In this document: piece by piece, positions 1-55,056 of the stretch
How the letters are laid out: every line of letters starts with the position of its first letter
How positions within the stretch are numbered: the stretch's first letter is position 1
IMG/VR virus record: IMGVR_UViG_3300020396_000292
Coordinates: 1-55,056 of that record
Source of the DNA: a virus
Reading direction: 5' to 3' (one strand)
DNA length: 55,056 nucleotides
Notes under the pieces: model-generated
The model's input: the letters and a program-made list of their open reading frames with translations, nothing else
Databases searched by the model: none
Told to the model about the DNA's origin: nothing
Made by a program: the position numbers and the translations under genes

Positions 1-103
1 TCACCCTATTCCTAAAGCCTGTTACAGCTCTCTAGCTTGGCATCCTACTCGTTGATAGGCTTTGCTTAGATGGATAGGGCGCACTTGAGTTCACATGTGC
101 TGG

Positions 104-130
104 TCGCTATAAGTACCTGGTTATCAGCGA
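104..130. repeat. Hairpin in left non-coding region
   Basis: TCGCTATAA (104-112) pairs with TTAT (121-124) and AGCGA (126-130), leaving one bulged C at 125 and an 8-nt loop. That is nine base pairs in an AT-rich background, which is unlikely to be chance. No T-run follows on either strand, so it does not look like an intrinsic terminator. Confidence 0.5.
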
Positions 131-136
131 GATAGG

Positions 137-168
137 TAGCTTAAATTAGCTAACTGTCTGATTATCAG
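137..168. repeat. Palindromic site, copy C of a shared non-coding motif
   Basis: TAGCT (137-141) and AGCTA (148-152) form an inverted repeat, followed by the perfect palindrome CTGATTATCAG (158-168). The order, a TTAGYTAACT-like block and then TGATTATCAG, matches the sites at 1032-1109 and 51290-51357. Unlike those two it lacks upstream 11-bp repeats. It may be a protein-binding site used in replication or regulation. Confidence 0.5.
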
Positions 169-479
169 TGCGTTATATCTCAAAATGTCAAGGAGCGTTT
201 ATCTCTGGTTCAAAAATAGTCTAAATCAAACTACTGTGCAAGGGTAAAATGAAAATAATTTGTAACTGGCTGAGGTTCAGATACTTATTTTTGATTTTTT
301 TTGTTGTTTATATTCATTCTAAATAAGAATTGTCTCAGATGGCGTGATTTCGCAGTCAAATTGCTTAGAGTCAGAGGCTTACGGGGATATTGCTCCCCAT
401 GGATTGTTTAAGCTCCGCCAGATGGCGCAGAGGTTAAGGCGTATCTCTACGCTCTTAAGGAGTATATACTACCTAGTAC

Positions 480-592
480 GGGGGATATGGGGGATGTATG
501 GGGCAGGAAGTCTGCAATGTGGGGGCAGGAGCAGGGGGCAGGAGCAGGGGCTCACACAGGGAGGGAGGGAGGGATAGGGCAGGGGGGAAGGG
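480..592 (+). repeat. G-run tract, predicted G-quadruplex former
   Basis: Runs of three to six G recur on the plus strand: five G at 480-484, 489-493, 521-525 and 534-538; four G at 500-503 and 547-550; then GGG at 559, 563, 567, 571 and 577, six G at 582-587 and GGG at 590. The unit GGGGGCAGGAGCA occurs twice in tandem at 521-546. The block 559-592 fits the canonical G3+N1-7 quadruplex pattern with one-base loops. Such a tract is striking in an AT-rich phage. Its role is unknown; R-loop formation, replication priming and a packaging or recombination signal are possibilities. Confidence 0.7.
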
Positions 593-733
593 CTATAATA
601 AAAAGCTAAAAAAACCAGAAAGAAAAAATCAAAATGATTAGGGGGGGTGCTAAAAAAAAATTGCTTTCCGCTGAGGGGTCAGTCGCGTAGAATGCTTTAG
701 AACCTAATGGTTATGGGTATCTAAAAAATTTTG

Positions 734-741
734 TATCTTTA
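734..741 (+). promoter_or_regulatory. Weak Bacteroidetes-type -7 element
   Basis: TATCTTTA differs from TAnnTTTG only in the last base and lies 16 bases before the ATG at 757. A transcription start about 6 bases further down would leave a very short leader for that ATG, so the in-frame ATG at 772 is also possible. Confidence 0.35.
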
Positions 742-756
742 CAAAAACTTTGAGAT

Positions 757-948
757 ATGGAATACGGTAACATGAATGATTATACTATAAAGGGTGGTAG
801 ATTAATAAACAATGCACCAGAGTGTGAGATGGGTATTACGAAAGCTGCTCGTATGAGAAAACAAATGAAGCGAGCTGAAAAGGTTCGCATGATAGCTGAG
901 GGTAACGAAATGGCCAGAGCTAACATAGACTTATTTAAGAAGCTATGA
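757..948 (+). CDS. Small basic protein, function unknown
   Basis: A 63-residue protein rich in Lys, Arg and Met, probably largely helical: the second half (from about residue 27) alternates basic and Ala/Met/Glu residues. I recognise no family. An in-frame ATG at 772 would give a 58-residue product with a better leader length from the putative promoter at 734-741. It stands alone, and a clear intrinsic terminator follows at 986-1013, so it is probably a monocistronic unit. Small basic monocistronic genes of this kind are often early phage genes, but that is inference. Confidence 0.65.
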   Translation: MEYGNMNDYTIKGGRLINNAPECEMGITKAARMRKQMKRAEKVRMIAEGNEMARANIDLFKKL

Positions 949-985
949 TTACATAGTGTTTGATGAATAGGCTAACGCCTAGAAG

Positions 986-1013
986 AAGGAGGGGTTGTGC
1001 CCTCTTTTTTTTT
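986..1013 (+). terminator. Intrinsic terminator after the 63-residue gene
   Basis: AAGGAGGG (986-993) can pair with CCCTCTTT (1000-1007), GAGGG/CCCTC forming the core, with a 6-nt loop and an uninterrupted T-run to 1013. This is a standard Rho-independent terminator for the plus strand, 38 bases after the stop of the 757-948 gene. Confidence 0.8.
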
Positions 1014-1191
1014 GCGATAGTGTTAAGGCGATGTTGAGTTTGTGTTGAGTTTGTGTTGAGTTTAATTAGTTAACTACTTGATTATCAGAACCAATGTTAA
1101 GAATGTTATAGAAAAAGTCAGAACGTCAAAAATTTTTAACGCTATTAAAATATAAATATATATATATATATAGAGAACAATAACTTCGACA
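1014..1191. other. Non-coding AT-rich region, origin candidate
   Basis: No gene is seen between the terminator at 1013 and the small minus-strand gene ending at 1192. The region contains the iteron-like repeats and palindromes described at 1032-1109, then a strongly AT-rich stretch with alternating TA from about 1156 to 1172. Repeats followed by an AT-rich easily melted segment are the usual architecture of an iteron replication origin. This is a layout argument only. Confidence 0.4.
1032..1109. repeat. Iteron-like repeats and palindromes, copy A
   Basis: TGTTGAGTTTG is repeated at 1032-1042 and 1043-1053, with a third copy of its first ten bases at 1054-1063, an exact 11-bp period. It is followed by the palindrome TAGTTAACTA (1068-1077), then TGATTATCA (1079-1087) and GAATGTTAT (1101-1109). 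The same order occurs at 51290-51357 just upstream of the primase gene. An 11-bp spacing puts each unit on nearly the same helix face, which suits cooperative binding of a protein. Confidence 0.7.
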
Positions 1192-1338
1192 TTATATATC
1201 TAGAGTAACTGTGGCAATAAGTAAGTATAACCTGAATGTGAAGTAGTCGTGTTTGTCATCGGGCTTGATAGCTTCCCATCCAAAAAGAAGTCTATCATGT
1301 GGGAAATGAAATTCAATTAAAAGTTGCCAGTCGCTCAT
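1192..1338 (-). CDS. Small hypothetical protein divergent from groEL
   Basis: A 48-residue protein (starts MSDWQLLIEF, ends with a hydrophobic segment LYLLIATVTLDI). The frame is clean and the amino-acid composition looks real, with an aromatic-rich middle (HFPHDRLLFGWEAIKP) and a hydrophobic C-terminus that could be membrane-associated. It lies just upstream of groEL on the opposite strand, its ATG only 50 bases from the groEL ATG, so the two share one short divergent regulatory region. I recall similar short proteins in Bacteroidetes phages but cannot name a family. Confidence 0.6.
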   Translation of the reverse strand: MSDWQLLIEFHFPHDRLLFGWEAIKPDDKHDYFTFRLYLLIATVTLDI

Positions 1339-1354
1339 ATTAAATATTTTTTTA

Positions 1355-1362
1355 TACCTTTG
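1355..1362 (+). promoter_or_regulatory. Bacteroidetes -7 promoter element for groEL
   Basis: TACCTTTG is an exact TAnnTTTG match 25 bases before the groEL ATG, leaving a leader of roughly 18-20 bases. No convincing -33 TTTG is found at the usual spacing. Confidence 0.6.
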
Positions 1363-1387
1363 CTAAAATAATAAAATTAAATCAAAT

Positions 1388-2989
1388 ATGCAAAATGGAT
1401 TTTCACCTAAGGAGCTTCGCTTCGGTAAGGATGGTAGGGATAAACTTATCTCAGGAATTACAAAATTATCAAACGCTGTTAAGAGCACTCTTGGTCCTCA
1501 AGGTAACACAGTGTTAATAGAATCAGAAGAACATGTTGGAGGCATTACTGTTACGAAAGATGGAGTAACTGTAGCTAGGTCTATTAACCTAATCGACCCT
1601 GTCGAGAACCTGGCGGTTCGTATGATGAAGGAGGCTGCTGATAAGACAGCTACTTCTGCTGGTGACGGAACTACAACTGCGATAGTATTAACTGAGGCTT
1701 TAGTTAAGATGGGTACGGAGCTTATAGGCGATGATGTAAACAGGACAGAGGTGCTTCGGCATATCAATGAAATTACGAAAGAGGTTGTACTTGGTCTGAA
1801 AGATGAATCTAAAAAATTATCAAAGAAGAAGATGAGGGACGTTGCTATTATATCAGCGAACAATGACAAGGACCTTGGTACTACAATAGCTAATGTATAT
1901 AAGCAGGTTGGTAAAGATGGTGTGGTTACTGTAGAGAAATCACAAACAAGTAAAACATATTATGAAACGACAGACGGAATAAAGATTGACAGAGGGTATT
2001 CGTCTCCGTTGTTTATTAACGACCAGAAAAAAGATGAGTGTGTGCTAGAGGATGTTTTTATTATGGTGTCTGATGCTGAGATAAGCAACATACTTCAGAT
2101 AGAAAATATACTAAAGCCAATCATCCAGAAGAACCAGAAGCTTCTTATCATAGCGCCAACATCTGTGAATGTAATAAACACATTGGCCGCTAATGTAATG
2201 AAGAACAATTTAAAGATATGTAATATCGCTCCACCAAACTTTGGATACAAGCAGCACGAGCTGATGCAGGACATTGCGTATACAGTAGGGGCAACATATT
2301 TTTCAGAGAAGACTGGGGATGACCTTAGCATTATAACCGCTGAGGATTTGGGTCATGCTGCCAAGGTGATAGTTGGTCGTGGCTCAACAGTTATCCTAAA
2401 GGATGATTCAGAAAAGAATAAAGACATAGACAAAAGAGTTAAAGAGCTTAGGGATGCATGTGATATAGCAAAAACAAAAAACGAAAAAGACTTTATCATG
2501 TCACGCATAGCTTCGCTAACTGGAGGTATAGGTGTCATATATGTAGGAGGAAACACAGACCTTGAACAGAAGGAGCTGTATGATAGAGTGGATGATGCGG
2601 TATGTGCGGTACGTTCAGCTCTAGAAGAGGGAATACTTCCTGGAGGTGGGATGACTCTTTGGACATTGGGATACGAAATATGTGAACCATGTTCACCGAC
2701 AGCCGATGAAAAGATTGCTGCCAATATAATGAAGTATGCTTTGCAAGCACCAGCTAGACAAATCATTGCTAACTCAGGAAAAGATTTTAAATCTATATAT
2801 CCTAAGCTACCATCCTCAGGAGAAGGTTATGATTTAAAGAATTCTAAATACGGAAACCTCATCGACATGGGAGTTATAGACCCGTTGAAAGTAACAAGGA
2901 CTGCACTTGAAAACGCAGTGTCGGTTGCGACTACTATACTTTCAACTAATGCTATTGTAACAATGGCACGTTCATACGAAACAAATTAA
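1388..2989 (+). CDS. groEL: Phage-encoded chaperonin GroEL (Cpn60)
   Basis: A 533-residue group I chaperonin: a ring ATPase that encloses and folds proteins with a GroES lid. Family signatures are present: STLGPQGN (33-40), TKDGVTVA (56-63), GDGTTT (92-97; D93 matches E. coli D87), the apical segment DRGYSSPLF, and the equatorial VDDAVCAVRSALEEG with D403 at the place of catalytic D398, followed by PGGGM. The intermediate and apical domains are complete, so it should be active. It ends shortly after the last helix (MARSYETN) and lacks the Gly-Gly-Met tail of most bacterial GroELs. In the apical substrate-binding segment, E. coli Tyr203 is replaced by Leu. Two small ORFs separate it from groES, which lies downstream rather than upstream as is usual in bacteria. 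It likely folds phage virion proteins or replaces host GroEL late in infection (inference). Confidence 0.97.
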   Translation: MQNGFSPKELRFGKDGRDKLISGITKLSNAVKSTLGPQGNTVLIESEEHVGGITVTKDGVTVARSINLIDPVENLAVRMMKEAADKTATSAGDGTTTAIVLTEALVKMGTELIGDDVNRTEVLRHINEITKEVVLGLKDESKKLSKKKMRDVAIISANNDKDLGTTIANVYKQVGKDGVVTVEKSQTSKTYYETTDGIKIDRGYSSPLFINDQKKDECVLEDVFIMVSDAEISNILQIENILKPIIQKNQKLLIIAPTSVNVINTLAANVMKNNLKICNIAPPNFGYKQHELMQDIAYTVGATYFSEKTGDDLSIITAEDLGHAAKVIVGRGSTVILKDDSEKNKDIDKRVKELRDACDIAKTKNEKDFIMSRIASLTGGIGVIYVGGNTDLEQKELYDRVDDAVCAVRSALEEGILPGGGMTLWTLGYEICEPCSPTADEKIAANIMKYALQAPARQIIANSGKDFKSIYPKLPSSGEGYDLKNSKYGNLIDMGVIDPLKVTRTALENAVSVATTILSTNAIVTMARSYETN

Positions 2990-2995
2990 ATCAAT

Positions 2996-3050
2996 GGGTG
3001 TAACTGTTAGCTTTTAAACTTGGTCGTTGCGGAGCGAGTCAGAGCACCCT
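2996..3050 (+). other. Structured segment after groEL
   Basis: GGGTG (2996-3000) can pair with CACCC (3045-3049), CTG (3004-3006) with CAG (3040-3042), and the inner TCGTT-GCGG-AGCGA hairpin lies at about 3022-3035. Together these make a closed, branched fold of about 55 bases starting 7 bases after the groEL stop. There is no T-run, so it is not a clear terminator. It could stabilise the groEL message or act as a processing site. Confidence 0.4.
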
Positions 3051-3071
3051 TTATAACTTAAAACAATAATT

Positions 3072-3221
3072 ATGGATAATGAAATATTTGACTATTACAG
3101 ACAGAATCAATTTAAAATAAAAGAAGCTATACGCCTATTAAAAAAGAATGGGTACAATGTATACAAAGCACATCAAAACCTAGGTATAAAAATTACAGAA
3201 GATGAATTGTCCGCGATGTAA
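3072..3221 (+). CDS. Small hypothetical protein between groEL and groES
   Basis: A 49-residue protein (MDNEIFDYYRQNQFKIKEAI...) with a charged, helical composition and a Lys-rich middle. The segment from about residue 17 (AIRLLKKNGYNVYK) resembles the helix-turn pattern of small DNA-binding or adaptor proteins, but I cannot assign a family. Its 3' end overlaps the next gene by 20 bases, and that gene overlaps groES, so all are probably translated from the groEL transcript. Confidence 0.65.
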   Translation: MDNEIFDYYRQNQFKIKEAIRLLKKNGYNVYKAHQNLGIKITEDELSAM

Positions 3222-3354
3222 TAAAGAAGCAATATGGGGAGCAGACCATAGCTATGAGGATTATGGATTAGAAGGCGAAGGAATAGTATCAAACCTTTCA
3301 TGCCCTAACGATGACTGCTCAGTAGAAACAATTTTAATTTATGAAACATTATGA
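3202..3354 (+). CDS. Small zinc-ribbon-like protein
   Basis: A 50-residue protein with a CPRC pair at residues 3-6 and a second pair CPNDDC around residues 34-39, the spacing of a four-cysteine zinc ribbon. The middle segment (DHSYEDYGLEGEG) is acidic and aromatic. It overlaps the preceding gene and its TGA overlaps the groES ATG (ATGA, 3351-3354), the classic arrangement for translational coupling. Zinc ribbons of this size bind nucleic acid or mediate protein contacts; which applies here is not visible. Confidence 0.75.
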   Translation: MNCPRCNKEAIWGADHSYEDYGLEGEGIVSNLSCPNDDCSVETILIYETL

Positions 3355-3608
3355 AACTAATAGGAAGAAACTTATTAATAACAGAAATTAAGGAAGAGGT
3401 TAAGACATCGTCAGGATTATTACTATCCACTGAAGACGTATCTAAATTTAGATACAGTAAAGGTAGAGTAGATAGTGTCGGGTCTGATGTTAATATAATT
3501 AATGCTGGAGATGAAATCTATTACGACAAGTCTAATAGCCACAAGATGATTATAAATGACGAGAAGTATACTATAATTCAAGAGTCTTCGGTTGTTGTAG
3601 TCCTATAA
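3351..3608 (+). CDS. groES: Phage-encoded co-chaperonin GroES (Cpn10)
   Basis: An 85-residue cpn10-fold protein, shorter than E. coli GroES (97). It has the opening beta-strand (LIGRNLLITEI), a mobile loop (about residues 17-34) with hydrophobic tripeptide LLL (23-25) in place of the GroEL-binding IVL, the GRVDSVG strand, the AGDEIYY segment equivalent to GD-I-V-F, and the terminal strand ending VVVVL. It caps the GroEL ring. Start ATG overlaps the zinc-ribbon stop. The end overlaps the convergent SET-domain gene by 6 bases, so expression of one strand may interfere with the other. Confidence 0.92.
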   Translation: MKLIGRNLLITEIKEEVKTSSGLLLSTEDVSKFRYSKGRVDSVGSDVNIINAGDEIYYDKSNSHKMIINDEKYTIIQESSVVVVL

Positions 3609-3986
3609 CTTTTCTGGATATAAAATATGTAATGAGTAGTTTAAAAACAGTTCTTCTCCTTTCAGTATTACTTGTGTTGCCTTTGCTACTAAGTCATTTG
3701 TTTCATTATATAAAAAACAAATATTGGGATAGTTAGAGTGGTTGGTGTATCTGCCTATGTATGTTTTATATTTATTATCTATAGAAGCCATTCCTATAAT
3801 TTCACCCTTAGCTATATCTTTCTTAGCGAACATACCGTATCCATGAACCTTTGATTGTTTACAGTAGACAGACTCGTAGTTTATTCTCACAACAGAACCA
3901 GTCTCTGATAATTCATCAAGTTCTTCTATTGTTATGTTCAGTGCATCAAGCGCAGGCTGAATGTCAAACTTATTTTTTTGATTCAC
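3603..3986 (-). CDS. Minimal SET-domain protein lysine methyltransferase
   Basis: A 127-residue protein whose last 90 residues form a compact SET domain. Visible motifs: HGYGMFA (48-54) with following KKDIAKGEIIG, the S-adenosylmethionine-binding RYTNHS (79-84) with PN at 87-88, the VAKATQVILKGEEL segment, and the closing tyrosine in LFLNYS (113-118). The SET-I insert between GEIIG and RYTNHS is reduced to about 14 residues. In size it resembles the chlorella virus vSET (119 residues), which methylates host histone H3. The expected activity is transfer of methyl groups to lysine side chains, but the target is unknown. Its start overlaps the end of the upstream winged-helix gene, so the two form an operon facing groES. 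A non-catalytic SET remnant cannot be excluded. Confidence 0.82.
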   Translation of the reverse strand: MNQKNKFDIQPALDALNITIEELDELSETGSVVRINYESVYCKQSKVHGYGMFAKKDIAKGEIIGMASIDNKYKTYIGRYTNHSNYPNICFLYNETNDLVAKATQVILKGEELFLNYSLHILYPEKL

Positions 3987-4401
3987 GAATTTCTTTATTA
4001 AGTTCTATTATAAAATTTCGATACACCTTGTCGGTGTATGATACGTTCTTGGCGAACATAGGATTAAAGGAAGTGCTTGTTGGAATTTCTTTTCCTTCTA
4101 GCTTATCGTATATACCGCTAATTATTCTTACGGTCTTATATGATAGCTGATAGATTCCTCTTTTGTTTTTAGAAGCTTTCCTAAATACTTCAATCCACTT
4201 ATCTCGAAGCAGCTTATCAAATCTATTAACGTCCCAAGACAGTAGTTCATCAAACTCTTCAAACCTGTCTTTAGAAAAATATTTTTCAGAGTAAAGAAAC
4301 AACAGCACATCTAAGTCTGCCTGTGTTAATCCATATTTAGCTTTTATAAAATATCGTATAACTCTCCAGTACTTTAGATAATTAGAATTAGAATTAGACA
4401 T
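3970..4401 (-). CDS. Winged-helix (MarR-like) protein
   Basis: A 143-residue protein starting MSNSNSNYLKYW. The pattern of a helix YGLTQADLDVLLFLYSE, a second helical region, then DKWIEVFRK followed by RGIYQLSYKTVRIISGIYDKL fits a MarR-type winged helix (recognition helix, wing, dimer helix). The C-terminal NPMF and YTDKVYR segments are features I recall from a conserved Bacteroidetes-phage family of unknown role. A longer frame extends upstream to 4782, but this ATG is preferred because the extension is hydrophobic, antisense to a real gene, and crosses the divergent promoter. It overlaps the SET gene by 17 bases and probably regulates it or the divergent small-protein cluster. Confidence 0.72.
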   Translation of the reverse strand: MSNSNSNYLKYWRVIRYFIKAKYGLTQADLDVLLFLYSEKYFSKDRFEEFDELLSWDVNRFDKLLRDKWIEVFRKASKNKRGIYQLSYKTVRIISGIYDKLEGKEIPTSTSFNPMFAKNVSYTDKVYRNFIIELNKEIRESKK

Positions 4402-4414
4402 AAATAAAATTTTG

Positions 4415-4422
4415 TAACTTTG
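4415..4422 (+). promoter_or_regulatory. Bacteroidetes -7 promoter element
   Basis: TAACTTTG is an exact TAnnTTTG match, 20 bases before the ATG at 4442, in the 40-base gap between the divergent winged-helix gene and the small-protein cluster. The winged-helix protein is a natural candidate regulator here. Confidence 0.6.
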
Positions 4423-4441
4423 CAATAAAGATAATAAAACT

Positions 4442-4672
4442 ATGCCAGATAAACCAGAAAAAGAAACGGGAAAAGAAACGGGGATTAATAAAGAAGCACT
4501 AGACGCTTTAAATTTTAAGAACAATATTCTAGCCAAACTTCGAGCGACTAAGAATAAAAAGAAGACTAATACTAAAAGTACAAATAAGAAAACAACAGCT
4601 TCTATACGGGGACTAGGAAGATTAGGACAACACTCTAAGGCGTATAGAAAAAGAAATACTAGAACAGCATAA
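4442..4672 (+). CDS. Lysine-rich small protein
   Basis: A 76-residue, strongly basic protein: an acidic-basic N-terminus (PDKPEKETGKETG), then a Lys/Thr-rich tract (KNKKKTNTKSTNKKTT) and a Gly/Arg C-terminus. It looks disordered and nucleic-acid-binding, like a histone tail. It is the first gene of the plus-strand small-protein run, and its stop overlaps the next start (TAATG). No family is recognised. Confidence 0.7.
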   Translation: MPDKPEKETGKETGINKEALDALNFKNNILAKLRATKNKKKTNTKSTNKKTTASIRGLGRLGQHSKAYRKRNTRTA

Positions 4673-4830
4673 TGGGAACAGGTATAGGAAACGGAAATGG
4701 AATACCATTTCAAGAGAGGCGCAATGAAGATATTCCAGAGATATGCTTTATAATAACCGAGGATGATGATTTCTGTGAACAAGAAGTAGTGATTGGAGAT
4801 AGTAGAATGAAACCAGAGCTCTGTATATAA
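4672..4830 (+). CDS. Small acidic hypothetical protein
   Basis: A 52-residue protein (MGTGIGNGNGIPFQ...), glycine-rich at the start and acidic in the second half (TEDDDFCEQEVVIGD), with three cysteines. Its start overlaps the preceding stop by one base (TAATG), which supports translation. It is the only clearly acidic member of a basic cluster and might neutralise its neighbour, but no family is recognised. Confidence 0.6.
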   Translation: MGTGIGNGNGIPFQERRNEDIPEICFIITEDDDFCEQEVVIGDSRMKPELCI

Positions 4831-4851
4831 TAAAAAATAAAATAATTAAAG

Positions 4852-5592
4852 ATGGCGAATAAAAAATTTTCACAGTTTGTTGCAACAGTAAATCAAGATG
4901 ACGTAGATTTTCTAGTTGGATACAAAGACTTAGACAACATGCAGATACCTACAGATAGAGTGGGTGTCTTTTATACCTTAGATGCAAACGAAGTTGGAAC
5001 TAACGAGGTTGATATAGAACTAACAGGTTCTGATAATTCAATTAGTGACATTCAATTAAAAGGTGAGAACGGAATAGAAATCTCTGAGTCCGCAGGACAA
5101 ATAACAATCTCCAGAGAAAGAGGAGCATTGTTTTCTGTAGTAGGTATATGGAAGAATTTATTTGGTGGTGACCCAGGAATATTTGGAGATACGCTAGAGT
5201 TTGCAGCATCAGCATCTCCTGTAGCGGCAAACAGCTCTGTGTTTCAAGTACCTTTTGATTGTAAGCTTGTATCTGCTAGTATGAAGTGGATACACGACAC
5301 AGCTTTAAACAACATAGCAGCTGGAACATCATGGGATGTATCTGTTAGAACAATGATAAATAATCAAGCTTCTGCTACAGACACATCAAATTATAGCGCA
5401 GTATCAACATTGCTCCCAGGATTATCATTAACTCAGGTTGACACAGGGACCTTCCCTAATAAAACATTTACTGGTAATATATTATTATCAGCAGGAGACA
5501 TAATAAATATAAGTGGAACAATCAATGGTGGAACTATTCCAGCAGATGATGCAGAGATGGAAGCTTACTTAATTTTTGAACAAATATTATAA
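4852..5592 (+). CDS. Probable virion fibre or receptor-binding protein
   Basis: A 246-residue protein. The N-terminus (KFSQFVATVNQDDVDFLVGY) has the D-x-L-x-G pattern also seen at the start of the large fibre encoded at 10456, which suggests a common virion-anchoring segment. The C-terminal part from about residue 92 is Ser/Thr/Asn-rich with alternating beta-strand patterns, like a jelly-roll or lectin-type tip. No catalytic motif is visible. It is probably a short tail fibre, head fibre or decoration protein. The start follows a run of A/T with no strong Shine-Dalgarno, typical for this host group. Confidence 0.6.
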   Translation: MANKKFSQFVATVNQDDVDFLVGYKDLDNMQIPTDRVGVFYTLDANEVGTNEVDIELTGSDNSISDIQLKGENGIEISESAGQITISRERGALFSVVGIWKNLFGGDPGIFGDTLEFAASASPVAANSSVFQVPFDCKLVSASMKWIHDTALNNIAAGTSWDVSVRTMINNQASATDTSNYSAVSTLLPGLSLTQVDTGTFPNKTFTGNILLSAGDIINISGTINGGTIPADDAEMEAYLIFEQIL

Positions 5593-5751
5593 ATGGCAAA
5601 GAAGGGAAGAACAAAAGGAAATAAAATTTGTGCAGCTGGAATTTCATGGGCAAAGAGAACCTTTGACACATACCCTTCAGCCTATGCGAATATGGCTGCG
5701 AGTAAGTACTGTAAAGACCCTAACTACGCTAAGAAATCTAAAAAGAAATAA
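5593..5751 (+). CDS. Small lysine-rich protein with conserved YPSAYAN motif
   Basis: A 52-residue basic protein (MAKKGRTKGNKICAAG..., ending KKSKKK). The core WAKRTFDTYPSAYANMAAS followed by KYCKDP is a pattern I recall from short proteins of marine phages and large DNA viruses of algae; its function is not known. Two cysteines flank the core. It begins immediately after the fibre-like gene stop and is followed at once by another small gene. A different, longer open frame (5576-5872) overlaps it and is rejected as a mixed-frame artefact. Confidence 0.72.
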   Translation: MAKKGRTKGNKICAAGISWAKRTFDTYPSAYANMAASKYCKDPNYAKKSKKK

Positions 5752-5752
5752 T

Positions 5753-5872
5753 ATGGCAAAGAAATTCAAAACACACATGATGTGCAAGAAAGACAAGTGT
5801 ATAAAGGTCACTTCTATGGCAGAACATTTTAAATTAAAAAAAGACGGATATACTCATACTAAAAAGAAATAA
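5753..5872 (+). CDS. Tiny lysine-rich protein
   Basis: A 39-residue protein (MAKKFKTHMMCKKDKC...HTKKK). It has two close cysteines (CKKDKC) and basic ends. It starts one base after the previous stop. It may be a small metal- or nucleic-acid-binding peptide; no family is recognised. Confidence 0.6.
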   Translation: MAKKFKTHMMCKKDKCIKVTSMAEHFKLKKDGYTHTKKK

Positions 5873-5874
5873 TT

Positions 5875-6036
5875 ATGCCAACAGTAAAATATAGTTGTCC
5901 AGATACTGGAAAGTCAATGAAAAAAAGTTTTCCTTACAATGCAGTAGGAAAAGCTCAAGCGCACACATTTGCAAAAACTATGGGTGGTTCTATGAAGAAT
6001 AATCCCAATACAAAAATGACAGAAGAAGGTTACTAA
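5875..6036 (+). CDS. Small basic hypothetical protein
   Basis: A 53-residue protein (MPTVKYSCPDTGKSMKKSF...). It has one cysteine in a YSCPDTGK context and a central helix-like segment NAVGKAQAHTFAKTMGG. Its stop overlaps the next start (TAATG at 6034-6038). Small alanine- and lysine-rich proteins of this type recur in Bacteroidetes phage genomes; the function is unknown. Confidence 0.65.
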   Translation: MPTVKYSCPDTGKSMKKSFPYNAVGKAQAHTFAKTMGGSMKNNPNTKMTEEGY

Positions 6037-6281
6037 TGGGAGAGCTTAAGAAATGGAGAGATGAGAAGTGGGTGCGCATAGGACTTGATGGCTCTATCAA
6101 AGGAGCTTGTGGTACAAGTAAAGACACTAAGAATCCTGACCGTTGTTTACCAATAGCAAAAGCAAAAAGTATGACTAAAGCACAAAGAGCTAAGACAGCT
6201 CGTAAGAAGAAAGCCTCAAAAAAAACTGTTGTAGCTAATACACCTAGAGCAAGAGTAACTAAAAAATATACAAAAAGATGA
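6036..6281 (+). CDS. Small lysine-rich protein (DUF6321-like)
   Basis: An 81-residue protein. The order LKKWRDEKWVRIG, GACGTSKDTKNPDRCLP, AKAKSMTKAQRAKTARKKK, then a Lys-rich tail resembles what I remember as the DUF6321 family, small proteins of phages and environmental viruses with no known role; I could not check that number. The pattern of a Trp-containing start, two cysteines around a Pro-Asp-Arg motif and a basic helix suggests a nucleic-acid-binding protein. Start and stop overlap both neighbours, which implies coupled translation. Confidence 0.7.
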   Translation: MGELKKWRDEKWVRIGLDGSIKGACGTSKDTKNPDRCLPIAKAKSMTKAQRAKTARKKKASKKTVVANTPRARVTKKYTKR

Positions 6282-6649
6282 GTTGTAAAGGATTGACAGG
6301 AAGGGCATTAGCTAAATGTAAATTAAAAGCTGGAAAAATTAAAAGAGATTCTATTAGAACAAATAGAAGGTTTTCAAATTCTACAAACCCAGGTGTCTAT
6401 GCTAAGCCCGATAATACACCAGCTGGTATTGCAAGAGGAAGAAAGTTTGAAAAAGAAAACGACTATGAGGGTTGGAAATCAATGAAACGACTTGAGAAAA
6501 AACAAAACAGAATAAATAATATCGGAAGACCTACTCAAAGAACCTCAGCTCAAAAGAAAGAGTTGACTAAACTTTACAACTATACTGACATATATAATAA
6601 GAAGTATAAAGTAAGAGACTCTATACCTTTAAGTAAGACTCAGTTTTAA
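6278..6649 (+). CDS. Basic hypothetical protein
   Basis: A 123-residue protein with a Cys pair at the start (MSCKGLTGRALAKC) and high Lys, Arg and Asn throughout. The N-terminal MSC...KC layout recurs in the protein at 7352, and the motif RDSI appears twice here (about residues 23 and 114) and again in neighbouring small proteins, hinting at a shared short binding motif. Predicted to be mostly helical or disordered. It overlaps the previous gene by 4 bases (ATGA). No family is recognised. Confidence 0.68.
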   Translation: MSCKGLTGRALAKCKLKAGKIKRDSIRTNRRFSNSTNPGVYAKPDNTPAGIARGRKFEKENDYEGWKSMKRLEKKQNRINNIGRPTQRTSAQKKELTKLYNYTDIYNKKYKVRDSIPLSKTQF

Positions 6650-6658
6650 TGAATAATT

Positions 6659-6913
6659 ATGGCAAAACCAAGAAGGGGAAAGGCAAAAGTAAAAATTACT
6701 TCAAGTGGTAAAAAAGTAAGCTACGGCCAAGCAGGTAAAGCCAAAGGTGGTGGTCCCAGAGTAAGACCTGGTACATCTAAGGGCGATAGCTATTGCGCAA
6801 GGAGCTTAGGAATAAAGAGGGGTTTGTCTAGAAAAAAAGCAAACGACCCCAACACTCCAAACAATTTATCTCGGAAGAGATGGAAGTGTGTTGGTGCAAA
6901 GTCTAAAAAATAA
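6659..6913 (+). CDS. Basic glycine-rich protein with conserved SKGDSYCARS motif
   Basis: An 84-residue protein: KPRRGKAKVKITSSGKK, then YGQAGKAKGGGPRVRPGTSKG, DSYCARSLGI, and NLSRKRWKC near the end. This unusually conserved-looking arrangement resembles short proteins I recall from marine phages and algal viruses; no function is established. The sequence is strongly cationic, with two cysteines. It suits DNA condensation or virion packaging, but that is inference from composition. Confidence 0.7.
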   Translation: MAKPRRGKAKVKITSSGKKVSYGQAGKAKGGGPRVRPGTSKGDSYCARSLGIKRGLSRKKANDPNTPNNLSRKRWKCVGAKSKK

Positions 6914-6916
6914 ATT

Positions 6917-7060
6917 ATGCTATTTAACAATTTTACAAAACAATTACCTCAAAACAATTTTAAAAAACGTGACGTATTTTTAGTAAATAAGCTTCAGAAA
7001 GGTTTAAGTAAAATTGGTAAGACAGCAAGTGTTTTATCTAAGATACGTGGAATAATTTAA
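6917..7060 (+). CDS. Small hypothetical protein
   Basis: A 47-residue protein (MLFNNFTKQLPQNNF...SKIRGII). The C-terminal two thirds forms a potential amphipathic helix rich in Lys and Leu/Val/Ile (VNKLQKGLSKIGKTASVLSK). It begins 3 bases after the previous stop. Amphipathic cationic helices can bind membranes or nucleic acid; there is no further evidence. Confidence 0.55.
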   Translation: MLFNNFTKQLPQNNFKKRDVFLVNKLQKGLSKIGKTASVLSKIRGII

Positions 7061-7070
7061 ATTGGAAAAT

Positions 7071-7096
7071 ACTAATAGAAAATATTAGTATCTTTG
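7071..7096 (+). promoter_or_regulatory. Promoter with overlapping inverted-repeat operator
   Basis: ACTAATA (7071-7077) and TATTAGT (7083-7089) form a perfect 7-bp inverted repeat with a 5-base centre. The repeat's last base is the first base of TATCTTTG (7089-7096), an exact Bacteroidetes -7 element. A dimeric repressor bound here would block the promoter. The ATG of the next gene is at 7129, giving a leader of about 25-30 bases. Confidence 0.55.
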
Positions 7097-7128
7097 TACA
7101 ATGAGTAACTTTAAAAAAAAATAAGAAA

Positions 7129-7347
7129 ATGAAACAAGGATATAATTCTAGACTAGATGAGTCTATGGCTGCAAAGAATGGAAAGAAATCTCAATCTATG
7201 AAATCTCGTAGAGACGAATCAAAGGCAATGTCTAAAAAAGATTATGGTCATTCTTACGGTGGAGACCATAGCATGAGCTATGAGCATCAGTGTATTGCTA
7301 AAGGAAAAGTAGGAGCTCACCTCTCATCTGTTATTAAGAAAAGATAA
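7129..7347 (+). CDS. Small basic hypothetical protein
   Basis: A 72-residue protein (MKQGYNSRLDESMAAKNGKK...). It is rich in Lys, Ser, Met and His, with two copies of an R-x-DES-type motif (SRLDES at about 7-12, SRRDES at about 26-31). The sequence GYNSRLDES is one I associate with short proteins of Bacteroidetes phages; its role is unknown. It is the first gene after the promoter at 7071-7096. Confidence 0.68.
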   Translation: MKQGYNSRLDESMAAKNGKKSQSMKSRRDESKAMSKKDYGHSYGGDHSMSYEHQCIAKGKVGAHLSSVIKKR

Positions 7348-7351
7348 ATAT

Positions 7352-7558
7352 ATGTCATGTAATTCTATTAAGGACCCGTACAAGAAATCAAAGTGTATGG
7401 AAGCCCAAAGGCTTCTAGATAAGCATGTAGCTACTGAAGCGTTAGGAGGTAAAGGAAATAACACAAAGAAGGTCACTATGCATTATGGTCACGGAAAGAC
7501 AAGAGACTCAATTACTTTTAACGACAAAACTGTTAACAGAGTACTGAAAAATAAATAA
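7352..7558 (+). CDS. Small basic hypothetical protein
   Basis: A 68-residue protein that starts MSCNSIKDPYKKSKC, like the MSC...KC start of the protein at 6278, and contains the RDSI motif near residue 50. It is probably a paralogue or convergent member of the same small-protein group. Its stop overlaps the next start (TAATG, 7556-7560). Confidence 0.65.
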   Translation: MSCNSIKDPYKKSKCMEAQRLLDKHVATEALGGKGNNTKKVTMHYGHGKTRDSITFNDKTVNRVLKNK

Positions 7559-7683
7559 TGGGAAAAAGATTTTTACTTTTTTTAAAAAAAGAATGGAACT
7601 CATTAATGTATAAATTGATGTTTAAAAATTACGAACCATGTACTGTGTGCATGGGTGATAGTAAAAAATGCAACTGTAAATAA
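7558..7683 (+). CDS. Small cysteine-cluster protein
   Basis: A 41-residue protein (MGKRFLLFLKKEWNS...). The N-terminus is basic and hydrophobic; the C-terminus carries CTVCMGDSKKCNC, four cysteines in a zinc-knuckle-like cluster. TAATG overlaps at both ends fix start and stop. It might be a metal-binding adaptor; no family is recognised. Confidence 0.6.
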   Translation: MGKRFLLFLKKEWNSLMYKLMFKNYEPCTVCMGDSKKCNCK

Positions 7684-7862
7684 TGAAATCAACAGCAGTC
7701 AAACTTAAGTCTAGAGGACTCGGAGATACAATAGAAAGAGTAACAACGGCAACAGGAATTAAAAAAGTAGTTGATACTATAAGTAAGGCAACAGGAAAAC
7801 CTTGCGGATGTAGTGAGCGAAGAGATAGCTTAAATAGAGTTTTTCCTTACGGTAATAAATAA
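7683..7862 (+). CDS. Small conserved-looking phage protein
   Basis: A 59-residue protein with LKSRGLGDTIERVTTATGIK, then VVDTISKATGKPCGCSERRD and a C-terminal FPYG. The tandem T-A-T-G-I-K-K / A-T-G-K-P-C-G-C arrangement is a pattern I recall in many Bacteroidetes and T4-like phage genomes, where it is annotated hypothetical. The CGC motif may bind metal. The start is coupled by a TAATG overlap to the previous gene. Confidence 0.68.
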   Translation: MKSTAVKLKSRGLGDTIERVTTATGIKKVVDTISKATGKPCGCSERRDSLNRVFPYGNK

Positions 7863-7880
7863 TAAGATAAAATAATAATA

Positions 7881-8483
7881 ATGGCAACACCAGGAAACGA
7901 ACAATTTATAGGATTTAATCCGTCAGTAGATTTAACCGAAAGAAACTCAAAATTAATAAACAGTAAAAGACAAATATATACCTACGAAGAAATGATGAGT
8001 GGAGCCATAGGAGCTACCACGTTAGATGTAGGTTCACAAGCACAATTAGCAGGAATCTCTAAGTTAGGCGCCACATATAATCTAGGTGGGATTGAATATG
8101 ATTCTTATAATTTAAAATGTGTTACATCTTTAACGCCCGAAGCAACAGCACATGTTGTTGCTATTGGTTCTATTGAGGTGGGTGCTGGTAATATATTTTT
8201 TATAAGCAATCGCTCTAACATTGAGTCTGTAGACTTCCTAGGCTCTGGTGGGTATACGAATAACCCATTAAACTTTGGAGCAATGGTTGACGATGCGACT
8301 GAAATAGCAAGACCCCTTGCAGGAGTATTTTATATTAATCAAGAGAACATACCAACATTCCCAATAGAGTTTAATGCAATGTACATTGTTGCAGCAGATG
8401 CTGCAAATTTTGAATGCGATGTATATGTGGACATGGACTTTATTGTTGAAAAAGGAACAACTGTAGAATTTACAATAGCTTAA
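7881..8483 (+). CDS. Putative virion structural protein
   Basis: A 200-residue protein, neutral to acidic, with alternating beta-strand-like segments and few Lys compared with its left neighbours. No signal peptide or catalytic motif is visible. The change in composition and the position before other virion-like genes suggest a decoration, head-fibre or tail protein. The ATG is preceded by an AT-only leader. Confidence 0.55.
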   Translation: MATPGNEQFIGFNPSVDLTERNSKLINSKRQIYTYEEMMSGAIGATTLDVGSQAQLAGISKLGATYNLGGIEYDSYNLKCVTSLTPEATAHVVAIGSIEVGAGNIFFISNRSNIESVDFLGSGGYTNNPLNFGAMVDDATEIARPLAGVFYINQENIPTFPIEFNAMYIVAADAANFECDVYVDMDFIVEKGTTVEFTIA

Positions 8484-8486
8484 AAA

Positions 8487-8900
8487 ATGGAAGAAACACT
8501 AATAAAAGTAACAGACGTTAAAGGAACAGTCCTTAAACCAATAGATGCAACCTTTAAAGTAGAATACAAATACGAAGGGGAAGCTGCACCAGAAGAAGTA
8601 TTGGTGGGAGATGTAAAAAAAGGAGAAGTAAAGGGAGATGATTTTCCTGCACCCGATGCAGCAAAAGATTTAGAATATTCAGAGATTGTAATTGATGTTA
8701 AAGAAAAGCCTGGAAAATTACCCTATGCAAGTAAATCTATTAAATTTATAGGTGAAGTTCCTCCAATAGGTTTTCCTACAGGGCTTCCGTTTATAGGAAA
8801 AAAACCTGAAACAAAAGAAGAAAAACAATTGGCAATGCAAGCAAAACGTGAAAACCTTCTTAAAAAACTTCAAGAAATATATCCACCTAAAAAATCATAA
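8487..8900 (+). CDS. Hypothetical protein, possible virion-associated
   Basis: A 137-residue protein: an N-terminal beta-rich half (TLIKVTDVKGTVLKP, TFKVEYKYEG) that looks like a small Ig-like or carbohydrate-binding sandwich, a Pro/Gly-rich linker (PPIGFPTGLPFIGKKP), and a C-terminal charged helix (EEKQLAMQAKRENLLKKLQEI). It lies 3 bases after the preceding gene, in the virion-like block. No family is recognised. Confidence 0.55.
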   Translation: MEETLIKVTDVKGTVLKPIDATFKVEYKYEGEAAPEEVLVGDVKKGEVKGDDFPAPDAAKDLEYSEIVIDVKEKPGKLPYASKSIKFIGEVPPIGFPTGLPFIGKKPETKEEKQLAMQAKRENLLKKLQEIYPPKKS

Positions 8901-8902
8901 TT

Positions 8903-9166
8903 ATGGCATATCAAAAGTTAAACGCAAGTAGGGCGGCAGTAGTTACTCCTAGCGACACTGATTTAATTCCTAACATATCTAATCCTGATACACCAAATAA
9001 TGGGTGTGTTTTATATATAGGACTTCCAGGAGATGTTAGAGTTCAAACCGCTGGAGGTGATGACATAGTATTTGTTGGTTGTTATGCAGGTCAATTTTTT
9101 CCTGTAAACGTAATTCAAGTTTACGATACAGGAACAACAGCTGGAGAAATACGCGCACTATGGTAG
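8903..9166 (+). CDS. Small virion-like beta protein
   Basis: An 87-residue protein (MAYQKLNASRAAVVTPSDTDLIP...). The layout, an N-terminal arm with a D-T-D-L segment, NNGCVLYIG, then VRVQTAGGDDIVF and FPVNVIQVYDTGTTA, is typical of small all-beta phage decoration or tail-tip proteins I have seen in Bacteroidetes phages. It probably coats the capsid or contributes to a fibre. It follows its neighbour by 2 bases. Confidence 0.6.
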   Translation: MAYQKLNASRAAVVTPSDTDLIPNISNPDTPNNGCVLYIGLPGDVRVQTAGGDDIVFVGCYAGQFFPVNVIQVYDTGTTAGEIRALW

Positions 9167-9231
9167 AGAGCAATCAAACAAATAGTATGGCGCTAGACCT
9201 TAATGTAGAGTATACACTTATAAAAGAATAA
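9160..9231 (+). CDS. Possible 23-residue peptide
   Basis: MVESNQTNSMALDLNVEYTLIKE fits exactly between two genes: its ATG overlaps the previous stop by 7 bases and its TAA shares a base with the next ATG. The tight tiling is the only support; composition gives no function. It may be non-coding sequence. Confidence 0.3.
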   Translation: MVESNQTNSMALDLNVEYTLIKE

Positions 9232-9392
9232 TGACTTTGCAGGATATTAAAATATATACGCTTAATTCATTAAGCTTGGTGGTCTCTTTTTCTAAAGTTG
9301 AAATGGTTTTAAAATTAATTCTATTGGCAGGTTCTATTATATATACAGCTCAAAGAATATGGATTAATCACAATGAAAAGAAAAATAAATAA
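9231..9392 (+). CDS. Small membrane protein, holin-like
   Basis: A 53-residue protein with one strong hydrophobic segment (MVLKLILLAGSIIYTAQ, about residues 26-42) and a short basic C-terminus (NHNEKKNK). The N-terminal half is also rather hydrophobic, so a second weak segment is possible. It overlaps the amidase gene by 20 bases, placing it inside the lysis module, where a holin or holin regulator is expected. Holins are too diverse to be sure. Confidence 0.6.
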   Translation: MTLQDIKIYTLNSLSLVVSFSKVEMVLKLILLAGSIIYTAQRIWINHNEKKNK

Positions 9393-9783
9393 AATAATTA
9401 TTCATTGCTCAGCAACTCCTCCCAACATGGATGTAGATGCAGACAGAGTTAATGAATGGCATTTAGAAAATGGGTGGTCAGGTATTGGCTACCATTTTTT
9501 TATTAAAAGAGATGGTCGGATAGAAATAGGAAGGCCATTAGAAAAATCTGGTGCTCATACAAAAGGACACAATAAATCTTCCGTAGGGATATGTTATGCT
9601 GGAGGTGTTGACAAGGACATGTGCTCTGAAGACAACAGAACAAGCGAACAAAAATCTTCCCTCTTAGTTCTACTGCTGTTACTTAAAAATATTTTCCCCG
9701 ATTCTGTTATACATGGACATCGGGATTTCTCAGATAAAGATTGTCCGAGCTTTGATGCAACTAATGAATATAAAGAATTATGA
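9373..9783 (+). CDS. N-acetylmuramoyl-L-alanine amidase (T7 lysozyme type endolysin)
   Basis: A 136-residue Amidase_2/PGRP-fold zinc enzyme that cuts the bond between N-acetylmuramic acid and L-alanine in peptidoglycan. Zinc ligands are H11 (IIHCS), H116 (GHRD) and C124 (KDCPS); Y40 (GYHFFI) and K122 match catalytic Y46 and K128 of T7 lysozyme, with the same spacing between ligands. There is no signal peptide, so it needs a holin to reach the wall. It is shorter than T7 lysozyme (151) and lacks an extended C-terminus. It overlaps the small membrane protein upstream, and its stop overlaps the next membrane-protein start. Role: host lysis. Confidence 0.92.
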   Translation: MKRKINKIIIHCSATPPNMDVDADRVNEWHLENGWSGIGYHFFIKRDGRIEIGRPLEKSGAHTKGHNKSSVGICYAGGVDKDMCSEDNRTSEQKSSLLVLLLLLKNIFPDSVIHGHRDFSDKDCPSFDATNEYKEL

Positions 9784-10175
9784 AAAAGATAATAGACTGG
9801 TTTGGTGGAAGTGTAGTTAAAGACTTACTAGGAGGACTAGATAAGTTGTTCACCTCTAAAGAAGAAAAAATAAAAGCAGAGAATGTAATTAAGCAAATTC
9901 TTATTCAAAAAGAATTAGAGTTACAGAAAATGCAAACTGAAATCATAGTCGCAGAAGCTAAAGGCAATTGGCTACAAAGAAGCTGGAGACCTATACTTAT
10001 GTTGTCTTTTGGTTTTATAGTAATCTATGTAAAGTTTGTGGGTCCTTTATTTAATTTAAGAATCCCTGTGTTGGAGGATGAGTTTTGGACTTTGCTTCAA
10101 ATAGGAATAGGTGGATACGTAGTAGGAAGGACAGGAGAGAAGATGATGAAGAGTTATTCAGAGACAAAAAAATAA
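9780..10175 (+). CDS. Membrane protein, 3TM-holin-like
   Basis: A 131-residue protein: an N-terminal amphipathic region (MKKIIDWFGGSVVKDLLGG), a long charged helix (about 26-60), a Trp/Arg-rich GNWLQRSWRPILML junction, a membrane segment (SFGFIVIYVKFVGPLF) and a C-terminal WTLLQIGIGGYVVGRTGEK. The W-x-x-R-S-W-R-P motif before membrane segments and the ending GGYVVGRTGEK are what I know from the 3TM holins of gene-transfer agents and many phages. It starts inside the amidase stop (ATGA). It probably forms the lysis pore, perhaps with the protein at 9231. Confidence 0.75.
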   Translation: MKKIIDWFGGSVVKDLLGGLDKLFTSKEEKIKAENVIKQILIQKELELQKMQTEIIVAEAKGNWLQRSWRPILMLSFGFIVIYVKFVGPLFNLRIPVLEDEFWTLLQIGIGGYVVGRTGEKMMKSYSETKK

Positions 10176-10179
10176 ATAG

Positions 10180-10187
10180 TATCTTTG
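10180..10187 (+). promoter_or_regulatory. Bacteroidetes -7 promoter element
   Basis: TATCTTTG, an exact TAnnTTTG match, lies 29 bases before the ATG at 10216. It separates the lysis genes from the fibre gene unit. There is no clear -33 box. Confidence 0.55.
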
Positions 10188-10215
10188 TATAAATATTAAA
10201 ATTAAATTCAATAAA

Positions 10216-10452
10216 ATGGAAAGTAAAAAATTATCACAAGAAGAGTTAAGCAGTTTACAAGAATTAAATAAATCTTTTACGCAATCTAAAATCTCTATTG
10301 GAGATTTAGAGATTCAAAAAGAAGGTCTTATTTCAAAGGTAAAATTAATCAAGGCTCAGTTTGTAAAGCTTGAACAGGAACTAATAAAAAAATACGGAGA
10401 CCAGTCTGTGATTAATTTACAGACAGGAGAGGTCACCGAAAAAAAAGAATAA
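10216..10452 (+). CDS. Small coiled-coil protein upstream of the fibre gene
   Basis: A 78-residue protein predicted to be almost entirely helical, with heptad-like Leu/Ile spacing (SQEELSSLQELNKSF..., EGLISKVKLIKAQFVKLEQEL) and a short C-terminal INLQTGE motif. It precedes the large fibre by 3 bases in the same transcript. Fibre genes are often paired with a small assembly chaperone, which is one possibility; a structural linker is another. Confidence 0.6.
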   Translation: MESKKLSQEELSSLQELNKSFTQSKISIGDLEIQKEGLISKVKLIKAQFVKLEQELIKKYGDQSVINLQTGEVTEKKE

Positions 10453-10455
10453 ACA

Positions 10456-13400
10456 ATGGCTAAAATTAGTAACACCTTATCGTACCCTAATCAATCTCCA
10501 ATAGAAAGTGGAGACTATTTAATTGGAACCTCTTCAAGTTCTAGTCCTGTTCCAAAGCAGACAAAAACTTTTACGCTAGGTGACATTGCTAATTTTACTG
10601 CAGAAACAATTTTAGATGGAGACCCATTTAGAATTGCAATGTTTAGTAGCTCAAACACATTAGTTAATTCACTGCTGTTTCAAGATTTTTCAGGTAATGT
10701 GTTAACACTTGACAACGGGACTGGTTCGGGAACATTGATTGTTTCTGAAGATGTTAAAGTAGGAGATGAATTACAGGTTACGGGAGAGTCTCTGTTTTTA
10801 GACGGGGTCGTGATGGAAGCATCCTTAACTGTACAAGGAAAATTTACCAGCTCAGGAGAAGCGGTATTGCTTGGTCAGGTTGCTGATGCGGCAGGTAACG
10901 TAGGTACAGGTGAACAGGTGTTAGTTTCACAAACTAATGGAACTGTAAGATGGGAGAACTATCAAGGGTCAGGATTAGAATTCCAAGGAGGCTGGAATGC
11001 TAGTACAAACTTCCCTATTTTAAGTAGCTCGTTATTAATACCTGCAAACACTGGATACTACTGGATAGTTTCTACAGCTGGTACTACTCCGCTTGACACT
11101 CAAGGAGGAGGAACAATAACAGACTGGGAAATTGGTGACTGGGCAATTATATCTGAAGACTTATTAGGTAATGTATTCTGGGATAAGATTGACAACTCAT
11201 CTGTTCTTACAGGTAGTGGAACAGCTGGTACTGTTGCAATATGGACGAGCTCAAATGAACTAGGAGATTCAAAAATAAAAAATGGAGTAGGAACAAACTC
11301 TTTAATATTCAATGACACCACTGGAAGTGGAGAGGCAGATGGAGAAGCAGCTAATTCTTTTGGACAAGACAGTAAAGCTGATGGAGACTTTTCTTTTGCA
11401 GTTGGAAGAGGGGCAGAGGCCAAGGCAGATTATTCATTTGCATTAGGCTCAGGAGCTATTGCTTCAGACGAGTCATCTATTGCTTTGATGGAGAACGCTA
11501 AAGCGCAAGGAACCGCTGCTTTCGCAGTAGGTTTCGGAGCAGAGACTGATGCGCAGTTTGCAATAGCTATAGGTAAAGCCGCTTTGTCTTCAGGCGATGG
11601 CTCTGTAGCTATAGGCTCAGGCACGATTTCTTCGGGGATTGGTTCTGTTGCTATAGGAGCAAGCACAGAGGCTTCAGCAGATGCTGCTGTAGCCCTTGGT
11701 GGTGGTAGTGTTGCATCGGGAGCCTGGTCATTTGCGGTAGGAAAAAGCTCTATAGCTTCAGGCGATTCGTCTATGGCGATGGGAAACAGCTCTGATGCTT
11801 ATGGAGGTAGTTCTGTTGCAGCAGGTTCTGATAGTAAATCAGAAGGAGCAAAATCTATAGCGATGGGAGAAGACGCTTATTCTTATGGAGAAGACAGTTT
11901 ATCTTTAGGACTCATGACTCTTTCTTATGGTAAGGCTTCGTTAGCTGCCAATGAAGAATCTTTCTCAGCTAACAATGCTGATGTTGCTCTTGGTAAATCA
12001 GTTTCAGGTGCGGTGCTTGCGACAGTTATAAGTCAACCAACCACAAGCTCAGTTGAAGCAACCATACTTAGCGGAACAATAACTGCAGGTGATGAAATTT
12101 TTATACCTTCTCAATCAGAGTATCCATTAACTCCAATTGTAGTTCTTTCAGCTATAGAAACTTCTACTAATGTTTGGGAGATAGTAGGTGATAGTGTTTT
12201 TACAGTTGCTGCTGGAACTATGTTAGCAATAAATGAAACATCTGTATTTGCAAAAGGATACGGGATTTCAGCAGGATATTTATCTAACGCAAGAGGTAAG
12301 TACTCTGTTGCCTTGGGAAATATAAGTGTTGCAGAAGGAGAAAACTCAACAGCATTGTCATCAGGTATATCAATAGGTAAAGCGTCATTTGCTGCTACTC
12401 CTTTATCAAGAGCAGAAGGTCAAGAGTCAGTAGCGATGGCAGGTGGATTGACCACAGGAAAACGCTCATTAGCAATTGGAGAAGGAAACAGTGCATTAGC
12501 TGTAGGTTCTGTTGCTTTGGGTATAAACTCAACAGCATCAGGTGAGGAGTCAGTAGCTATTGGTGGCTCCAATGTTTCATCAGGAACTTCCTCGTTTGCA
12601 CTTGGAACTGACAATGAAGCCTCTGGAAACTTTTCAATAGCTCTTGGAGCAGAAGACAATACAGCATCAGGTTCTTATTCAATATCTTTAGGAACTGGAA
12701 ATGAAACTACAGCAACTAAATCAAACGCATGGGGAGACGAGAATCAAGTTAATGCTCCACAAGGTTTTGGTATTGGTTCTGAAAACACAGTGGTTTTGAC
12801 AGCGTCAAAAGGTATGGCAATAGGAAGCGGTAGTAAAGTTTCTGGTGAACAAGGCCTTGCAATAGGTACAAACCTAGAGTCTACATCTTATCGTGAAACT
12901 GTTTTAGGTTCATTCAACCTAGTAGGAACTCCTGGAAGTGTAGACGCATGGGTTGCAACAGATAAGCTCTATGTTATAGGTAATGGAGAAACAGCAGGAA
13001 ATGAGTCTAACGCATTAGAGATAACTAAAGCAGGAATTGTTTCTTTACCTTCTTACGGAAGTGGAACTATTACAGGAACGGTAGCTAAAACATTAGGAGT
13101 TACTGCACAGGGTCAGGTTATAGAAACTGATGCAAGTCAGCCTTTATCATGGGTAGGTCAGATAGGTGTAGATTTTTTGGGTGTTCCAGAAATACAAAAA
13201 ACACAAACATCTACATTATTTGTAGGAGACCCAACAACTACTCCGACTACATTTAGAGGTATAACATTCACAAAGGATGCAGATGGAGAATATAGGCTTC
13301 GAGTAACTTACACCCCTTCAACCGTACCTACAGATAGAGACAAACTAGCGTTGCAGTTTGGGGACAATGTAGCTAGGGTTTACAGTTTCACGCTAGGAAG

Positions 13401-13533
13401 TCAAACTTCAGGAGGTATAACAACAGAGTTTAAAGAGTTTTTGTTTAGAACATATACTCCAGCAGGAGTAGTGGCAGCAGGACAGTTGCTTGGAAGTCAA
13501 GCGGCCAGCACAAGCGTTACGCTTTATGCTTAA
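10456..13533 (+). CDS. Long fibre with YadA-like (Hep_Hag) head repeats
   Basis: A 1025-residue fibre. The N-terminus (about 1-50, with GDYLIGT and KTFTLGDI) resembles anchoring segments of Bacteroidetes phage fibres. Residues roughly 294-510 and 602-830 are many near-14-residue repeats of the form S-x-A-x-G-x-x-A-x-A-x-G (for example SVAIGSGTISSG), the left-handed beta-roll of YadA-type trimeric autotransporter adhesins. A globular insert (about 513-600) interrupts the roll. The second block closes with KLYVIGNGE...SNALEITKAG, the usual cap of such rolls, then a C-terminal domain (about 880-1025). It should be a trimer and probably reaches the host surface. No chaperone self-cleavage motif is seen. 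Confidence 0.85.
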   Translation: MAKISNTLSYPNQSPIESGDYLIGTSSSSSPVPKQTKTFTLGDIANFTAETILDGDPFRIAMFSSSNTLVNSLLFQDFSGNVLTLDNGTGSGTLIVSEDVKVGDELQVTGESLFLDGVVMEASLTVQGKFTSSGEAVLLGQVADAAGNVGTGEQVLVSQTNGTVRWENYQGSGLEFQGGWNASTNFPILSSSLLIPANTGYYWIVSTAGTTPLDTQGGGTITDWEIGDWAIISEDLLGNVFWDKIDNSSVLTGSGTAGTVAIWTSSNELGDSKIKNGVGTNSLIFNDTTGSGEADGEAANSFGQDSKADGDFSFAVGRGAEAKADYSFALGSGAIASDESSIALMENAKAQGTAAFAVGFGAETDAQFAIAIGKAALSSGDGSVAIGSGTISSGIGSVAIGASTEASADAAVALGGGSVASGAWSFAVGKSSIASGDSSMAMGNSSDAYGGSSVAAGSDSKSEGAKSIAMGEDAYSYGEDSLSLGLMTLSYGKASLAANEESFSANNADVALGKSVSGAVLATVISQPTTSSVEATILSGTITAGDEIFIPSQSEYPLTPIVVLSAIETSTNVWEIVGDSVFTVAAGTMLAINETSVFAKGYGISAGYLSNARGKYSVALGNISVAEGENSTALSSGISIGKASFAATPLSRAEGQESVAMAGGLTTGKRSLAIGEGNSALAVGSVALGINSTASGEESVAIGGSNVSSGTSSFALGTDNEASGNFSIALGAEDNTASGSYSISLGTGNETTATKSNAWGDENQVNAPQGFGIGSENTVVLTASKGMAIGSGSKVSGEQGLAIGTNLESTSYRETVLGSFNLVGTPGSVDAWVATDKLYVIGNGETAGNESNALEITKAGIVSLPSYGSGTITGTVAKTLGVTAQGQVIETDASQPLSWVGQIGVDFLGVPEIQKTQTSTLFVGDPTTTPTTFRGITFTKDADGEYRLRVTYTPSTVPTDRDKLALQFGDNVARVYSFTLGSQTSGGITTEFKEFLFRTYTPAGVVAAGQLLGSQAASTSVTLYA

Positions 13534-13570
13534 CTGAATTTTATTTAATATAAATTTTTAATTTAATATA

Positions 13571-13795
13571 ATGGATATAAGAAAAATATCTGTCGGTCCA
13601 GATTATAAGTCTGGGGCTATGCATTACTTAGTAGGTCAGAACGTGTTGAATGGAGCATACAAGATTCATTTAATAAAGTACGACTCTTTATTACACTCCT
13701 ACAAGATTTACATAGAAGAAGACGATGTTGTTGTTCTTTGGAAAGAGTTTAGCTCTGCTATGCCTGTGTCCATTGAATACAACATAAACTTTTGA
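13571..13795 (+). CDS. Small hypothetical protein upstream of packaging genes
   Basis: A 74-residue protein (MDIRKISVGPDYKSGAMHYLVGQ...). It mixes short beta-strand patterns (YKIHLIKYD, YKIYIEEDD, VSIEYNINF) with no motif I can name. The conserved-looking GPDYKSGAMHY segment suggests a structural constraint. It overlaps the next gene by 3 bases at a TTGA junction and probably belongs to the packaging operon. Confidence 0.6.
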   Translation: MDIRKISVGPDYKSGAMHYLVGQNVLNGAYKIHLIKYDSLLHSYKIYIEEDDVVVLWKEFSSAMPVSIEYNINF

Positions 13796-14355
13796 AATCA
13801 CCAACAGACTTTATAGTAACCCCCAGAGAAAATAAAAGATACTCCAATACTAAAAACATTGGAGGTATAGACTTTTTAGTTAGCTCTTCAGAGGAGGACG
13901 TAAGATATTCAAATAGGTATGCTGAAGTAAAGGCGTTACCTATAGATTATTCTGGTCCCATAAAAGAAGGAGACACCCTCCTTGTTCATCACAATGTTTT
14001 TAAATTCTACAATGACATCAGGGGTCAAAGGAGAAGTGGTAAAAGTTTTTTAAAAGACAACCTATTCTTAGTAGACCATGACCAGTACTTTGCTTACAAG
14101 CAAGATGATGTATGGTATGCTCATGACAGGTACTGCTATATTAAGCCAGTGAAAACAAAGGAGTCTGTTATATTTAAGAATACAAAAGAAGAACCCTTAG
14201 TTGGATTAGTTGAGATTCCAAATGAAAAATTAAGTAGTCAAGGAATTAAGAAAGGAGATTTAATTTCTTTTAAGCCTGATAGTGAGTATGAGTTTGAGGT
14301 TGATGGAGAAAAACTTTATCGTATGTTCGACCATCAAATAATAATGATACTATGA
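13792..14355 (+). CDS. GroES-like (cpn10-fold) protein in the packaging operon
   Basis: A 187-residue protein. The C-terminal 36 residues (152-187: IKKGDLISF, EFEVDGEKLYRM, QIIMIL) match cpn10 segment by segment: the GD-x-I-x-F strand, the D/N-G-E-x-Y strand and the hydrophobic final strand. The same order occurs in the phage GroES at 3351. A second GD-x-L-L-V strand (IKEGDTLLVHH, 57-67) and a later VDHDQYFAYKQ suggest another cpn10-like half or an enlarged mobile-loop region. It starts at TTG (13792) overlapping the previous TGA, since no ATG lies nearby. It is possibly a virion-assembly co-chaperone like T4 gp31, or a cpn10-fold structural protein. The fold call comes from motif order alone. 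Confidence 0.55.
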   Translation: MKSPTDFIVTPRENKRYSNTKNIGGIDFLVSSSEEDVRYSNRYAEVKALPIDYSGPIKEGDTLLVHHNVFKFYNDIRGQRRSGKSFLKDNLFLVDHDQYFAYKQDDVWYAHDRYCYIKPVKTKESVIFKNTKEEPLVGLVEIPNEKLSSQGIKKGDLISFKPDSEYEFEVDGEKLYRMFDHQIIMIL

Positions 14356-14633
14356 AATCAAACACAGAAATAAAACTAGATATTATATCCGCTGCCAGAA
14401 GCGCAGTAGAGCAGTTGATAAAAGTTGCTAGGGAGGATATAATAAAGCACGACCCCGAAGATGACCTGGCGGCAGACAGATTAAAGAACGCAGCGGCAAC
14501 TAAAAAGCTAGCAATCTTTGATGCATTTGAAATACTAAACAGAATAGACGCAGAGAAGGCAGCTTTAGATTTAGCTGAAGGAGATAATAAAGTAAATACA
14601 AAACAAGGATTTGCAGAAAGAAGGTCTAAATAA
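14352..14633 (+). CDS. Putative terminase small subunit or packaging accessory
   Basis: A 93-residue, mostly helical protein (LDIISAARSAVEQLIKVARED...). The segment DDLAADRLKNAAATKKLAIFDAFEILNRI is strongly patterned and probably a conserved helix pair. It starts at an ATGA overlap and ends inside the start of the large terminase gene, the usual place for the small terminase. No clear helix-turn-helix is visible, so the assignment rests on position, size and helical character. Confidence 0.5.
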   Translation: MKSNTEIKLDIISAARSAVEQLIKVAREDIIKHDPEDDLAADRLKNAAATKKLAIFDAFEILNRIDAEKAALDLAEGDNKVNTKQGFAERRSK

Positions 14634-16860
14634 TATACTGTATAAGTCTTTAGAGGACTACATACCTAAAGCGGTACTCACCAACAAGAACAGAAAAAAA
14701 AGTTGGGAGTATGGATACAATGAGAAGTATGATTTTATCTGCATATCTAAAAGCGGTGAGGTAGGAGATATATTAAATATTCAAGGGTTGATAATTGGTT
14801 TACCTAAGAGACCTAAGAAAATAAATTCTCGCTCTAAATCTAATCCCATGCAATACTGGGAACGAATTGATATACCTAAGCAGCTTAGTAGAATTCAATC
14901 TATATTCCAATGGAATGAAATGCCTAACGAGTTTAAAAATAATTGGGTAGATTATATAGAGAATGAATTTGACTGCAGAGAACTTGGCTATTGGTTCTAT
15001 AACAACGGAATACCTACGTACATAACTGGAGCTCATTACATGTACCTTCAATGGACTTCGATTGATGTTGGTTATCCAGATTACAGAGAGGCGAACAGGA
15101 TATTTTATATTTTTTGGGAAGCATGTAAAGCAGACAATAGGTCTTTTGGAATGACGTACCTTAAGATAAGGCGCTCTGGGTTTTCTTATATGGGCTCTTC
15201 AGAATGTGTAAACACAGGTACCTTAGCAAAAGATTCAAGGGTTGGCATATTGTCAAAGACAGGTTCTGATTCAAAGAAAATGTTTACAGATAAGGTTGTT
15301 CCTATAGCAAATAGATTACCTTTCTTTTTTAAACCTATCCAGGATGGTATGGACAAACCTAAAACTGAGTTAGCGTTTAGGATACCTGCATCTAAGATTA
15401 CAAAGAAGAATATGTATAATTCAGATGCAGAAGAGCTTTTAGGATTAGACACAACAATTGATTGGAAAAATACTGACGACAACTCTTATGATGGGGAGAA
15501 GCTATTGCTACTGGTGCATGATGAAAGTGGTAAGTGGATAAAACCTAACAATATACTTAATAACTGGAGAGTTACAAAAACTTGTTTGCGCTTAGGTAGT
15601 AAGGTTATTGGAAAATGTATGATGGGCTCTACGTCAAATGCCTTAAGTAAAGGAGGGGCTAACTTTAAAAAGTTATTTGAAGATTCTTCATTAAGTAAGC
15701 GTAATTCAAATGGTCAAACTAAAAGCGGACTATATTCACTTTTCATCCCTATGGAATGGAATATGGAAGGATTTATAGATAGGTATGGCATGCCTGTATT
15801 TAGAACACCTATAAAATCTATTGTAGGAGTAGACGGTGAAAGTATAAATCAGGGAGCAATTGATTATTGGGAGAATGAGGTAGACTCTTTAAAGAGTGAC
15901 CCTGATGCATTGAATGAATTTTACAGGCAATTTCCGAGAACTGAATCACATGCGTTTAGAGACGAGAGTAAGCAATCTTTATTTAACCTAACAAGAATAT
16001 ATCAACAGATAGACTATAACGATTCTGTTATTAGGGAGCACCATCTTACAAGGGGCTCGTTCTCGTGGAAGGATGGAATTAAAGATACAAAAGTAATATG
16101 GACTCCAAATAATAGAGGGAGGTTTCTAGTATCCTGGACTCCAAACAAAAATTTACAGAACCGAGTTATAAACAGAAATGGAAAAAAATTACCTGCTAAT
16201 GAACACCTTGGTGCGTTTGGATGTGACAGTTATGATATCTCTGGAACAGTAGGTGGCAGAGGTTCTAATGGAGCACTTCATGGGTTAACTAAATTTAATA
16301 TGGACGAAGCCCCTAGCAATGAGTTTTTTCTTGAGTATGTAGCACGACCTCAAACGGCAGAGATATTCTTTGAAGAAGTTTTAATGGCCTGTGTATTTTA
16401 CGGTATGCCTATACTGGTTGAGAACAATAAGCCACGTTTACTATATCACTTTAAGAATAGAGGTTATAGAGGGTTCTCTTTAAACAGGCCTGATAAATCA
16501 TATAATAAATTATCACGAACAGAAAAAGAGTTAGGTGGTATACCAAACTCAAGTGAAGATATAAAGCAAGCTCACGCTGCAGCAATAGAGTCATATATAG
16601 AAAAATATGTAGGCTTGGATATAGAAGAAACATTTAGAGATTCAGACCTAATGGGTACAATGGTTTTTACAAGGACTCTAGAGGACTGGGCAAGGTTTGA
16701 TATTAATAACAGAACTAATTTTGATGCGTCAATCAGTAGTGGTTTGTCTATAATGGCATGTCAAAAACATCTTTATATACCTGAAAAGAAAAGCTCGAAA
16801 ATTTCCATTAACTTTGCAAGGTATACTAATAAGGGATTAACAAGCGATTTAATAAGATAG
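14611..16860 (+). CDS. terL: Terminase large subunit (DNA packaging ATPase-nuclease)
   Basis: A 749-residue packaging motor. In the ATPase half: a deviant Walker A (KIRRSGFSYMGSSE, about 185-198), a Walker B of four hydrophobics then HDES (LLLLVHDES, about 298-306) and a C-motif MGSTSN. In the nuclease half: CDSYDISGT with the first acidic residue, ILVENN in the middle, and EDIKQAHAAAIESYI near the end. It starts at TTG 14611, overlapping the previous gene by 23 bases; no ATG lies in a better place. It is followed directly by the portal gene. The overall form (long, unusual Walker A with Arg-Arg) matches terminases of Bacteroidetes podovirus-like phages. Confidence 0.88.
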   Translation: MQKEGLNNILYKSLEDYIPKAVLTNKNRKKSWEYGYNEKYDFICISKSGEVGDILNIQGLIIGLPKRPKKINSRSKSNPMQYWERIDIPKQLSRIQSIFQWNEMPNEFKNNWVDYIENEFDCRELGYWFYNNGIPTYITGAHYMYLQWTSIDVGYPDYREANRIFYIFWEACKADNRSFGMTYLKIRRSGFSYMGSSECVNTGTLAKDSRVGILSKTGSDSKKMFTDKVVPIANRLPFFFKPIQDGMDKPKTELAFRIPASKITKKNMYNSDAEELLGLDTTIDWKNTDDNSYDGEKLLLLVHDESGKWIKPNNILNNWRVTKTCLRLGSKVIGKCMMGSTSNALSKGGANFKKLFEDSSLSKRNSNGQTKSGLYSLFIPMEWNMEGFIDRYGMPVFRTPIKSIVGVDGESINQGAIDYWENEVDSLKSDPDALNEFYRQFPRTESHAFRDESKQSLFNLTRIYQQIDYNDSVIREHHLTRGSFSWKDGIKDTKVIWTPNNRGRFLVSWTPNKNLQNRVINRNGKKLPANEHLGAFGCDSYDISGTVGGRGSNGALHGLTKFNMDEAPSNEFFLEYVARPQTAEIFFEEVLMACVFYGMPILVENNKPRLLYHFKNRGYRGFSLNRPDKSYNKLSRTEKELGGIPNSSEDIKQAHAAAIESYIEKYVGLDIEETFRDSDLMGTMVFTRTLEDWARFDINNRTNFDASISSGLSIMACQKHLYIPEKKSSKISINFARYTNKGLTSDLIR

Positions 16861-19296
16861 ATGAAAGAAGTTAAGATAGATATTTCATCTGTAGGATTCC
16901 CTAGTCAATTTGTATCAGATGCCGAAAAAGCCACTGATGAGTTTGGCTTACAGATAGGGCAAGCGATACAGTATGAGTGGTTTAAGAAAGATGGCAATGG
17001 AAGTAGATACTACGGACAGTGGAGAGATTTTCATAGACTTCGTTTATACGCAAGAGGAGAACAGTCTGTTGCAAAATATAAAAATGAACTAGCGGTAGAC
17101 GGAGATTTATCTTACCTAAATCTTGATTGGACGCCTGTTCCTATACTCCCTAAGTTTGTAGATATAGTTGTTAACGGAATGTCCGACAGACTTTTTAAAG
17201 TTAAAGCCTATGCTCAGGACGCTTTGTCTCAGGGAAAAAGAAGCAAGTATCAAGATGTAGTTGAAGCTCAAATGGCAGCTAAAGACCTTCTTCTTGATAT
17301 TCAGAAAGCAACAGGAGTAGACCCCTTTACCATGAATCCTGATACGGTCCCTGAGACTGACGAGGAACTTACTTTGTATATGACTCTTAATTATAAACCA
17401 GCTATCGAGATAGCAGAGGAAGAGGCAATTGATACAATGTTTTCGGAGAACCATTACAGTGATGTAAGAAAAAGAATAGACTACGACCTAACTGTTTTAG
17501 GTATTGGTTGTGCAAAGCATGAGTTTCTACCAGGTTCAGGAGTTAAGGTCTCGTATGTAGACCCTGCAAATATTGTATACAGCTATACGGAAGACCCACA
17601 CTTTAAAGATTGTTTTTATTGGGGAGAAGTAAAGGTTCTTCCAATTAATGAGCTTTTAAAAATAGATACAAGCCTTACAAATGAAGACTTAGAAAAAATA
17701 TCTAAGTACAGCCAAAGCTGGTATGACTATTACAATGTTGCCCAGATGCAGCAGAATGATATTTTTACCAGAGACACTGTGACATTGTTATACTTTAATT
17801 ATAAGACCACAAAAAAAATGGTTTATAAGAAAAAAGTTTCTGAAAACGGAAGTGTAAAAATGATTGAGAAGGACGACCAATTTAATCCTCCTGTAGACAT
17901 GATGGATGACGGCAAGTTTGAGAAGGTGTCTAAAACAATTGACGTGTGGTATGACGGTGTGATGGTGATGGGTACGGATATAATTTTAAAATGGGAGCTT
18001 GCTAAGAATATGGTAAGGCCTCAGTCTGCATCTCAGCACGCTATGCCTAATTATGTGGCTGTTGCCCCAAGAATGTATAAGGGTGTTATTGAATCTTTAG
18101 TTAGAAGAATGATTCCGTTTACAGATTTAATACAGCTTACACACCTAAAGTTACAGCAAGTAATTTCAAGAGTTGTTCCAGATGGTGTGTTTATTGATGC
18201 CGATGGGTTAAATGAAGTTGACCTAGGTACAGGAGCTGCATACAACCCTGAAGACGCATTAAGATTATATTTTCAAACTGGTAGTGTGGTGGGGAGAAGT
18301 TACACACAGGACGGAGACTTTAATCAAGCAAGAGTTCCTATACAGCAACTAACATCTAATAGTGGCGCTAGTAAGACTCAGATGCTTATATCTAACTATA
18401 ACCATTACTTAGAAATGATTCGCCAGGTAACAGGCTTAAACGAAGCCAGAGATGGTTCTACTCCTGACCCCAACTCTTTAGTGGGACTACAGAAGCTTGC
18501 GGCTTTAAATTCTAATACAGCAACTAGGCACATACTTCAAGGAAGTTTATACATATATAGAACATTAGCAGAGGCACTAACATATAGAATTGCAGATGTG
18601 TTAGAGTACTCAGATTTTAAAGATGACTTTATTAATAAGATTGGAAAATACAACGTAAGTATCTTAAATGATATTTCAGATTTATATATATACGACTTTG
18701 GAATATTTATAGAGGTAGCGCCTGATGAGGAAGAGAAATCTAAGCTAGAACAAAATATCCAAACAGCTTTATCTAAAGGAGATATTAATCTTGAGGATGC
18801 AATTGATATTAGAGAAATAAGAAACATAAAGCTTGCAAATCAATTATTAAAAGTAAAGAGAAAACAAAAGCAAGACGCAGACCAGAAAGCGGAGATGCTT
18901 TCGCAGCAGATGCAAGCGGCTTCACAATTAAAATCTCAACAGATGGCAGGCCAGATGGCAATGCAGAAATCTCAAGCGGAGATGCAGGCCAAAATGCAAA
19001 TGAAACAAGCGGAGATAGCTTTTGAAATAGAGAAGATGAAAAATCAGGCTGAGCTAAAAAGTATGCTGATGGCTGAAGAGTTTAGCTATAATCAACAGCT
19101 TAATGGAATGGAAGCAGAGGCATTAGCATCAAGAGAAACAAGAAGAGAGGACGCTAAGTCAGGCAGAATTAGTCAAGCTAATCAAGAACAATCAAGGTTA
19201 ATCAATCAAAGAAAAAACAATTTACCACCTCAAAGGTTTGAGTCTAATGAAGACAGCTTAGATGGTTTTGATTTAGCTGAATTCGACCCAAGATAA
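16861..19296 (+). CDS. Portal protein
   Basis: An 811-residue protein immediately after terL. It shows the long all-phage portal layout: an N-terminal wing region, mixed alpha/beta stem segments (VSYVDPANIVYSYTEDPHFK), an R-Q-V-T-G-L-N-E-A-R-D-G segment typical of portals in the crown/clip region, and a C-terminal Gln/Met-rich coiled coil (about 665-760, repeated QMQA, QMAG, EMQAKMQ units). Portals form the ring at one capsid vertex through which DNA passes. The long Gln-rich barrel resembles podovirus portals that extend into the capsid. Position and size support the call more than sequence identity. Confidence 0.85.
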   Translation: MKEVKIDISSVGFPSQFVSDAEKATDEFGLQIGQAIQYEWFKKDGNGSRYYGQWRDFHRLRLYARGEQSVAKYKNELAVDGDLSYLNLDWTPVPILPKFVDIVVNGMSDRLFKVKAYAQDALSQGKRSKYQDVVEAQMAAKDLLLDIQKATGVDPFTMNPDTVPETDEELTLYMTLNYKPAIEIAEEEAIDTMFSENHYSDVRKRIDYDLTVLGIGCAKHEFLPGSGVKVSYVDPANIVYSYTEDPHFKDCFYWGEVKVLPINELLKIDTSLTNEDLEKISKYSQSWYDYYNVAQMQQNDIFTRDTVTLLYFNYKTTKKMVYKKKVSENGSVKMIEKDDQFNPPVDMMDDGKFEKVSKTIDVWYDGVMVMGTDIILKWELAKNMVRPQSASQHAMPNYVAVAPRMYKGVIESLVRRMIPFTDLIQLTHLKLQQVISRVVPDGVFIDADGLNEVDLGTGAAYNPEDALRLYFQTGSVVGRSYTQDGDFNQARVPIQQLTSNSGASKTQMLISNYNHYLEMIRQVTGLNEARDGSTPDPNSLVGLQKLAALNSNTATRHILQGSLYIYRTLAEALTYRIADVLEYSDFKDDFINKIGKYNVSILNDISDLYIYDFGIFIEVAPDEEEKSKLEQNIQTALSKGDINLEDAIDIREIRNIKLANQLLKVKRKQKQDADQKAEMLSQQMQAASQLKSQQMAGQMAMQKSQAEMQAKMQMKQAEIAFEIEKMKNQAELKSMLMAEEFSYNQQLNGMEAEALASRETRREDAKSGRISQANQEQSRLINQRKNNLPPQRFESNEDSLDGFDLAEFDPR

Positions 19297-19324
19297 GTAA
19301 ATAAAATGTAATAATTAATTGTAC

Positions 19325-19332
19325 TATATTTG
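19325..19332 (+). promoter_or_regulatory. Bacteroidetes -7 promoter element
   Basis: TATATTTG lies 18 bases before the ATG of the scaffold-like gene at 19350. A promoter here would allow extra expression of scaffold and capsid relative to terminase and portal. There is no clear -33 box. Confidence 0.5.
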
Positions 19333-19349
19333 TACTAAAATTTAATCAA

Positions 19350-20438
19350 ATGGAAATCAAAGTAAGAGAATTAGGTTCTGTAGAAGAAAAATCAGTTGCT
19401 CAAGTAGAGGAAGCTTTAATTGAAAAAGTTGAACAACAACACGAAGAACAAGTACAGCCAGAGGTTGTAGAGCAAGAGTCAGTTTCAGAAGAAGCGGAAC
19501 CTGCTAGATTAGAAGAAAGAGATGTTCTTGAATTTATAAAGAACAGGTATGATAAAGACATATCGTCTGTAGACCAATTGTTTACAGAGAAAGAAGGTAA
19601 TAAAGAGCTACCAGAAGATGTGTCCGCTTATTTTGAATATAAAAAGAAAACTGGTCGTGGTATTGAAGATTATGTTAAATTAAACAGAGACTTTGATTCC
19701 TTAGATGAAGACCAAATTTTAACTGAGTATCTTTTAGCTACCGAAGAAGGTATTGATAAAGAAGACGCTGAGCTTTTAATGGAGGATTATTCCTATGACG
19801 AGGATATAGATGATGAGTCTGATGTTAAAAGAGCTAAGTTAAAAAAGAAAAAGGCTATTGTAAAAGCTAAGAAGTTTTTCAATGAACAAAAAGAAATGTA
19901 TCACCAGCCGCTTGAGTCAAGTGCAACTGGTATTTCTGAGGACAATGAAGACTACAAGGCATACAAGCAATATGTTGAGAATGCAAAGACTCAGTCAGAA
20001 GAACAGTCTAGGAAAGTAGATTTCTTTGAAAAAGAAACTAACAAGGTGTTAAATCAAGACTTTAAAGGTTTTAAGGTTAATATTGATGAAGCTAATTTGT
20101 TATACAATCCAGGAGGTTCTGTGGAGGAAATTAAAAAATCTCAATCAAGCGTTATTAATTTTATTAATAATCATTTGAATGAAGATGGATTAGTTAAAAA
20201 CGCAGCTGAGTACCATAAAGCATTATCAGCAGCAATGAACCCTGATAAATTCGCAAGGTTTTTTTACGAGCAAGGTAAGGCTGCAGCTACGGATAACGTA
20301 ACCAGAAAGATGAAGAACATCGATATGACTACGCGTTCTGCTCCAGAGGTAACCGTAAAAGGTGGAACTAAATATCGTGCAGTAAATGCAAGTGAAGGCA
20401 GAGGGTTAAAGATTAAGAGTATTAAAAGAAAAAATTAA
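19350..20438 (+). CDS. Putative scaffold protein
   Basis: A 362-residue, highly acidic, mostly helical protein with Glu- and Gln-rich N-terminus (EEKSVAQVEEALIEKVEQQ...), a Lys-rich middle (KRAKLKKKKAIVKAKK) and a basic C-terminus (KIKSIKRKN). This charge layout, with a coiled-coil body and a basic C-terminal hook, is typical of capsid scaffold proteins, and it sits directly before the major capsid gene. No protease motif is seen. Confidence 0.7.
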   Translation: MEIKVRELGSVEEKSVAQVEEALIEKVEQQHEEQVQPEVVEQESVSEEAEPARLEERDVLEFIKNRYDKDISSVDQLFTEKEGNKELPEDVSAYFEYKKKTGRGIEDYVKLNRDFDSLDEDQILTEYLLATEEGIDKEDAELLMEDYSYDEDIDDESDVKRAKLKKKKAIVKAKKFFNEQKEMYHQPLESSATGISEDNEDYKAYKQYVENAKTQSEEQSRKVDFFEKETNKVLNQDFKGFKVNIDEANLLYNPGGSVEEIKKSQSSVINFINNHLNEDGLVKNAAEYHKALSAAMNPDKFARFFYEQGKAAATDNVTRKMKNIDMTTRSAPEVTVKGGTKYRAVNASEGRGLKIKSIKRKN

Positions 20439-20457
20439 CCACATTAAAAATTAAAAA

Positions 20458-21930
20458 ATGGCAGGACAATTATTAGGACCGAATACTACACCAGTAGGAC
20501 CAGGTTTTCAACTACAGCCAGCACCACAACAGGTGCCATTGGCTACAAATTATATTACTGATTTCAACTTTTTGAATCAGTATTTACCAGACACTTATGA
20601 AAAAGAATTTGAGCGTTATGGTAATAGAACTATCTCTTCTTTCTTACGTTTAGTAGGGGCAGAGTTACCAAGTAACTCAGACTTAGTAAAGTGGGCAGAG
20701 CAAGGGAGATTACACACTAAATATACACAGTGTGGAACTGCAGCAGTTGTTGCTAATGACGTAGTAACATTTGATATTAACGATGCGTTAGTACCAGACA
20801 GAGCAGCAACAGGCTTAACAGCTGGAACTATTGCTATTCGTGTTGGACAAACTTTAGTTGTTACTAACAATGACGGTTCAGGAGAATTCAAAGGAATTGT
20901 AACAGCAGTAGGTGTTGCAGGTGGATTAAACGACAACCAAATAACTGTAGCGTTTTATAACGCACAAGGTTATACAGGTGGTACAGGTGCAGGTAATGCA
21001 GACGTAACTATCTTTATCTACGGTTCTGAATTCAAAAAAGGAAGTAACGGAATGCAAGGTTCTTTAGAGGCTGAAGATGAAATCTTCGACAACTCTCCAA
21101 TCATTATCAAAGATAAGTATGCAGTATCAGGTTCTGATATGGCACAAATCGGATGGATTGAAGTGACTACTGAGAACGGAGCTTCAGGATACCTATGGTA
21201 CTTGAAGTCTGAGCACGAAACTCGTTTACGTTTTGATGACTACCTTGAAACGGCTATGATTGAGGCGGTACCAGCAGAGGCAGGTTCTGGAGCAATTGCA
21301 GCAGGTGGAGATGTAGGAAACAAAGGTTCTGAAGGTATCTTCCACGCAGTGGAAACTAGAGGAAATGTATGGGCTGGTGGAAACCCAGTTGCTCTTCAAG
21401 ACTTTGACAATATAATATCTAGACTTGATAAGCAAGGTTCAATTGAAGAGAACGTACTTTTCTTAAACAGACAGTTTGGATTTGATATTGACGATATGTT
21501 AGCATCACAAAACTCTTATGGAGGAGGAGGTACTTCTTATGGTCTTTTTGACAACGATGAGGAGATGGCTCTTAACTTAGGATTTACAGGATTCCGTAGA
21601 GGTTACGACTTCTACAAGTCTGACTGGAAATACCTAAACGACCCAACTATGCGCGGTGGTCTAACTGGAACAGGAGCTGTAAACGGTTTGTTAGTACCAG
21701 CAGGTTCAACTACTGTTTATGACCAAATCCTTGGAAAGAATGCTAAGCGTCCTTTCTTACATGTACGTTACAGAGCTTCAGAAACTGAAGACAGAAAGTA
21801 CAAGACCTGGATTACAGGTTCAGCTGGTGGTGCAATGACATCTGATTTAGATGCGATGGAAGTAAACTTCCTATCTGAAAGATGTGTATGTACTATGGGT
21901 GCAAACAACTTTGTGATTTTCCAATCATAA
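20458..21930 (+). CDS. Major capsid protein
   Basis: A 490-residue protein after the scaffold-like gene, with the codon bias of a highly expressed gene (many TTA, AAC, GGT, ACA codons). It has an N-terminal Pro/Gln arm, a long helix region (YEKEFERYGNRTISSFLRLVG) and a Gly/Thr/Asn-rich middle. The C-terminal part (RYRASETEDRKYKTWITGSAGG) fits the core of an HK97-type capsid. No cleavage site can be assigned. A terminator follows at 21946-21980. Confidence 0.82.
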   Translation: MAGQLLGPNTTPVGPGFQLQPAPQQVPLATNYITDFNFLNQYLPDTYEKEFERYGNRTISSFLRLVGAELPSNSDLVKWAEQGRLHTKYTQCGTAAVVANDVVTFDINDALVPDRAATGLTAGTIAIRVGQTLVVTNNDGSGEFKGIVTAVGVAGGLNDNQITVAFYNAQGYTGGTGAGNADVTIFIYGSEFKKGSNGMQGSLEAEDEIFDNSPIIIKDKYAVSGSDMAQIGWIEVTTENGASGYLWYLKSEHETRLRFDDYLETAMIEAVPAEAGSGAIAAGGDVGNKGSEGIFHAVETRGNVWAGGNPVALQDFDNIISRLDKQGSIEENVLFLNRQFGFDIDDMLASQNSYGGGGTSYGLFDNDEEMALNLGFTGFRRGYDFYKSDWKYLNDPTMRGGLTGTGAVNGLLVPAGSTTVYDQILGKNAKRPFLHVRYRASETEDRKYKTWITGSAGGAMTSDLDAMEVNFLSERCVCTMGANNFVIFQS

Positions 21931-21945
21931 ATTAAATATGTAATT

Positions 21946-21980
21946 ACTACCCTTGTTATTGTGACGAGGGTAGTTATTAC
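21946..21980 (+). terminator. Terminator-like hairpin after the major capsid gene
   Basis: ACTACCCTTG (21946-21955) pairs with CGAGGGTAGT (21965-21974), ten pairs including one G-T, with a 9-base loop and a moderately T-rich tail (TATTACTTTTATT). The weak tail suggests partial termination, which would set a high ratio of capsid to downstream products. Confidence 0.7.
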
Positions 21981-22006
21981 TTTTATTAAATCTAAATTAT
22001 AATTAA

Positions 22007-22759
22007 ATGAAAAAAAATGTAATGGTCAATAAGACCTATAAACTTACCAAAGATGCGGCACCACTTTCTTTTATGCTGCCAACTAGAAACTCAAGAAGAT
22101 ATCCCTTAATGCACTTTGATGAAGACACAGGAACTAACAGAGCTTTACGCTATGCTAGAAACCAGAAGAGTCCTTTTGAAGATGAGCAAGACGGAAACGC
22201 TATTGTAGAGCCAATTGTTTTTGAAGACGGATTCTTATCTGTTCCAAGAAACAATCAGTCTCTTCAACAATTTCTTCATTACCACCCTATGAATGGTAGT
22301 AAATTTGTAGAAGTAGATGTAGAAAAAGATGCTAAGCAGGAGATGGATGTTTTAAATACCAGAGTAGACGCTCTAATAGAGGCTCGTCAGCTAGATATAG
22401 AACAGATTGAGGCTTTAGCTAGAGTTCTTTTTAATACAGATGTATCAAGAACAACGTCTGCAGAACTAAAAAGAGATATATTAATATATGCTGAGCAAGC
22501 ACCAGGAGATTTTTTACGAGCAGTTCAAGACCCAACTTTAAAATTAAATTCTAAAGTACAGGAGTTCTTTTCTCACAAGGTATTAATATTTAAAAATAAT
22601 AAGAAGGATGTATACTTTAATACATCTAAAAATAAGAAAAGAATGGTTAACATTCCTTATGGAGAAGACCCTTTCTACGTAGTAGCTGGGTATCTTCAAT
22701 CCGATGAAGGTATTGAGGTATTAAAATTCCTTGAAACTAACCTTGAAAATAAAAAATAA
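22007..22759 (+). CDS. Conserved-type phage protein after the capsid gene, function unknown
   Basis: A 250-residue protein. The N-terminal half (APLSFMLPTRNSRRYPLMHFDE, NRALRYARNQKSPFEDEQDG) and the phrases QFLHYHPMNG and PYGEDPFYVVAGYLQSDEG form a pattern I recall from hypothetical proteins of marine phages placed near capsid genes. The middle is helical (DALIEARQLDIEQIEALARVL). It may be a head-completion, decoration or internal head protein. It lies between two terminators, so it is probably made in an intermediate amount. Confidence 0.6.
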   Translation: MKKNVMVNKTYKLTKDAAPLSFMLPTRNSRRYPLMHFDEDTGTNRALRYARNQKSPFEDEQDGNAIVEPIVFEDGFLSVPRNNQSLQQFLHYHPMNGSKFVEVDVEKDAKQEMDVLNTRVDALIEARQLDIEQIEALARVLFNTDVSRTTSAELKRDILIYAEQAPGDFLRAVQDPTLKLNSKVQEFFSHKVLIFKNNKKDVYFNTSKNKKRMVNIPYGEDPFYVVAGYLQSDEGIEVLKFLETNLENKK

Positions 22760-22763
22760 ATTA

Positions 22764-22849
22764 TATATTTGTAAAGTTATTTATAAAGTTATTTGTTTTT
22801 ATTTTAAATTGGGAGAAGAGGTCGCTTAAATGCAGCCTCTTTTTTTTTT
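22764..22849 (+). ncRNA. Candidate small RNA unit (promoter to terminator)
   Basis: A promoter-like TATATTTG (22764-22771) is followed by a tandem 11-base repeat TAAAGTTATTT (22772-22782 and 22784-22794) and, 40 bases on, by the intrinsic terminator at 22816-22849. There is no ATG in the interval. A transcript of about 70 bases from around 22778 would carry no protein. It could equally be just the leader and end of the upstream gene, so this is a candidate only. Confidence 0.3.
22816..22849 (+). terminator. Intrinsic terminator
   Basis: AAGAGG (22816-22821) pairs with CCTCTT (22836-22841), with inner GC/GC pairs (22824-22825/22832-22833), followed by a T-run up to 22849. This is a strong Rho-independent terminator, placed just before the promoter of the adaptor gene at 22879. 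Confidence 0.85.
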
Positions 22850-22852
22850 GCT

Positions 22853-22860
22853 TATCTTTG
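22853..22860 (+). promoter_or_regulatory. Bacteroidetes -7 promoter element
   Basis: TATCTTTG lies 26 bases before the ATG at 22879 and 3 bases after the terminator T-run, so it starts a new transcription unit for the head-tail connector and tail genes. A -33 TTTG at normal spacing is absent. Confidence 0.6.
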
Positions 22861-22878
22861 TTGTAAATAAATAGACAA

Positions 22879-23913
22879 ATGAGTATAATAAATTCAGTGC
22901 GAGAAACAGTACTGTCGGTCCTTAATAAAAATAACTATGGGTATATTACCCCTAGTGATTTTAATTTATACGCTAAGCAGGCACAGCTAGATATTTTTGA
23001 AGATTATTTTTATCAGTACAACTATCAGCTAATGAAGGAGAACGCAAGAGCTTCGGGTGTTGGTTATGCTGATTTAAAGAAAGGTTACGAGGAGGCAATA
23101 GATATTTTTTCAGAACAAAACTTTCTTGTTCCTGTGTATGCGAATGGAGCATCTCAAACATTGGCCTTACCCTCAGCCTCTGCATCATATAGTGTTCCAT
23201 CTACAGCCACTACAGGCTCTGATTATTATTTAATAAACAAGATTTTACTTTTAACCAAGTACCTTGTTGTTCAAAGCACTAACACTGTGGGTTTAGCTAC
23301 TGTTCAATTTACAATGAAAGATTCAACCTTAAATTTCTCAACTGTTGGCGTAAAGCCTGGAGACGTTGTGGTTAACAAAACGACAAGTGAAGTTGCAAGC
23401 GTATTGTTTGTAGACCAAACAGACCCTAGCCTTTTGTATTTAGATGCAGGTATTTTTATAACCATAGGTGATAGCTACTGTATATTAAGTTTGTCAAATG
23501 GAGTAAACGAATGCGAGAAGGTTACTAATAGAAAGATAACTCAATTGAATATGTCTAACTTAACCAAGCCAACAGAGCTTTTTCCTGCATATTCAAATAG
23601 CTCTACTGTGATTCAGGTTTACCCACAGGACATACAAGTTGGTGTTAATGAAGGACAGACTTCTTTAGGAAGAGTTTTATGTCAGTATATAAGATATCCG
23701 AAAGACCCTAAGTGGACGTATGCATCTCTAGTTGGAGGCACACCTGCCTTTAATCCTTCTAGTTCTTTGTATCAGGATTTTGAATTACCCCTTGATGATG
23801 AGCCTAGTTTAGTAAACAAGATACTACAGTACGCAGGAATGTCTATTAGAGAAAATGAGATTGCTCAGTTTGGACAGGTTCTAGATACAACAGATAATCA
23901 AAACGAAAAATAA
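22879..23913 (+). CDS. Probable head-tail adaptor protein
   Basis: A 344-residue protein in the position of the portal adaptor. The N-terminal region is helical (SVRETVLSVLNKNNYGYI...QAQLDIFEDYFYQYNYQL), with a central beta-rich region. No motif names the family, but its size, the overlap with the next gene and the order portal-scaffold-capsid-adaptor-tail tube support a connector role, as for the T7 gp11-like adaptors. Confidence 0.55.
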   Translation: MSIINSVRETVLSVLNKNNYGYITPSDFNLYAKQAQLDIFEDYFYQYNYQLMKENARASGVGYADLKKGYEEAIDIFSEQNFLVPVYANGASQTLALPSASASYSVPSTATTGSDYYLINKILLLTKYLVVQSTNTVGLATVQFTMKDSTLNFSTVGVKPGDVVVNKTTSEVASVLFVDQTDPSLLYLDAGIFITIGDSYCILSLSNGVNECEKVTNRKITQLNMSNLTKPTELFPAYSNSSTVIQVYPQDIQVGVNEGQTSLGRVLCQYIRYPKDPKWTYASLVGGTPAFNPSSSLYQDFELPLDDEPSLVNKILQYAGMSIRENEIAQFGQVLDTTDNQNEK

Positions 23914-24836
23914 TGTCATACCTAAGCGAATATCAGTACTATGAAAATAATGGAAACTCACCAGAAGATGCTAACTGGGGGTCATACCAATACGTAAGCC
24001 TGTATGATATAGTAAACAATTTTATGTTAATGTATGCAGGCAATCACAGTCTAGTAAACAATGAAGAAAGATACAGGGTATTGTTTCATGCTAAGAGAGC
24101 AATACAAGAACTTAACTATGATGCGTTTAAAGAATTAAAGGTTCTTGAGCTAGACGTTTGTGATACACTAAGATATGTTCTTCCTTCAGACTATGTAAAC
24201 TGGGTAAGAATATCTTTATATAAAGATGGTATTCTTAGGCCTTTAACAGAAAACATTCAGACTAACTGGAGTAATGCTTATTTACAGGACAATGATTGTA
24301 GAATACTGTTCGATGAGGATGGAAACATTTTAAAGCCATCTACATCCACGATAGACCTTCAAAGGATAGAAGGTACGAAAAAAAGTATTTACTTAAATGA
24401 GCGCAGTCCTTACAACAACAGAGAAGGGTACTGTATTGATGGGGCCTGGTATTTTGATTACGGTATTGGAGGTGCGTTTGGATTAAACACAGAGACGGCA
24501 AACTTTAATCCGACATTTAAAATAAATAAAAAAGCTGGAGTTATAAACTTTAGCTCTGATATGGCAGGCGAGCTTTGTATACTAGAGTATGTGTCAGACG
24601 GAATGGAGGGTGGAGATGATACCTTAATAAGTGTTAATAAACTATTTGAAGAATATGTTTATGCTTACATTCAGTTTGCTATACTAAACGGAAAGTTTGG
24701 AGTACAAGAATATATTGTAAGCAGAGCAAGAAAAAGAAGTTCAGCTTTATTACGTAACGCTAAATTACGAATTAGCAACATACACCCTGGTCGTTTATTA
24801 CAAAACATTAGAGGTATGGATAAGTGGATTAAATAA
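23913..24836 (+). CDS. Probable tail tube or second connector protein
   Basis: A 307-residue protein starting at the last base of the preceding gene's stop (TAATG). Aromatic-rich start (MSYLSEYQYYENNG...SYQYVSLYDIVNNFML), then KRAIQELNYDAFKELKVLELDVCDTLRYVLPSDYVNW. The sequence RAIQELNYDAF followed by a PSDYVNWVRISLY segment is typical of the gatekeeper or tail-tubular-A class of podovirus-like phages. The call comes from position and pattern. Confidence 0.55.
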   Translation: MSYLSEYQYYENNGNSPEDANWGSYQYVSLYDIVNNFMLMYAGNHSLVNNEERYRVLFHAKRAIQELNYDAFKELKVLELDVCDTLRYVLPSDYVNWVRISLYKDGILRPLTENIQTNWSNAYLQDNDCRILFDEDGNILKPSTSTIDLQRIEGTKKSIYLNERSPYNNREGYCIDGAWYFDYGIGGAFGLNTETANFNPTFKINKKAGVINFSSDMAGELCILEYVSDGMEGGDDTLISVNKLFEEYVYAYIQFAILNGKFGVQEYIVSRARKRSSALLRNAKLRISNIHPGRLLQNIRGMDKWIK

Positions 24837-24838
24837 AC

Positions 24839-27800
24839 ATGGCAGAAGTTACTAGAAATTTTATTACAGGGCGAATGAATAAAAGCGTTGATGAACGCTT
24901 ATTGCCTAATGGTGAGTACGTTGATGCCTTAAACGTAAGGCTTGGCTCTACAGAAGACTCAGAGATAGGCTCTGTTGAGAACGCAAAAGGGAATACTAGA
25001 TTGACTAGCTTAAGTATAAACGGGATTCCGTTAAGCGAACAGGCTAAGTGTATAGGTGCTTTTGAAGACGGACAAAGAGAAACTATATACTGGTTTATTC
25101 ATGACTCATCCTTTAATAGTGGGATAGCTGACCTAGTGGTATCTTTTAACGTAACACAAACACTGCTTACATATCATGTTGTAACAACTTCAAGTCCTTT
25201 AGTTCCAGACGATATATCAGTTCTTAATTTTAATTCTAGATTTTTAATTACAGGTGTAAATAGAGTTGAAGACTTATTGTTCTGGACTGACAACTATAAT
25301 CAGCCAAGGGTTATAAACATTAAAAGAAACTATGATTCATTTGCTGTTGACTTAGCTGAACAGTTATTAGTTATTAAAAAACCACCTACACAGGCACCAA
25401 CTTTCGAGCTGGTTAATGTTGGTGGTGAAGAGAATTTTCTAGAAGAAAGATTTATAACATTCGCATACAGGTACAGGTACGAGGACGGAGAGTACTCTGC
25501 GTTATCTCAGTTCAGCGAGCCAGCATTTGTCCCTAAGAACTTTGAGTATACTATAGACTCAGGATTAAATGAAGGAATGATAAACGCTTTTAATAGCGCC
25601 AATGTTGCATTCAATACTGGAGGGAGATTAGTTAAATCTGTAGAGGTTGTATTTAAAGAAACGACAAGCAATGTTATAAAGTCAATTGAATTATTTAATA
25701 AACAAAACTTAGGGTACGCAGACAATACTAATTATACTTTAAGTTTTAACAACAGTAAAATATACACAGTTCTTAATGCAACGCAGCTTGTTAGAATGTT
25801 TGATAATGTTCCGCTAAAAGCTCAGGCTCAAACAGTTATGGGCAACCGTTTAATATATGGAAACTATGTGGACGGGTACGACCTGGAGGACTTAAACCAG
25901 AACCCTATAAGACTAGAATATTTTACGGAACTTATTTCTGAAGAAATTGGTATTGGAGAATTTCCAGACGACAGCACTTCTTATCTTTACTCTATTGATG
26001 TTCAGAGAAACACTCCAGATGCAGTAGCGATTTTTGACCTTGCTGATGTTGAACTAAAGGCAGGCGCAACTTTGTTTTTTGAGATTAGATATGGTCATGA
26101 AGGCTTCAGTGGCGACCAGCCTCACCCAACTCAAACATCAAATAACTTAGAGCTAGACTTTTCTTTTAATCTTCCTGTTGATTTTAACAGTGTTTATGAT
26201 TTATCTATTGACCCATCGTTTGTTAATCTTTTAGGAACAGCGGCAAACATAAAACCTGTGTTTGATAATATACCAGGAAATGAAACCTCTTGTGATGGTA
26301 ACACCATAACAGATAATTTTAATTGTTTTATACCTAACAACCTGGACACGCTAACTAAATTTGCTAGTGGTATTAGTGGGGAATTGCAGCCAATAAGAAT
26401 AATAAGCTCTCCGTCAAGCACAGAGATAGGTATTGTTCCTATTGCTATGAGGTTTGTTGATGATGTAAACAATCCAACACAAGATGTATATGAGTACTAT
26501 AAAGTAAATTCATCAAGCGGTACTTTTTTAAGCACAGGAAACCCAAAAAGTCTTCATAGTGATAGAGACTATGAGGTAGGTATTGTATATATGGATGAGT
26601 TTAATCGTTCTAGTACAGCTCTAGTTAGCCCTCTGAACACAGTTCATGTGGGCTGCTCAAAATCTGCAACACAGAACACTGTGCAGGTTACTATTCCACA
26701 ATCACAGCTTGCGCCCTCTTGGGCTGATAGATATAAGTTTGTTATGAAGCCTGACTTTGAGGACTACAATACAGTGTTTACAAATCTTTTCATAGCTGAC
26801 TCCACAACGTCTGCGGTATTCTTTTTATTAGAAGGGGAGAACGCGAGAAAGGTTCAGGAAGGAGATAGGCTAAGGGTAAAGGCTGACACAAGCGGTGTAA
26901 CATCTAGATGTCAGTACGCTACTGTATTAACTAAGACTGCTGAGACTAGGGATTTTATAGAGCCAGCACCTGTAACATCAGGAGGTGAGGATATTCCAGT
27001 ACCTGCAGGGACTTACATGAAAATTATTCCTAATGACTTTACAGTAATAGAAGCTGATTTACCAGTTATACTAGAAGGAGCTAAAAGTAATTGCGCTAAA
27101 AGAGGAGGTCAGCATCCAAGGTTGCTGTATCCTGTAAGTATTCCAGACCCACTTAATCCTGGGTTCCATTTACAGTACGACATACCTCAGGGGTCTAGGG
27201 TAAATATAAATGTTACATTTAACAGGAACGGAACTAATGGGAAGTGTGAAAAAAGAGCGTATATTTTAGAGCTTAGATTAGTAGCCTCCCAGGACTACGA
27301 TAATTTTAAAGAATTTTTTGATGGAGACAATGTCGAGGCAAGGCTTGATGGCGGTAGGGTTGAGGTGGCTGGAGACCAGGATTGTCCTCCTCCTTACTTT
27401 GCTAATTTCTATAACAATCAACTTGGGCAACTCACACCGCAGATGCCTGAGGATAGATGTATTTATCAGTGGCAGTTTATAGAAGGTAACGAAAGTGGGA
27501 CTGTAGGAGACCCTACAAATTCATTGTTCTTAGGTCTTGTAGGAACAAATAGCTGTTCAGGTGCTGCTAGTAATCAGAAGAGACGCGCATGTATTGACGC
27601 TACAATTGAAGTATTCAGAGCTGAGACCACGCTAGTTTTTGAAACAGAGCCTCAGGATGCTACTCCTGATTTGTGGTATGAATCAGCTGATGTTTATAGT
27701 ATTGATAAAAGTACTGGAGCACATGAAGGTAATATACAGAATCAGACCGCGACTCAGCCAGCTATTATAAAAACTGATTTCTTTAATTGTTTTTCTTTTG

Positions 27801-29293
27801 GTAACGGAGTTGAGAGCTATAGGATTCGTGACTCTATTGTTGGTAAAGAATTTTCTTTAGGAGAAAGAACCACATCTACATCAGAGGTAGAGTTTAGACA
27901 GGCGCATCGTTTTGCGGACTTAACATATAGTGGTGTATACAATAACGAGAGCAATGTAAATAAGCTTAATGAGTTTAACTTAGGTTTACTAAACTTCAAA
28001 CCGCTTGAGGATGTATACGGACCTATTGAAAAATTAAGCGGTAGGGAAACCGATATACTTGTGCTTCAGGAGGATAAGATATCATATGTGTTAGCAGGTA
28101 AGAACCTGATTAGTGATTCAATTGGAGGAGGTACAGTTGCCTCTATACCTGAGGTACTAGGAACGCAGATAGCTAGGATTGAAGAGTACGGAATATCTAG
28201 AAACCCTGAGAGCTTCTGTTCGTGGGGATTTGATAAGTATTTTACTGATGCCAAAAGAGGAGCTGTTATAAAACTAACAGGTTCTTCAGGGTCTAACGAG
28301 CAGCTTACGGTTGTATCCGAATCAGGAATGAGGTCGTGGTTTAGAGACAGGTTTATATCAAGCATCAACTATCAAAAGATTGGAGGTTTTGACCCGTACA
28401 TGAACGAGTATGTTCTTAGTATGAACCCAATTGAATTACCTTCAGAAGAAGAATGTATTGCCTGTGGTATCAACAGAGAGTTTGCTTTTAATAACGACAA
28501 ATCTATTGAGTACTGCTTAGACCTAGGCGCATTAGTTGGAGACACAGCTTTAACCGCAACCGCACAAACACCAGCAGGTTCTGACCTTAGTTCTATTAGG
28601 GTTAGATACAACTCTGTTGATGTCGTACCCACTACATTGCTTTCCAACGGAACAACTGGATTTATTTTTGATAAGAATAGTGTTTCACAAACTACAGCAA
28701 CTGTGTTTATTGAGGGAAAAAAGAATTCCTCTTTGACAGTTAGGCTTGCTTGTCCAGCTCCAACAGGTATTAGAGTGCATCAAATATGTTTAACAAACGC
28801 TTCTGATTCTGGAAACAATATTCATAATGAGTACAGGTGGACAGACGGTTCGTTTATATCACCGCTTCATAGTGAGCAGGTTACGTTTTTAGATGATACA
28901 GGTGCTTTTATTATAAGTCAGTATACAGATATATTTGCTCCGCAAGGAGCAGGTGTTGTTCCTGCTAACGGTGCTGAAGTAAGCGTTATATCTAACAAGA
29001 GACCAACGGATAGTTTTGTGTTTGACCCATCTCAAGATTCTTTTTATTCATTGAGAACAAGTACAAATTACCCGTCAACAACTGCTGGGATAACAAGCTT
29101 ATTAAGTGCGGCAGGTGCTCCACTTCCTTTGAATATTAGTCAAGCACCTTTAATTTATTCAGGAGAATTTACAATGCCTGATGTCGGTGGCAACCTGTAT
29201 CTAGTGTATGACTACAGACAGTCAACACCTGCAAGCTTATGCTATTCAACATCAAGCCTTCAGAACGCCTGCTGCGATTGTCAAGAACCTTAA
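24839..29293 (+). CDS. Large tail nozzle-like protein (tail tubular B class)
   Basis: A 1484-residue protein. The start TRNFITGRMNKSVDERLLPNG...YVDALNVRLG is the kind of N-terminus seen in podovirus nozzle proteins, which begin by threading an arm and defining a ring of beta domains. Following segments carry LFWTDNYNQPRVINI, a beta-propeller-like signature, and several beta-sandwich-like regions. Cysteines are unusually frequent for a phage virion protein, above all at the C-terminus (LQNACCDCQEP). It is probably the distal part of the short tail. It is longer than T7 gp12 (794), so it carries extra domains. Confidence 0.65.
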   Translation: MAEVTRNFITGRMNKSVDERLLPNGEYVDALNVRLGSTEDSEIGSVENAKGNTRLTSLSINGIPLSEQAKCIGAFEDGQRETIYWFIHDSSFNSGIADLVVSFNVTQTLLTYHVVTTSSPLVPDDISVLNFNSRFLITGVNRVEDLLFWTDNYNQPRVINIKRNYDSFAVDLAEQLLVIKKPPTQAPTFELVNVGGEENFLEERFITFAYRYRYEDGEYSALSQFSEPAFVPKNFEYTIDSGLNEGMINAFNSANVAFNTGGRLVKSVEVVFKETTSNVIKSIELFNKQNLGYADNTNYTLSFNNSKIYTVLNATQLVRMFDNVPLKAQAQTVMGNRLIYGNYVDGYDLEDLNQNPIRLEYFTELISEEIGIGEFPDDSTSYLYSIDVQRNTPDAVAIFDLADVELKAGATLFFEIRYGHEGFSGDQPHPTQTSNNLELDFSFNLPVDFNSVYDLSIDPSFVNLLGTAANIKPVFDNIPGNETSCDGNTITDNFNCFIPNNLDTLTKFASGISGELQPIRIISSPSSTEIGIVPIAMRFVDDVNNPTQDVYEYYKVNSSSGTFLSTGNPKSLHSDRDYEVGIVYMDEFNRSSTALVSPLNTVHVGCSKSATQNTVQVTIPQSQLAPSWADRYKFVMKPDFEDYNTVFTNLFIADSTTSAVFFLLEGENARKVQEGDRLRVKADTSGVTSRCQYATVLTKTAETRDFIEPAPVTSGGEDIPVPAGTYMKIIPNDFTVIEADLPVILEGAKSNCAKRGGQHPRLLYPVSIPDPLNPGFHLQYDIPQGSRVNINVTFNRNGTNGKCEKRAYILELRLVASQDYDNFKEFFDGDNVEARLDGGRVEVAGDQDCPPPYFANFYNNQLGQLTPQMPEDRCIYQWQFIEGNESGTVGDPTNSLFLGLVGTNSCSGAASNQKRRACIDATIEVFRAETTLVFETEPQDATPDLWYESADVYSIDKSTGAHEGNIQNQTATQPAIIKTDFFNCFSFGNGVESYRIRDSIVGKEFSLGERTTSTSEVEFRQAHRFADLTYSGVYNNESNVNKLNEFNLGLLNFKPLEDVYGPIEKLSGRETDILVLQEDKISYVLAGKNLISDSIGGGTVASIPEVLGTQIARIEEYGISRNPESFCSWGFDKYFTDAKRGAVIKLTGSSGSNEQLTVVSESGMRSWFRDRFISSINYQKIGGFDPYMNEYVLSMNPIELPSEEECIACGINREFAFNNDKSIEYCLDLGALVGDTALTATAQTPAGSDLSSIRVRYNSVDVVPTTLLSNGTTGFIFDKNSVSQTTATVFIEGKKNSSLTVRLACPAPTGIRVHQICLTNASDSGNNIHNEYRWTDGSFISPLHSEQVTFLDDTGAFIISQYTDIFAPQGAGVVPANGAEVSVISNKRPTDSFVFDPSQDSFYSLRTSTNYPSTTAGITSLLSAAGAPLPLNISQAPLIYSGEFTMPDVGGNLYLVYDYRQSTPASLCYSTSSLQNACCDCQEP

Positions 29294-29303
29294 AAAATAT
29301 ATA

Positions 29304-29780
29304 ATGCCACAACTTGAAACATATTACCTAAACGGACCTGACCTCGCGTCATCAACCGCCATCTTTACAGATATTGGAATGGATACCTGTGCCCCTGATG
29401 GATTTTATTCTGACGAGACTATTGCGCGTGAGCTGGTTAACTGTGTTTTACAGCCTGCTCAGAATTGTCCAGAGGAGTGTGTTGAGCCTAGCTTCTTTAG
29501 AGTTCTAAACCCACAGAGTATCTGTTCTACTTTTTGTCAGTTAGGTTCTTCTTTTGATATAGACGTAGAATTTACTACTGTATCTGGCAATAGCTATACT
29601 CAAATAATCATTACAGATGTAATAGCTGGGGCCTCGATTTCAGATGGTTTTTATGCTGTTTCGGAGTTCGAAACAACAACCAGCGACCCTGGAACTACCT
29701 TTAAGGTTTTAGAGATTGAGAGCCAGACGGTGATAGATATACTTGAATGTGGCATAGGTCAGGTATGTGACCAGCTTTAA
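29304..29780 (+). CDS. Small cysteine-rich virion-associated protein
   Basis: A 158-residue protein from the ATG at 29304; an upstream start at 29208 would extend into the preceding gene and is rejected. It shows CxxxC-type pairs (NCPEECVEPSF, CSTFCQLG) and a Thr/Ser/Asp-rich beta half. A high cysteine content is shared with the end of the preceding gene. It is probably part of the tail tip. No family is recognised. Confidence 0.55.
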   Translation: MPQLETYYLNGPDLASSTAIFTDIGMDTCAPDGFYSDETIARELVNCVLQPAQNCPEECVEPSFFRVLNPQSICSTFCQLGSSFDIDVEFTTVSGNSYTQIIITDVIAGASISDGFYAVSEFETTTSDPGTTFKVLEIESQTVIDILECGIGQVCDQL

Positions 29781-29789
29781 TTTTAAAAT

Positions 29790-30596
29790 ATGGAAGAAAA
29801 CTTTTTATACACATTAACATACAGCACATCCTCTAAGGGGTGGCCTTCTTTTTATTCTTACTACCCTGAGATTATAAAAGGAATGAATCAGTTTATGTAC
29901 AGCTTTAAAGGAGGCAACCTTTACGAGCACAATACAAACGAGGTAAGAAATAATTTTTACGGAGAGCAGGGGGTTTCTACATTGACAAGTATATTTAATG
30001 ACAGTCCTCTGGAAAATAAAAAATTTAAAACAATTGCTCTAGAGGGGGATGACGCTTGGACTGGAACTTTTATAACAGATTTACAGACTACAGGAATTAT
30101 TGACTACTCTGAGTTTGAGAAGAAGGAAGGTGACTGGTTTTCTTACATTAGAAATGAAGGAAGTGTTCCAGCTAATTCAGACCAATATCCTTTACGTTCA
30201 TTAACAGGCGTTGGTGTGAGTGATAGTATACAGGTTGGACTTGTAGGTACAGAGATTACGTTTGTTCCTCCAACCATATTAGACTCAATGATTTCCATTG
30301 GCGATGCTTTTTATTTTGGAGTTGATATTTTAGGGGTGCTACAACCAAGCTTAGCAGGTGTAATTACGTCAGTTGTTCTCTCAAACAATGGAACATCTAA
30401 GGTTGTAATCAACACCTCTATTCCAGGAGCAGGACCTATACCATCAGATAATGAATATTTTTTATACATTAAAAATTCTATAGCAGAGTCTCAGGGCGTG
30501 ATGGGTCATTTTTGTGAGTTCACATTAACAAACGATAACACATCGGCCACAGAACTATTTGCTGTAAAAAGTCAAGTGTTTAAAAGTTTCCCATAA
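29790..30596 (+). CDS. Putative tail protein
   Basis: A 268-residue protein (MEENFLYTLTYSTSSKGWPSF...). It opens with a hydrophobic-aromatic segment and has a GNLYEHNTNEVRNNFYGEQG motif, which I recall from tail-associated proteins in Bacteroidetes phages, and then repeating beta-strand patterns. It is probably a tail or baseplate-like protein between the nozzle and the ejection proteins. Confidence 0.55.
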   Translation: MEENFLYTLTYSTSSKGWPSFYSYYPEIIKGMNQFMYSFKGGNLYEHNTNEVRNNFYGEQGVSTLTSIFNDSPLENKKFKTIALEGDDAWTGTFITDLQTTGIIDYSEFEKKEGDWFSYIRNEGSVPANSDQYPLRSLTGVGVSDSIQVGLVGTEITFVPPTILDSMISIGDAFYFGVDILGVLQPSLAGVITSVVLSNNGTSKVVINTSIPGAGPIPSDNEYFLYIKNSIAESQGVMGHFCEFTLTNDNTSATELFAVKSQVFKSFP

Positions 30597-30602
30597 AATT
30601 CA

Positions 30603-30610
30603 TATCTTTG
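30603..30610 (+). promoter_or_regulatory. Bacteroidetes -7 promoter very close to a start codon
   Basis: TATCTTTG lies only 8 bases before the ATG at 30619. With the usual start about 6-7 bases after the element, the transcript would be leaderless or nearly so. This either reflects leaderless translation or is a chance match; the match is exact. Confidence 0.4.
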
Positions 30611-30618
30611 TAAAAGCT

Positions 30619-31140
30619 ATGAGTATATTAAGTATCTTTAAGAAAAAGAAACCAGAAAGCATACTAGAATATGTTCATGATAATAGGGGTGTTCTTTGGG
30701 ATAATATTAAGTTGTTTAAAGAAAACCTTGTATTACACGATGATGCTGTTGCGCACCATACTCCAGAAATGAATGAGTTAATGCCAGTGAGTCATCATTT
30801 AAAAGACGGGCTGTACACCAGAGAAATATATATGCCTAAGGGCACGTTGGTGGTAAGCTTTATTCATAAGCAAAATCACCCTTCCTTTTTTTTAAAAGGA
30901 GAGATGTCAGTTTTACTAGATACAGGAGAGGTTAAAAAAATAAAAGCCCCTATGAAAGTAATGACTGAGATAGGGACACAAAGAGTTGCTTATATTCATG
31001 AGGATACAACTTGGGTTTGTGTTTACAGAACAGACGCGACAACAGTAGAAGAGGCTGAGAAAGAAGTTTATACAGAAGACTATAAAGAACTTCCTGAGCA
31101 CGTTATATTAAATAAAAAATTATTATGTCAGGAGCAATAG
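30619..31140 (+). CDS. Cupin-like protein
   Basis: A 173-residue protein. The middle (LYTREIYMPKGTLVVSFIHK, FFLKGEMSVLLDTGEVKKI, GTQRVAYIHEDTTWVCVYRT) matches a cupin beta-barrel: the first motif G(X)5HXH is degenerate, the second is recognisable (GEMSVLL, TWVCVY). Charged N- and C-terminal helices flank it. The catalytic role is uncertain because the metal-binding histidines are incomplete. It begins the transcription unit of the ejection proteins and overlaps the next gene by 16 bases. It may be a virion or assembly accessory. Confidence 0.6.
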   Translation: MSILSIFKKKKPESILEYVHDNRGVLWDNIKLFKENLVLHDDAVAHHTPEMNELMPVSHHLKDGLYTREIYMPKGTLVVSFIHKQNHPSFFLKGEMSVLLDTGEVKKIKAPMKVMTEIGTQRVAYIHEDTTWVCVYRTDATTVEEAEKEVYTEDYKELPEHVILNKKLLCQEQ

Positions 31141-32006
31141 CAGCATTAGCAATAACAGTAGGAACCACCACCATGGGGTTTATTAAGGCAGGTAAAGAAA
31201 AAAGAGCAGCAGAGGCAGCAGAACTGTCAGCGGATATTGCAATGGCAGAGGTTGAAAAAGCTTTAACTAAAAACGAAATGGACGCCCTGTCTCTTCAGAC
31301 AGAGGCTTATGATAGAGAGGCAGACAACATAAAGACAGCAACTAAAACTGAGATGGACGCTATTCGAGAAGGTGACCAGCGTGGAGTATTAGCTGGAAGC
31401 AGTAGGGTAAAAGCTGGTGTAACTGAAGCAGAAGCAGGCTCAAGAGTGGGTATGGCAGCAGAGTTGGGAGACCTTGAGAAACTTTCCGCTGATGAGGAAA
31501 CTAGAAAAAATGATATAGGAATTCAAATAAAACTTGGAGAAGCGGCAGGTGCTCAGCAAGCAGCCGCTGCTTTATCAGATTCTGCTTCTGCAGGTAATGC
31601 CGCAGCAATGCAGGGTGTTGCAAGTGCAGCAATGCAGGGTGCAAACATGGCTACAAAAAGTACCTACGGTAAGTCAGGCGAAGCCAAAAAAGCACAAAGA
31701 AAACAAAATAAATTTGTTAGACAGACACGAAGAGATTCTAATTTATCAAGAAAAGATTTTAACGCTCAGGTACTTCCAGGTTTGCAGGGTGATTATCAAA
31801 ACCAAATATCTGGCTTAACTCTAGGAGGAACACTTCCAAATAAAATGGTAAACACACAGGGTAAAGATGGAGTTGTTGTTTCAGAAGTTGCAAGAACAGA
31901 CCTGAGTGATATTAAAGATATGACTGAGATGGAGTTTAATGCTTTTATGATGGAGCTTACGCCTGAACAACGAAATTCAGTATATTCTCAAATGAATCAA
32001 AACTAA
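31125..32006 (+). CDS. Putative ejection protein 1 (T7 gp14-like position)
   Basis: A 293-residue protein with a short N-terminal hydrophobic segment (IAALAITVGTTTMGFIKAG), a long Ala/Glu/Lys-rich helical body and a basic C-terminus (KAQRKQNKFVRQTRR). In T7 the ejection proteins gp14, gp15 and gp16 are stored in the capsid and form a channel in the host envelope; gp14 is the smallest and outer-membrane-facing. Size, order and hydrophobic N-terminus agree, but identity to gp14 is not visible. Overlaps the cupin gene. Confidence 0.5.
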   Translation: MSGAIAALAITVGTTTMGFIKAGKEKRAAEAAELSADIAMAEVEKALTKNEMDALSLQTEAYDREADNIKTATKTEMDAIREGDQRGVLAGSSRVKAGVTEAEAGSRVGMAAELGDLEKLSADEETRKNDIGIQIKLGEAAGAQQAAAALSDSASAGNAAAMQGVASAAMQGANMATKSTYGKSGEAKKAQRKQNKFVRQTRRDSNLSRKDFNAQVLPGLQGDYQNQISGLTLGGTLPNKMVNTQGKDGVVVSEVARTDLSDIKDMTEMEFNAFMMELTPEQRNSVYSQMNQN

Positions 32007-32009
32007 AGT

Positions 32010-33989
32010 ATGAGCTACTACGGATATATAGAAAGAGAAAACAATCAAGCCCTTGACTGGCAGACCATTGGTAAGAACCTTAGTGATAATCTTTTAAAAG
32101 CTGGTAAGGACAGACAGGATAGAAGAGACGAGTTTGAACAGGCCTCATTAGATTATCAGAAGGAGCTTGATGAAGTTCCATCTGGTGACTATAAAACCGC
32201 TAATACATTTGCACTCAATCACGCAACAGACGCATCAAGAGCTAGACTTATTCAGGATAGACTTTTTAAAAATGGTTTGATGACCGACAGACAGTATACT
32301 GCAGCGCGTCAGCAGCTAAGAGATGATACCAAAAGCCTGTTTGGTTTAAGTAAAGAATACCAGAAGGAGTACGATGAGAAAATGGTTAGGTTTAAAAATA
32401 ACGAAAGCATGGTACTTGAGTCTATGCTTATGGAAAATATAGAAGGACTTGCCAATCTTAGAGACGCAGGTACATTTATAAATATGGAAAGCGGTGCGGT
32501 AAGTATAGGTACGTACGATACTCTGAAAGATAGTGAGGGTAAATATTATAAAGGAATGACTGTCGATAGGCTTTCAGCTACTGAAGGCGATAAGATGACT
32601 GTTAATCAAATGAGAAACAGGTATAAGGAGAGGTATGATAAGTTTGATTTAGATGCAGCAAACTCAGTGATTGCTGAGCGTACTGGCAAGTTCGTAACGG
32701 CTATAAGAACAGCTGGTGGAGAAAACTATTCTGGAAACATAAGAACTATTCTTGACCCAACTCAGAGAGGAAAGGACGAAGACGGTCTTTTAACTGATGC
32801 TATATCTAATTTTGAGAAGTACGAAAAGGACGCGATTAATGGTTATCTAGGTAACGAATACAATAAGTTGTCGGTGCTTACAAATAGCATAGTGTTTGAT
32901 GAGAATAAAAACACATACTACCCAACTCTTGACTCAACTCTTAAAGGTGTGGTGAAGGATGGTAAAAACTACGTTCTAGTAAAGGATGATGGAAGCGGAA
33001 CAATAACAGTTGACTTTACTCCTGGCCAAACCAAAGCTGCGTTTAAAGGTGCACAAACAAACTTTAGAAATCAGCTAGACTACACAGAATCAGAAACTGT
33101 CTACACTGAAACAAGGGAGAGACTAGATAAAGAGAAACTAAATAAGACAGAAAAGTCTGAAGAACAAGTTATAAGCTCATGGAACACATTGTACCATGGG
33201 ACTAAAGAACAAAAGAAAACTGCTATAACTAACCTATTAAACTCTAAGATTGCTAAAGGAGTTAAGAGTGATGGTTCGGACAGTATACTAGCTATTGATA
33301 TAACTAAAGCTGGTGAAATCGAGGTGAGTTATAAAGACCCAACTCTTAACGAAGTAATTTCTTATGACCCAGAAAATATAACGCAAGAAGATTGGGCAAG
33401 GTTAGGTAACTTTGTGCATGGTGTAGATGATATAGATACTGTTATGACTCGTGCTGGAGGATTTAAAACAGGTGATGCAGGTACTAGAAGACTAGGTGCT
33501 GATGATATTGATAACGTGTTTGCTAACAGGCAGGGTGGGTCAGTGAAAGAAAGCCAGGGTAAAGCATTTAAAAGAATACTAAATAAAAAGTTTGATGATA
33601 CTCAAGAGGCTGCTATAAAGAACATGGTTAAAAAGGATGGTGATGCAGCCAACGATAACTTTGTAGGTAAGTATACTGACAGTATGCCAGCTGGATTTAA
33701 ACTTCAAGCACTCAGAAAAATAGGTGCTGATAGTGGGAAGTTCGTTAGGATTGCATACACAGACCCTAATGGTAAGAAAGTATTCTCTGAAGATATTAAT
33801 ATAGACGGTGGTGATTCTATGAAAAAGATAAGAGACTACATTACAAAGCAAAGCGGAACAGAGAAGGCTATGATTCAGCAGGCACTATACATTAAGAATA
33901 ACGGAGGAAGAATTTCAGGTGCGAAGCCGTATGAAACTAGAAAAGAAAGAAACGGAGTCGGTGGAGCGTACCCAGTTGATGATAACTAA
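32010..33989 (+). CDS. Putative ejection protein 2 (T7 gp15-like position)
   Basis: A 659-residue, mostly helical and charged protein starting MSYYGYIERENNQALDW, with a mixed middle (KNYVLVKDDGSGTITVDF) and a Lys/Gly-rich C-terminus. No catalytic motif is visible. It lies 3 bases after the previous gene and 13 before the giant protein. In the T7 comparison it is the middle ejection protein, forming the tube between membranes. The role is inferred from order, helicity and size. Confidence 0.5.
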   Translation: MSYYGYIERENNQALDWQTIGKNLSDNLLKAGKDRQDRRDEFEQASLDYQKELDEVPSGDYKTANTFALNHATDASRARLIQDRLFKNGLMTDRQYTAARQQLRDDTKSLFGLSKEYQKEYDEKMVRFKNNESMVLESMLMENIEGLANLRDAGTFINMESGAVSIGTYDTLKDSEGKYYKGMTVDRLSATEGDKMTVNQMRNRYKERYDKFDLDAANSVIAERTGKFVTAIRTAGGENYSGNIRTILDPTQRGKDEDGLLTDAISNFEKYEKDAINGYLGNEYNKLSVLTNSIVFDENKNTYYPTLDSTLKGVVKDGKNYVLVKDDGSGTITVDFTPGQTKAAFKGAQTNFRNQLDYTESETVYTETRERLDKEKLNKTEKSEEQVISSWNTLYHGTKEQKKTAITNLLNSKIAKGVKSDGSDSILAIDITKAGEIEVSYKDPTLNEVISYDPENITQEDWARLGNFVHGVDDIDTVMTRAGGFKTGDAGTRRLGADDIDNVFANRQGGSVKESQGKAFKRILNKKFDDTQEAAIKNMVKKDGDAANDNFVGKYTDSMPAGFKLQALRKIGADSGKFVRIAYTDPNGKKVFSEDINIDGGDSMKKIRDYITKQSGTEKAMIQQALYIKNNGGRISGAKPYETRKERNGVGGAYPVDDN

Positions 33990-34002
33990 TTACAATTAAA
34001 GC

Positions 34003-37000
34003 ATGTTGAATATAGATAAAGAGCAGTTAGAGCAGTCACACAGAATGTTTGTGGCCGAGGGTTACAAAGGAAGCCTGGAACAGTTTTCAGAACTAATGAA
34101 GAATAATCCTGCAGCATTAAACGACATGTTCGGTCTTTATGTACAGGCAGGCTATCGTGATTCAAAGGATTCTTATGCAGAGTTGATTGGAGCAAAGCCT
34201 CCAAAGACAGTAAAAAAAAAAGTTGTTACGGAATCCAATGTGGAAGATGGTTCTTTGGATTCGTCAGAAACTGATGGTTCACCAATACAAAACCCAACTG
34301 AAGCTGAGTTAGAAAATCTTCTTAAAGCTCCCCAAACACAAGCGCAGGAGCCTACAGGAATGTATCCTGATATTGATGAGGTGAACGCTTATCGGGAACA
34401 AGAAACTTCTACTGCAGGAGATACCTTTGACGTGCTAAAAGCACAAAATGAGATTTACCAGCAGCAGAGACCTGAGGACATGGCTATTTTCCTGGCCGAA
34501 GAACAAGAAAGAAAAAACCTTGAAGAACAGCAGAGGCAAGACAGCTTATCACTTCAACTAGAAGGCGATGCCTTTCTTCAGGACCTTTCAGTTATTAATA
34601 CTGAACTTATAAAGCAGGATGAAGAGACTGCAATTGCTTTACTAAGAAGCAAATTTCTAAAATACGGATTTACATTTGAGAAGACTGGCATGGGCGATGC
34701 TGTTATTGTTTCAAACTTTGATGGAACAGCTACCGAGACCATAGACCTACAACCATTTTTTTCATCGTCTGAAGTACTAGAGTCTAAGAAACTAAAAGAC
34801 TTTATAACCAACAACGCTAAGCAAGAGTATCAAGACAATGAGTTTGATGACCTTGCTTTTCAATCAGACAAGGCACAGAACCTACGTATAGCTCCAAGAA
34901 TAAATGAAGACGGAACTGAGTCTACAGTTCTTATGACAGACTACGAGGCCAACGGTAGATTTTATGCTATACCTACGCTGTTTCCTAAGAACCCTAGTTT
35001 TTATGGAAGTAAACCTAAAGACTGGCTTGAACTTGATTTTGAAGAAGCTAAAAAGTTAGCTGAAGAAAGAGGTGAGGTCTTTGAGTTTGAAACCGCAGAA
35101 CAAGCAGCTAAATTTGCTGAAGGTTCTTGGAAAGATACTCACGCAACAAACGTAATAGGTAAACAATTATATTCTGAAGCTGGTTTAAACTTTGCAGCAG
35201 AGGATGATAAGTACCAGCAGTACATTAAAGCTAGAGATACTAGAATATTTTTAAATGAACAGGTAGATGATTTAGGTAGAGATTTAATTAGCGAACTGAC
35301 ACCAGAGGAAAAAGAATTGTACGGTGGTTATTATGTAAACGGAGTACTCAGAGACGATGCTGCTCAGATTGCAAAAGAACAACGAGAAATAGAAAACAAT
35401 CTATACCTTGAGGTTAATAGCGAAGAAAAGATTAAGCTCAGAGAAGATTTTGATATTAAGACACACGAAAAATACGAAGCCTTATCTCAGAAAGCAGCTA
35501 AAGATAACAGACAATTACTGTTTGCTCAGGATGAGCTAGAGGTTTTATCTTTAAAAGAGTTTGGTGTTCCTGTCAAAGACCTAAACAATGTCGTACCTGC
35601 AAATGAAACACAAGCAAAGCTAATAGACGACCTTAGAATACAGACAAAATCTATAAATGTAGAGAGACAGCACGCTGCTGATTTATACGAAACAGCTAAG
35701 ACTTTTTACAGTGCTAAGTATGACAAATCAATAACCCAGGATATGGAGGATGGGGCGGCTGCCGTCTACAAAGAACTACGCGCTGGACTAAACGATGGAA
35801 ACGCATCTGAAGTTATACTTCAGCTAAGTACGGGGATGCCTTTTGATTTTCAGAACTTAGATATTAACAACGAAGAAGATGTTAAGAAAGCGGCTGAAAT
35901 GATATCTGCATTAAAAGGAAAAAATCAAGGCAGAAAGCAATCTAGACAGTTGTCAAGGTGGAACAGGGCTACAGGATTTAGAGAAAGTCTTGATGCCTTT
36001 AACGCCAACCCCCTTGAAACAGCTTTTGTTATGGCCATAAACTCTATAGGTATGATGCTTCCTTACGGAGCAGAACTTGTGGCGGCTGGTACGGTAACAG
36101 GTGCTGGTATTGGGGCAGGAGTAGGAGCTGCAGGTGGTGGTGTTGGAGCTGTTCCTGGAGCTATTTTTGGTATGAGACAGGGAATGAAGACAGGTATGGC
36201 AATGACATCTTTTGCTATGGAGTATACCAACGAGTTCTTTGCAGCTATGGAGGACAAAGGATTAGATGTTCTAAACCCACAGGATGTAGTTACTGCTGTA
36301 AACGACCCAGAGATTTGGGCAACAGCAAAAGAAAGAGGTATAGCACGAGGTGTTCCAATTGCTCTTGTAGATTTTATAACCGCAGGTGCTGCTGGTCGTG
36401 TATTTAAGGTTGGTAAAACAGCCTCAACAACAAGAAAGATTGTAACTCAGACGGCAGAGCGTCTTGTATTTGACCCTCTTGCAGAAATGACTGGAGAAGG
36501 ACTTGCTCAAATTAGTGTTGGTGATGAATTAGATTTTAAAGAAATAGCTGCAGAAGGTATTGGTGGTTTTGGAAACAACACATCAAGCATGATAGTCAAC
36601 AAGGTGATGGATATAAAAAAAATGAGTAAGATAGAGCTTGCCTCTAAGCTTACCGAGATGGATTTTATAGTTCAGGAATTGTCACAGGAAAGCGACACAA
36701 GGGTATCTGCGTGGACAAATAATATGCTTGAGCTTGGACAAATTAATGCAGACCAGGCGCAACGAATACAAAAAAACTTAGGACTTTCTAAGGACGCAGA
36801 CAACATGCTTGAGTTTGGCATAGATAAGAACAGCGAAAAAAATACACTTGTAAAGACCAGGCTTATGCAGCTGCTGTCCGCTAAAGAAGAGTACTCTGCA
36901 GACACTAACCGTAAAGAAGTATTCGGTCAGAAGATTAAAGATATTAATGCAGAGATTGCGTTTTTAATAGAGAATAAAAAACTAGCTCCCGAAAACATTA

Positions 37001-40000
37001 AAGCAAAAATAGAAGCTATATTTTCTCCAGGTGTTGAGACCACTGACACAAGGGCCGCGCTATCTCAGTATGTGATAGACGGAAAAACCTATAGCAGAAG
37101 TGAGTTTTTAAAGAAGCTTGGTAGAATGAATGCTCGTCAGCTTACTGAGTTTAATGGTAAGGTTGCCAATGATAAAGAAGTTACTAATATATTAAATGAA
37201 AAATTAGATGCCGTTCAAATCAAAGAAACAGAGAGCGTGGATGCACGCGAACAAACCGAAGATAGCACAGGAGTGGGAGAAGGAGTATCCATCGAAGAAA
37301 CCCCAGGGGTTGAGACCACCGAAACGAAACAGTTAGTATTCAAAACCCCTGACGAAGCTGCCATATCTCCAGAGCAAAGAGAAATTTTTGGAGACACACA
37401 CACAGACAAAAGACTTCCTGGTAAGGCAGCTATAAAAGAAATCACAGATGCTGATGACCAAGGAGTTGCTACAGCCACATACGTAAATCAGGACACAGGA
37501 ATTGTTGATGCTATAATTAGTAGCACAGACGAAAATAATTTTGTTGGATACGTTAGGGTATATGAAGATGGCAAGGCAACAAATATGTTCTCCGCTAAGA
37601 TGGAGTCTACTGGAACAGCGTTCAAGAATATGATTACATCTGCTGAGGCTACACTACCAGATAATTCAGAGGTTGTGGAAACCAGTTCAATATCTGTAGG
37701 AGGATTAAAGTCCTTCAACAAATCTAACATGGATACTAAAGTTGATTCAGATGGTAATGTTGTCACTAGAAAAACAGCATATAGTAATGCAACAAAAGAA
37801 TCTGTAGCTGAAAAAGGTCAAGAGGCTTACAATAATTATTCAACCACAGAACTTGTTGAGGCTGAGGCTGAACTTGCTAAGATTGAGGCTGCCTACCCAG
37901 GTATAACCGCAACGATAAAGAAAAAGAAATCACCTCCTTCTCCACCGCCTAGGCCTGGAGAAAAGAAAGTGCCAAGAAAACCTAATACTTATAGTATTGA
38001 TATTGATTTACCTGTTATGGTTAAATCAAAGGCAAGCACAAAGACAACAACAGATACAAAGACAAAGGCAGAAACCATAGTTGCTGTGGCTCCGTTCTTT
38101 GATACCACAATTAAAACAGTTGAGGACGCTGTTGCCTTAAGAAAAACTAAAGAGTACCAGGCTTACAAAGAAAACTTAACCGCTATTGGAGAGCAGCTTG
38201 GTGTTGAGGTTGAGATTGAAGAAGGTATAGGTGGATACAAGAACGATGCTGGAAAAGAGATAGTTGAGATATCAACAAGGGTAGTGCTTAAGGATGCTTC
38301 AATAGAGCAGGCTCAAGAGTACGCTGCAATCTCAGCTGCGTTAGCTCCTGAAACTCAGGAGAGTAGCATAGCCGCAGAGTACGTAGAGGAGGGCTCTAAG
38401 GAGCACAACGGGAACGAGTATGTTCTTACCGTATCAGATAGTCAGGGTGTTATAAATGCATTAGAAAAAGCAGGCATAACAGACTTCAGTATCAATGAAG
38501 ATACAGGGGAGGTAAGTTTCATAAATATATTTGAATTTGATAACCCAGAACTACAAGATAAAATTGGTATCTTTGTAGAAGAATTAGAAGCTAACAACAT
38601 TACTTATGATAAACAAAGCTACCGACCAGTCAACTCCATCTATGTCGACCAGGGAAAAAGGAAAGAAATTCTTAGAAAGTCTGCGAGCAAACGGTCCCAA
38701 GACAGACAAACTGGGGGAGACCTTTATAGCACGCTCCTCAAAGCAATAGAGAACGACTCTAAGTTTGAGGGTGTTACTACCGAAGAATACTATTCAGGGT
38801 TTGAAGAACTCAAAGCAAGCGAGACAGCTGCAGCTCAAGAGGTTGCAGACCTAGAGGCAGACTTAGAATCAGAGTTTGAGAACGATGCCAATGTTGACTT
38901 CAAGTTAAAGGAGGAGCAGAGTAAAGAAGGATTCGCAGACGTGAATGAAATTGTTGAGGCAATGTCCGAAGATACGGATGGTGCGGTTGTCGAGATAACC
39001 GAGACAAACCCTAATGCTCCTAAGATTGATGTACAAGAACTAAACGAAAGATTAAAGAAGGACGGAGGAAGACCACTGCCTATTGTTTCAATAGATGTCA
39101 TTGATGGTATACCTACCATGTTCAGTATATCAGACCAGCTTAGAACTGGTAACGTAGTTAACCCATCCACAGGAAAGGTTATAAAAAATTTAAAGGGTGG
39201 TCTAGGATTTAACGGTGTGAAGGGTCATGAGAATCTTGCATGGGCAAGCATCGATACGAACACAGTCAAAGGCCAAATTTCTACAGCCACTAAGATATAC
39301 AATAACAACAAAGAACTTTTTAAGAATTGGTGGGCAGCTAATCCTGAGTATAACGGATTAGTTCCTATGTCAATTGTTAAGATGGAGACAGACTCTATAC
39401 TTAGCAATGAAGCTGTTGTTCGTGTAATGGCTGACAACATATCCTCGTTCCCTAAGGCTCAGAGAGTAGAAGCTTTGAATGTTTTTAGAGAGAGATTAGA
39501 AACAAAAAAAACCAAGCTACAGCAAGCTATAAAAGATGGAGTGGGTTTATCTGGCAAGGCGGTAAAACCTAGTACACTTAAGCAGTACGCTGAGCAAATA
39601 AAATCTATTGAGGATGTACAGAAAATGGATAAAAAAGTTAAGGCGAAAACTATAGATGGTTTACTAACGCCCAAAGCTTTAAAAAATCTAAAAGCTATAA
39701 CATCGGTCAATATAATCACAGGTAATCTAGGATATGGTAAGCCCAACAGCCCTACTGGTAAAGCAGTAAAACCTGGTACCCCATCGAATCCTGTTGCTAA
39801 AGCATTGCTTGGTGAAAAACCTTCAGCAGAAAGTAAAGCTAAACTACACCTTGGTTCTATCACTGATGTTCTTACAGAGCCTCAGCTTAAAAATACTCCT
39901 GTGCGCTCAGTATTTACAATCACAGGTATTGATGTTCTGAATCCTGGTATTGAAAAAACTAACCACCCAAACTATCCTGTTGGTCCTAGAGGAAAAATAA

Positions 40001-43000
40001 TAGGTGTTATAGAGCAGCCTCAATCTGTTCTTGAATTGTTTCCTTCTGCATATAATAATGCCGTACTTGGTAAAGCTAAAGAAGATGCAGGACAAAACAG
40101 AAAAAGGTCAGATAAGAAAAGATTATCTGAGGTTGTGCCTGTTCAAATGGGTATGACTAACAGAGAGTTCCAAGGAACTATTGTTGGTGTGACTGAAGAG
40201 GCTAGGCTTTTAGATTTTATGAACCGAAGCTTTCCTTTTGTTAATATATCTACCGACCAGGCCACTATGAACCAGTTGTTAGAGAGCCCTGACGTAACAG
40301 CTTATCTAAGAGGAGATTCAGTTGTGTATGGTATGACTAAGGATGGCAACATCTTTATTAATAAAGAAGTTCACGACTCAAAGTCTGAGCTGTACAACAC
40401 AGCTATTCATGAGATGGGTCATGTGTGGGTAAAGCATCTATCATTAACACCTAAGGGTAAGAAAATATATCAGCGTGGTGCAGAGATTGTACAGCAGACT
40501 GAGCTGTATAAGAAATTACTCAAGCGTTTTGATGGTGATGTAAACAAGGCTACTGAAGAAGCAATGGCAACACTCATCGGTAACAGAGGTGAGAGCGTAG
40601 TGGATGCGAGTTTGCAGCAGAAGGTTAAGGATTGGATTACTGCGGTGTGGGATTATGTAAGACAGGAATTTAAACTGTCTAAGGACCTAACAACAGAGGA
40701 GATTCAAGACCTAACAATGGATGAATTCCTAGGTACTGCAATGGCAGATATCTTTAGCGGTAAACCTATTAAGCTAACTGATGCTCAGTTAAAAACTTTC
40801 TCGACAGAACTTAAGGAAGCTATGCTTAAGTCTGACCAGAGTATGGCTTCTATAATAGAAACTGGTAGAAGAAACGGATTCTCAGATGCATCTATTAAAG
40901 CGGTACTTAAAGAAAGAAAGTTTCCAGCAGCAGATATAGCTGCTGCTATGGAAGTTAAGGTAGATGTGTTTACACAATTACCCGAAGCGTTTGGTAGGGT
41001 TGAAGGTGGTGTCAGTGAGGGGATGAAATTATATAGTGAGGTTAGACAAGCGGTATCTGACTTTGCATCCAAAGGTAAGACAATGGCAGAGGTTAGACAG
41101 AAAGCCATGGACCTGATGAAAGCTAATCCTATATACCAGGCTCAGCAAGAGCAGGTTCAGATGGAGCTTATGGTAGACTTTGACAAGACTTTAAATAGTC
41201 GCGCTAATGTTTCGGTGCAGAAAGAAATATCAGCTATTAGGAATAGCCTAAACCAGCGTAAGATAAATGAGAAGAATCTTAGGGCTTCACAGACTCAGCT
41301 TAAAAACTTTATAAGAAAGCAATTACCAAAGTCTAAAACATATACTCAGGCTCAAATAAATAAACTTATATCTAGGGTTGGTAAATCTACAGTTGATACA
41401 TTTCAGGCAGACACTGAGTATGTTATGAAAATTGTAGATAAGCAGAAGGCTAATATGCAGAAGGCTTTAGTTAAGGATATACTCAAGCTTGTTAAGTCAA
41501 AAGCCATGACAGCATTTACCAAGTCACGTAAGCGTAGAGCTAAAGGACTAAGTAAAGAGGGGCAGAGTTATTTCAACGCTGTCAAGCAGGTGCTAACCGC
41601 TGATGCTGATACGCTGCTTGATATACAACAGAAGCTTCAGAAAGAATCTGTAGAAATAAGTAACCTTATACAGAAACAATTAGACTTAAAGGCTATATCC
41701 CTAGCGAAGCAGAAAACTCAAGCTGGTAAAGAGTTATTAAAAAAACTAACTCTTACACAAAAAGAGCAGGCTCTATTAAACTTAGCGTTAGCATTTGATA
41801 CCTTTGGAGACGTTTCTAATTTGAGTCTTGAAGAAACTCAAGCCTTAATGCAGCAACTAAAAGATACTAAGGCTGAGTCTATCGCTGTGTTTAAGTCCAG
41901 AAGACTAGCAAGAGCTGAGGCTAACAAGAAAATGAAGGAGGAGGCTGATGCTCAGATTAAGGATACAAATCCTTTGCTCTTTGATGAGGATGGCAATGTT
42001 ATTAATGATGAACAGCGTTTAGCTAGGAGAGATAAAATACTTTCTCACTTCAGAAACTTTGAACTAGGAAAAGGATTCTCTACATTAGCTCAAAGCATGA
42101 GGTTTTCTAATGCTAGTAGCTATATTAAAAACTTTAAGTTGATGCTTCAGCATCTTGGTACCCTAAGCAATACTCTTGATAGGGTAACCAAAGGAAGGGA
42201 CTTCTTTACTAAGAATGTTTATGACGCTCTCAATAGAATGGATGACATAAGTATTGGTGGAGTTTACCAAACAAGACAGAAGCTTGATGACATTGCAAAT
42301 ACAATCCCTGGTATTACCAAAGGGATGAAACAAATATACCGAAAACTAAACACTGGCACTCATGAGCTTGTGTTAAAGAGAGGTGATACAGGAACAGAGT
42401 ACACTGATATATTTAATTCAGACCAGCTGATGCGTATATACGCACTTAGTTTGAACGATGTTCAAAGACAGAAGCTTGAGGCTCAAGGCATAACCCCTGA
42501 AACTATAGAGAGTATTAAAAATATTATAGGTCCAGAGGCGGTAGAATTTGCGGAGAAATCTGTTGACTTTCTAAGTAATGAATACTATGAGAGCGTTAAC
42601 AATGTTTACTCCTACGTCAATGATGTAAACCTAGGGTATGTAAACAACTACTTCCCAACGGCTACCATGTCAGCGGATACTTCAGCTGACATGATAAAGG
42701 GTGGAGACTTTAGCGGTGTGTTTAATTCTGAGACCTCTCCTGCTTTTAAAGAAAGAAGCAATAAGACTTCCGATATTAAATTAAAGGAATATGACTTTAC
42801 ATCTGTTCTTAATAATCATATTGAGAGCATGGAGAAGTATAAGGCTTATGCTGTAGGAACGCAGAGGCTAAACAACTTATTTAAGATTGAATCTGTACGT
42901 CAATTACTTAAAGAGACAGGTGTTGATGGTGCTATGAGGAAGGCTGTAAACTTTGCTATTAATCCAGACTCTGGAAAGGATGCTTCAGGAAATTTAAAAC

Positions 43001-44352
43001 TAATAAGCAAACTACAATCTAAGTTCACAGGATTTGCCTTGGCATTTAAGACTATACAAATACTTAAGCAGGCTACTTCTTTTGTAAACGCCTTTGAAGA
43101 CTACAGTTATTTTCCTCCGAACTCTAAGGTTCCTCGTGTAATTAGGAAGGCTGTTGACTATCCAATGTTTATGATTGATGGCGCGGCTAACGTACTATCT
43201 TTAGCTAAAGATTTAGTTGGAATGAAAGGACCTGTGCGACAGGCTATGGAGATATCTCCTACATTCAGGAAGAGGATAGAGCAGGGTATAGAGGGTGATG
43301 TGTACGGGCTAGAGTCTGGAGGGAAAACATTTAAGAAGAAATCATTGACAGGAGGTAAGCGTAAAAGAGCACAGCAAGGATTTAAAACAGCGGCTGCTGC
43401 TCCTACTGTGATTGGAGATGTGCTTGGTGTTATGGGTTACATGATTAACTATAAGCGTAACATAAAAAATGGTATGAGTAAGGCTGATGCTTTAAAAGCA
43501 TTTAACAATTACAATCCTACTCAGCAATCAAGAAGAGGAACAGATAAGATTCCTTTACAGATGAACAGCACTGTTTTTCAAAGAGCTTTTACCATGTTCG
43601 GTAGTACATTGTACCTTCAGATTAACAAGGTTATGCAGAGCACAACTAACATATCAAGAAGTATATCTCAAGGAAAAATGCCGCGCTCAAAAGACACGAG
43701 AGGTTTAGCATTAAACATGGCTGTAGCCAACGTACTGTTTGTTGGCGTATCTAACATAGCTAAGTTTGTGAAGGGAGATGACGAGGATAAAGATGCGGCA
43801 CTTATGAAAATGGCAGAGGCTATGATGGGACTTAATCTTATATACCAAATCCCATTTGTTGGCGGTACTATAGAAGGATTTGATGTTGCTGGTAGAATAA
43901 TATCTGGTGTACAAGGAGAGGAGTACAAAGAAGAAGGCCTTAGGTTTAGCGGTGACGTTGTTGACCCTCTAGCCAGTGTGGTATCTAAGTACAGAAAGCT
44001 TACTAAGAAAGATATAGGAGAAGTAGAGGCCGCACTTAGGGTACTAACAGAGATAACTATAGGGGCACAGCTCGACCCTTTCATTGGGTTATACAATATG
44101 TTTGGCGGTGAAGAGGAAGACCTTGATGATGCTACGTATGATGTTATGGGTATCTCTCCGTCTTACAGACCGAAGAATGAAGGAGGAGGAACATACACAC
44201 CAATGAGTAAGACCAAATTGAAGTCAATGTTTCCTGACATTTATAAGGATAAGTATGGTCCTGGAGGAACAAATGAAGATGCGGAAGAAATAAAGTCAGA
44301 TATTAGAAAGATGAAAAGAGATTTGAAGAAAGAAATATATGACGACTTTTAA
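34003..44352 (+). CDS. Giant virion protein with metalloprotease motif (large polyvalent protein)
   Basis: A 3449-residue protein. The N-terminus (1-60) has two related segments around AEGYKGSLEQFSELM and QAGYRDSKDSYAEL. About 300-385 is a domain with FYAIPTLFPKNP and AAKFAEGSWKD patterns seen in phage polyvalent proteins. About 676-740 is a Gly/Ala-zipper hydrophobic stretch (TGAGIGAGVGAAGGG) that could span a membrane. A Pro-rich linker (PPSPPPRPG) lies near 1311. HEMGH (2136-2140) plus a downstream EAMATLIG with E2186 is a gluzincin-type zinc protease. A hydrophobic region lies near 3235. Giant proteins of this kind are carried in virions and injected. Its size matches the N4 virion RNA polymerase, but no RNA polymerase motif was found by eye. 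Confidence 0.75.
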   Translation: MLNIDKEQLEQSHRMFVAEGYKGSLEQFSELMKNNPAALNDMFGLYVQAGYRDSKDSYAELIGAKPPKTVKKKVVTESNVEDGSLDSSETDGSPIQNPTEAELENLLKAPQTQAQEPTGMYPDIDEVNAYREQETSTAGDTFDVLKAQNEIYQQQRPEDMAIFLAEEQERKNLEEQQRQDSLSLQLEGDAFLQDLSVINTELIKQDEETAIALLRSKFLKYGFTFEKTGMGDAVIVSNFDGTATETIDLQPFFSSSEVLESKKLKDFITNNAKQEYQDNEFDDLAFQSDKAQNLRIAPRINEDGTESTVLMTDYEANGRFYAIPTLFPKNPSFYGSKPKDWLELDFEEAKKLAEERGEVFEFETAEQAAKFAEGSWKDTHATNVIGKQLYSEAGLNFAAEDDKYQQYIKARDTRIFLNEQVDDLGRDLISELTPEEKELYGGYYVNGVLRDDAAQIAKEQREIENNLYLEVNSEEKIKLREDFDIKTHEKYEALSQKAAKDNRQLLFAQDELEVLSLKEFGVPVKDLNNVVPANETQAKLIDDLRIQTKSINVERQHAADLYETAKTFYSAKYDKSITQDMEDGAAAVYKELRAGLNDGNASEVILQLSTGMPFDFQNLDINNEEDVKKAAEMISALKGKNQGRKQSRQLSRWNRATGFRESLDAFNANPLETAFVMAINSIGMMLPYGAELVAAGTVTGAGIGAGVGAAGGGVGAVPGAIFGMRQGMKTGMAMTSFAMEYTNEFFAAMEDKGLDVLNPQDVVTAVNDPEIWATAKERGIARGVPIALVDFITAGAAGRVFKVGKTASTTRKIVTQTAERLVFDPLAEMTGEGLAQISVGDELDFKEIAAEGIGGFGNNTSSMIVNKVMDIKKMSKIELASKLTEMDFIVQELSQESDTRVSAWTNNMLELGQINADQAQRIQKNLGLSKDADNMLEFGIDKNSEKNTLVKTRLMQLLSAKEEYSADTNRKEVFGQKIKDINAEIAFLIENKKLAPENIKAKIEAIFSPGVETTDTRAALSQYVIDGKTYSRSEFLKKLGRMNARQLTEFNGKVANDKEVTNILNEKLDAVQIKETESVDAREQTEDSTGVGEGVSIEETPGVETTETKQLVFKTPDEAAISPEQREIFGDTHTDKRLPGKAAIKEITDADDQGVATATYVNQDTGIVDAIISSTDENNFVGYVRVYEDGKATNMFSAKMESTGTAFKNMITSAEATLPDNSEVVETSSISVGGLKSFNKSNMDTKVDSDGNVVTRKTAYSNATKESVAEKGQEAYNNYSTTELVEAEAELAKIEAAYPGITATIKKKKSPPSPPPRPGEKKVPRKPNTYSIDIDLPVMVKSKASTKTTTDTKTKAETIVAVAPFFDTTIKTVEDAVALRKTKEYQAYKENLTAIGEQLGVEVEIEEGIGGYKNDAGKEIVEISTRVVLKDASIEQAQEYAAISAALAPETQESSIAAEYVEEGSKEHNGNEYVLTVSDSQGVINALEKAGITDFSINEDTGEVSFINIFEFDNPELQDKIGIFVEELEANNITYDKQSYRPVNSIYVDQGKRKEILRKSASKRSQDRQTGGDLYSTLLKAIENDSKFEGVTTEEYYSGFEELKASETAAAQEVADLEADLESEFENDANVDFKLKEEQSKEGFADVNEIVEAMSEDTDGAVVEITETNPNAPKIDVQELNERLKKDGGRPLPIVSIDVIDGIPTMFSISDQLRTGNVVNPSTGKVIKNLKGGLGFNGVKGHENLAWASIDTNTVKGQISTATKIYNNNKELFKNWWAANPEYNGLVPMSIVKMETDSILSNEAVVRVMADNISSFPKAQRVEALNVFRERLETKKTKLQQAIKDGVGLSGKAVKPSTLKQYAEQIKSIEDVQKMDKKVKAKTIDGLLTPKALKNLKAITSVNIITGNLGYGKPNSPTGKAVKPGTPSNPVAKALLGEKPSAESKAKLHLGSITDVLTEPQLKNTPVRSVFTITGIDVLNPGIEKTNHPNYPVGPRGKIIGVIEQPQSVLELFPSAYNNAVLGKAKEDAGQNRKRSDKKRLSEVVPVQMGMTNREFQGTIVGVTEEARLLDFMNRSFPFVNISTDQATMNQLLESPDVTAYLRGDSVVYGMTKDGNIFINKEVHDSKSELYNTAIHEMGHVWVKHLSLTPKGKKIYQRGAEIVQQTELYKKLLKRFDGDVNKATEEAMATLIGNRGESVVDASLQQKVKDWITAVWDYVRQEFKLSKDLTTEEIQDLTMDEFLGTAMADIFSGKPIKLTDAQLKTFSTELKEAMLKSDQSMASIIETGRRNGFSDASIKAVLKERKFPAADIAAAMEVKVDVFTQLPEAFGRVEGGVSEGMKLYSEVRQAVSDFASKGKTMAEVRQKAMDLMKANPIYQAQQEQVQMELMVDFDKTLNSRANVSVQKEISAIRNSLNQRKINEKNLRASQTQLKNFIRKQLPKSKTYTQAQINKLISRVGKSTVDTFQADTEYVMKIVDKQKANMQKALVKDILKLVKSKAMTAFTKSRKRRAKGLSKEGQSYFNAVKQVLTADADTLLDIQQKLQKESVEISNLIQKQLDLKAISLAKQKTQAGKELLKKLTLTQKEQALLNLALAFDTFGDVSNLSLEETQALMQQLKDTKAESIAVFKSRRLARAEANKKMKEEADAQIKDTNPLLFDEDGNVINDEQRLARRDKILSHFRNFELGKGFSTLAQSMRFSNASSYIKNFKLMLQHLGTLSNTLDRVTKGRDFFTKNVYDALNRMDDISIGGVYQTRQKLDDIANTIPGITKGMKQIYRKLNTGTHELVLKRGDTGTEYTDIFNSDQLMRIYALSLNDVQRQKLEAQGITPETIESIKNIIGPEAVEFAEKSVDFLSNEYYESVNNVYSYVNDVNLGYVNNYFPTATMSADTSADMIKGGDFSGVFNSETSPAFKERSNKTSDIKLKEYDFTSVLNNHIESMEKYKAYAVGTQRLNNLFKIESVRQLLKETGVDGAMRKAVNFAINPDSGKDASGNLKLISKLQSKFTGFALAFKTIQILKQATSFVNAFEDYSYFPPNSKVPRVIRKAVDYPMFMIDGAANVLSLAKDLVGMKGPVRQAMEISPTFRKRIEQGIEGDVYGLESGGKTFKKKSLTGGKRKRAQQGFKTAAAAPTVIGDVLGVMGYMINYKRNIKNGMSKADALKAFNNYNPTQQSRRGTDKIPLQMNSTVFQRAFTMFGSTLYLQINKVMQSTTNISRSISQGKMPRSKDTRGLALNMAVANVLFVGVSNIAKFVKGDDEDKDAALMKMAEAMMGLNLIYQIPFVGGTIEGFDVAGRIISGVQGEEYKEEGLRFSGDVVDPLASVVSKYRKLTKKDIGEVEAALRVLTEITIGAQLDPFIGLYNMFGGEEEDLDDATYDVMGISPSYRPKNEGGGTYTPMSKTKLKSMFPDIYKDKYGPGGTNEDAEEIKSDIRKMKRDLKKEIYDDF

Positions 44353-44727
44353 CTAATAGTGTCTGGCATAATTAAATGTCTTTTGTTTTGGGTACATTAC
44401 AACAAGCTCTGAGCTTAGTTCTGATGTGCCCTGCCAAGACACTGTGCCTGATATAGAATTTATCTTTCCGTACATGATACCATCAAGGCACGCCCATATT
44501 ATGACGGGGTTTAATCTTTTAAGGGAAAGCTTTGATAGATTGTTTAAGCTAACCTGCAAGGGGTAGCAGGATTTAATTTCTTTTTCTATTGGTATTACCA
44601 AGGTGAATGCTATTAGGTTACCATTCTTATCGTATACCCTGTAGTCTACATCATTAGTTCCTAGAGTTTTATAAGAGCCACCAAATCTTTCTGTAAACTT
44701 TACAATAGCTTTTTCTTTTTCAGACAT
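44353..44727 (-). CDS. Hypothetical protein at the end of the early operon
   Basis: A 124-residue protein (MSEKEKAIVKFTERFGGSYKTL...). It alternates beta-strand and short-helix patterns, with no recognised motif. Its stop abuts the stop of the giant plus-strand gene directly, and its start overlaps the preceding gene end by one base. It is the last gene of the minus-strand transcript. Confidence 0.6.
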   Translation of the reverse strand: MSEKEKAIVKFTERFGGSYKTLGTNDVDYRVYDKNGNLIAFTLVIPIEKEIKSCYPLQVSLNNLSKLSLKRLNPVIIWACLDGIMYGKINSISGTVSWQGTSELSSELVVMYPKQKTFNYARHY

Positions 44728-45761
44728 TAGAATATATGAGTTAGTCTTGCTATCTGACCATATAGTTTATGGTGTATGAATGCCTCAACCCCCTCAACCG
44801 CACCAGTATATCCTTTCTTATGATGCCATGTGTCTGCTGTACTAGGACTTCTTAGGCTTTCAACCGTACACCCTATGTAATCTTTACTTGTCTTGTGATG
44901 AACATGGTGTGTATAAAAATATCTTTTAGTACAGTCTGTCCAGTCTTTACTCTCGTGAGCCATGAGGCTTGGAAGGTCTGCTGCTTTAGCTCCATCACCA
45001 TGAGTGGTTCCAATTAAGTTGTTGTGATATCTAAAGTATTTTCTATGAGCCATGCTGTTATCAAACGTAATGTTTTTACAGTGCCTGAAATGACTTTCGA
45101 TTGTCTGAGCTAACATGAATCCGCTTATGTAGTCATGGTTGCTTGGGTTAAAGGTGAAGTGAATATCAGATATTGATAACAGCAATTCAATAACATCAAC
45201 GTAAAGTTTTTTAGCAACTAAAAAATTCTCGTACCACATACCATCGGTATCCTGAGGGGTGCCTCCAGTAGTCTGCCTCTTAGGTGTGTCAATATGGAGT
45301 ATGTCATTACCTCCTATAAAGTTTATCATATCTATATCAAAACCATTGGATGATTTTAATATACCATTGATGCCGTTCAACACTCTTCTTACTGCTATCT
45401 GTGAATTATATTCTTGACCTGTCTCTAGCCTTGAACACAGCTTACCTATGTGTATGTCTGCTGGGTCCAGCACCATCAGGTGTCCTGACTTAGATTTTTT
45501 TCTGGTAATTTTTTTATACTTAGGAGAGTGCTTATCAAGTTCCTTAATTAGATTCTCAACAAAATCTTTTTGTTTCTGTATTTGGAAGTTAGGATTCTTT
45601 ACGAACAAGCTTGCCTTGTCGTTCTTTAACCACGCGTGCTTCACTGTATCTACATCAATACCACTGGCCTCAGCCGCTTTCTTTAAGCCTCTGTACTCTT
45701 CTATTATATTTAACTCATCAATTTTTAACCTTAACCTATTGGTCTTTGCTTTTTTTTTCAT
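44727..45761 (-). CDS. Calcineurin-like metallophosphoesterase
   Basis: About 344 residues from the preferred ATG at 45761 (an ATG at 45797 would overlap the upstream gene by 26 bases). The motif order is that of the calcineurin-like phosphoesterase fold: ADIHIGK (D-x-H), GGND, PSNHDY (the NHD motif), GTTHGD and YTHHVHH. The N-terminal third is helical and charged and may bind DNA (EYRGLKKAAEASGID has a helix-turn-helix look). Relatives such as SbcD/Mre11 cut DNA ends, and others hydrolyse nucleotides. Which applies here cannot be told; neighbours are DNA-metabolism genes. Confidence 0.82.
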   Translation of the reverse strand: MKKKAKTNRLRLKIDELNIIEEYRGLKKAAEASGIDVDTVKHAWLKNDKASLFVKNPNFQIQKQKDFVENLIKELDKHSPKYKKITRKKSKSGHLMVLDPADIHIGKLCSRLETGQEYNSQIAVRRVLNGINGILKSSNGFDIDMINFIGGNDILHIDTPKRQTTGGTPQDTDGMWYENFLVAKKLYVDVIELLLSISDIHFTFNPSNHDYISGFMLAQTIESHFRHCKNITFDNSMAHRKYFRYHNNLIGTTHGDGAKAADLPSLMAHESKDWTDCTKRYFYTHHVHHKTSKDYIGCTVESLRSPSTADTWHHKKGYTGAVEGVEAFIHHKLYGQIARLTHIF

Positions 45762-45771
45762 GACTGCTTTT

Positions 45772-45963
45772 TTATAAATCATCTTCCATTGAATCAATCA
45801 TATCCTTTAGGGTTAGGATTAATTCTTTAGAAATTTTTTTACAGTGGTCATAGTCATGGTCTATTAAAGACTCGTAGATTTCATCGCATGAGTCGTGAAG
45901 ATGGTTCGTTAAATTATTAACGTGCTCTATCCTTCTTTTCTCAAGAGATGTGTTGTTGTTCAT
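45772..45963 (-). CDS. Small acidic helical protein
   Basis: A 63-residue protein (MNNNTSLEKRRIEHVNNLTNHL...) rich in His, Asp and Glu, predicted helical throughout and ending SMEDDL. It ends 10 bases before the metallophosphoesterase start. No family is recognised. Confidence 0.55.
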   Translation of the reverse strand: MNNNTSLEKRRIEHVNNLTNHLHDSCDEIYESLIDHDYDHCKKISKELILTLKDMIDSMEDDL

Positions 45964-45998
45964 TAGTCTATATTCATTGTAAAAAAACTTTTATATAA

Positions 45999-46514
45999 TC
46001 AATTACGTAGTCCATTTAAGTAAGTGTTTAGTTTACGTGTAGCTTCTTTTACGTTATCCTTGTTTACTCTTTCATGTATTGTTTTGTATATTTCAGGGTA
46101 TTTCAATTGTCTTTTTTGAAACTCTTCATGCTCTAAATTTAAACCATGCATATCCAAAGTTAACTTTTTTATTTTATTTCGCAAAGAAAATATTAATTTT
46201 TTACACTCAATTAAACTTAATTCTTGTTCCATGGTCGTTGGCTCTATGAATAATCTTAAGCAACGAGAGTACATCTCCCACAGTTTTTCGTCTGCTTTTA
46301 TAATATAATTAAATTGTTTATTGTAGTGAATAATTGTAGCGTGATGTTTGTTTATGCTTTTCCCTATCGTTGATAAGTTTTTATACCCCTCATTCATAAG
46401 TATCTTAGCGTATACCATCCTGCCTTCTACCTCTTTATTCTTTCTCGTCTTTGACATAACATCTATATCAAATACTTCGTTTACTATTATTTTAAGCCTG
46501 GTTTCTTTATCCAT
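45999..46514 (-). CDS. DnaA domain-IV-like DNA-binding protein (first copy)
   Basis: A 171-residue protein. After an N-terminal KIIVNEVFDIDVMSKTRKNKE it has EVEGRMVYAKILMNEGYKNLSTIGKSINKHHATIIHYNKQFNYI. This follows the DnaA C-terminal signature: a basic R-x-x-E/M-A-R-x-x-x-Y region, a turn, then the (R/K)-(D/H)-H-(T/A)-T-(V/I) recognition helix, here NKHHATIIHY. There is no ATPase domain. Beyond about residue 70 it is a long charged helix. It probably binds a specific DNA site, perhaps in an origin or promoter. A second protein of this type is encoded at 53657. Confidence 0.72.
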   Translation of the reverse strand: MDKETRLKIIVNEVFDIDVMSKTRKNKEVEGRMVYAKILMNEGYKNLSTIGKSINKHHATIIHYNKQFNYIIKADEKLWEMYSRCLRLFIEPTTMEQELSLIECKKLIFSLRNKIKKLTLDMHGLNLEHEEFQKRQLKYPEIYKTIHERVNKDNVKEATRKLNTYLNGLRN

Positions 46515-46828
46515 TGTAGTGTTTTTTTAATTAAATATAAGTCTAAATATGTATCAGAATCTATAATATCTAAGTCGATGTATATAGTATTCTCTCCTTC
46601 TTCTTTCACATACTCAACAGAAAAAAAAACTGGAGGCTCTATCTCGTATGTTACACCAGCAACAATACCTGTGCTAAAAATAGTGATGGGAAGTGTGTCG
46701 GCATTAAGTTCTATCTGAGACGCTATGTCCATGGCCAACTCCTCAGGCATCTCTCTAAGAATCTCAACAAAATTCTCTTCAACCTCATACTCAATCTCAC
46801 CCTCTATAAACCTCAACCTGTACTCCAT
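46487..46828 (-). CDS. Acidic hypothetical protein
   Basis: A 113-residue acidic protein (MEYRLRFIEGEIEYEVEENF...). Alternating Glu and hydrophobic residues suggest a beta-rich fold; an IDLDIIDSDTYLDL segment lies near the end. It overlaps the gene on each side by about 30 bases. Acidic phage proteins can mimic DNA, but no specific evidence is seen. Confidence 0.55.
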   Translation of the reverse strand: MEYRLRFIEGEIEYEVEENFVEILREMPEELAMDIASQIELNADTLPITIFSTGIVAGVTYEIEPPVFFSVEYVKEEGENTIYIDLDIIDSDTYLDLYLIKKTLQWIKKPGLK

Positions 46829-47036
46829 GCTTCTTTAGTTCTTTTAATCTATATTCCTGTAGTGCAGACACCTTTCCCTTAGCTGTTTTAACTTCGCTAA
46901 ATATAACACCGCAGTTAGGTGGTATAGCAACAAGGTCGGGTATCCCATTCTTGTTTGTTTTAATAAGCTTAATCACATAATAACCTTCAGCCTCAAGCTG
47001 TTTAATTCTCTTCGCCTGTATCTTCTGTTCTGTCAT
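46797..47036 (-). CDS. VRR-NUC domain nuclease
   Basis: A 79-residue stand-alone VRR-NUC domain of the PD-(D/E)XK superfamily: a start helix with KQLEAEGYYVIKL, the GIPDLVAI catalytic strand (P33-D34), the SEVKTAKGKVSALQ segment with E48-V-K50 and conserved Q60, and a final VEVYR strand. It lacks extra DNA-binding domains. Family members act on branched DNA, including the FAN1 nuclease domain and phage stand-alone forms. It overlaps the next nuclease gene by 4 bases (ATGA). Confidence 0.9.
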   Translation of the reverse strand: MTEQKIQAKRIKQLEAEGYYVIKLIKTNKNGIPDLVAIPPNCGVIFSEVKTAKGKVSALQEYRLKELKKHGVQVEVYRG

Positions 47037-47410
47037 TTATGTTTTATAAAGTTACTAATTTCTTTTATAGGAATCAGTACAGCCATGGATGTATTGTCGT
47101 CACCCATCGCCTTTACTTTCCCTTGCTTAAAGTATTCTCTAGATACTCTCTTAAGTAACTGCGTCTCAAATACATACATAACTTTGTCCTGATATTCTTT
47201 TGAGAATATTATTATCCAGTAGTCTGCCTGAGTTGTTGCTATCCCTGATGGCTTGCCTCTGCTCTCGTACTCTATAGCTATATTGCCTGACCTTCCAACC
47301 CAGCTATCTCTTTTAACCTCAACTAATTTATCTTTGAATAATGAATCAACAATTCTTTCTCCTTCCTTTCCTATCTCAAGGTCGTATCTAAAATCATTAT
47401 TGAAGTTCAT
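47033..47410 (-). CDS. PD-(D/E)XK-type nuclease, branched-DNA or restriction-like
   Basis: A 125-residue protein. It has GKEGERIV (E18), a VEVKRDS strand (E31, K33, D35), GNIAIEYESRG (E47) and IATTQADYWIII. This order is a PD-(D/E)XK nuclease core. The GNIAIEYESRGKPSG segment recurs in phage nuclease families I have seen, often annotated only as PD-(D/E)XK family protein. Its substrate is unknown; a Holliday-junction or branched-DNA role would fit its neighbours. It overlaps the 71-residue gene upstream by 14 bases. Confidence 0.78.
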   Translation of the reverse strand: MNFNNDFRYDLEIGKEGERIVDSLFKDKLVEVKRDSWVGRSGNIAIEYESRGKPSGIATTQADYWIIIFSKEYQDKVMYVFETQLLKRVSREYFKQGKVKAMGDDNTSMAVLIPIKEISNFIKHK

Positions 47411-47612
47411 CTTTCTCTTTGTGTTCGGGGTGATGCTCAGGCCACAGCCTTCTTGTCATATCTTCCTGGCTTTCTTCTGAAGGCCATTCTTTTTTTCCCC
47501 TATCTTTTAAAACACCAGGCTCCCAATCTTCAGGCCATAGCCTTCTACCTATTGCTTTTCCTACTACCATTACTATCCAGGCTATAGTTAGCCAACCAAT
47601 TGCTTCTATCAT
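47397..47612 (-). CDS. Small membrane-anchored protein
   Basis: A 71-residue protein with an N-terminal hydrophobic segment (IGWLTIAWIVMVVGKAIG, about residues 5-22), then a charged, Pro- and Trp-rich tail in which RRLWPE occurs twice (RRLWPEDWE and RRLWPEHHP). The repeated RRLWPE is curious. It could be a membrane-targeting helper. No family is recognised. Confidence 0.6.
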   Translation of the reverse strand: MIEAIGWLTIAWIVMVVGKAIGRRLWPEDWEPGVLKDRGKKEWPSEESQEDMTRRLWPEHHPEHKEKDELQ

Positions 47613-47617
47613 TGTAT

Positions 47618-48856
47618 TTAATTTAAAGTTAATAAATCTTTTTTAAAGTGACGCAAGGTGTAGTCCTTTTTCTTTGTCACCGCTTTGTATATCTGTTTCT
47701 CTATGCCACCTTTAGCAAACACCCAGAAAATTTTACTAAGCTTACTGTCCTTAGTGGTCATCCTATCTCGGCTTTGCCAGTAGCTTGTCGCACTAAAGTC
47801 TATGTTGTAGTACACCAGATACTCTGCGTTACGTAAACTAATTCCCTCCCTTCCACTCACTATCTGTAGTGCTATGGTCTTGTCTGTGGAATCAAACTCG
47901 TCTACCTCTGTGCAGAGCTGGTCGCCATACACTTCCTTCAAAGCGTTTAGTTCCTGCTTAAACTTATAGAATATTCCTACCTTCATTAAGCAAAAGTTAT
48001 CGTATATAAACTGAGCCTTGCTTAGGTCTAGTATCATAGAACTTCCACTTTCAAACTTTACAGTCCCACTATATATCTGATGAAGCTTCATCATAAGTTT
48101 CACTGGTGTGTCCGCAAGTATAACCTCATCCTTACCTTCAACAACTAAATTCTTTTGAAGCTTTGAAGTTATGTTATACGTTGACTCACTCATCTCCACC
48201 TCCAGCACCTCCTCTACAATATCATTCTCAAACCCTGCCTCCTTCTGTGTATAAGATATGGTGTATGGTTTCATCTTCTGAATTATAGAGTCGTGGCCTC
48301 TGGTGTAGTCCCTTATGTACATGCTGTTTATCTTCTTCTCTTTAACATCTACGTAGTCATGAGAGAACTTATAAAAACTAGAGTACTGTCTAAAAGGATT
48401 CTTTGGAATACCATACACCTGGTGGTACATCTGACTGTACGACTCAGGTGTTGGTGTTCCTGACAACAAACAGACGTCACAGCCTGTCTTACTTATAATA
48501 GTTCTAACATCCTTAGCTCTCTTGTTAGGCTTTGGAAACGCGCCCATGCCATGGGCTTCGTCAAGAATAATACAATCCCACTTTATGTTAGGTAGTTTAT
48601 GCATGCTCTCGTAGTTTATAACAAACAAAACAAAAGATGTTGGGCACATCATATCGTTGTCGTGTGTTATAGAACTAATAGCCTTCTTCTTTGTAAGGAA
48701 CAAAACATTTTCGTACCCCATCTTCTCTGCTATACCAAGGCTAGTCAAGGTCTTACCTGTCCTAACCTCCATGGCTAGATAAAGAAATCCTTTTTCAGAT
48801 ATTATCTTAACGCCATCATCAATAATCTTTTGTTGGTAGTCTCTAAACTGTATCAT
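47618..48856 (-). CDS. SNF2-like superfamily 2 helicase
   Basis: A 412-residue DNA helicase or translocase. Motifs: an N-terminal Q-type motif (FRDYQQKIID), Walker A EVRTGKT (30-36), DEAH (99-102), motif III SGTP (132-135), and a C-terminal lobe with IVSGREGISLRNAEYLVYYN (motif V-like) and YWQSRDRM (motif VI, Q-x-x-D-R). It is compact and lacks accessory domains. Phage SNF2-like helicases act in replication or recombination-dependent processes, such as annealing and fork handling. It overlaps the primase gene by 4 bases (ATGA), so they are made together. Confidence 0.88.
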   Translation of the reverse strand: MIQFRDYQQKIIDDGVKIISEKGFLYLAMEVRTGKTLTSLGIAEKMGYENVLFLTKKKAISSITHDNDMMCPTSFVLFVINYESMHKLPNIKWDCIILDEAHGMGAFPKPNKRAKDVRTIISKTGCDVCLLSGTPTPESYSQMYHQVYGIPKNPFRQYSSFYKFSHDYVDVKEKKINSMYIRDYTRGHDSIIQKMKPYTISYTQKEAGFENDIVEEVLEVEMSESTYNITSKLQKNLVVEGKDEVILADTPVKLMMKLHQIYSGTVKFESGSSMILDLSKAQFIYDNFCLMKVGIFYKFKQELNALKEVYGDQLCTEVDEFDSTDKTIALQIVSGREGISLRNAEYLVYYNIDFSATSYWQSRDRMTTKDSKLSKIFWVFAKGGIEKQIYKAVTKKKDYTLRHFKKDLLTLN

Positions 48857-51270
48857 AATAATGAGGTTTGAATGTTAACTTCGTCTGCTCTTTTTAATCT
48901 CATCCATCTACCTGTAGCATCTCTACCCTTTTCAGGTTGAGCTCCAGTTTTATACACTGCATAAGCGGTAAGCCACTTATTAAATTTAACCTGTGATATA
49001 GATAGTCTAGACTTTGGTCCGTAGTCTGGGTACTCTGATATAAAATCCTGATACAAAGTATTAGTGTGAATCCTTGAATCAATATATATGTTAGCACTCA
49101 TCTCGCTCCCTGCTATTAATCCTAGCCACTCAATAAAATCGTGTGAAGACTCAGCAGATAGCTGTCGTATCTTAAGGTTTACAAATTTACTCTTGACCAA
49201 CCCTGTCTCTAGGTATCCCATCATACAGCCTACCATATAGTTGTCAAACTTACACCAGTCATCATCGTTCCAGTCTCCAAACATTAGCTTACCGAACTCA
49301 TCAATAGGGGTATAGTTTTTGTTGTAGTGTTGATGTAGTTCAAGCTCCCACTTTCTTCTAGCAAAAGAATTACCTGCACCCTTGATAGCGTAGTTGGTTG
49401 TGATAGAAATCTTAGGCGACTTACTGAAAGGAATTTTAATTGCATCCTTGTTTTTCTTTTCAAGTGTAAGACCTTCAGTTACCACAGAAAACAATCTCTC
49501 AAAATCAAAACCTTTTTTTACATCATCGAACACAAGTATCTGAGTGTCAGCTGATACAAGCTGGTACGCAAAGGCTCTTTCAAAAGTAAAAGACTTTCCA
49601 TCTATAGTCACCACCTTCTTCATCTTCTGTAGGGCATTCATAAACAATCCCTTACCTGTTCCTCCCTCTGGGTTATCGCTTATAACCTCATCGTTTAGAA
49701 TTATTGCTGGGCAGTATGATAAATTCTTATACCCATGCAGAAGGAAACCTATAGTAGACTCCATTGATTTAATTCTACCATCATCAGAAGCACATATATT
49801 TTTTATAAACTGTTTGTAGTCGCAGTCACCTACCTCACACTTGTTAAACACCCTATCAATGACGTGGTCTTTCCAAACAAAACCATTTAGGTCTATGTAA
49901 TCTATAACCTCTACATCATCTTTTGTTACCTTGATAGCGCAGTTGCTATAGTAAAGGTATGAGGTGGTCTTGTTGTCCTCAACAAAGTAGATGTCAATCG
50001 TTGATAGAAGTGTCAGGAAATCCTCTCTAAAGTACCTCACCTGGTCTGCAAAGTGATTGTATATTGATGCATCGTCCAGCTCTATAACGCTGTTCAATAC
50101 AAAATCTTTTATATACTTCTCATCTGTATGGTCAACCAGGTTGTTGGTCACCTTAACAAACACATAGTTCTTACTACCCTCTGGGCTGTACTTATAAAAG
50201 CCATTGTCCTCAAGGAACTGCTTGAATAGTATATGCACTATCTTTATTACACCCTTGTCTGATTTAGTCCAGAATTGTTTCTGTTCGTTCTCCTCTTCAA
50301 CCCTGTTAAGTACAGCCTCTATTACCCTTGGCTCTATGTGGCTGTCCTCTAGCTGTGATTTGATTTTCTTTTTAGACTCACCCCTCCTAAGCTTTACTCT
50401 TATGTTGTTGACTCTCTCCTCATCCTCATAGTATTTTGTACCATGGTTTTGTGTCTGAGCATAGGCCGAACTTATCGTCTGGTTTATTTCTGTCTCTGTA
50501 AAGTCTGAAGTTCTATAGTTCTGTAGTACATATCCAGCTAAAGATTTATTAATACCGAAGTCGTTAAACGCTGAGGCTAATATAAAACAGTTGTTGTTTC
50601 TCTGCCCCTCAACCATTGGGTACTTCTTTACCCACCACTTCACAAGTATCTCTACTATTTTATTCTCATCTGTGATTGGTATTGTAGGCATATCTAACCT
50701 GCTGTTTACCTCAGTGTATTCCTTCTCCTTAATCTCTTCCCATACACTAGAGTTTTTATTTACATATATCAAAGGGTCGTAAGACTCGTAACAAACCCTT
50801 GAAATATTTTTACATGTAGTATCAAAGTGTGGGTTATTGAAGTGCATCTCAAGACTATTAAAATAGTTTACATGATTGTCAATGTCCTGAGGTATTTTAA
50901 CCAGAGCTTTTAATCCCTTACCCGAAGGAGATATAAACACTGAGTATATAAAATTACTTTTAGTTAGCTTCTCTTTGTCTGTTAGGAGTTCTTTGTTGTT
51001 CTCATACCCATCAAAATCTAGGCATATAAAACCTGAGTGCTGGATGATTGATGAGTCGTTACGCTTATTGAATGTGCCTGAGAAACATATTGCTGGTAGG
51101 TTTTTCTTTAGCTCGTTTCTCTGTGACTTGTCTTTCTCTGTGCGAATTCTTTTAACTAAGTCCTTTGAGGCTCCGCTTTTTATTCTATCAATAATAAACT
51201 CTAAGCTCCTAAAGAAAGGAGTTGAGGTCTCTTTAATGTTCTGAAAAATTGTGATTTCTTTTGCTGTCAT
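48853..51270 (-). CDS. Primase-helicase (BT4734/VirE-type N-terminus with SF3 helicase)
   Basis: An 805-residue replication protein. Residues about 15-190 resemble the BT4734/VirE N-terminal domain common in Bacteroidetes elements (LPAICFSGTF, SGFICLDFDG, SPSGKGLKALV). The middle is a primase-C-type linker. The C-terminal part is a superfamily-3 helicase: Walker A GGTGKG (536-541), Walker B ILVFDDV (about 577-583), motif C and sensor ISITTNYAIKGAGNSFARRKWELE. It should unwind DNA at the origin and probably prime it. The iteron site at 51290-51357 lies just upstream of its start. It is likely the initiator of phage replication. Confidence 0.87.
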   Translation of the reverse strand: MTAKEITIFQNIKETSTPFFRSLEFIIDRIKSGASKDLVKRIRTEKDKSQRNELKKNLPAICFSGTFNKRNDSSIIQHSGFICLDFDGYENNKELLTDKEKLTKSNFIYSVFISPSGKGLKALVKIPQDIDNHVNYFNSLEMHFNNPHFDTTCKNISRVCYESYDPLIYVNKNSSVWEEIKEKEYTEVNSRLDMPTIPITDENKIVEILVKWWVKKYPMVEGQRNNNCFILASAFNDFGINKSLAGYVLQNYRTSDFTETEINQTISSAYAQTQNHGTKYYEDEERVNNIRVKLRRGESKKKIKSQLEDSHIEPRVIEAVLNRVEEENEQKQFWTKSDKGVIKIVHILFKQFLEDNGFYKYSPEGSKNYVFVKVTNNLVDHTDEKYIKDFVLNSVIELDDASIYNHFADQVRYFREDFLTLLSTIDIYFVEDNKTTSYLYYSNCAIKVTKDDVEVIDYIDLNGFVWKDHVIDRVFNKCEVGDCDYKQFIKNICASDDGRIKSMESTIGFLLHGYKNLSYCPAIILNDEVISDNPEGGTGKGLFMNALQKMKKVVTIDGKSFTFERAFAYQLVSADTQILVFDDVKKGFDFERLFSVVTEGLTLEKKNKDAIKIPFSKSPKISITTNYAIKGAGNSFARRKWELELHQHYNKNYTPIDEFGKLMFGDWNDDDWCKFDNYMVGCMMGYLETGLVKSKFVNLKIRQLSAESSHDFIEWLGLIAGSEMSANIYIDSRIHTNTLYQDFISEYPDYGPKSRLSISQVKFNKWLTAYAVYKTGAQPEKGRDATGRWMRLKRADEVNIQTSLL

Positions 51271-51289
51271 GCTGTGTTTGATTTAATTG

Positions 51290-51357
51290 TGTCGAGTTTG
51301 TGTCGAGTTTGTGTCGCTTAACTCACTGATAATCAGTAGCTATGTCGAAGATGTTAT
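51290..51357. repeat. Iteron-like repeats and palindrome, copy B, upstream of primase
   Basis: TGTCGAGTTTG occurs at 51290-51300 and 51301-51311, with a third partial copy TGTCG from 51312. Next come TTAACT (51318-51323), the 13-bp palindrome ACTGATAATCAGT (51325-51337) and GATGTTAT (51350-51357). The order, period and flanking ATGTnnAnGATGTTAT match copy A at 1032-1109 in the same orientation. It sits 20 bases upstream of the primase start and may be an origin or the operator of the replication operon. Confidence 0.72.
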
Positions 51358-51473
51358 CTTTTCTGTCTCGTATAGGGAATAAAAATATAAAAAAGTATTT
51401 AATAATAAACCCAGTATAGAAAAAAATCTTGTCATAAAATATAGGGGGTGCTGTTACACACCCCCAGTATTTA
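51358..51473. other. Non-coding gap between primase and SSB-like genes
   Basis: With the site at 51290-51357 this gap separates two halves of the minus-strand block. I see no gene; a 71-codon frame at 51323-51538 overlaps the SSB-like gene in another frame and is rejected. It contains the hairpin at 51444-51465 and AT-rich sequence. No minus-strand TAnnTTTG promoter was found in it. Confidence 0.55.
51444..51465 (-). terminator. Terminator-like hairpin after the SSB-like gene
   Basis: GGGGGTG (51444-51450) pairs with CACCCCC (51459-51465), seven pairs with an 8-base loop. On the minus strand it lies 8 bases after the stop of the SSB-like gene and is followed by a T-rich tail (TATATTTTATG). 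The perfect G/C stem is strong. A plus-strand protein-binding role is an alternative. Confidence 0.7.
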
Positions 51474-51746
51474 TTAGAACGGTACATCACTCTCATTGCT
51501 TTGAGTTTGTGTTGCCTGTGCCGTTTGCTTTGGCTCAAAGTTATCTACAAACATGTAAGGGTTACCTGCTTTGCTCTCCTTGATACCTACATTTACCCAC
51601 CCATTTTTTGAATTGGATTTTAGAAATGCTACTGCATCATCAACCTTGATACTTAAACTTCCTAGTACAAAATCTTTTTGATTAGGATGTTTCTTTCTGA
51701 ATTTGAAACCGTCTGCGAATACAATTTCGTCTGTGTTTACTGCCAT
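51474..51746 (-). CDS. Single-stranded DNA-binding-type protein with SSB acidic tip
   Basis: A 90-residue protein. Its body (EIVFADGFKFRKKHP, FVLGSLSIKVDDAVAFL, GWVNVGIKESKAGNPYMFVDNF) has the alternation of a small beta-barrel; KFRKK, SIKVDD, GWVNVGI and PYMFVD could be strands. The C-terminus is a Gln/Thr-rich linker ending NESDVPF, matching the acidic DDxPF tip with which bacterial SSBs recruit replication and repair proteins. It is probably the phage's SSB. It lies beside the annealing and exonuclease genes. No classical OB-fold match can be shown by eye. Confidence 0.7.
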   Translation of the reverse strand: MAVNTDEIVFADGFKFRKKHPNQKDFVLGSLSIKVDDAVAFLKSNSKNGWVNVGIKESKAGNPYMFVDNFEPKQTAQATQTQSNESDVPF

Positions 51747-51748
51747 AA

Positions 51749-51919
51749 TTAATTGTTTAAAATATTTATTTTATGTTCCAATGTTTCTATTGTGGCCATG
51801 ATAATATTATCCTTAGCCTTGCGTGTGTTACAGCTCATCGGAACTTCAAGCCACATCACACTCTTTTTATTATACAGTTTCTTATACTTGTTAAGAAGTA
51901 TCCAATTAAACCTCATCAT
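51749..51919 (-). CDS. Small basic hypothetical protein
   Basis: A 56-residue protein (MMRFNWILLNKYKKLYNKK...). It is basic in the first third and contains one cysteine; the C-terminal half is a possible helix (DNIIMATIETLEHKINILNN). It starts inside the end of the exonuclease gene (overlap of 14 bases) and ends 3 bases before the SSB-like start. The tight packing supports it being real. No family is recognised. Confidence 0.55.
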   Translation of the reverse strand: MMRFNWILLNKYKKLYNKKSVMWLEVPMSCNTRKAKDNIIMATIETLEHKINILNN

Positions 51920-52637
51920 AAAAATAGAATTGATTTATATCCTCGTCTGGGTTATCACCATAGAATTTTCTATACTGTTCAACAGCCTTTGCAACCTTCT
52001 GTTCTCCGCGTTCTAATGACTCATCACTTACAGAGTACATACCTATCATCTTCGTTGTCTTATCCACAACCAGAAAGACCAGGGGCTTACCAAAAAGTTG
52101 TTGATATATATAGGCTTGGCTATCGTAATTATAATCACGAACACTCCACTTAAATTTATCTATAGCACCTGTTGTTTTGATGTCAAAAATATATTGGGAG
52201 CCTACAATATCTGCTTTACCCTTCCACATTTCCCCATGTATTTCTTTTATCATAGGCACCTCATACTGCACGCCATCTTCCTGTATCAAAGCTCTGATGT
52301 CCTTCACGTTGAGCATACTTTCAACCAGGTCTTCCATCATTAACTTCTCCTTTGTAAGCAGGCCTATCTCTAGATTGTTTTCAGCAATGAATTCTTTGTA
52401 AGCCTTGCTGTTCCTGGAGGCCAGGTCTACATGAGGCGTAGCCTCTGCCTTCTCTGGCTCAAGTATTAACTGATGGAAGTATCTACCTACCAGAAAGTTT
52501 TTGTTGTCCTCTCTAGGTTTCCTAAAGTTCTTAGGGTTTTTAATAAGGTCACCTATATCTGAGTTAGAAAGATAGTTTCTACCCACCCCTGTGTAGTACT
52601 CCTTGTCGTCCTGTAATTGTTTGATGATGTCTTTCAT
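51906..52637 (-). CDS. PD-(D/E)XK exonuclease, RecE/YqaJ-like
   Basis: A 243-residue nuclease. It has LSNSDIGDLIKNPKNFRKP at the start, GRYFHQLI (H55) in the family's first helix, KADIVG (D143) and FDIKTT (D152, K154) of the catalytic core, and QAYIY (174-178), the Q-x-x-x-Y motif of the recombination exonucleases. It should resect double-stranded DNA to give 3' single strands. It is encoded next to a DUF1071-type annealing protein and an SSB-tailed protein, the composition of a two-component recombination system like lambda Exo-Beta or RecE-RecT. Confidence 0.88.
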   Translation of the reverse strand: MKDIIKQLQDDKEYYTGVGRNYLSNSDIGDLIKNPKNFRKPREDNKNFLVGRYFHQLILEPEKAEATPHVDLASRNSKAYKEFIAENNLEIGLLTKEKLMMEDLVESMLNVKDIRALIQEDGVQYEVPMIKEIHGEMWKGKADIVGSQYIFDIKTTGAIDKFKWSVRDYNYDSQAYIYQQLFGKPLVFLVVDKTTKMIGMYSVSDESLERGEQKVAKAVEQYRKFYGDNPDEDINQFYFYDEV

Positions 52638-52639
52638 AT

Positions 52640-53275
52640 CTATATTGATTTAGCTATTTCTTTTTTAACTACCGTTGACATTTTGTATTTTGTAGAGAGC
52701 TGTTCCCCTATTGCCTTCAGTCCTTTTGATTTGTTAGCAATTACATACTTCATAACCTTCTCCCAATTATCATCTCCTATCTCTAGGTTTATATGAGTCT
52801 CAACCAATGAAGGCTTGGGGTTTGCTTTTGTTTTCACTGGTTTCTTAGGCACTGGTTTGCTTGCAACAGCACTCATCCCTGTGCTTGGTAAGTCCTCTCC
52901 AGCATACACATAAAGACCAAGTCCATGTCTTGCAATAGCCTTTGTTAAGCTACGCTGTATCGTTTTGTTTACATCAACAGACGATAGCTTATCCATTAAG
53001 ATGGAGTTATTTCTGAAGTCCATTATGGGTAGGTACTCAATGTGTTCTATACCCTCTATGGTTACACCTGTCTTTACCCACGCTGACCTGTTGTCTGTGT
53101 GATAGAACATCCCGTCTACATTCTCATAGATTGTGTACGTTGCGGTAGGGTAGTTCTTCTTTACCTCTGCCCATGCCCATGCCCATGATAGGTATGTTAG
53201 GTTGTTCTTCTTTTCTACCTTGTCGTTTACATTGATAGAGTTCAATGTTTCAAAAACTGATTTTGATTTACTCAT
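52640..53275 (-). CDS. DUF1071-like single-strand annealing protein
   Basis: A 211-residue protein. The family pattern is visible: LTYLSWAWAWAEVKKNYPTA near the start, HTDNRSAWVKTGVTI, IEYLPIMDFRN, VNKTIQRSLTKAIARHGLGLYVYAGEDLP in the last half of the domain, then a Lys/Pro-rich linker (PVPKKPVKTKANPKP). DUF1071 proteins are regarded as single-strand annealing proteins related to the Erf/Rad52 group. It should pair complementary single strands made by the adjacent exonuclease. It overlaps the gene upstream by 8 bases and precedes the exonuclease by 2. Confidence 0.87.
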   Translation of the reverse strand: MSKSKSVFETLNSINVNDKVEKKNNLTYLSWAWAWAEVKKNYPTATYTIYENVDGMFYHTDNRSAWVKTGVTIEGIEHIEYLPIMDFRNNSILMDKLSSVDVNKTIQRSLTKAIARHGLGLYVYAGEDLPSTGMSAVASKPVPKKPVKTKANPKPSLVETHINLEIGDDNWEKVMKYVIANKSKGLKAIGEQLSTKYKMSTVVKKEIAKSI

Positions 53276-53672
53276 GATTGTTTAGTTTTAAATTAATCTT
53301 GTTATATTTTTTTAGTATTCTTTCCCTATGATTTTTTAGGTGCTTTATTTTTTTAGGGTTTTGTTTGTTGTTCATCTCGTACTTAATCTTGTACTCAATA
53401 TCACCTAGTTTTTTTAAGTAAGTATTTATACATAGATTATATACGCCACGCCTCCACCCTTGATTAACAAAGACCATCCTCTCTTCATAAGAAATGTATT
53501 TGTAATAGTCTCCCCCAAGCGCCACGTTTTGAATAACAATATCGCCCAGCTCTTTGTCTTTAGTTATCTTGCAACCCAGGTACATCGTTGAGTCGTGCCC
53601 ATGCCCATCTAAACTAACAGCCATTTCGTCTGTTCTCGCCTCTTGAAAAACATTTTCTAAATTATTGCACAT
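53268..53672 (-). CDS. Hypothetical protein in the recombination operon
   Basis: A 134-residue protein. The first half is mixed (DGHGHDSTMYLGCKITKD), the second half a Lys/Asn-rich helix (KYEMNNKQNPKKIKHLKNHRERILKKYNKIN) with clear coiled-coil character. It overlaps both neighbours. No family is recognised; it may be an accessory to the annealing protein. Confidence 0.6.
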   Translation of the reverse strand: MCNNLENVFQEARTDEMAVSLDGHGHDSTMYLGCKITKDKELGDIVIQNVALGGDYYKYISYEERMVFVNQGWRRGVYNLCINTYLKKLGDIEYKIKYEMNNKQNPKKIKHLKNHRERILKKYNKINLKLNNHE

Positions 53673-53959
53673 GATTGTATGGTATTTATTATAGTCGCTA
53701 GGTCTTCGTCATAAGAGAGCCTCTCTTTAACTAATTTTATTCCATGAATAATAGTAGAGTGCCCAACAGAATACCCGTTGTCATCCATGTACTGTTTTAT
53801 ATAACGTACACGCATAGGTCTTTCGGAGCATAGAAAATAAAGTAGATGTCTAGCGTCTACAATATCTCTTCGCTTACTTTTTCTAAACATTTCTTCTTCA
53901 TTGATGTCGAACAGTTCAGATACTTGAGACCTGTACTGTTTAAAAATTGGGTAGTGCAT
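53657..53959 (-). CDS. DnaA domain-IV-like DNA-binding protein (second copy)
   Basis: 100 residues from the preferred ATG at 53959 (an ATG at 53992 would add 11 residues and a longer overlap with the previous gene). The core, FRKSKRRDIVDARHLLYFLCSE followed by MRVRYIKQYMDDNG and SVGHSTIIHGIKLV, follows the DnaA C-terminal domain: basic R-x-x-D/E-x-V-x-A-R-x-x-x-Y/L, a linker, and the (D/H)-(H/S)-T-(T/I)-(V/I) recognition helix. It has no ATPase region. Position at the start of the recombination genes suggests an early transcription regulator or origin-binding factor. See also the copy at 45999. Confidence 0.76.
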   Translation of the reverse strand: MHYPIFKQYRSQVSELFDINEEEMFRKSKRRDIVDARHLLYFLCSERPMRVRYIKQYMDDNGYSVGHSTIIHGIKLVKERLSYDEDLATIINTIQSCAII

Positions 53960-54167
53960 TTGATTTTTGATTTTTGATTTGTGCTTGAGCATACTCTATG
54001 CCCATAGGTAAACTCTCAAGAAATTTCTCAAGAGTTTGTGCTGTTTCTGTTAAAGATTTTTGATGTGAAGTAACACCAGATAACCAAGACTCGTAGCTTG
54101 AGTCGGCATCTATTCTGTCCACTTCTTCCTGTCGCATGTCCGCGAGAAGCTGTTTAGTTTTTCCCAT
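53940..54167 (-). CDS. Small helical hypothetical protein
   Basis: A 75-residue protein (MGKTKQLLADMRQEEVDRIDADSSYESWL...). Mostly charged helix; its C-terminus runs into the start of the DnaA-like gene (20-base overlap). The promoter candidate at 54192-54225 lies upstream. No family is recognised. Confidence 0.62.
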   Translation of the reverse strand: MGKTKQLLADMRQEEVDRIDADSSYESWLSGVTSHQKSLTETAQTLEKFLESLPMGIEYAQAQIKNQKSNALPNF

Positions 54168-54240
54168 AATTTATTAGTGTTTAATGAATTGTAAATTTAC
54201 AAAATGTTTATCAATCGTACAACAAATTGATATTAATTTA
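54168..54240. other. Short intergenic region with promoter candidate
   Basis: A 73-base gap between the 46-residue gene and the 75-residue gene on the minus strand. It is almost entirely A and T and holds the promoter candidate at 54192-54225. Nothing else is visible. Confidence 0.5.
54192..54225 (-). promoter_or_regulatory. Minus-strand promoter candidate for the replication block
   Basis: Read on the minus strand, TTGTTG (54225-54220) is followed after 20 bases by TAAATTTA (54199-54192), one base from TAnnTTTG. This is the only site in the set with a TTG at about the -33 spacing. The ATG of the 75-residue gene follows at 54167. Confidence 0.4.
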
Positions 54241-54381
54241 TTATAACTCCAGATATATTTTAGCCCTTGTCCACCAATGGACTTGCTTAAACTCTTCTTC
54301 TGTGTATATGTGTATATTATTTTCTTGGTCTATAACTGCGTGTAACCCAGAGGGTAACACCTTGTGATGTTTTATTTTCAT
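54241..54381 (-). CDS. Small hypothetical protein
   Basis: A 46-residue protein (MKIKHHKVLPSGLHAVIDQ...). The pattern HKVLPSGLHAVIDQENNIHIYTEEEF is beta-rich, ending with a helix (EEEFKQVHWWTRAKIYLEL). Its ATG overlaps the stop of the 102-residue gene (ATGA, 54381-54378), so it is probably translated by coupling. No family is recognised. Confidence 0.58.
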   Translation of the reverse strand: MKIKHHKVLPSGLHAVIDQENNIHIYTEEEFKQVHWWTRAKIYLEL

Positions 54382-54686
54382 AGGTGTCCCCCTTCCTGTA
54401 TATCTTCGCACTCATATCTCCACTCTTCCTCTAGGTGATTGTCGCACATGGCCGAGCCATAGTGTAGGTTGGCATCATAGTCTGTGCCAAAGCCGTAGTG
54501 AAAACGCGATGCCTGTAGCTTGTCATCAATCTCTGCTATGTATTTGTCTTGGTTTGTTATGAGGTAGTCTTGAAGGTTTCCATGTTTATTTGTTTTCAAG
54601 TAAGACTCATAGTCAACCTTGTCTACTTCTACTTCTATCTGTGCGTACTTATGGTACACTTGTCTGTGTTGGATTTTTACTTTCAT
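54378..54686 (-). CDS. Hypothetical early protein
   Basis: A 102-residue protein (MKVKIQHRQVYHKYAQIEVEVDKVDYESYLK...). It has a beta-strand start and a Tyr/Asp-rich, acidic C-terminal half (FHYGFGTDYDANLHYGSAM, EEEWRYECEDIQ) with Tyr/Cys that may form a compact domain. It is in a string of small minus-strand genes. No family is recognised. Confidence 0.6.
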   Translation of the reverse strand: MKVKIQHRQVYHKYAQIEVEVDKVDYESYLKTNKHGNLQDYLITNQDKYIAEIDDKLQASRFHYGFGTDYDANLHYGSAMCDNHLEEEWRYECEDIQEGGHL

Positions 54687-54699
54687 AATCTCTAGGTGT

Positions 54700-54819
54700 T
54701 TAGTGGTTTAAATTTTCTATAGTCTCGTCCTGCTCTACCTTATTGTTTAATTGTCTTTGCAGCTCATTTATATATAATTGTGCCTCCCAAGGTAATTGAT
54801 GTATCTCTTCTTTTGTCAT
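54700..54819 (-). CDS. Tiny hypothetical protein
   Basis: A 39-residue protein (MTKEEIHQLPWEAQLYINELQ...). The frame is clean, the sequence is one amphipathic helix with W, and it sits 10 bases after the gene upstream. The pattern E-I-x-x-L-P-W-E-x-Q-x-Y-I reminds me of small helical phage proteins but names no family. Confidence 0.5.
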   Translation of the reverse strand: MTKEEIHQLPWEAQLYINELQRQLNNKVEQDETIENLNH

Positions 54820-54829
54820 AATAAATAGT

Positions 54830-55056
54830 TTAAATAGTTTTATAAAGTTCTTGTAGTTCTTTTATCCTGTTGTCTGCAAATTTCATAGCATCCTCTCTAC
54901 GTTTTTTGGTGAGTCTCTTGATGCCGTTCTGCGCCTTGTAGTCTTCAAGGTGCATGTCTATCCTGTCCTTAAGCATGCCTTCAATAAGCAACTGCATGCA
55001 TGACCTAAACCTGTAAGACTCCCACGTCCTGTTGATGTATCTTACTTTTCTTTCTC
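54830..55056 (-). CDS. C-terminal part of a gene cut by the window edge
   Basis: The frame is open from the right edge (first full codon at 55054) to TAA at 54830, giving 74 residues: ERKVRYINRTWESYRFRSC at the edge, then a Lys-rich stretch (NGIKRLTKKRREDAMKF) and ending LQELYKTI. The N-terminus is outside the window, so no function can be given. The basic helical C-terminus resembles other small phage proteins. It shows that the minus-strand block continues past the window. Confidence 0.6.
   Translation of the reverse strand, partial: ERKVRYINRTWESYRFRSCMQLLIEGMLKDRIDMHLEDYKAQNGIKRLTKKRREDAMKFADNRIKELQELYKTI

Follow-up and report, generated by a model that had tools for sequence, protein, structure and literature searches.

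The small SET-domain gene of the virus sequence analysed here (a 55,056-base virus record from IMG/VR, taken whole and called the window) is linked to the widespread cupin-SET family of phage proteins, phrog_34170, which are usually encoded beside ejection-type genes; the link is new, and phrog_34170 is a family without assigned function. By profile, by a common linker and by an unrooted tree, the window SET appears to belong with the C-terminal half of these fusion proteins. As the best explanation of the whole, held tentatively and with rather less than even confidence, we propose that the SET protein is an accessory phage protein-lysine methyltransferase whose substrate would be a virion or ejection protein, and that it may act with a cupin protein encoded elsewhere in the window.

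The terminase of the window is closest to that of MW202828 (76%), followed by those of the Flavobacterium elemo phages (46%), and of the 87 phage records that match it, only MW202828 does not bear the name of Flavobacterium, Cellulophaga, Tenacibaculum or Maribacter. A crAss-type muzzle domain is found at 29790-30596 (E 5.4e-17). According to an excerpt of an earlier report (PMC5332604), marine relatives of Cellulophaga phage phi38:1 were already known to carry GroEL. Near the terminase gene, the window also carries a second GroES-like gene (13792-14355, plus strand; phrog_13932, co-chaperonin GroES, E 7.8e-25), and in phi38:1, too, a gene annotated as co-chaperonin GroES immediately precedes the terminase.

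The SET gene and its immediate neighbours

Four features make up the locus:

1388-2989, plus strand: groEL (Cpn60), 533 aa; Pfam Cpn60 E 3e-58, phrog_5725 E 3e-135
3351-3608, plus strand: groES (Cpn10), 85 aa; Pfam Cpn10 E 2.6e-10
3603-3986, minus strand: minimal SET-domain protein, 127 aa, GTG start; identified by Pfam, AlphaFold, Foldseek/VIA and the C-terminal half of phrog_34170
3970-4401, minus strand: putative winged-helix (MarR/SarA-like) protein, 143 aa; sub-threshold HTH matches, convergent groES neighbour

The first-pass annotation, made from the letters alone, had read the 127-residue protein as a minimal SET methyltransferase with almost no SET-I insert, and this identity is confirmed. 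The protein matches PF00856 (E 3.3e-11; 44 bits, above the Pfam cut-off of 22.4), and all four motifs were found: HGYGMFA (48-54), RYTNHS (79-84), PN (87-88) and NYS (116-118). The GxG, NHS..PN and C-terminal Tyr motifs that mark a SET domain are present and near-invariant in 42 relatives; in an alignment of these 42 chosen phage SETs (alignment A5), S45, G51, T75, G78, N82, H83, N88 and E112 are invariant, while G49, P87 and Y117 (the last of which we take to be the position of the catalytic Tyr) are kept in at least 90%. With an alignment of 42 phage SETs as input, AlphaFold predicted a SET fold (pLDDT 91.5, pTM 0.83), and the top Foldseek match of the model is vSET (3kma, E 1.2e-5); by title, the matches by Foldseek (50 listed) and VIA are SET/PR-domain methyltransferases or complexes containing one (best Z 11.1). 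A partial NCBIfam match to a Legionella SET protein, below its cut-off (20.6 bits against 550), was taken as a shared SET motif, and PADLOC, run on five proteins, gave no defence-system match.

Small size is also confirmed. VIA aligns residues 35-117 with vSET (Z 10.5, 83 residues, rmsd 2.2), and since the vSET chain has 105 residues, the SET-I region, normally part of the substrate groove, is very short, and the core is shorter even than that of vSET. The short N-terminal region consists of two helices (10-16 and 20-27). Like the window SET, vSET (PBCV-1 A612L; 3kma, 1n3j) is a small single-domain viral SET protein; its chain exceeds the matched core by about 20 residues, it comes from a virus of a eukaryote, and it is named a histone H3-Lys27 methyltransferase.

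Pairwise dN/dS of the SET gene (0.08-0.36; 15 pairs, six sequences) indicates purifying selection; the corresponding values are 0.05-0.12 for the upstream gene and 0.07-0.20 for groES (8 computable of 10 pairs in each case). The SET gene is therefore a real, selected gene, less constrained than its upstream neighbour.

The annotation was also correct on the coordinates of the gene, on its convergence on groES and on the 6-nt overlap of the two tails (3603-3608). At its other end the SET gene overlaps the upstream gene on the same strand by 17 nt (3970-3986), and through this overlap it is probably coupled in translation to the putative winged-helix gene. A programmed frameshift from the upstream ORF into SET was considered and rejected: SET is read in the +1 frame with respect to the upstream ORF, and hence the A7 run before the stop does not fit as a -1 slippery site, and coupling by overlap is the simpler account. 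The suggested operon with a MarR-like partner is accordingly upheld as to arrangement, whereas the label 'MarR-like' stands on sub-threshold matches: the upstream protein matches Pfam SarA/Rot with E 0.023 and 15.2 bits (cut-off 27), it matches PDB entries of the Rot/MarR type by profile at E 0.1-0.3, and two of seven members of its family match SarA/Rot (best E 0.0085). Because all these helix-turn-helix matches are below threshold, we consider a winged helix no more than likely for the 143-aa protein. On the plus strand, at about 4415-4440, an element TAACTTTG is present upstream of an ORF at 4442; we take it to resemble the Bacteroidota -7 promoter motif.

Cupin-SET fusions and the ejection-type genes

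In PHROGs, the window SET matches phrog_34170 (E 1.1e-12) at positions 155-256 of 296; two window genes match the family when compared together, SET at 154-254 and a cupin gene at 35-144. This cupin gene and the gene after it are as follows:

30619-31140, plus strand: stand-alone cupin-fold protein, 173 aa; phrog_34170 positions 35-143, E 1.4e-19
31125-32006, plus strand: ejection-type virion protein with an MSG... N-terminus; phrog_13764 virion structural protein, E 2e-5

The named records matching most of phrog_34170 are Pseudoalteromonas phage PH1 gp49, Rhodoferax phage P26218 gp30, MW202744 and phage zth2-2; in the MW202744 record, the protein is already labelled by reference to the structure of the PBCV-1 histone methyltransferase. 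The PH1, P26218 and MW202744 proteins have the same SET type and helical N-terminal linker as the window protein, but in them SET is fused to a cupin, whereas in the window the two domains are separate genes (3603-3986 and 30619-31140), 27 kb apart. The first half of the fusions forms a domain of its own, with relatives among proteins annotated as short tail fibre or tail fibre adhesin. The window cupin protein is recognizably of this kind: it shares 28-30% identity with three fusions in BLASTP (E 5e-18 to 5e-14), and its AlphaFold model (pLDDT 86.6) contains a cupin barrel (Foldseek cupins, E 8.4e-7; VIA Z 10.7, 97 residues, rmsd 2.2).

A search of IMG/VR with the three fusions returned at least 553 relatives of either half, among at least 599 stretches, and in all 80 loci kept from it a single ORF contains the two domains. 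When 84,980 bacterial and archaeal genomes were searched for the pattern of the same alignment, four loci were found, two of which cover both halves. The earlier statement that SET proteins are rare in phages thus holds for named records, where 14 of 50,697 match the window SET, and fails for viral metagenomes. In MW202557 (locus L037, 4001-4833) an unannotated 300-aa frame matches both the cupin and the SET halves and, judged by these matches, is a cupin-SET gene that the annotators of the record overlooked. A literature search, at the level of titles and abstract openings, found no paper dealing with phage proteins of the cupin-SET type; an unstudied SET-domain ORF is mentioned in one phage paper, in the portion available (PMC9025141).

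Motifs are well kept in the fused SETs of the 80 loci: 74 have NHS (73 by pattern, one by eye), 73 have GxGxF, and the E..Y motif is present in 79. The other six have NHA, and Rhodoferax phage P26218 has PS for PN; these departures, together with the very short SET-I region, are what might be expected if the fold were no longer catalytic and served as a binding module. We regard that as quite unlikely, since 42 diverse sequences show little or no variation at the SAM-pocket and Tyr positions, and the intactness of these positions argues for catalysis.

Other phages carry stand-alone minimal SETs whose motifs are as in the window protein (P-SSM7 PSSM7_204 and Kolga gp27, 99-102 aa). These cyanophage and pelagiphage proteins nevertheless form a separate branch: in an unrooted tree of 48 SETs, six of them are divided by a 100/100 branch from the fusions and the SETs of the window's own phage family, and ten family SETs fall together on one side of a 100/98 branch. 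The helical N-terminal linker, common to family SETs and fusions, was not found in the cyanophage and pelagiphage SETs compared, and the inspected stretches around them (P-SSM7, Kolga) contain no annotated cupin or chaperonin. Pairwise identities of the window SET are 28-34% to the cyanophage and pelagiphage SETs and 26-31% to the fusions, so that identity taken by itself gives the fusions no advantage. Our reading is that the family SETs and the cupin-SET type would share one origin, followed by relocation.

The genes of phrog_34170 mostly adjoin ejection-type genes; by contrast, the window SET is flanked by the upstream gene and groES, and it is the cupin gene that keeps the position directly upstream of the ejection-type gene, whose ATG overlaps it by 16 nt. 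In all 26 fused loci examined (of 46 non-redundant ones), an ORF beginning MS (25) or MA (1) follows the cupin-SET gene directly, its start lying between -13 and +6 nt of the end of that gene; one of the 26 ORFs runs off its locus. Ten such ORFs were scanned; eight have matches among DNA-ejection, internal-virion or virion-structural families, one matches an unknown family and one has no match. A similar ORF follows the stand-alone cupin, in the window's phage and in others, in 18 of 19 loci (start -37 to +6 nt; the nineteenth stops too soon). The window gene at 31125-32006 is called putatively ejection-type by this position and by its phrog_13764 match, homology to the DNA-ejection family phrog_598 being at most possible. 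Among named phages with a cupin alone, the next gene is annotated as DNA ejection (BA3, VPMS1), structural (X14) or hypothetical (Vibrio phage 1.067). In Alteromonas phage H4/4, by contrast, the cupin has no ejection neighbour and is flanked by RNA polymerase and head-tail adaptor genes, so that the link of cupin and ejection gene is usual, not universal. Downstream of the ejection-type gene, the window encodes a 3449-aa protein (34003-44352, plus strand), whose only Pfam match is DUF6861 (E 1.2e-6) and which is possibly an injected giant protein.

The cupin frequently occurs without SET. No SET was found in 15 of 20 cupin-bearing records (among 48 records, some of them chosen for cupin), nor in any of the five named cupin phages searched (BA3, VPMS1, X14, H4/4 and 1.067), and in one 62-kb record (G022) SET is present but no cupin was found. 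Of the 30 records that the upstream gene retrieved and that reach 40 kb or more, four have SET and cupin, one SET only, two cupin only and 23 neither; two 46-kb records (G042, G043) may miss the groE locus, so that their lack of SET is unsure. Co-occurrence was set aside as proof of interaction, since the kinship-aware test, with only five pairs (on average 1.3 changing the same way and 0.5 the other way, median p 1), cannot reach 0.05 and so does not decide the matter.

Positions of SET and the chaperonin genes

A total of 80 viral loci were found with the upstream protein; near-copies are included, so the counts are not independent. The upstream gene and groES are convergent, tail to tail, in 76 of the 80, and the other four stretches stop before groES. 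SET lies between the two in nine loci and is absent from between them in 67. The winged-helix/SET/groES order that had been put forward for a survey is therefore not the conserved arrangement; the conserved unit is the pair of upstream gene and groES. The records MW202828, Panino and elemoF carry the upstream gene, with convergent groES-groEL kept in MW202828 and elemoF and with groEL a few genes from the upstream gene in Panino; the cassette of the flavobacterial phages (the elemo phages and MW202828) resembles the window in its order of upstream gene, groES and groEL, but differs from it in that a PF00856 search of the MW202828, Panino and elemoF records found no SET.

Two further observations concern the pair itself. 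Where SET is absent, the tails of the upstream gene and groES overlap by about 32-38 nt in 52 of the 67 loci (L135-L202; estimated from domain edges, near-copies included), and such a near-constant antisense overlap of two ORFs is unusual. In G038, a close relative, about 210 nt separate the upstream gene from groES (L127, 6430-6640) without SET, and a six-frame reading of this gap showed no SET remnant.

SET itself is sparsely distributed and is found at several places. PF00856 was found in eight of 48 whole records, and in five of the 30 records of at least 40 kb that were chosen by the upstream gene alone. The family SETs form one clade at five or more gene positions, of which two touch groE genes; whole-record scans found four positions besides the groES-side one, three of them away from groEL and groES. 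In G040 and G041 SET immediately precedes groEL and shares its strand; it stands directly after a primase/helicase-type gene in G028, directly upstream of an amidase in G052, and, in G022, one gene before the terminase gene and one ORF from a homologue of the second GroES-like gene. Its presence and absence require seven state changes on a TerL tree of 40 records. Two close relatives, G004 and G039, are 93.9% identical over 799 aligned sites of this locus, and in G039 a gap of 361 nt removes SET but keeps its first codons and both neighbouring genes; this is a recent deletion with a scar. Given the several positions, the seven changes and the deletion, SET is an accessory gene, and its adjacency to the chaperonin is one position among several.

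That SET and the putative winged-helix protein form a regulatory pair, in which SET modifies the regulator or transcription proteins, might be suggested by their 17-nt same-strand overlap and by the occurrence of this order in nine of the 80 loci; it is very improbable, as the upstream gene lacks an adjoining SET in 67, SET is found at four positions away from it, and the dN/dS range of the upstream gene lies below that of SET.

The first-pass annotation had also raised the chaperonin itself as a target, and a SET enzyme methylating the phage GroEL or GroES would tune the folding of virion proteins. Position lends this some weight: SET touches groES in the window clade and groEL in G040/G041, and in G022 it is close to the second GroES-like gene. 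Two of five positions adjoin groEL or groES (P 0.027), and three of five lie within one gene of groEL, groES or the second GroES-like gene (P 0.034), but P rises to 0.069 when slots adjoining the second GroES-like gene are also counted; all these values are post hoc, over 55 ORFs with slots set by hand. Moreover, according to the text available of a 2026 study, the GroEL of phi38:1 bears dimethyl-lysines in virocells and virions (PMC13288928); however, no SET was found in phi38:1. The 67 loci where the pair stands convergent without SET, the three positions elsewhere, the survival of both neighbours in G039 after SET was lost, and the lack of an annotated chaperonin within 3-4 kb of the inspected fused, cyanophage and pelagiphage SET genes all tell against it. 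Because SET occupies several positions and the upstream gene/groES pair is the conserved unit, chaperonin methylation, once the leading reading, was demoted; the functional link is weak and we judge it unlikely. As the relatives of SET are fused to a protein encoded beside DNA-injection machinery, the folding machine next door is probably not its main partner, and the cupin-SET fusion beside ejection genes is the stronger functional lead.

Candidate substrates and methyl marks

In the explanation that we favour, the window gene would encode a minimal SET enzyme that is active and transfers methyl groups from SAM to protein lysines, a stand-alone counterpart of the C-terminal half of the cupin-SET proteins that many podovirus-type phages encode in their DNA-ejection module. 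In the Bacteroidota phage family it would be an accessory gene that has taken several positions and been lost at least once, and that at the window locus rides behind the putative winged-helix gene. Lysines of a virion or ejection-module protein would be methylated during assembly. With SET-I so reduced, the substrate groove is perhaps completed by another surface, one that the cupin could supply; the cupin protein at 30619-31140 perhaps offers such a docking surface in trans, which the fusions would carry in cis. Counting against this explanation, the window SET lies outside the ejection module, and two of the five SET positions touch groE genes.

The same enzyme might instead methylate host proteins (of the nucleoid, translation, the envelope or defence) and so favour infection, with the link to ejection genes reflecting early delivery or shared descent. 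An accessory gene as patchy as this one, with its seven state changes on the TerL tree, is what a host-interaction gene would look like; in the available portions of two papers, host protein methylation is up in infected Cellulophaga (PMC13288928), and archaeal SET enzymes methylate chromatin proteins, as Go1-SET does MC1-alpha (PMC3980110). Neither homology nor context indicates a host target, though, and the fused relatives examined adjoin ejection-type genes; we consider this reading possible but, on balance, rather unlikely.

Methylation of phage proteins is itself on record. Stai et al. 2026 (PMC13288928), in the part of the article available, describe phage proteins methylated on lysine and arginine, both in infected cells and in free virions, for three marine phages; in this marine Bacteroidota system, methylated lysines occur on phage capsid proteins and on phi38:1 GroEL, in infected cells and virions alike, and that text states that no methyltransferase gene is known from any of the phages studied. 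In our searches no SET was found in phi38:1 with PF00856, nor in phi38:1 and phi18:1 with alignment A5 and phrog_34170. Since phi38:1 proteins are methylated although no SET was found, such marks can arise without a phage SET, and this weakens any claim that a SET of the window type is needed for GroEL methylation.

More broadly, and as a doubtful conjecture, many podovirus-type phages would carry a lysine methyltransferase in their DNA-ejection module, possibly packaged and injected, of which the window's family would have a split version, with the cupin beside the ejection-type gene and a roaming SET acting in trans. We know of no virion-module protein methyltransferase in phages, and a literature search, within the parts of papers it covered, found none.

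What can be said plainly is that many podovirus-type phages encode SET-type proteins with intact motifs, usually beside ejection-type genes and mostly annotated as hypothetical. The SET-bearing phages described here encode a candidate enzyme for methyl marks of the kind seen on phage proteins; and as PH1 and P26218 are isolates with cultured hosts, the source and the purpose of virion methyl marks are directly testable.
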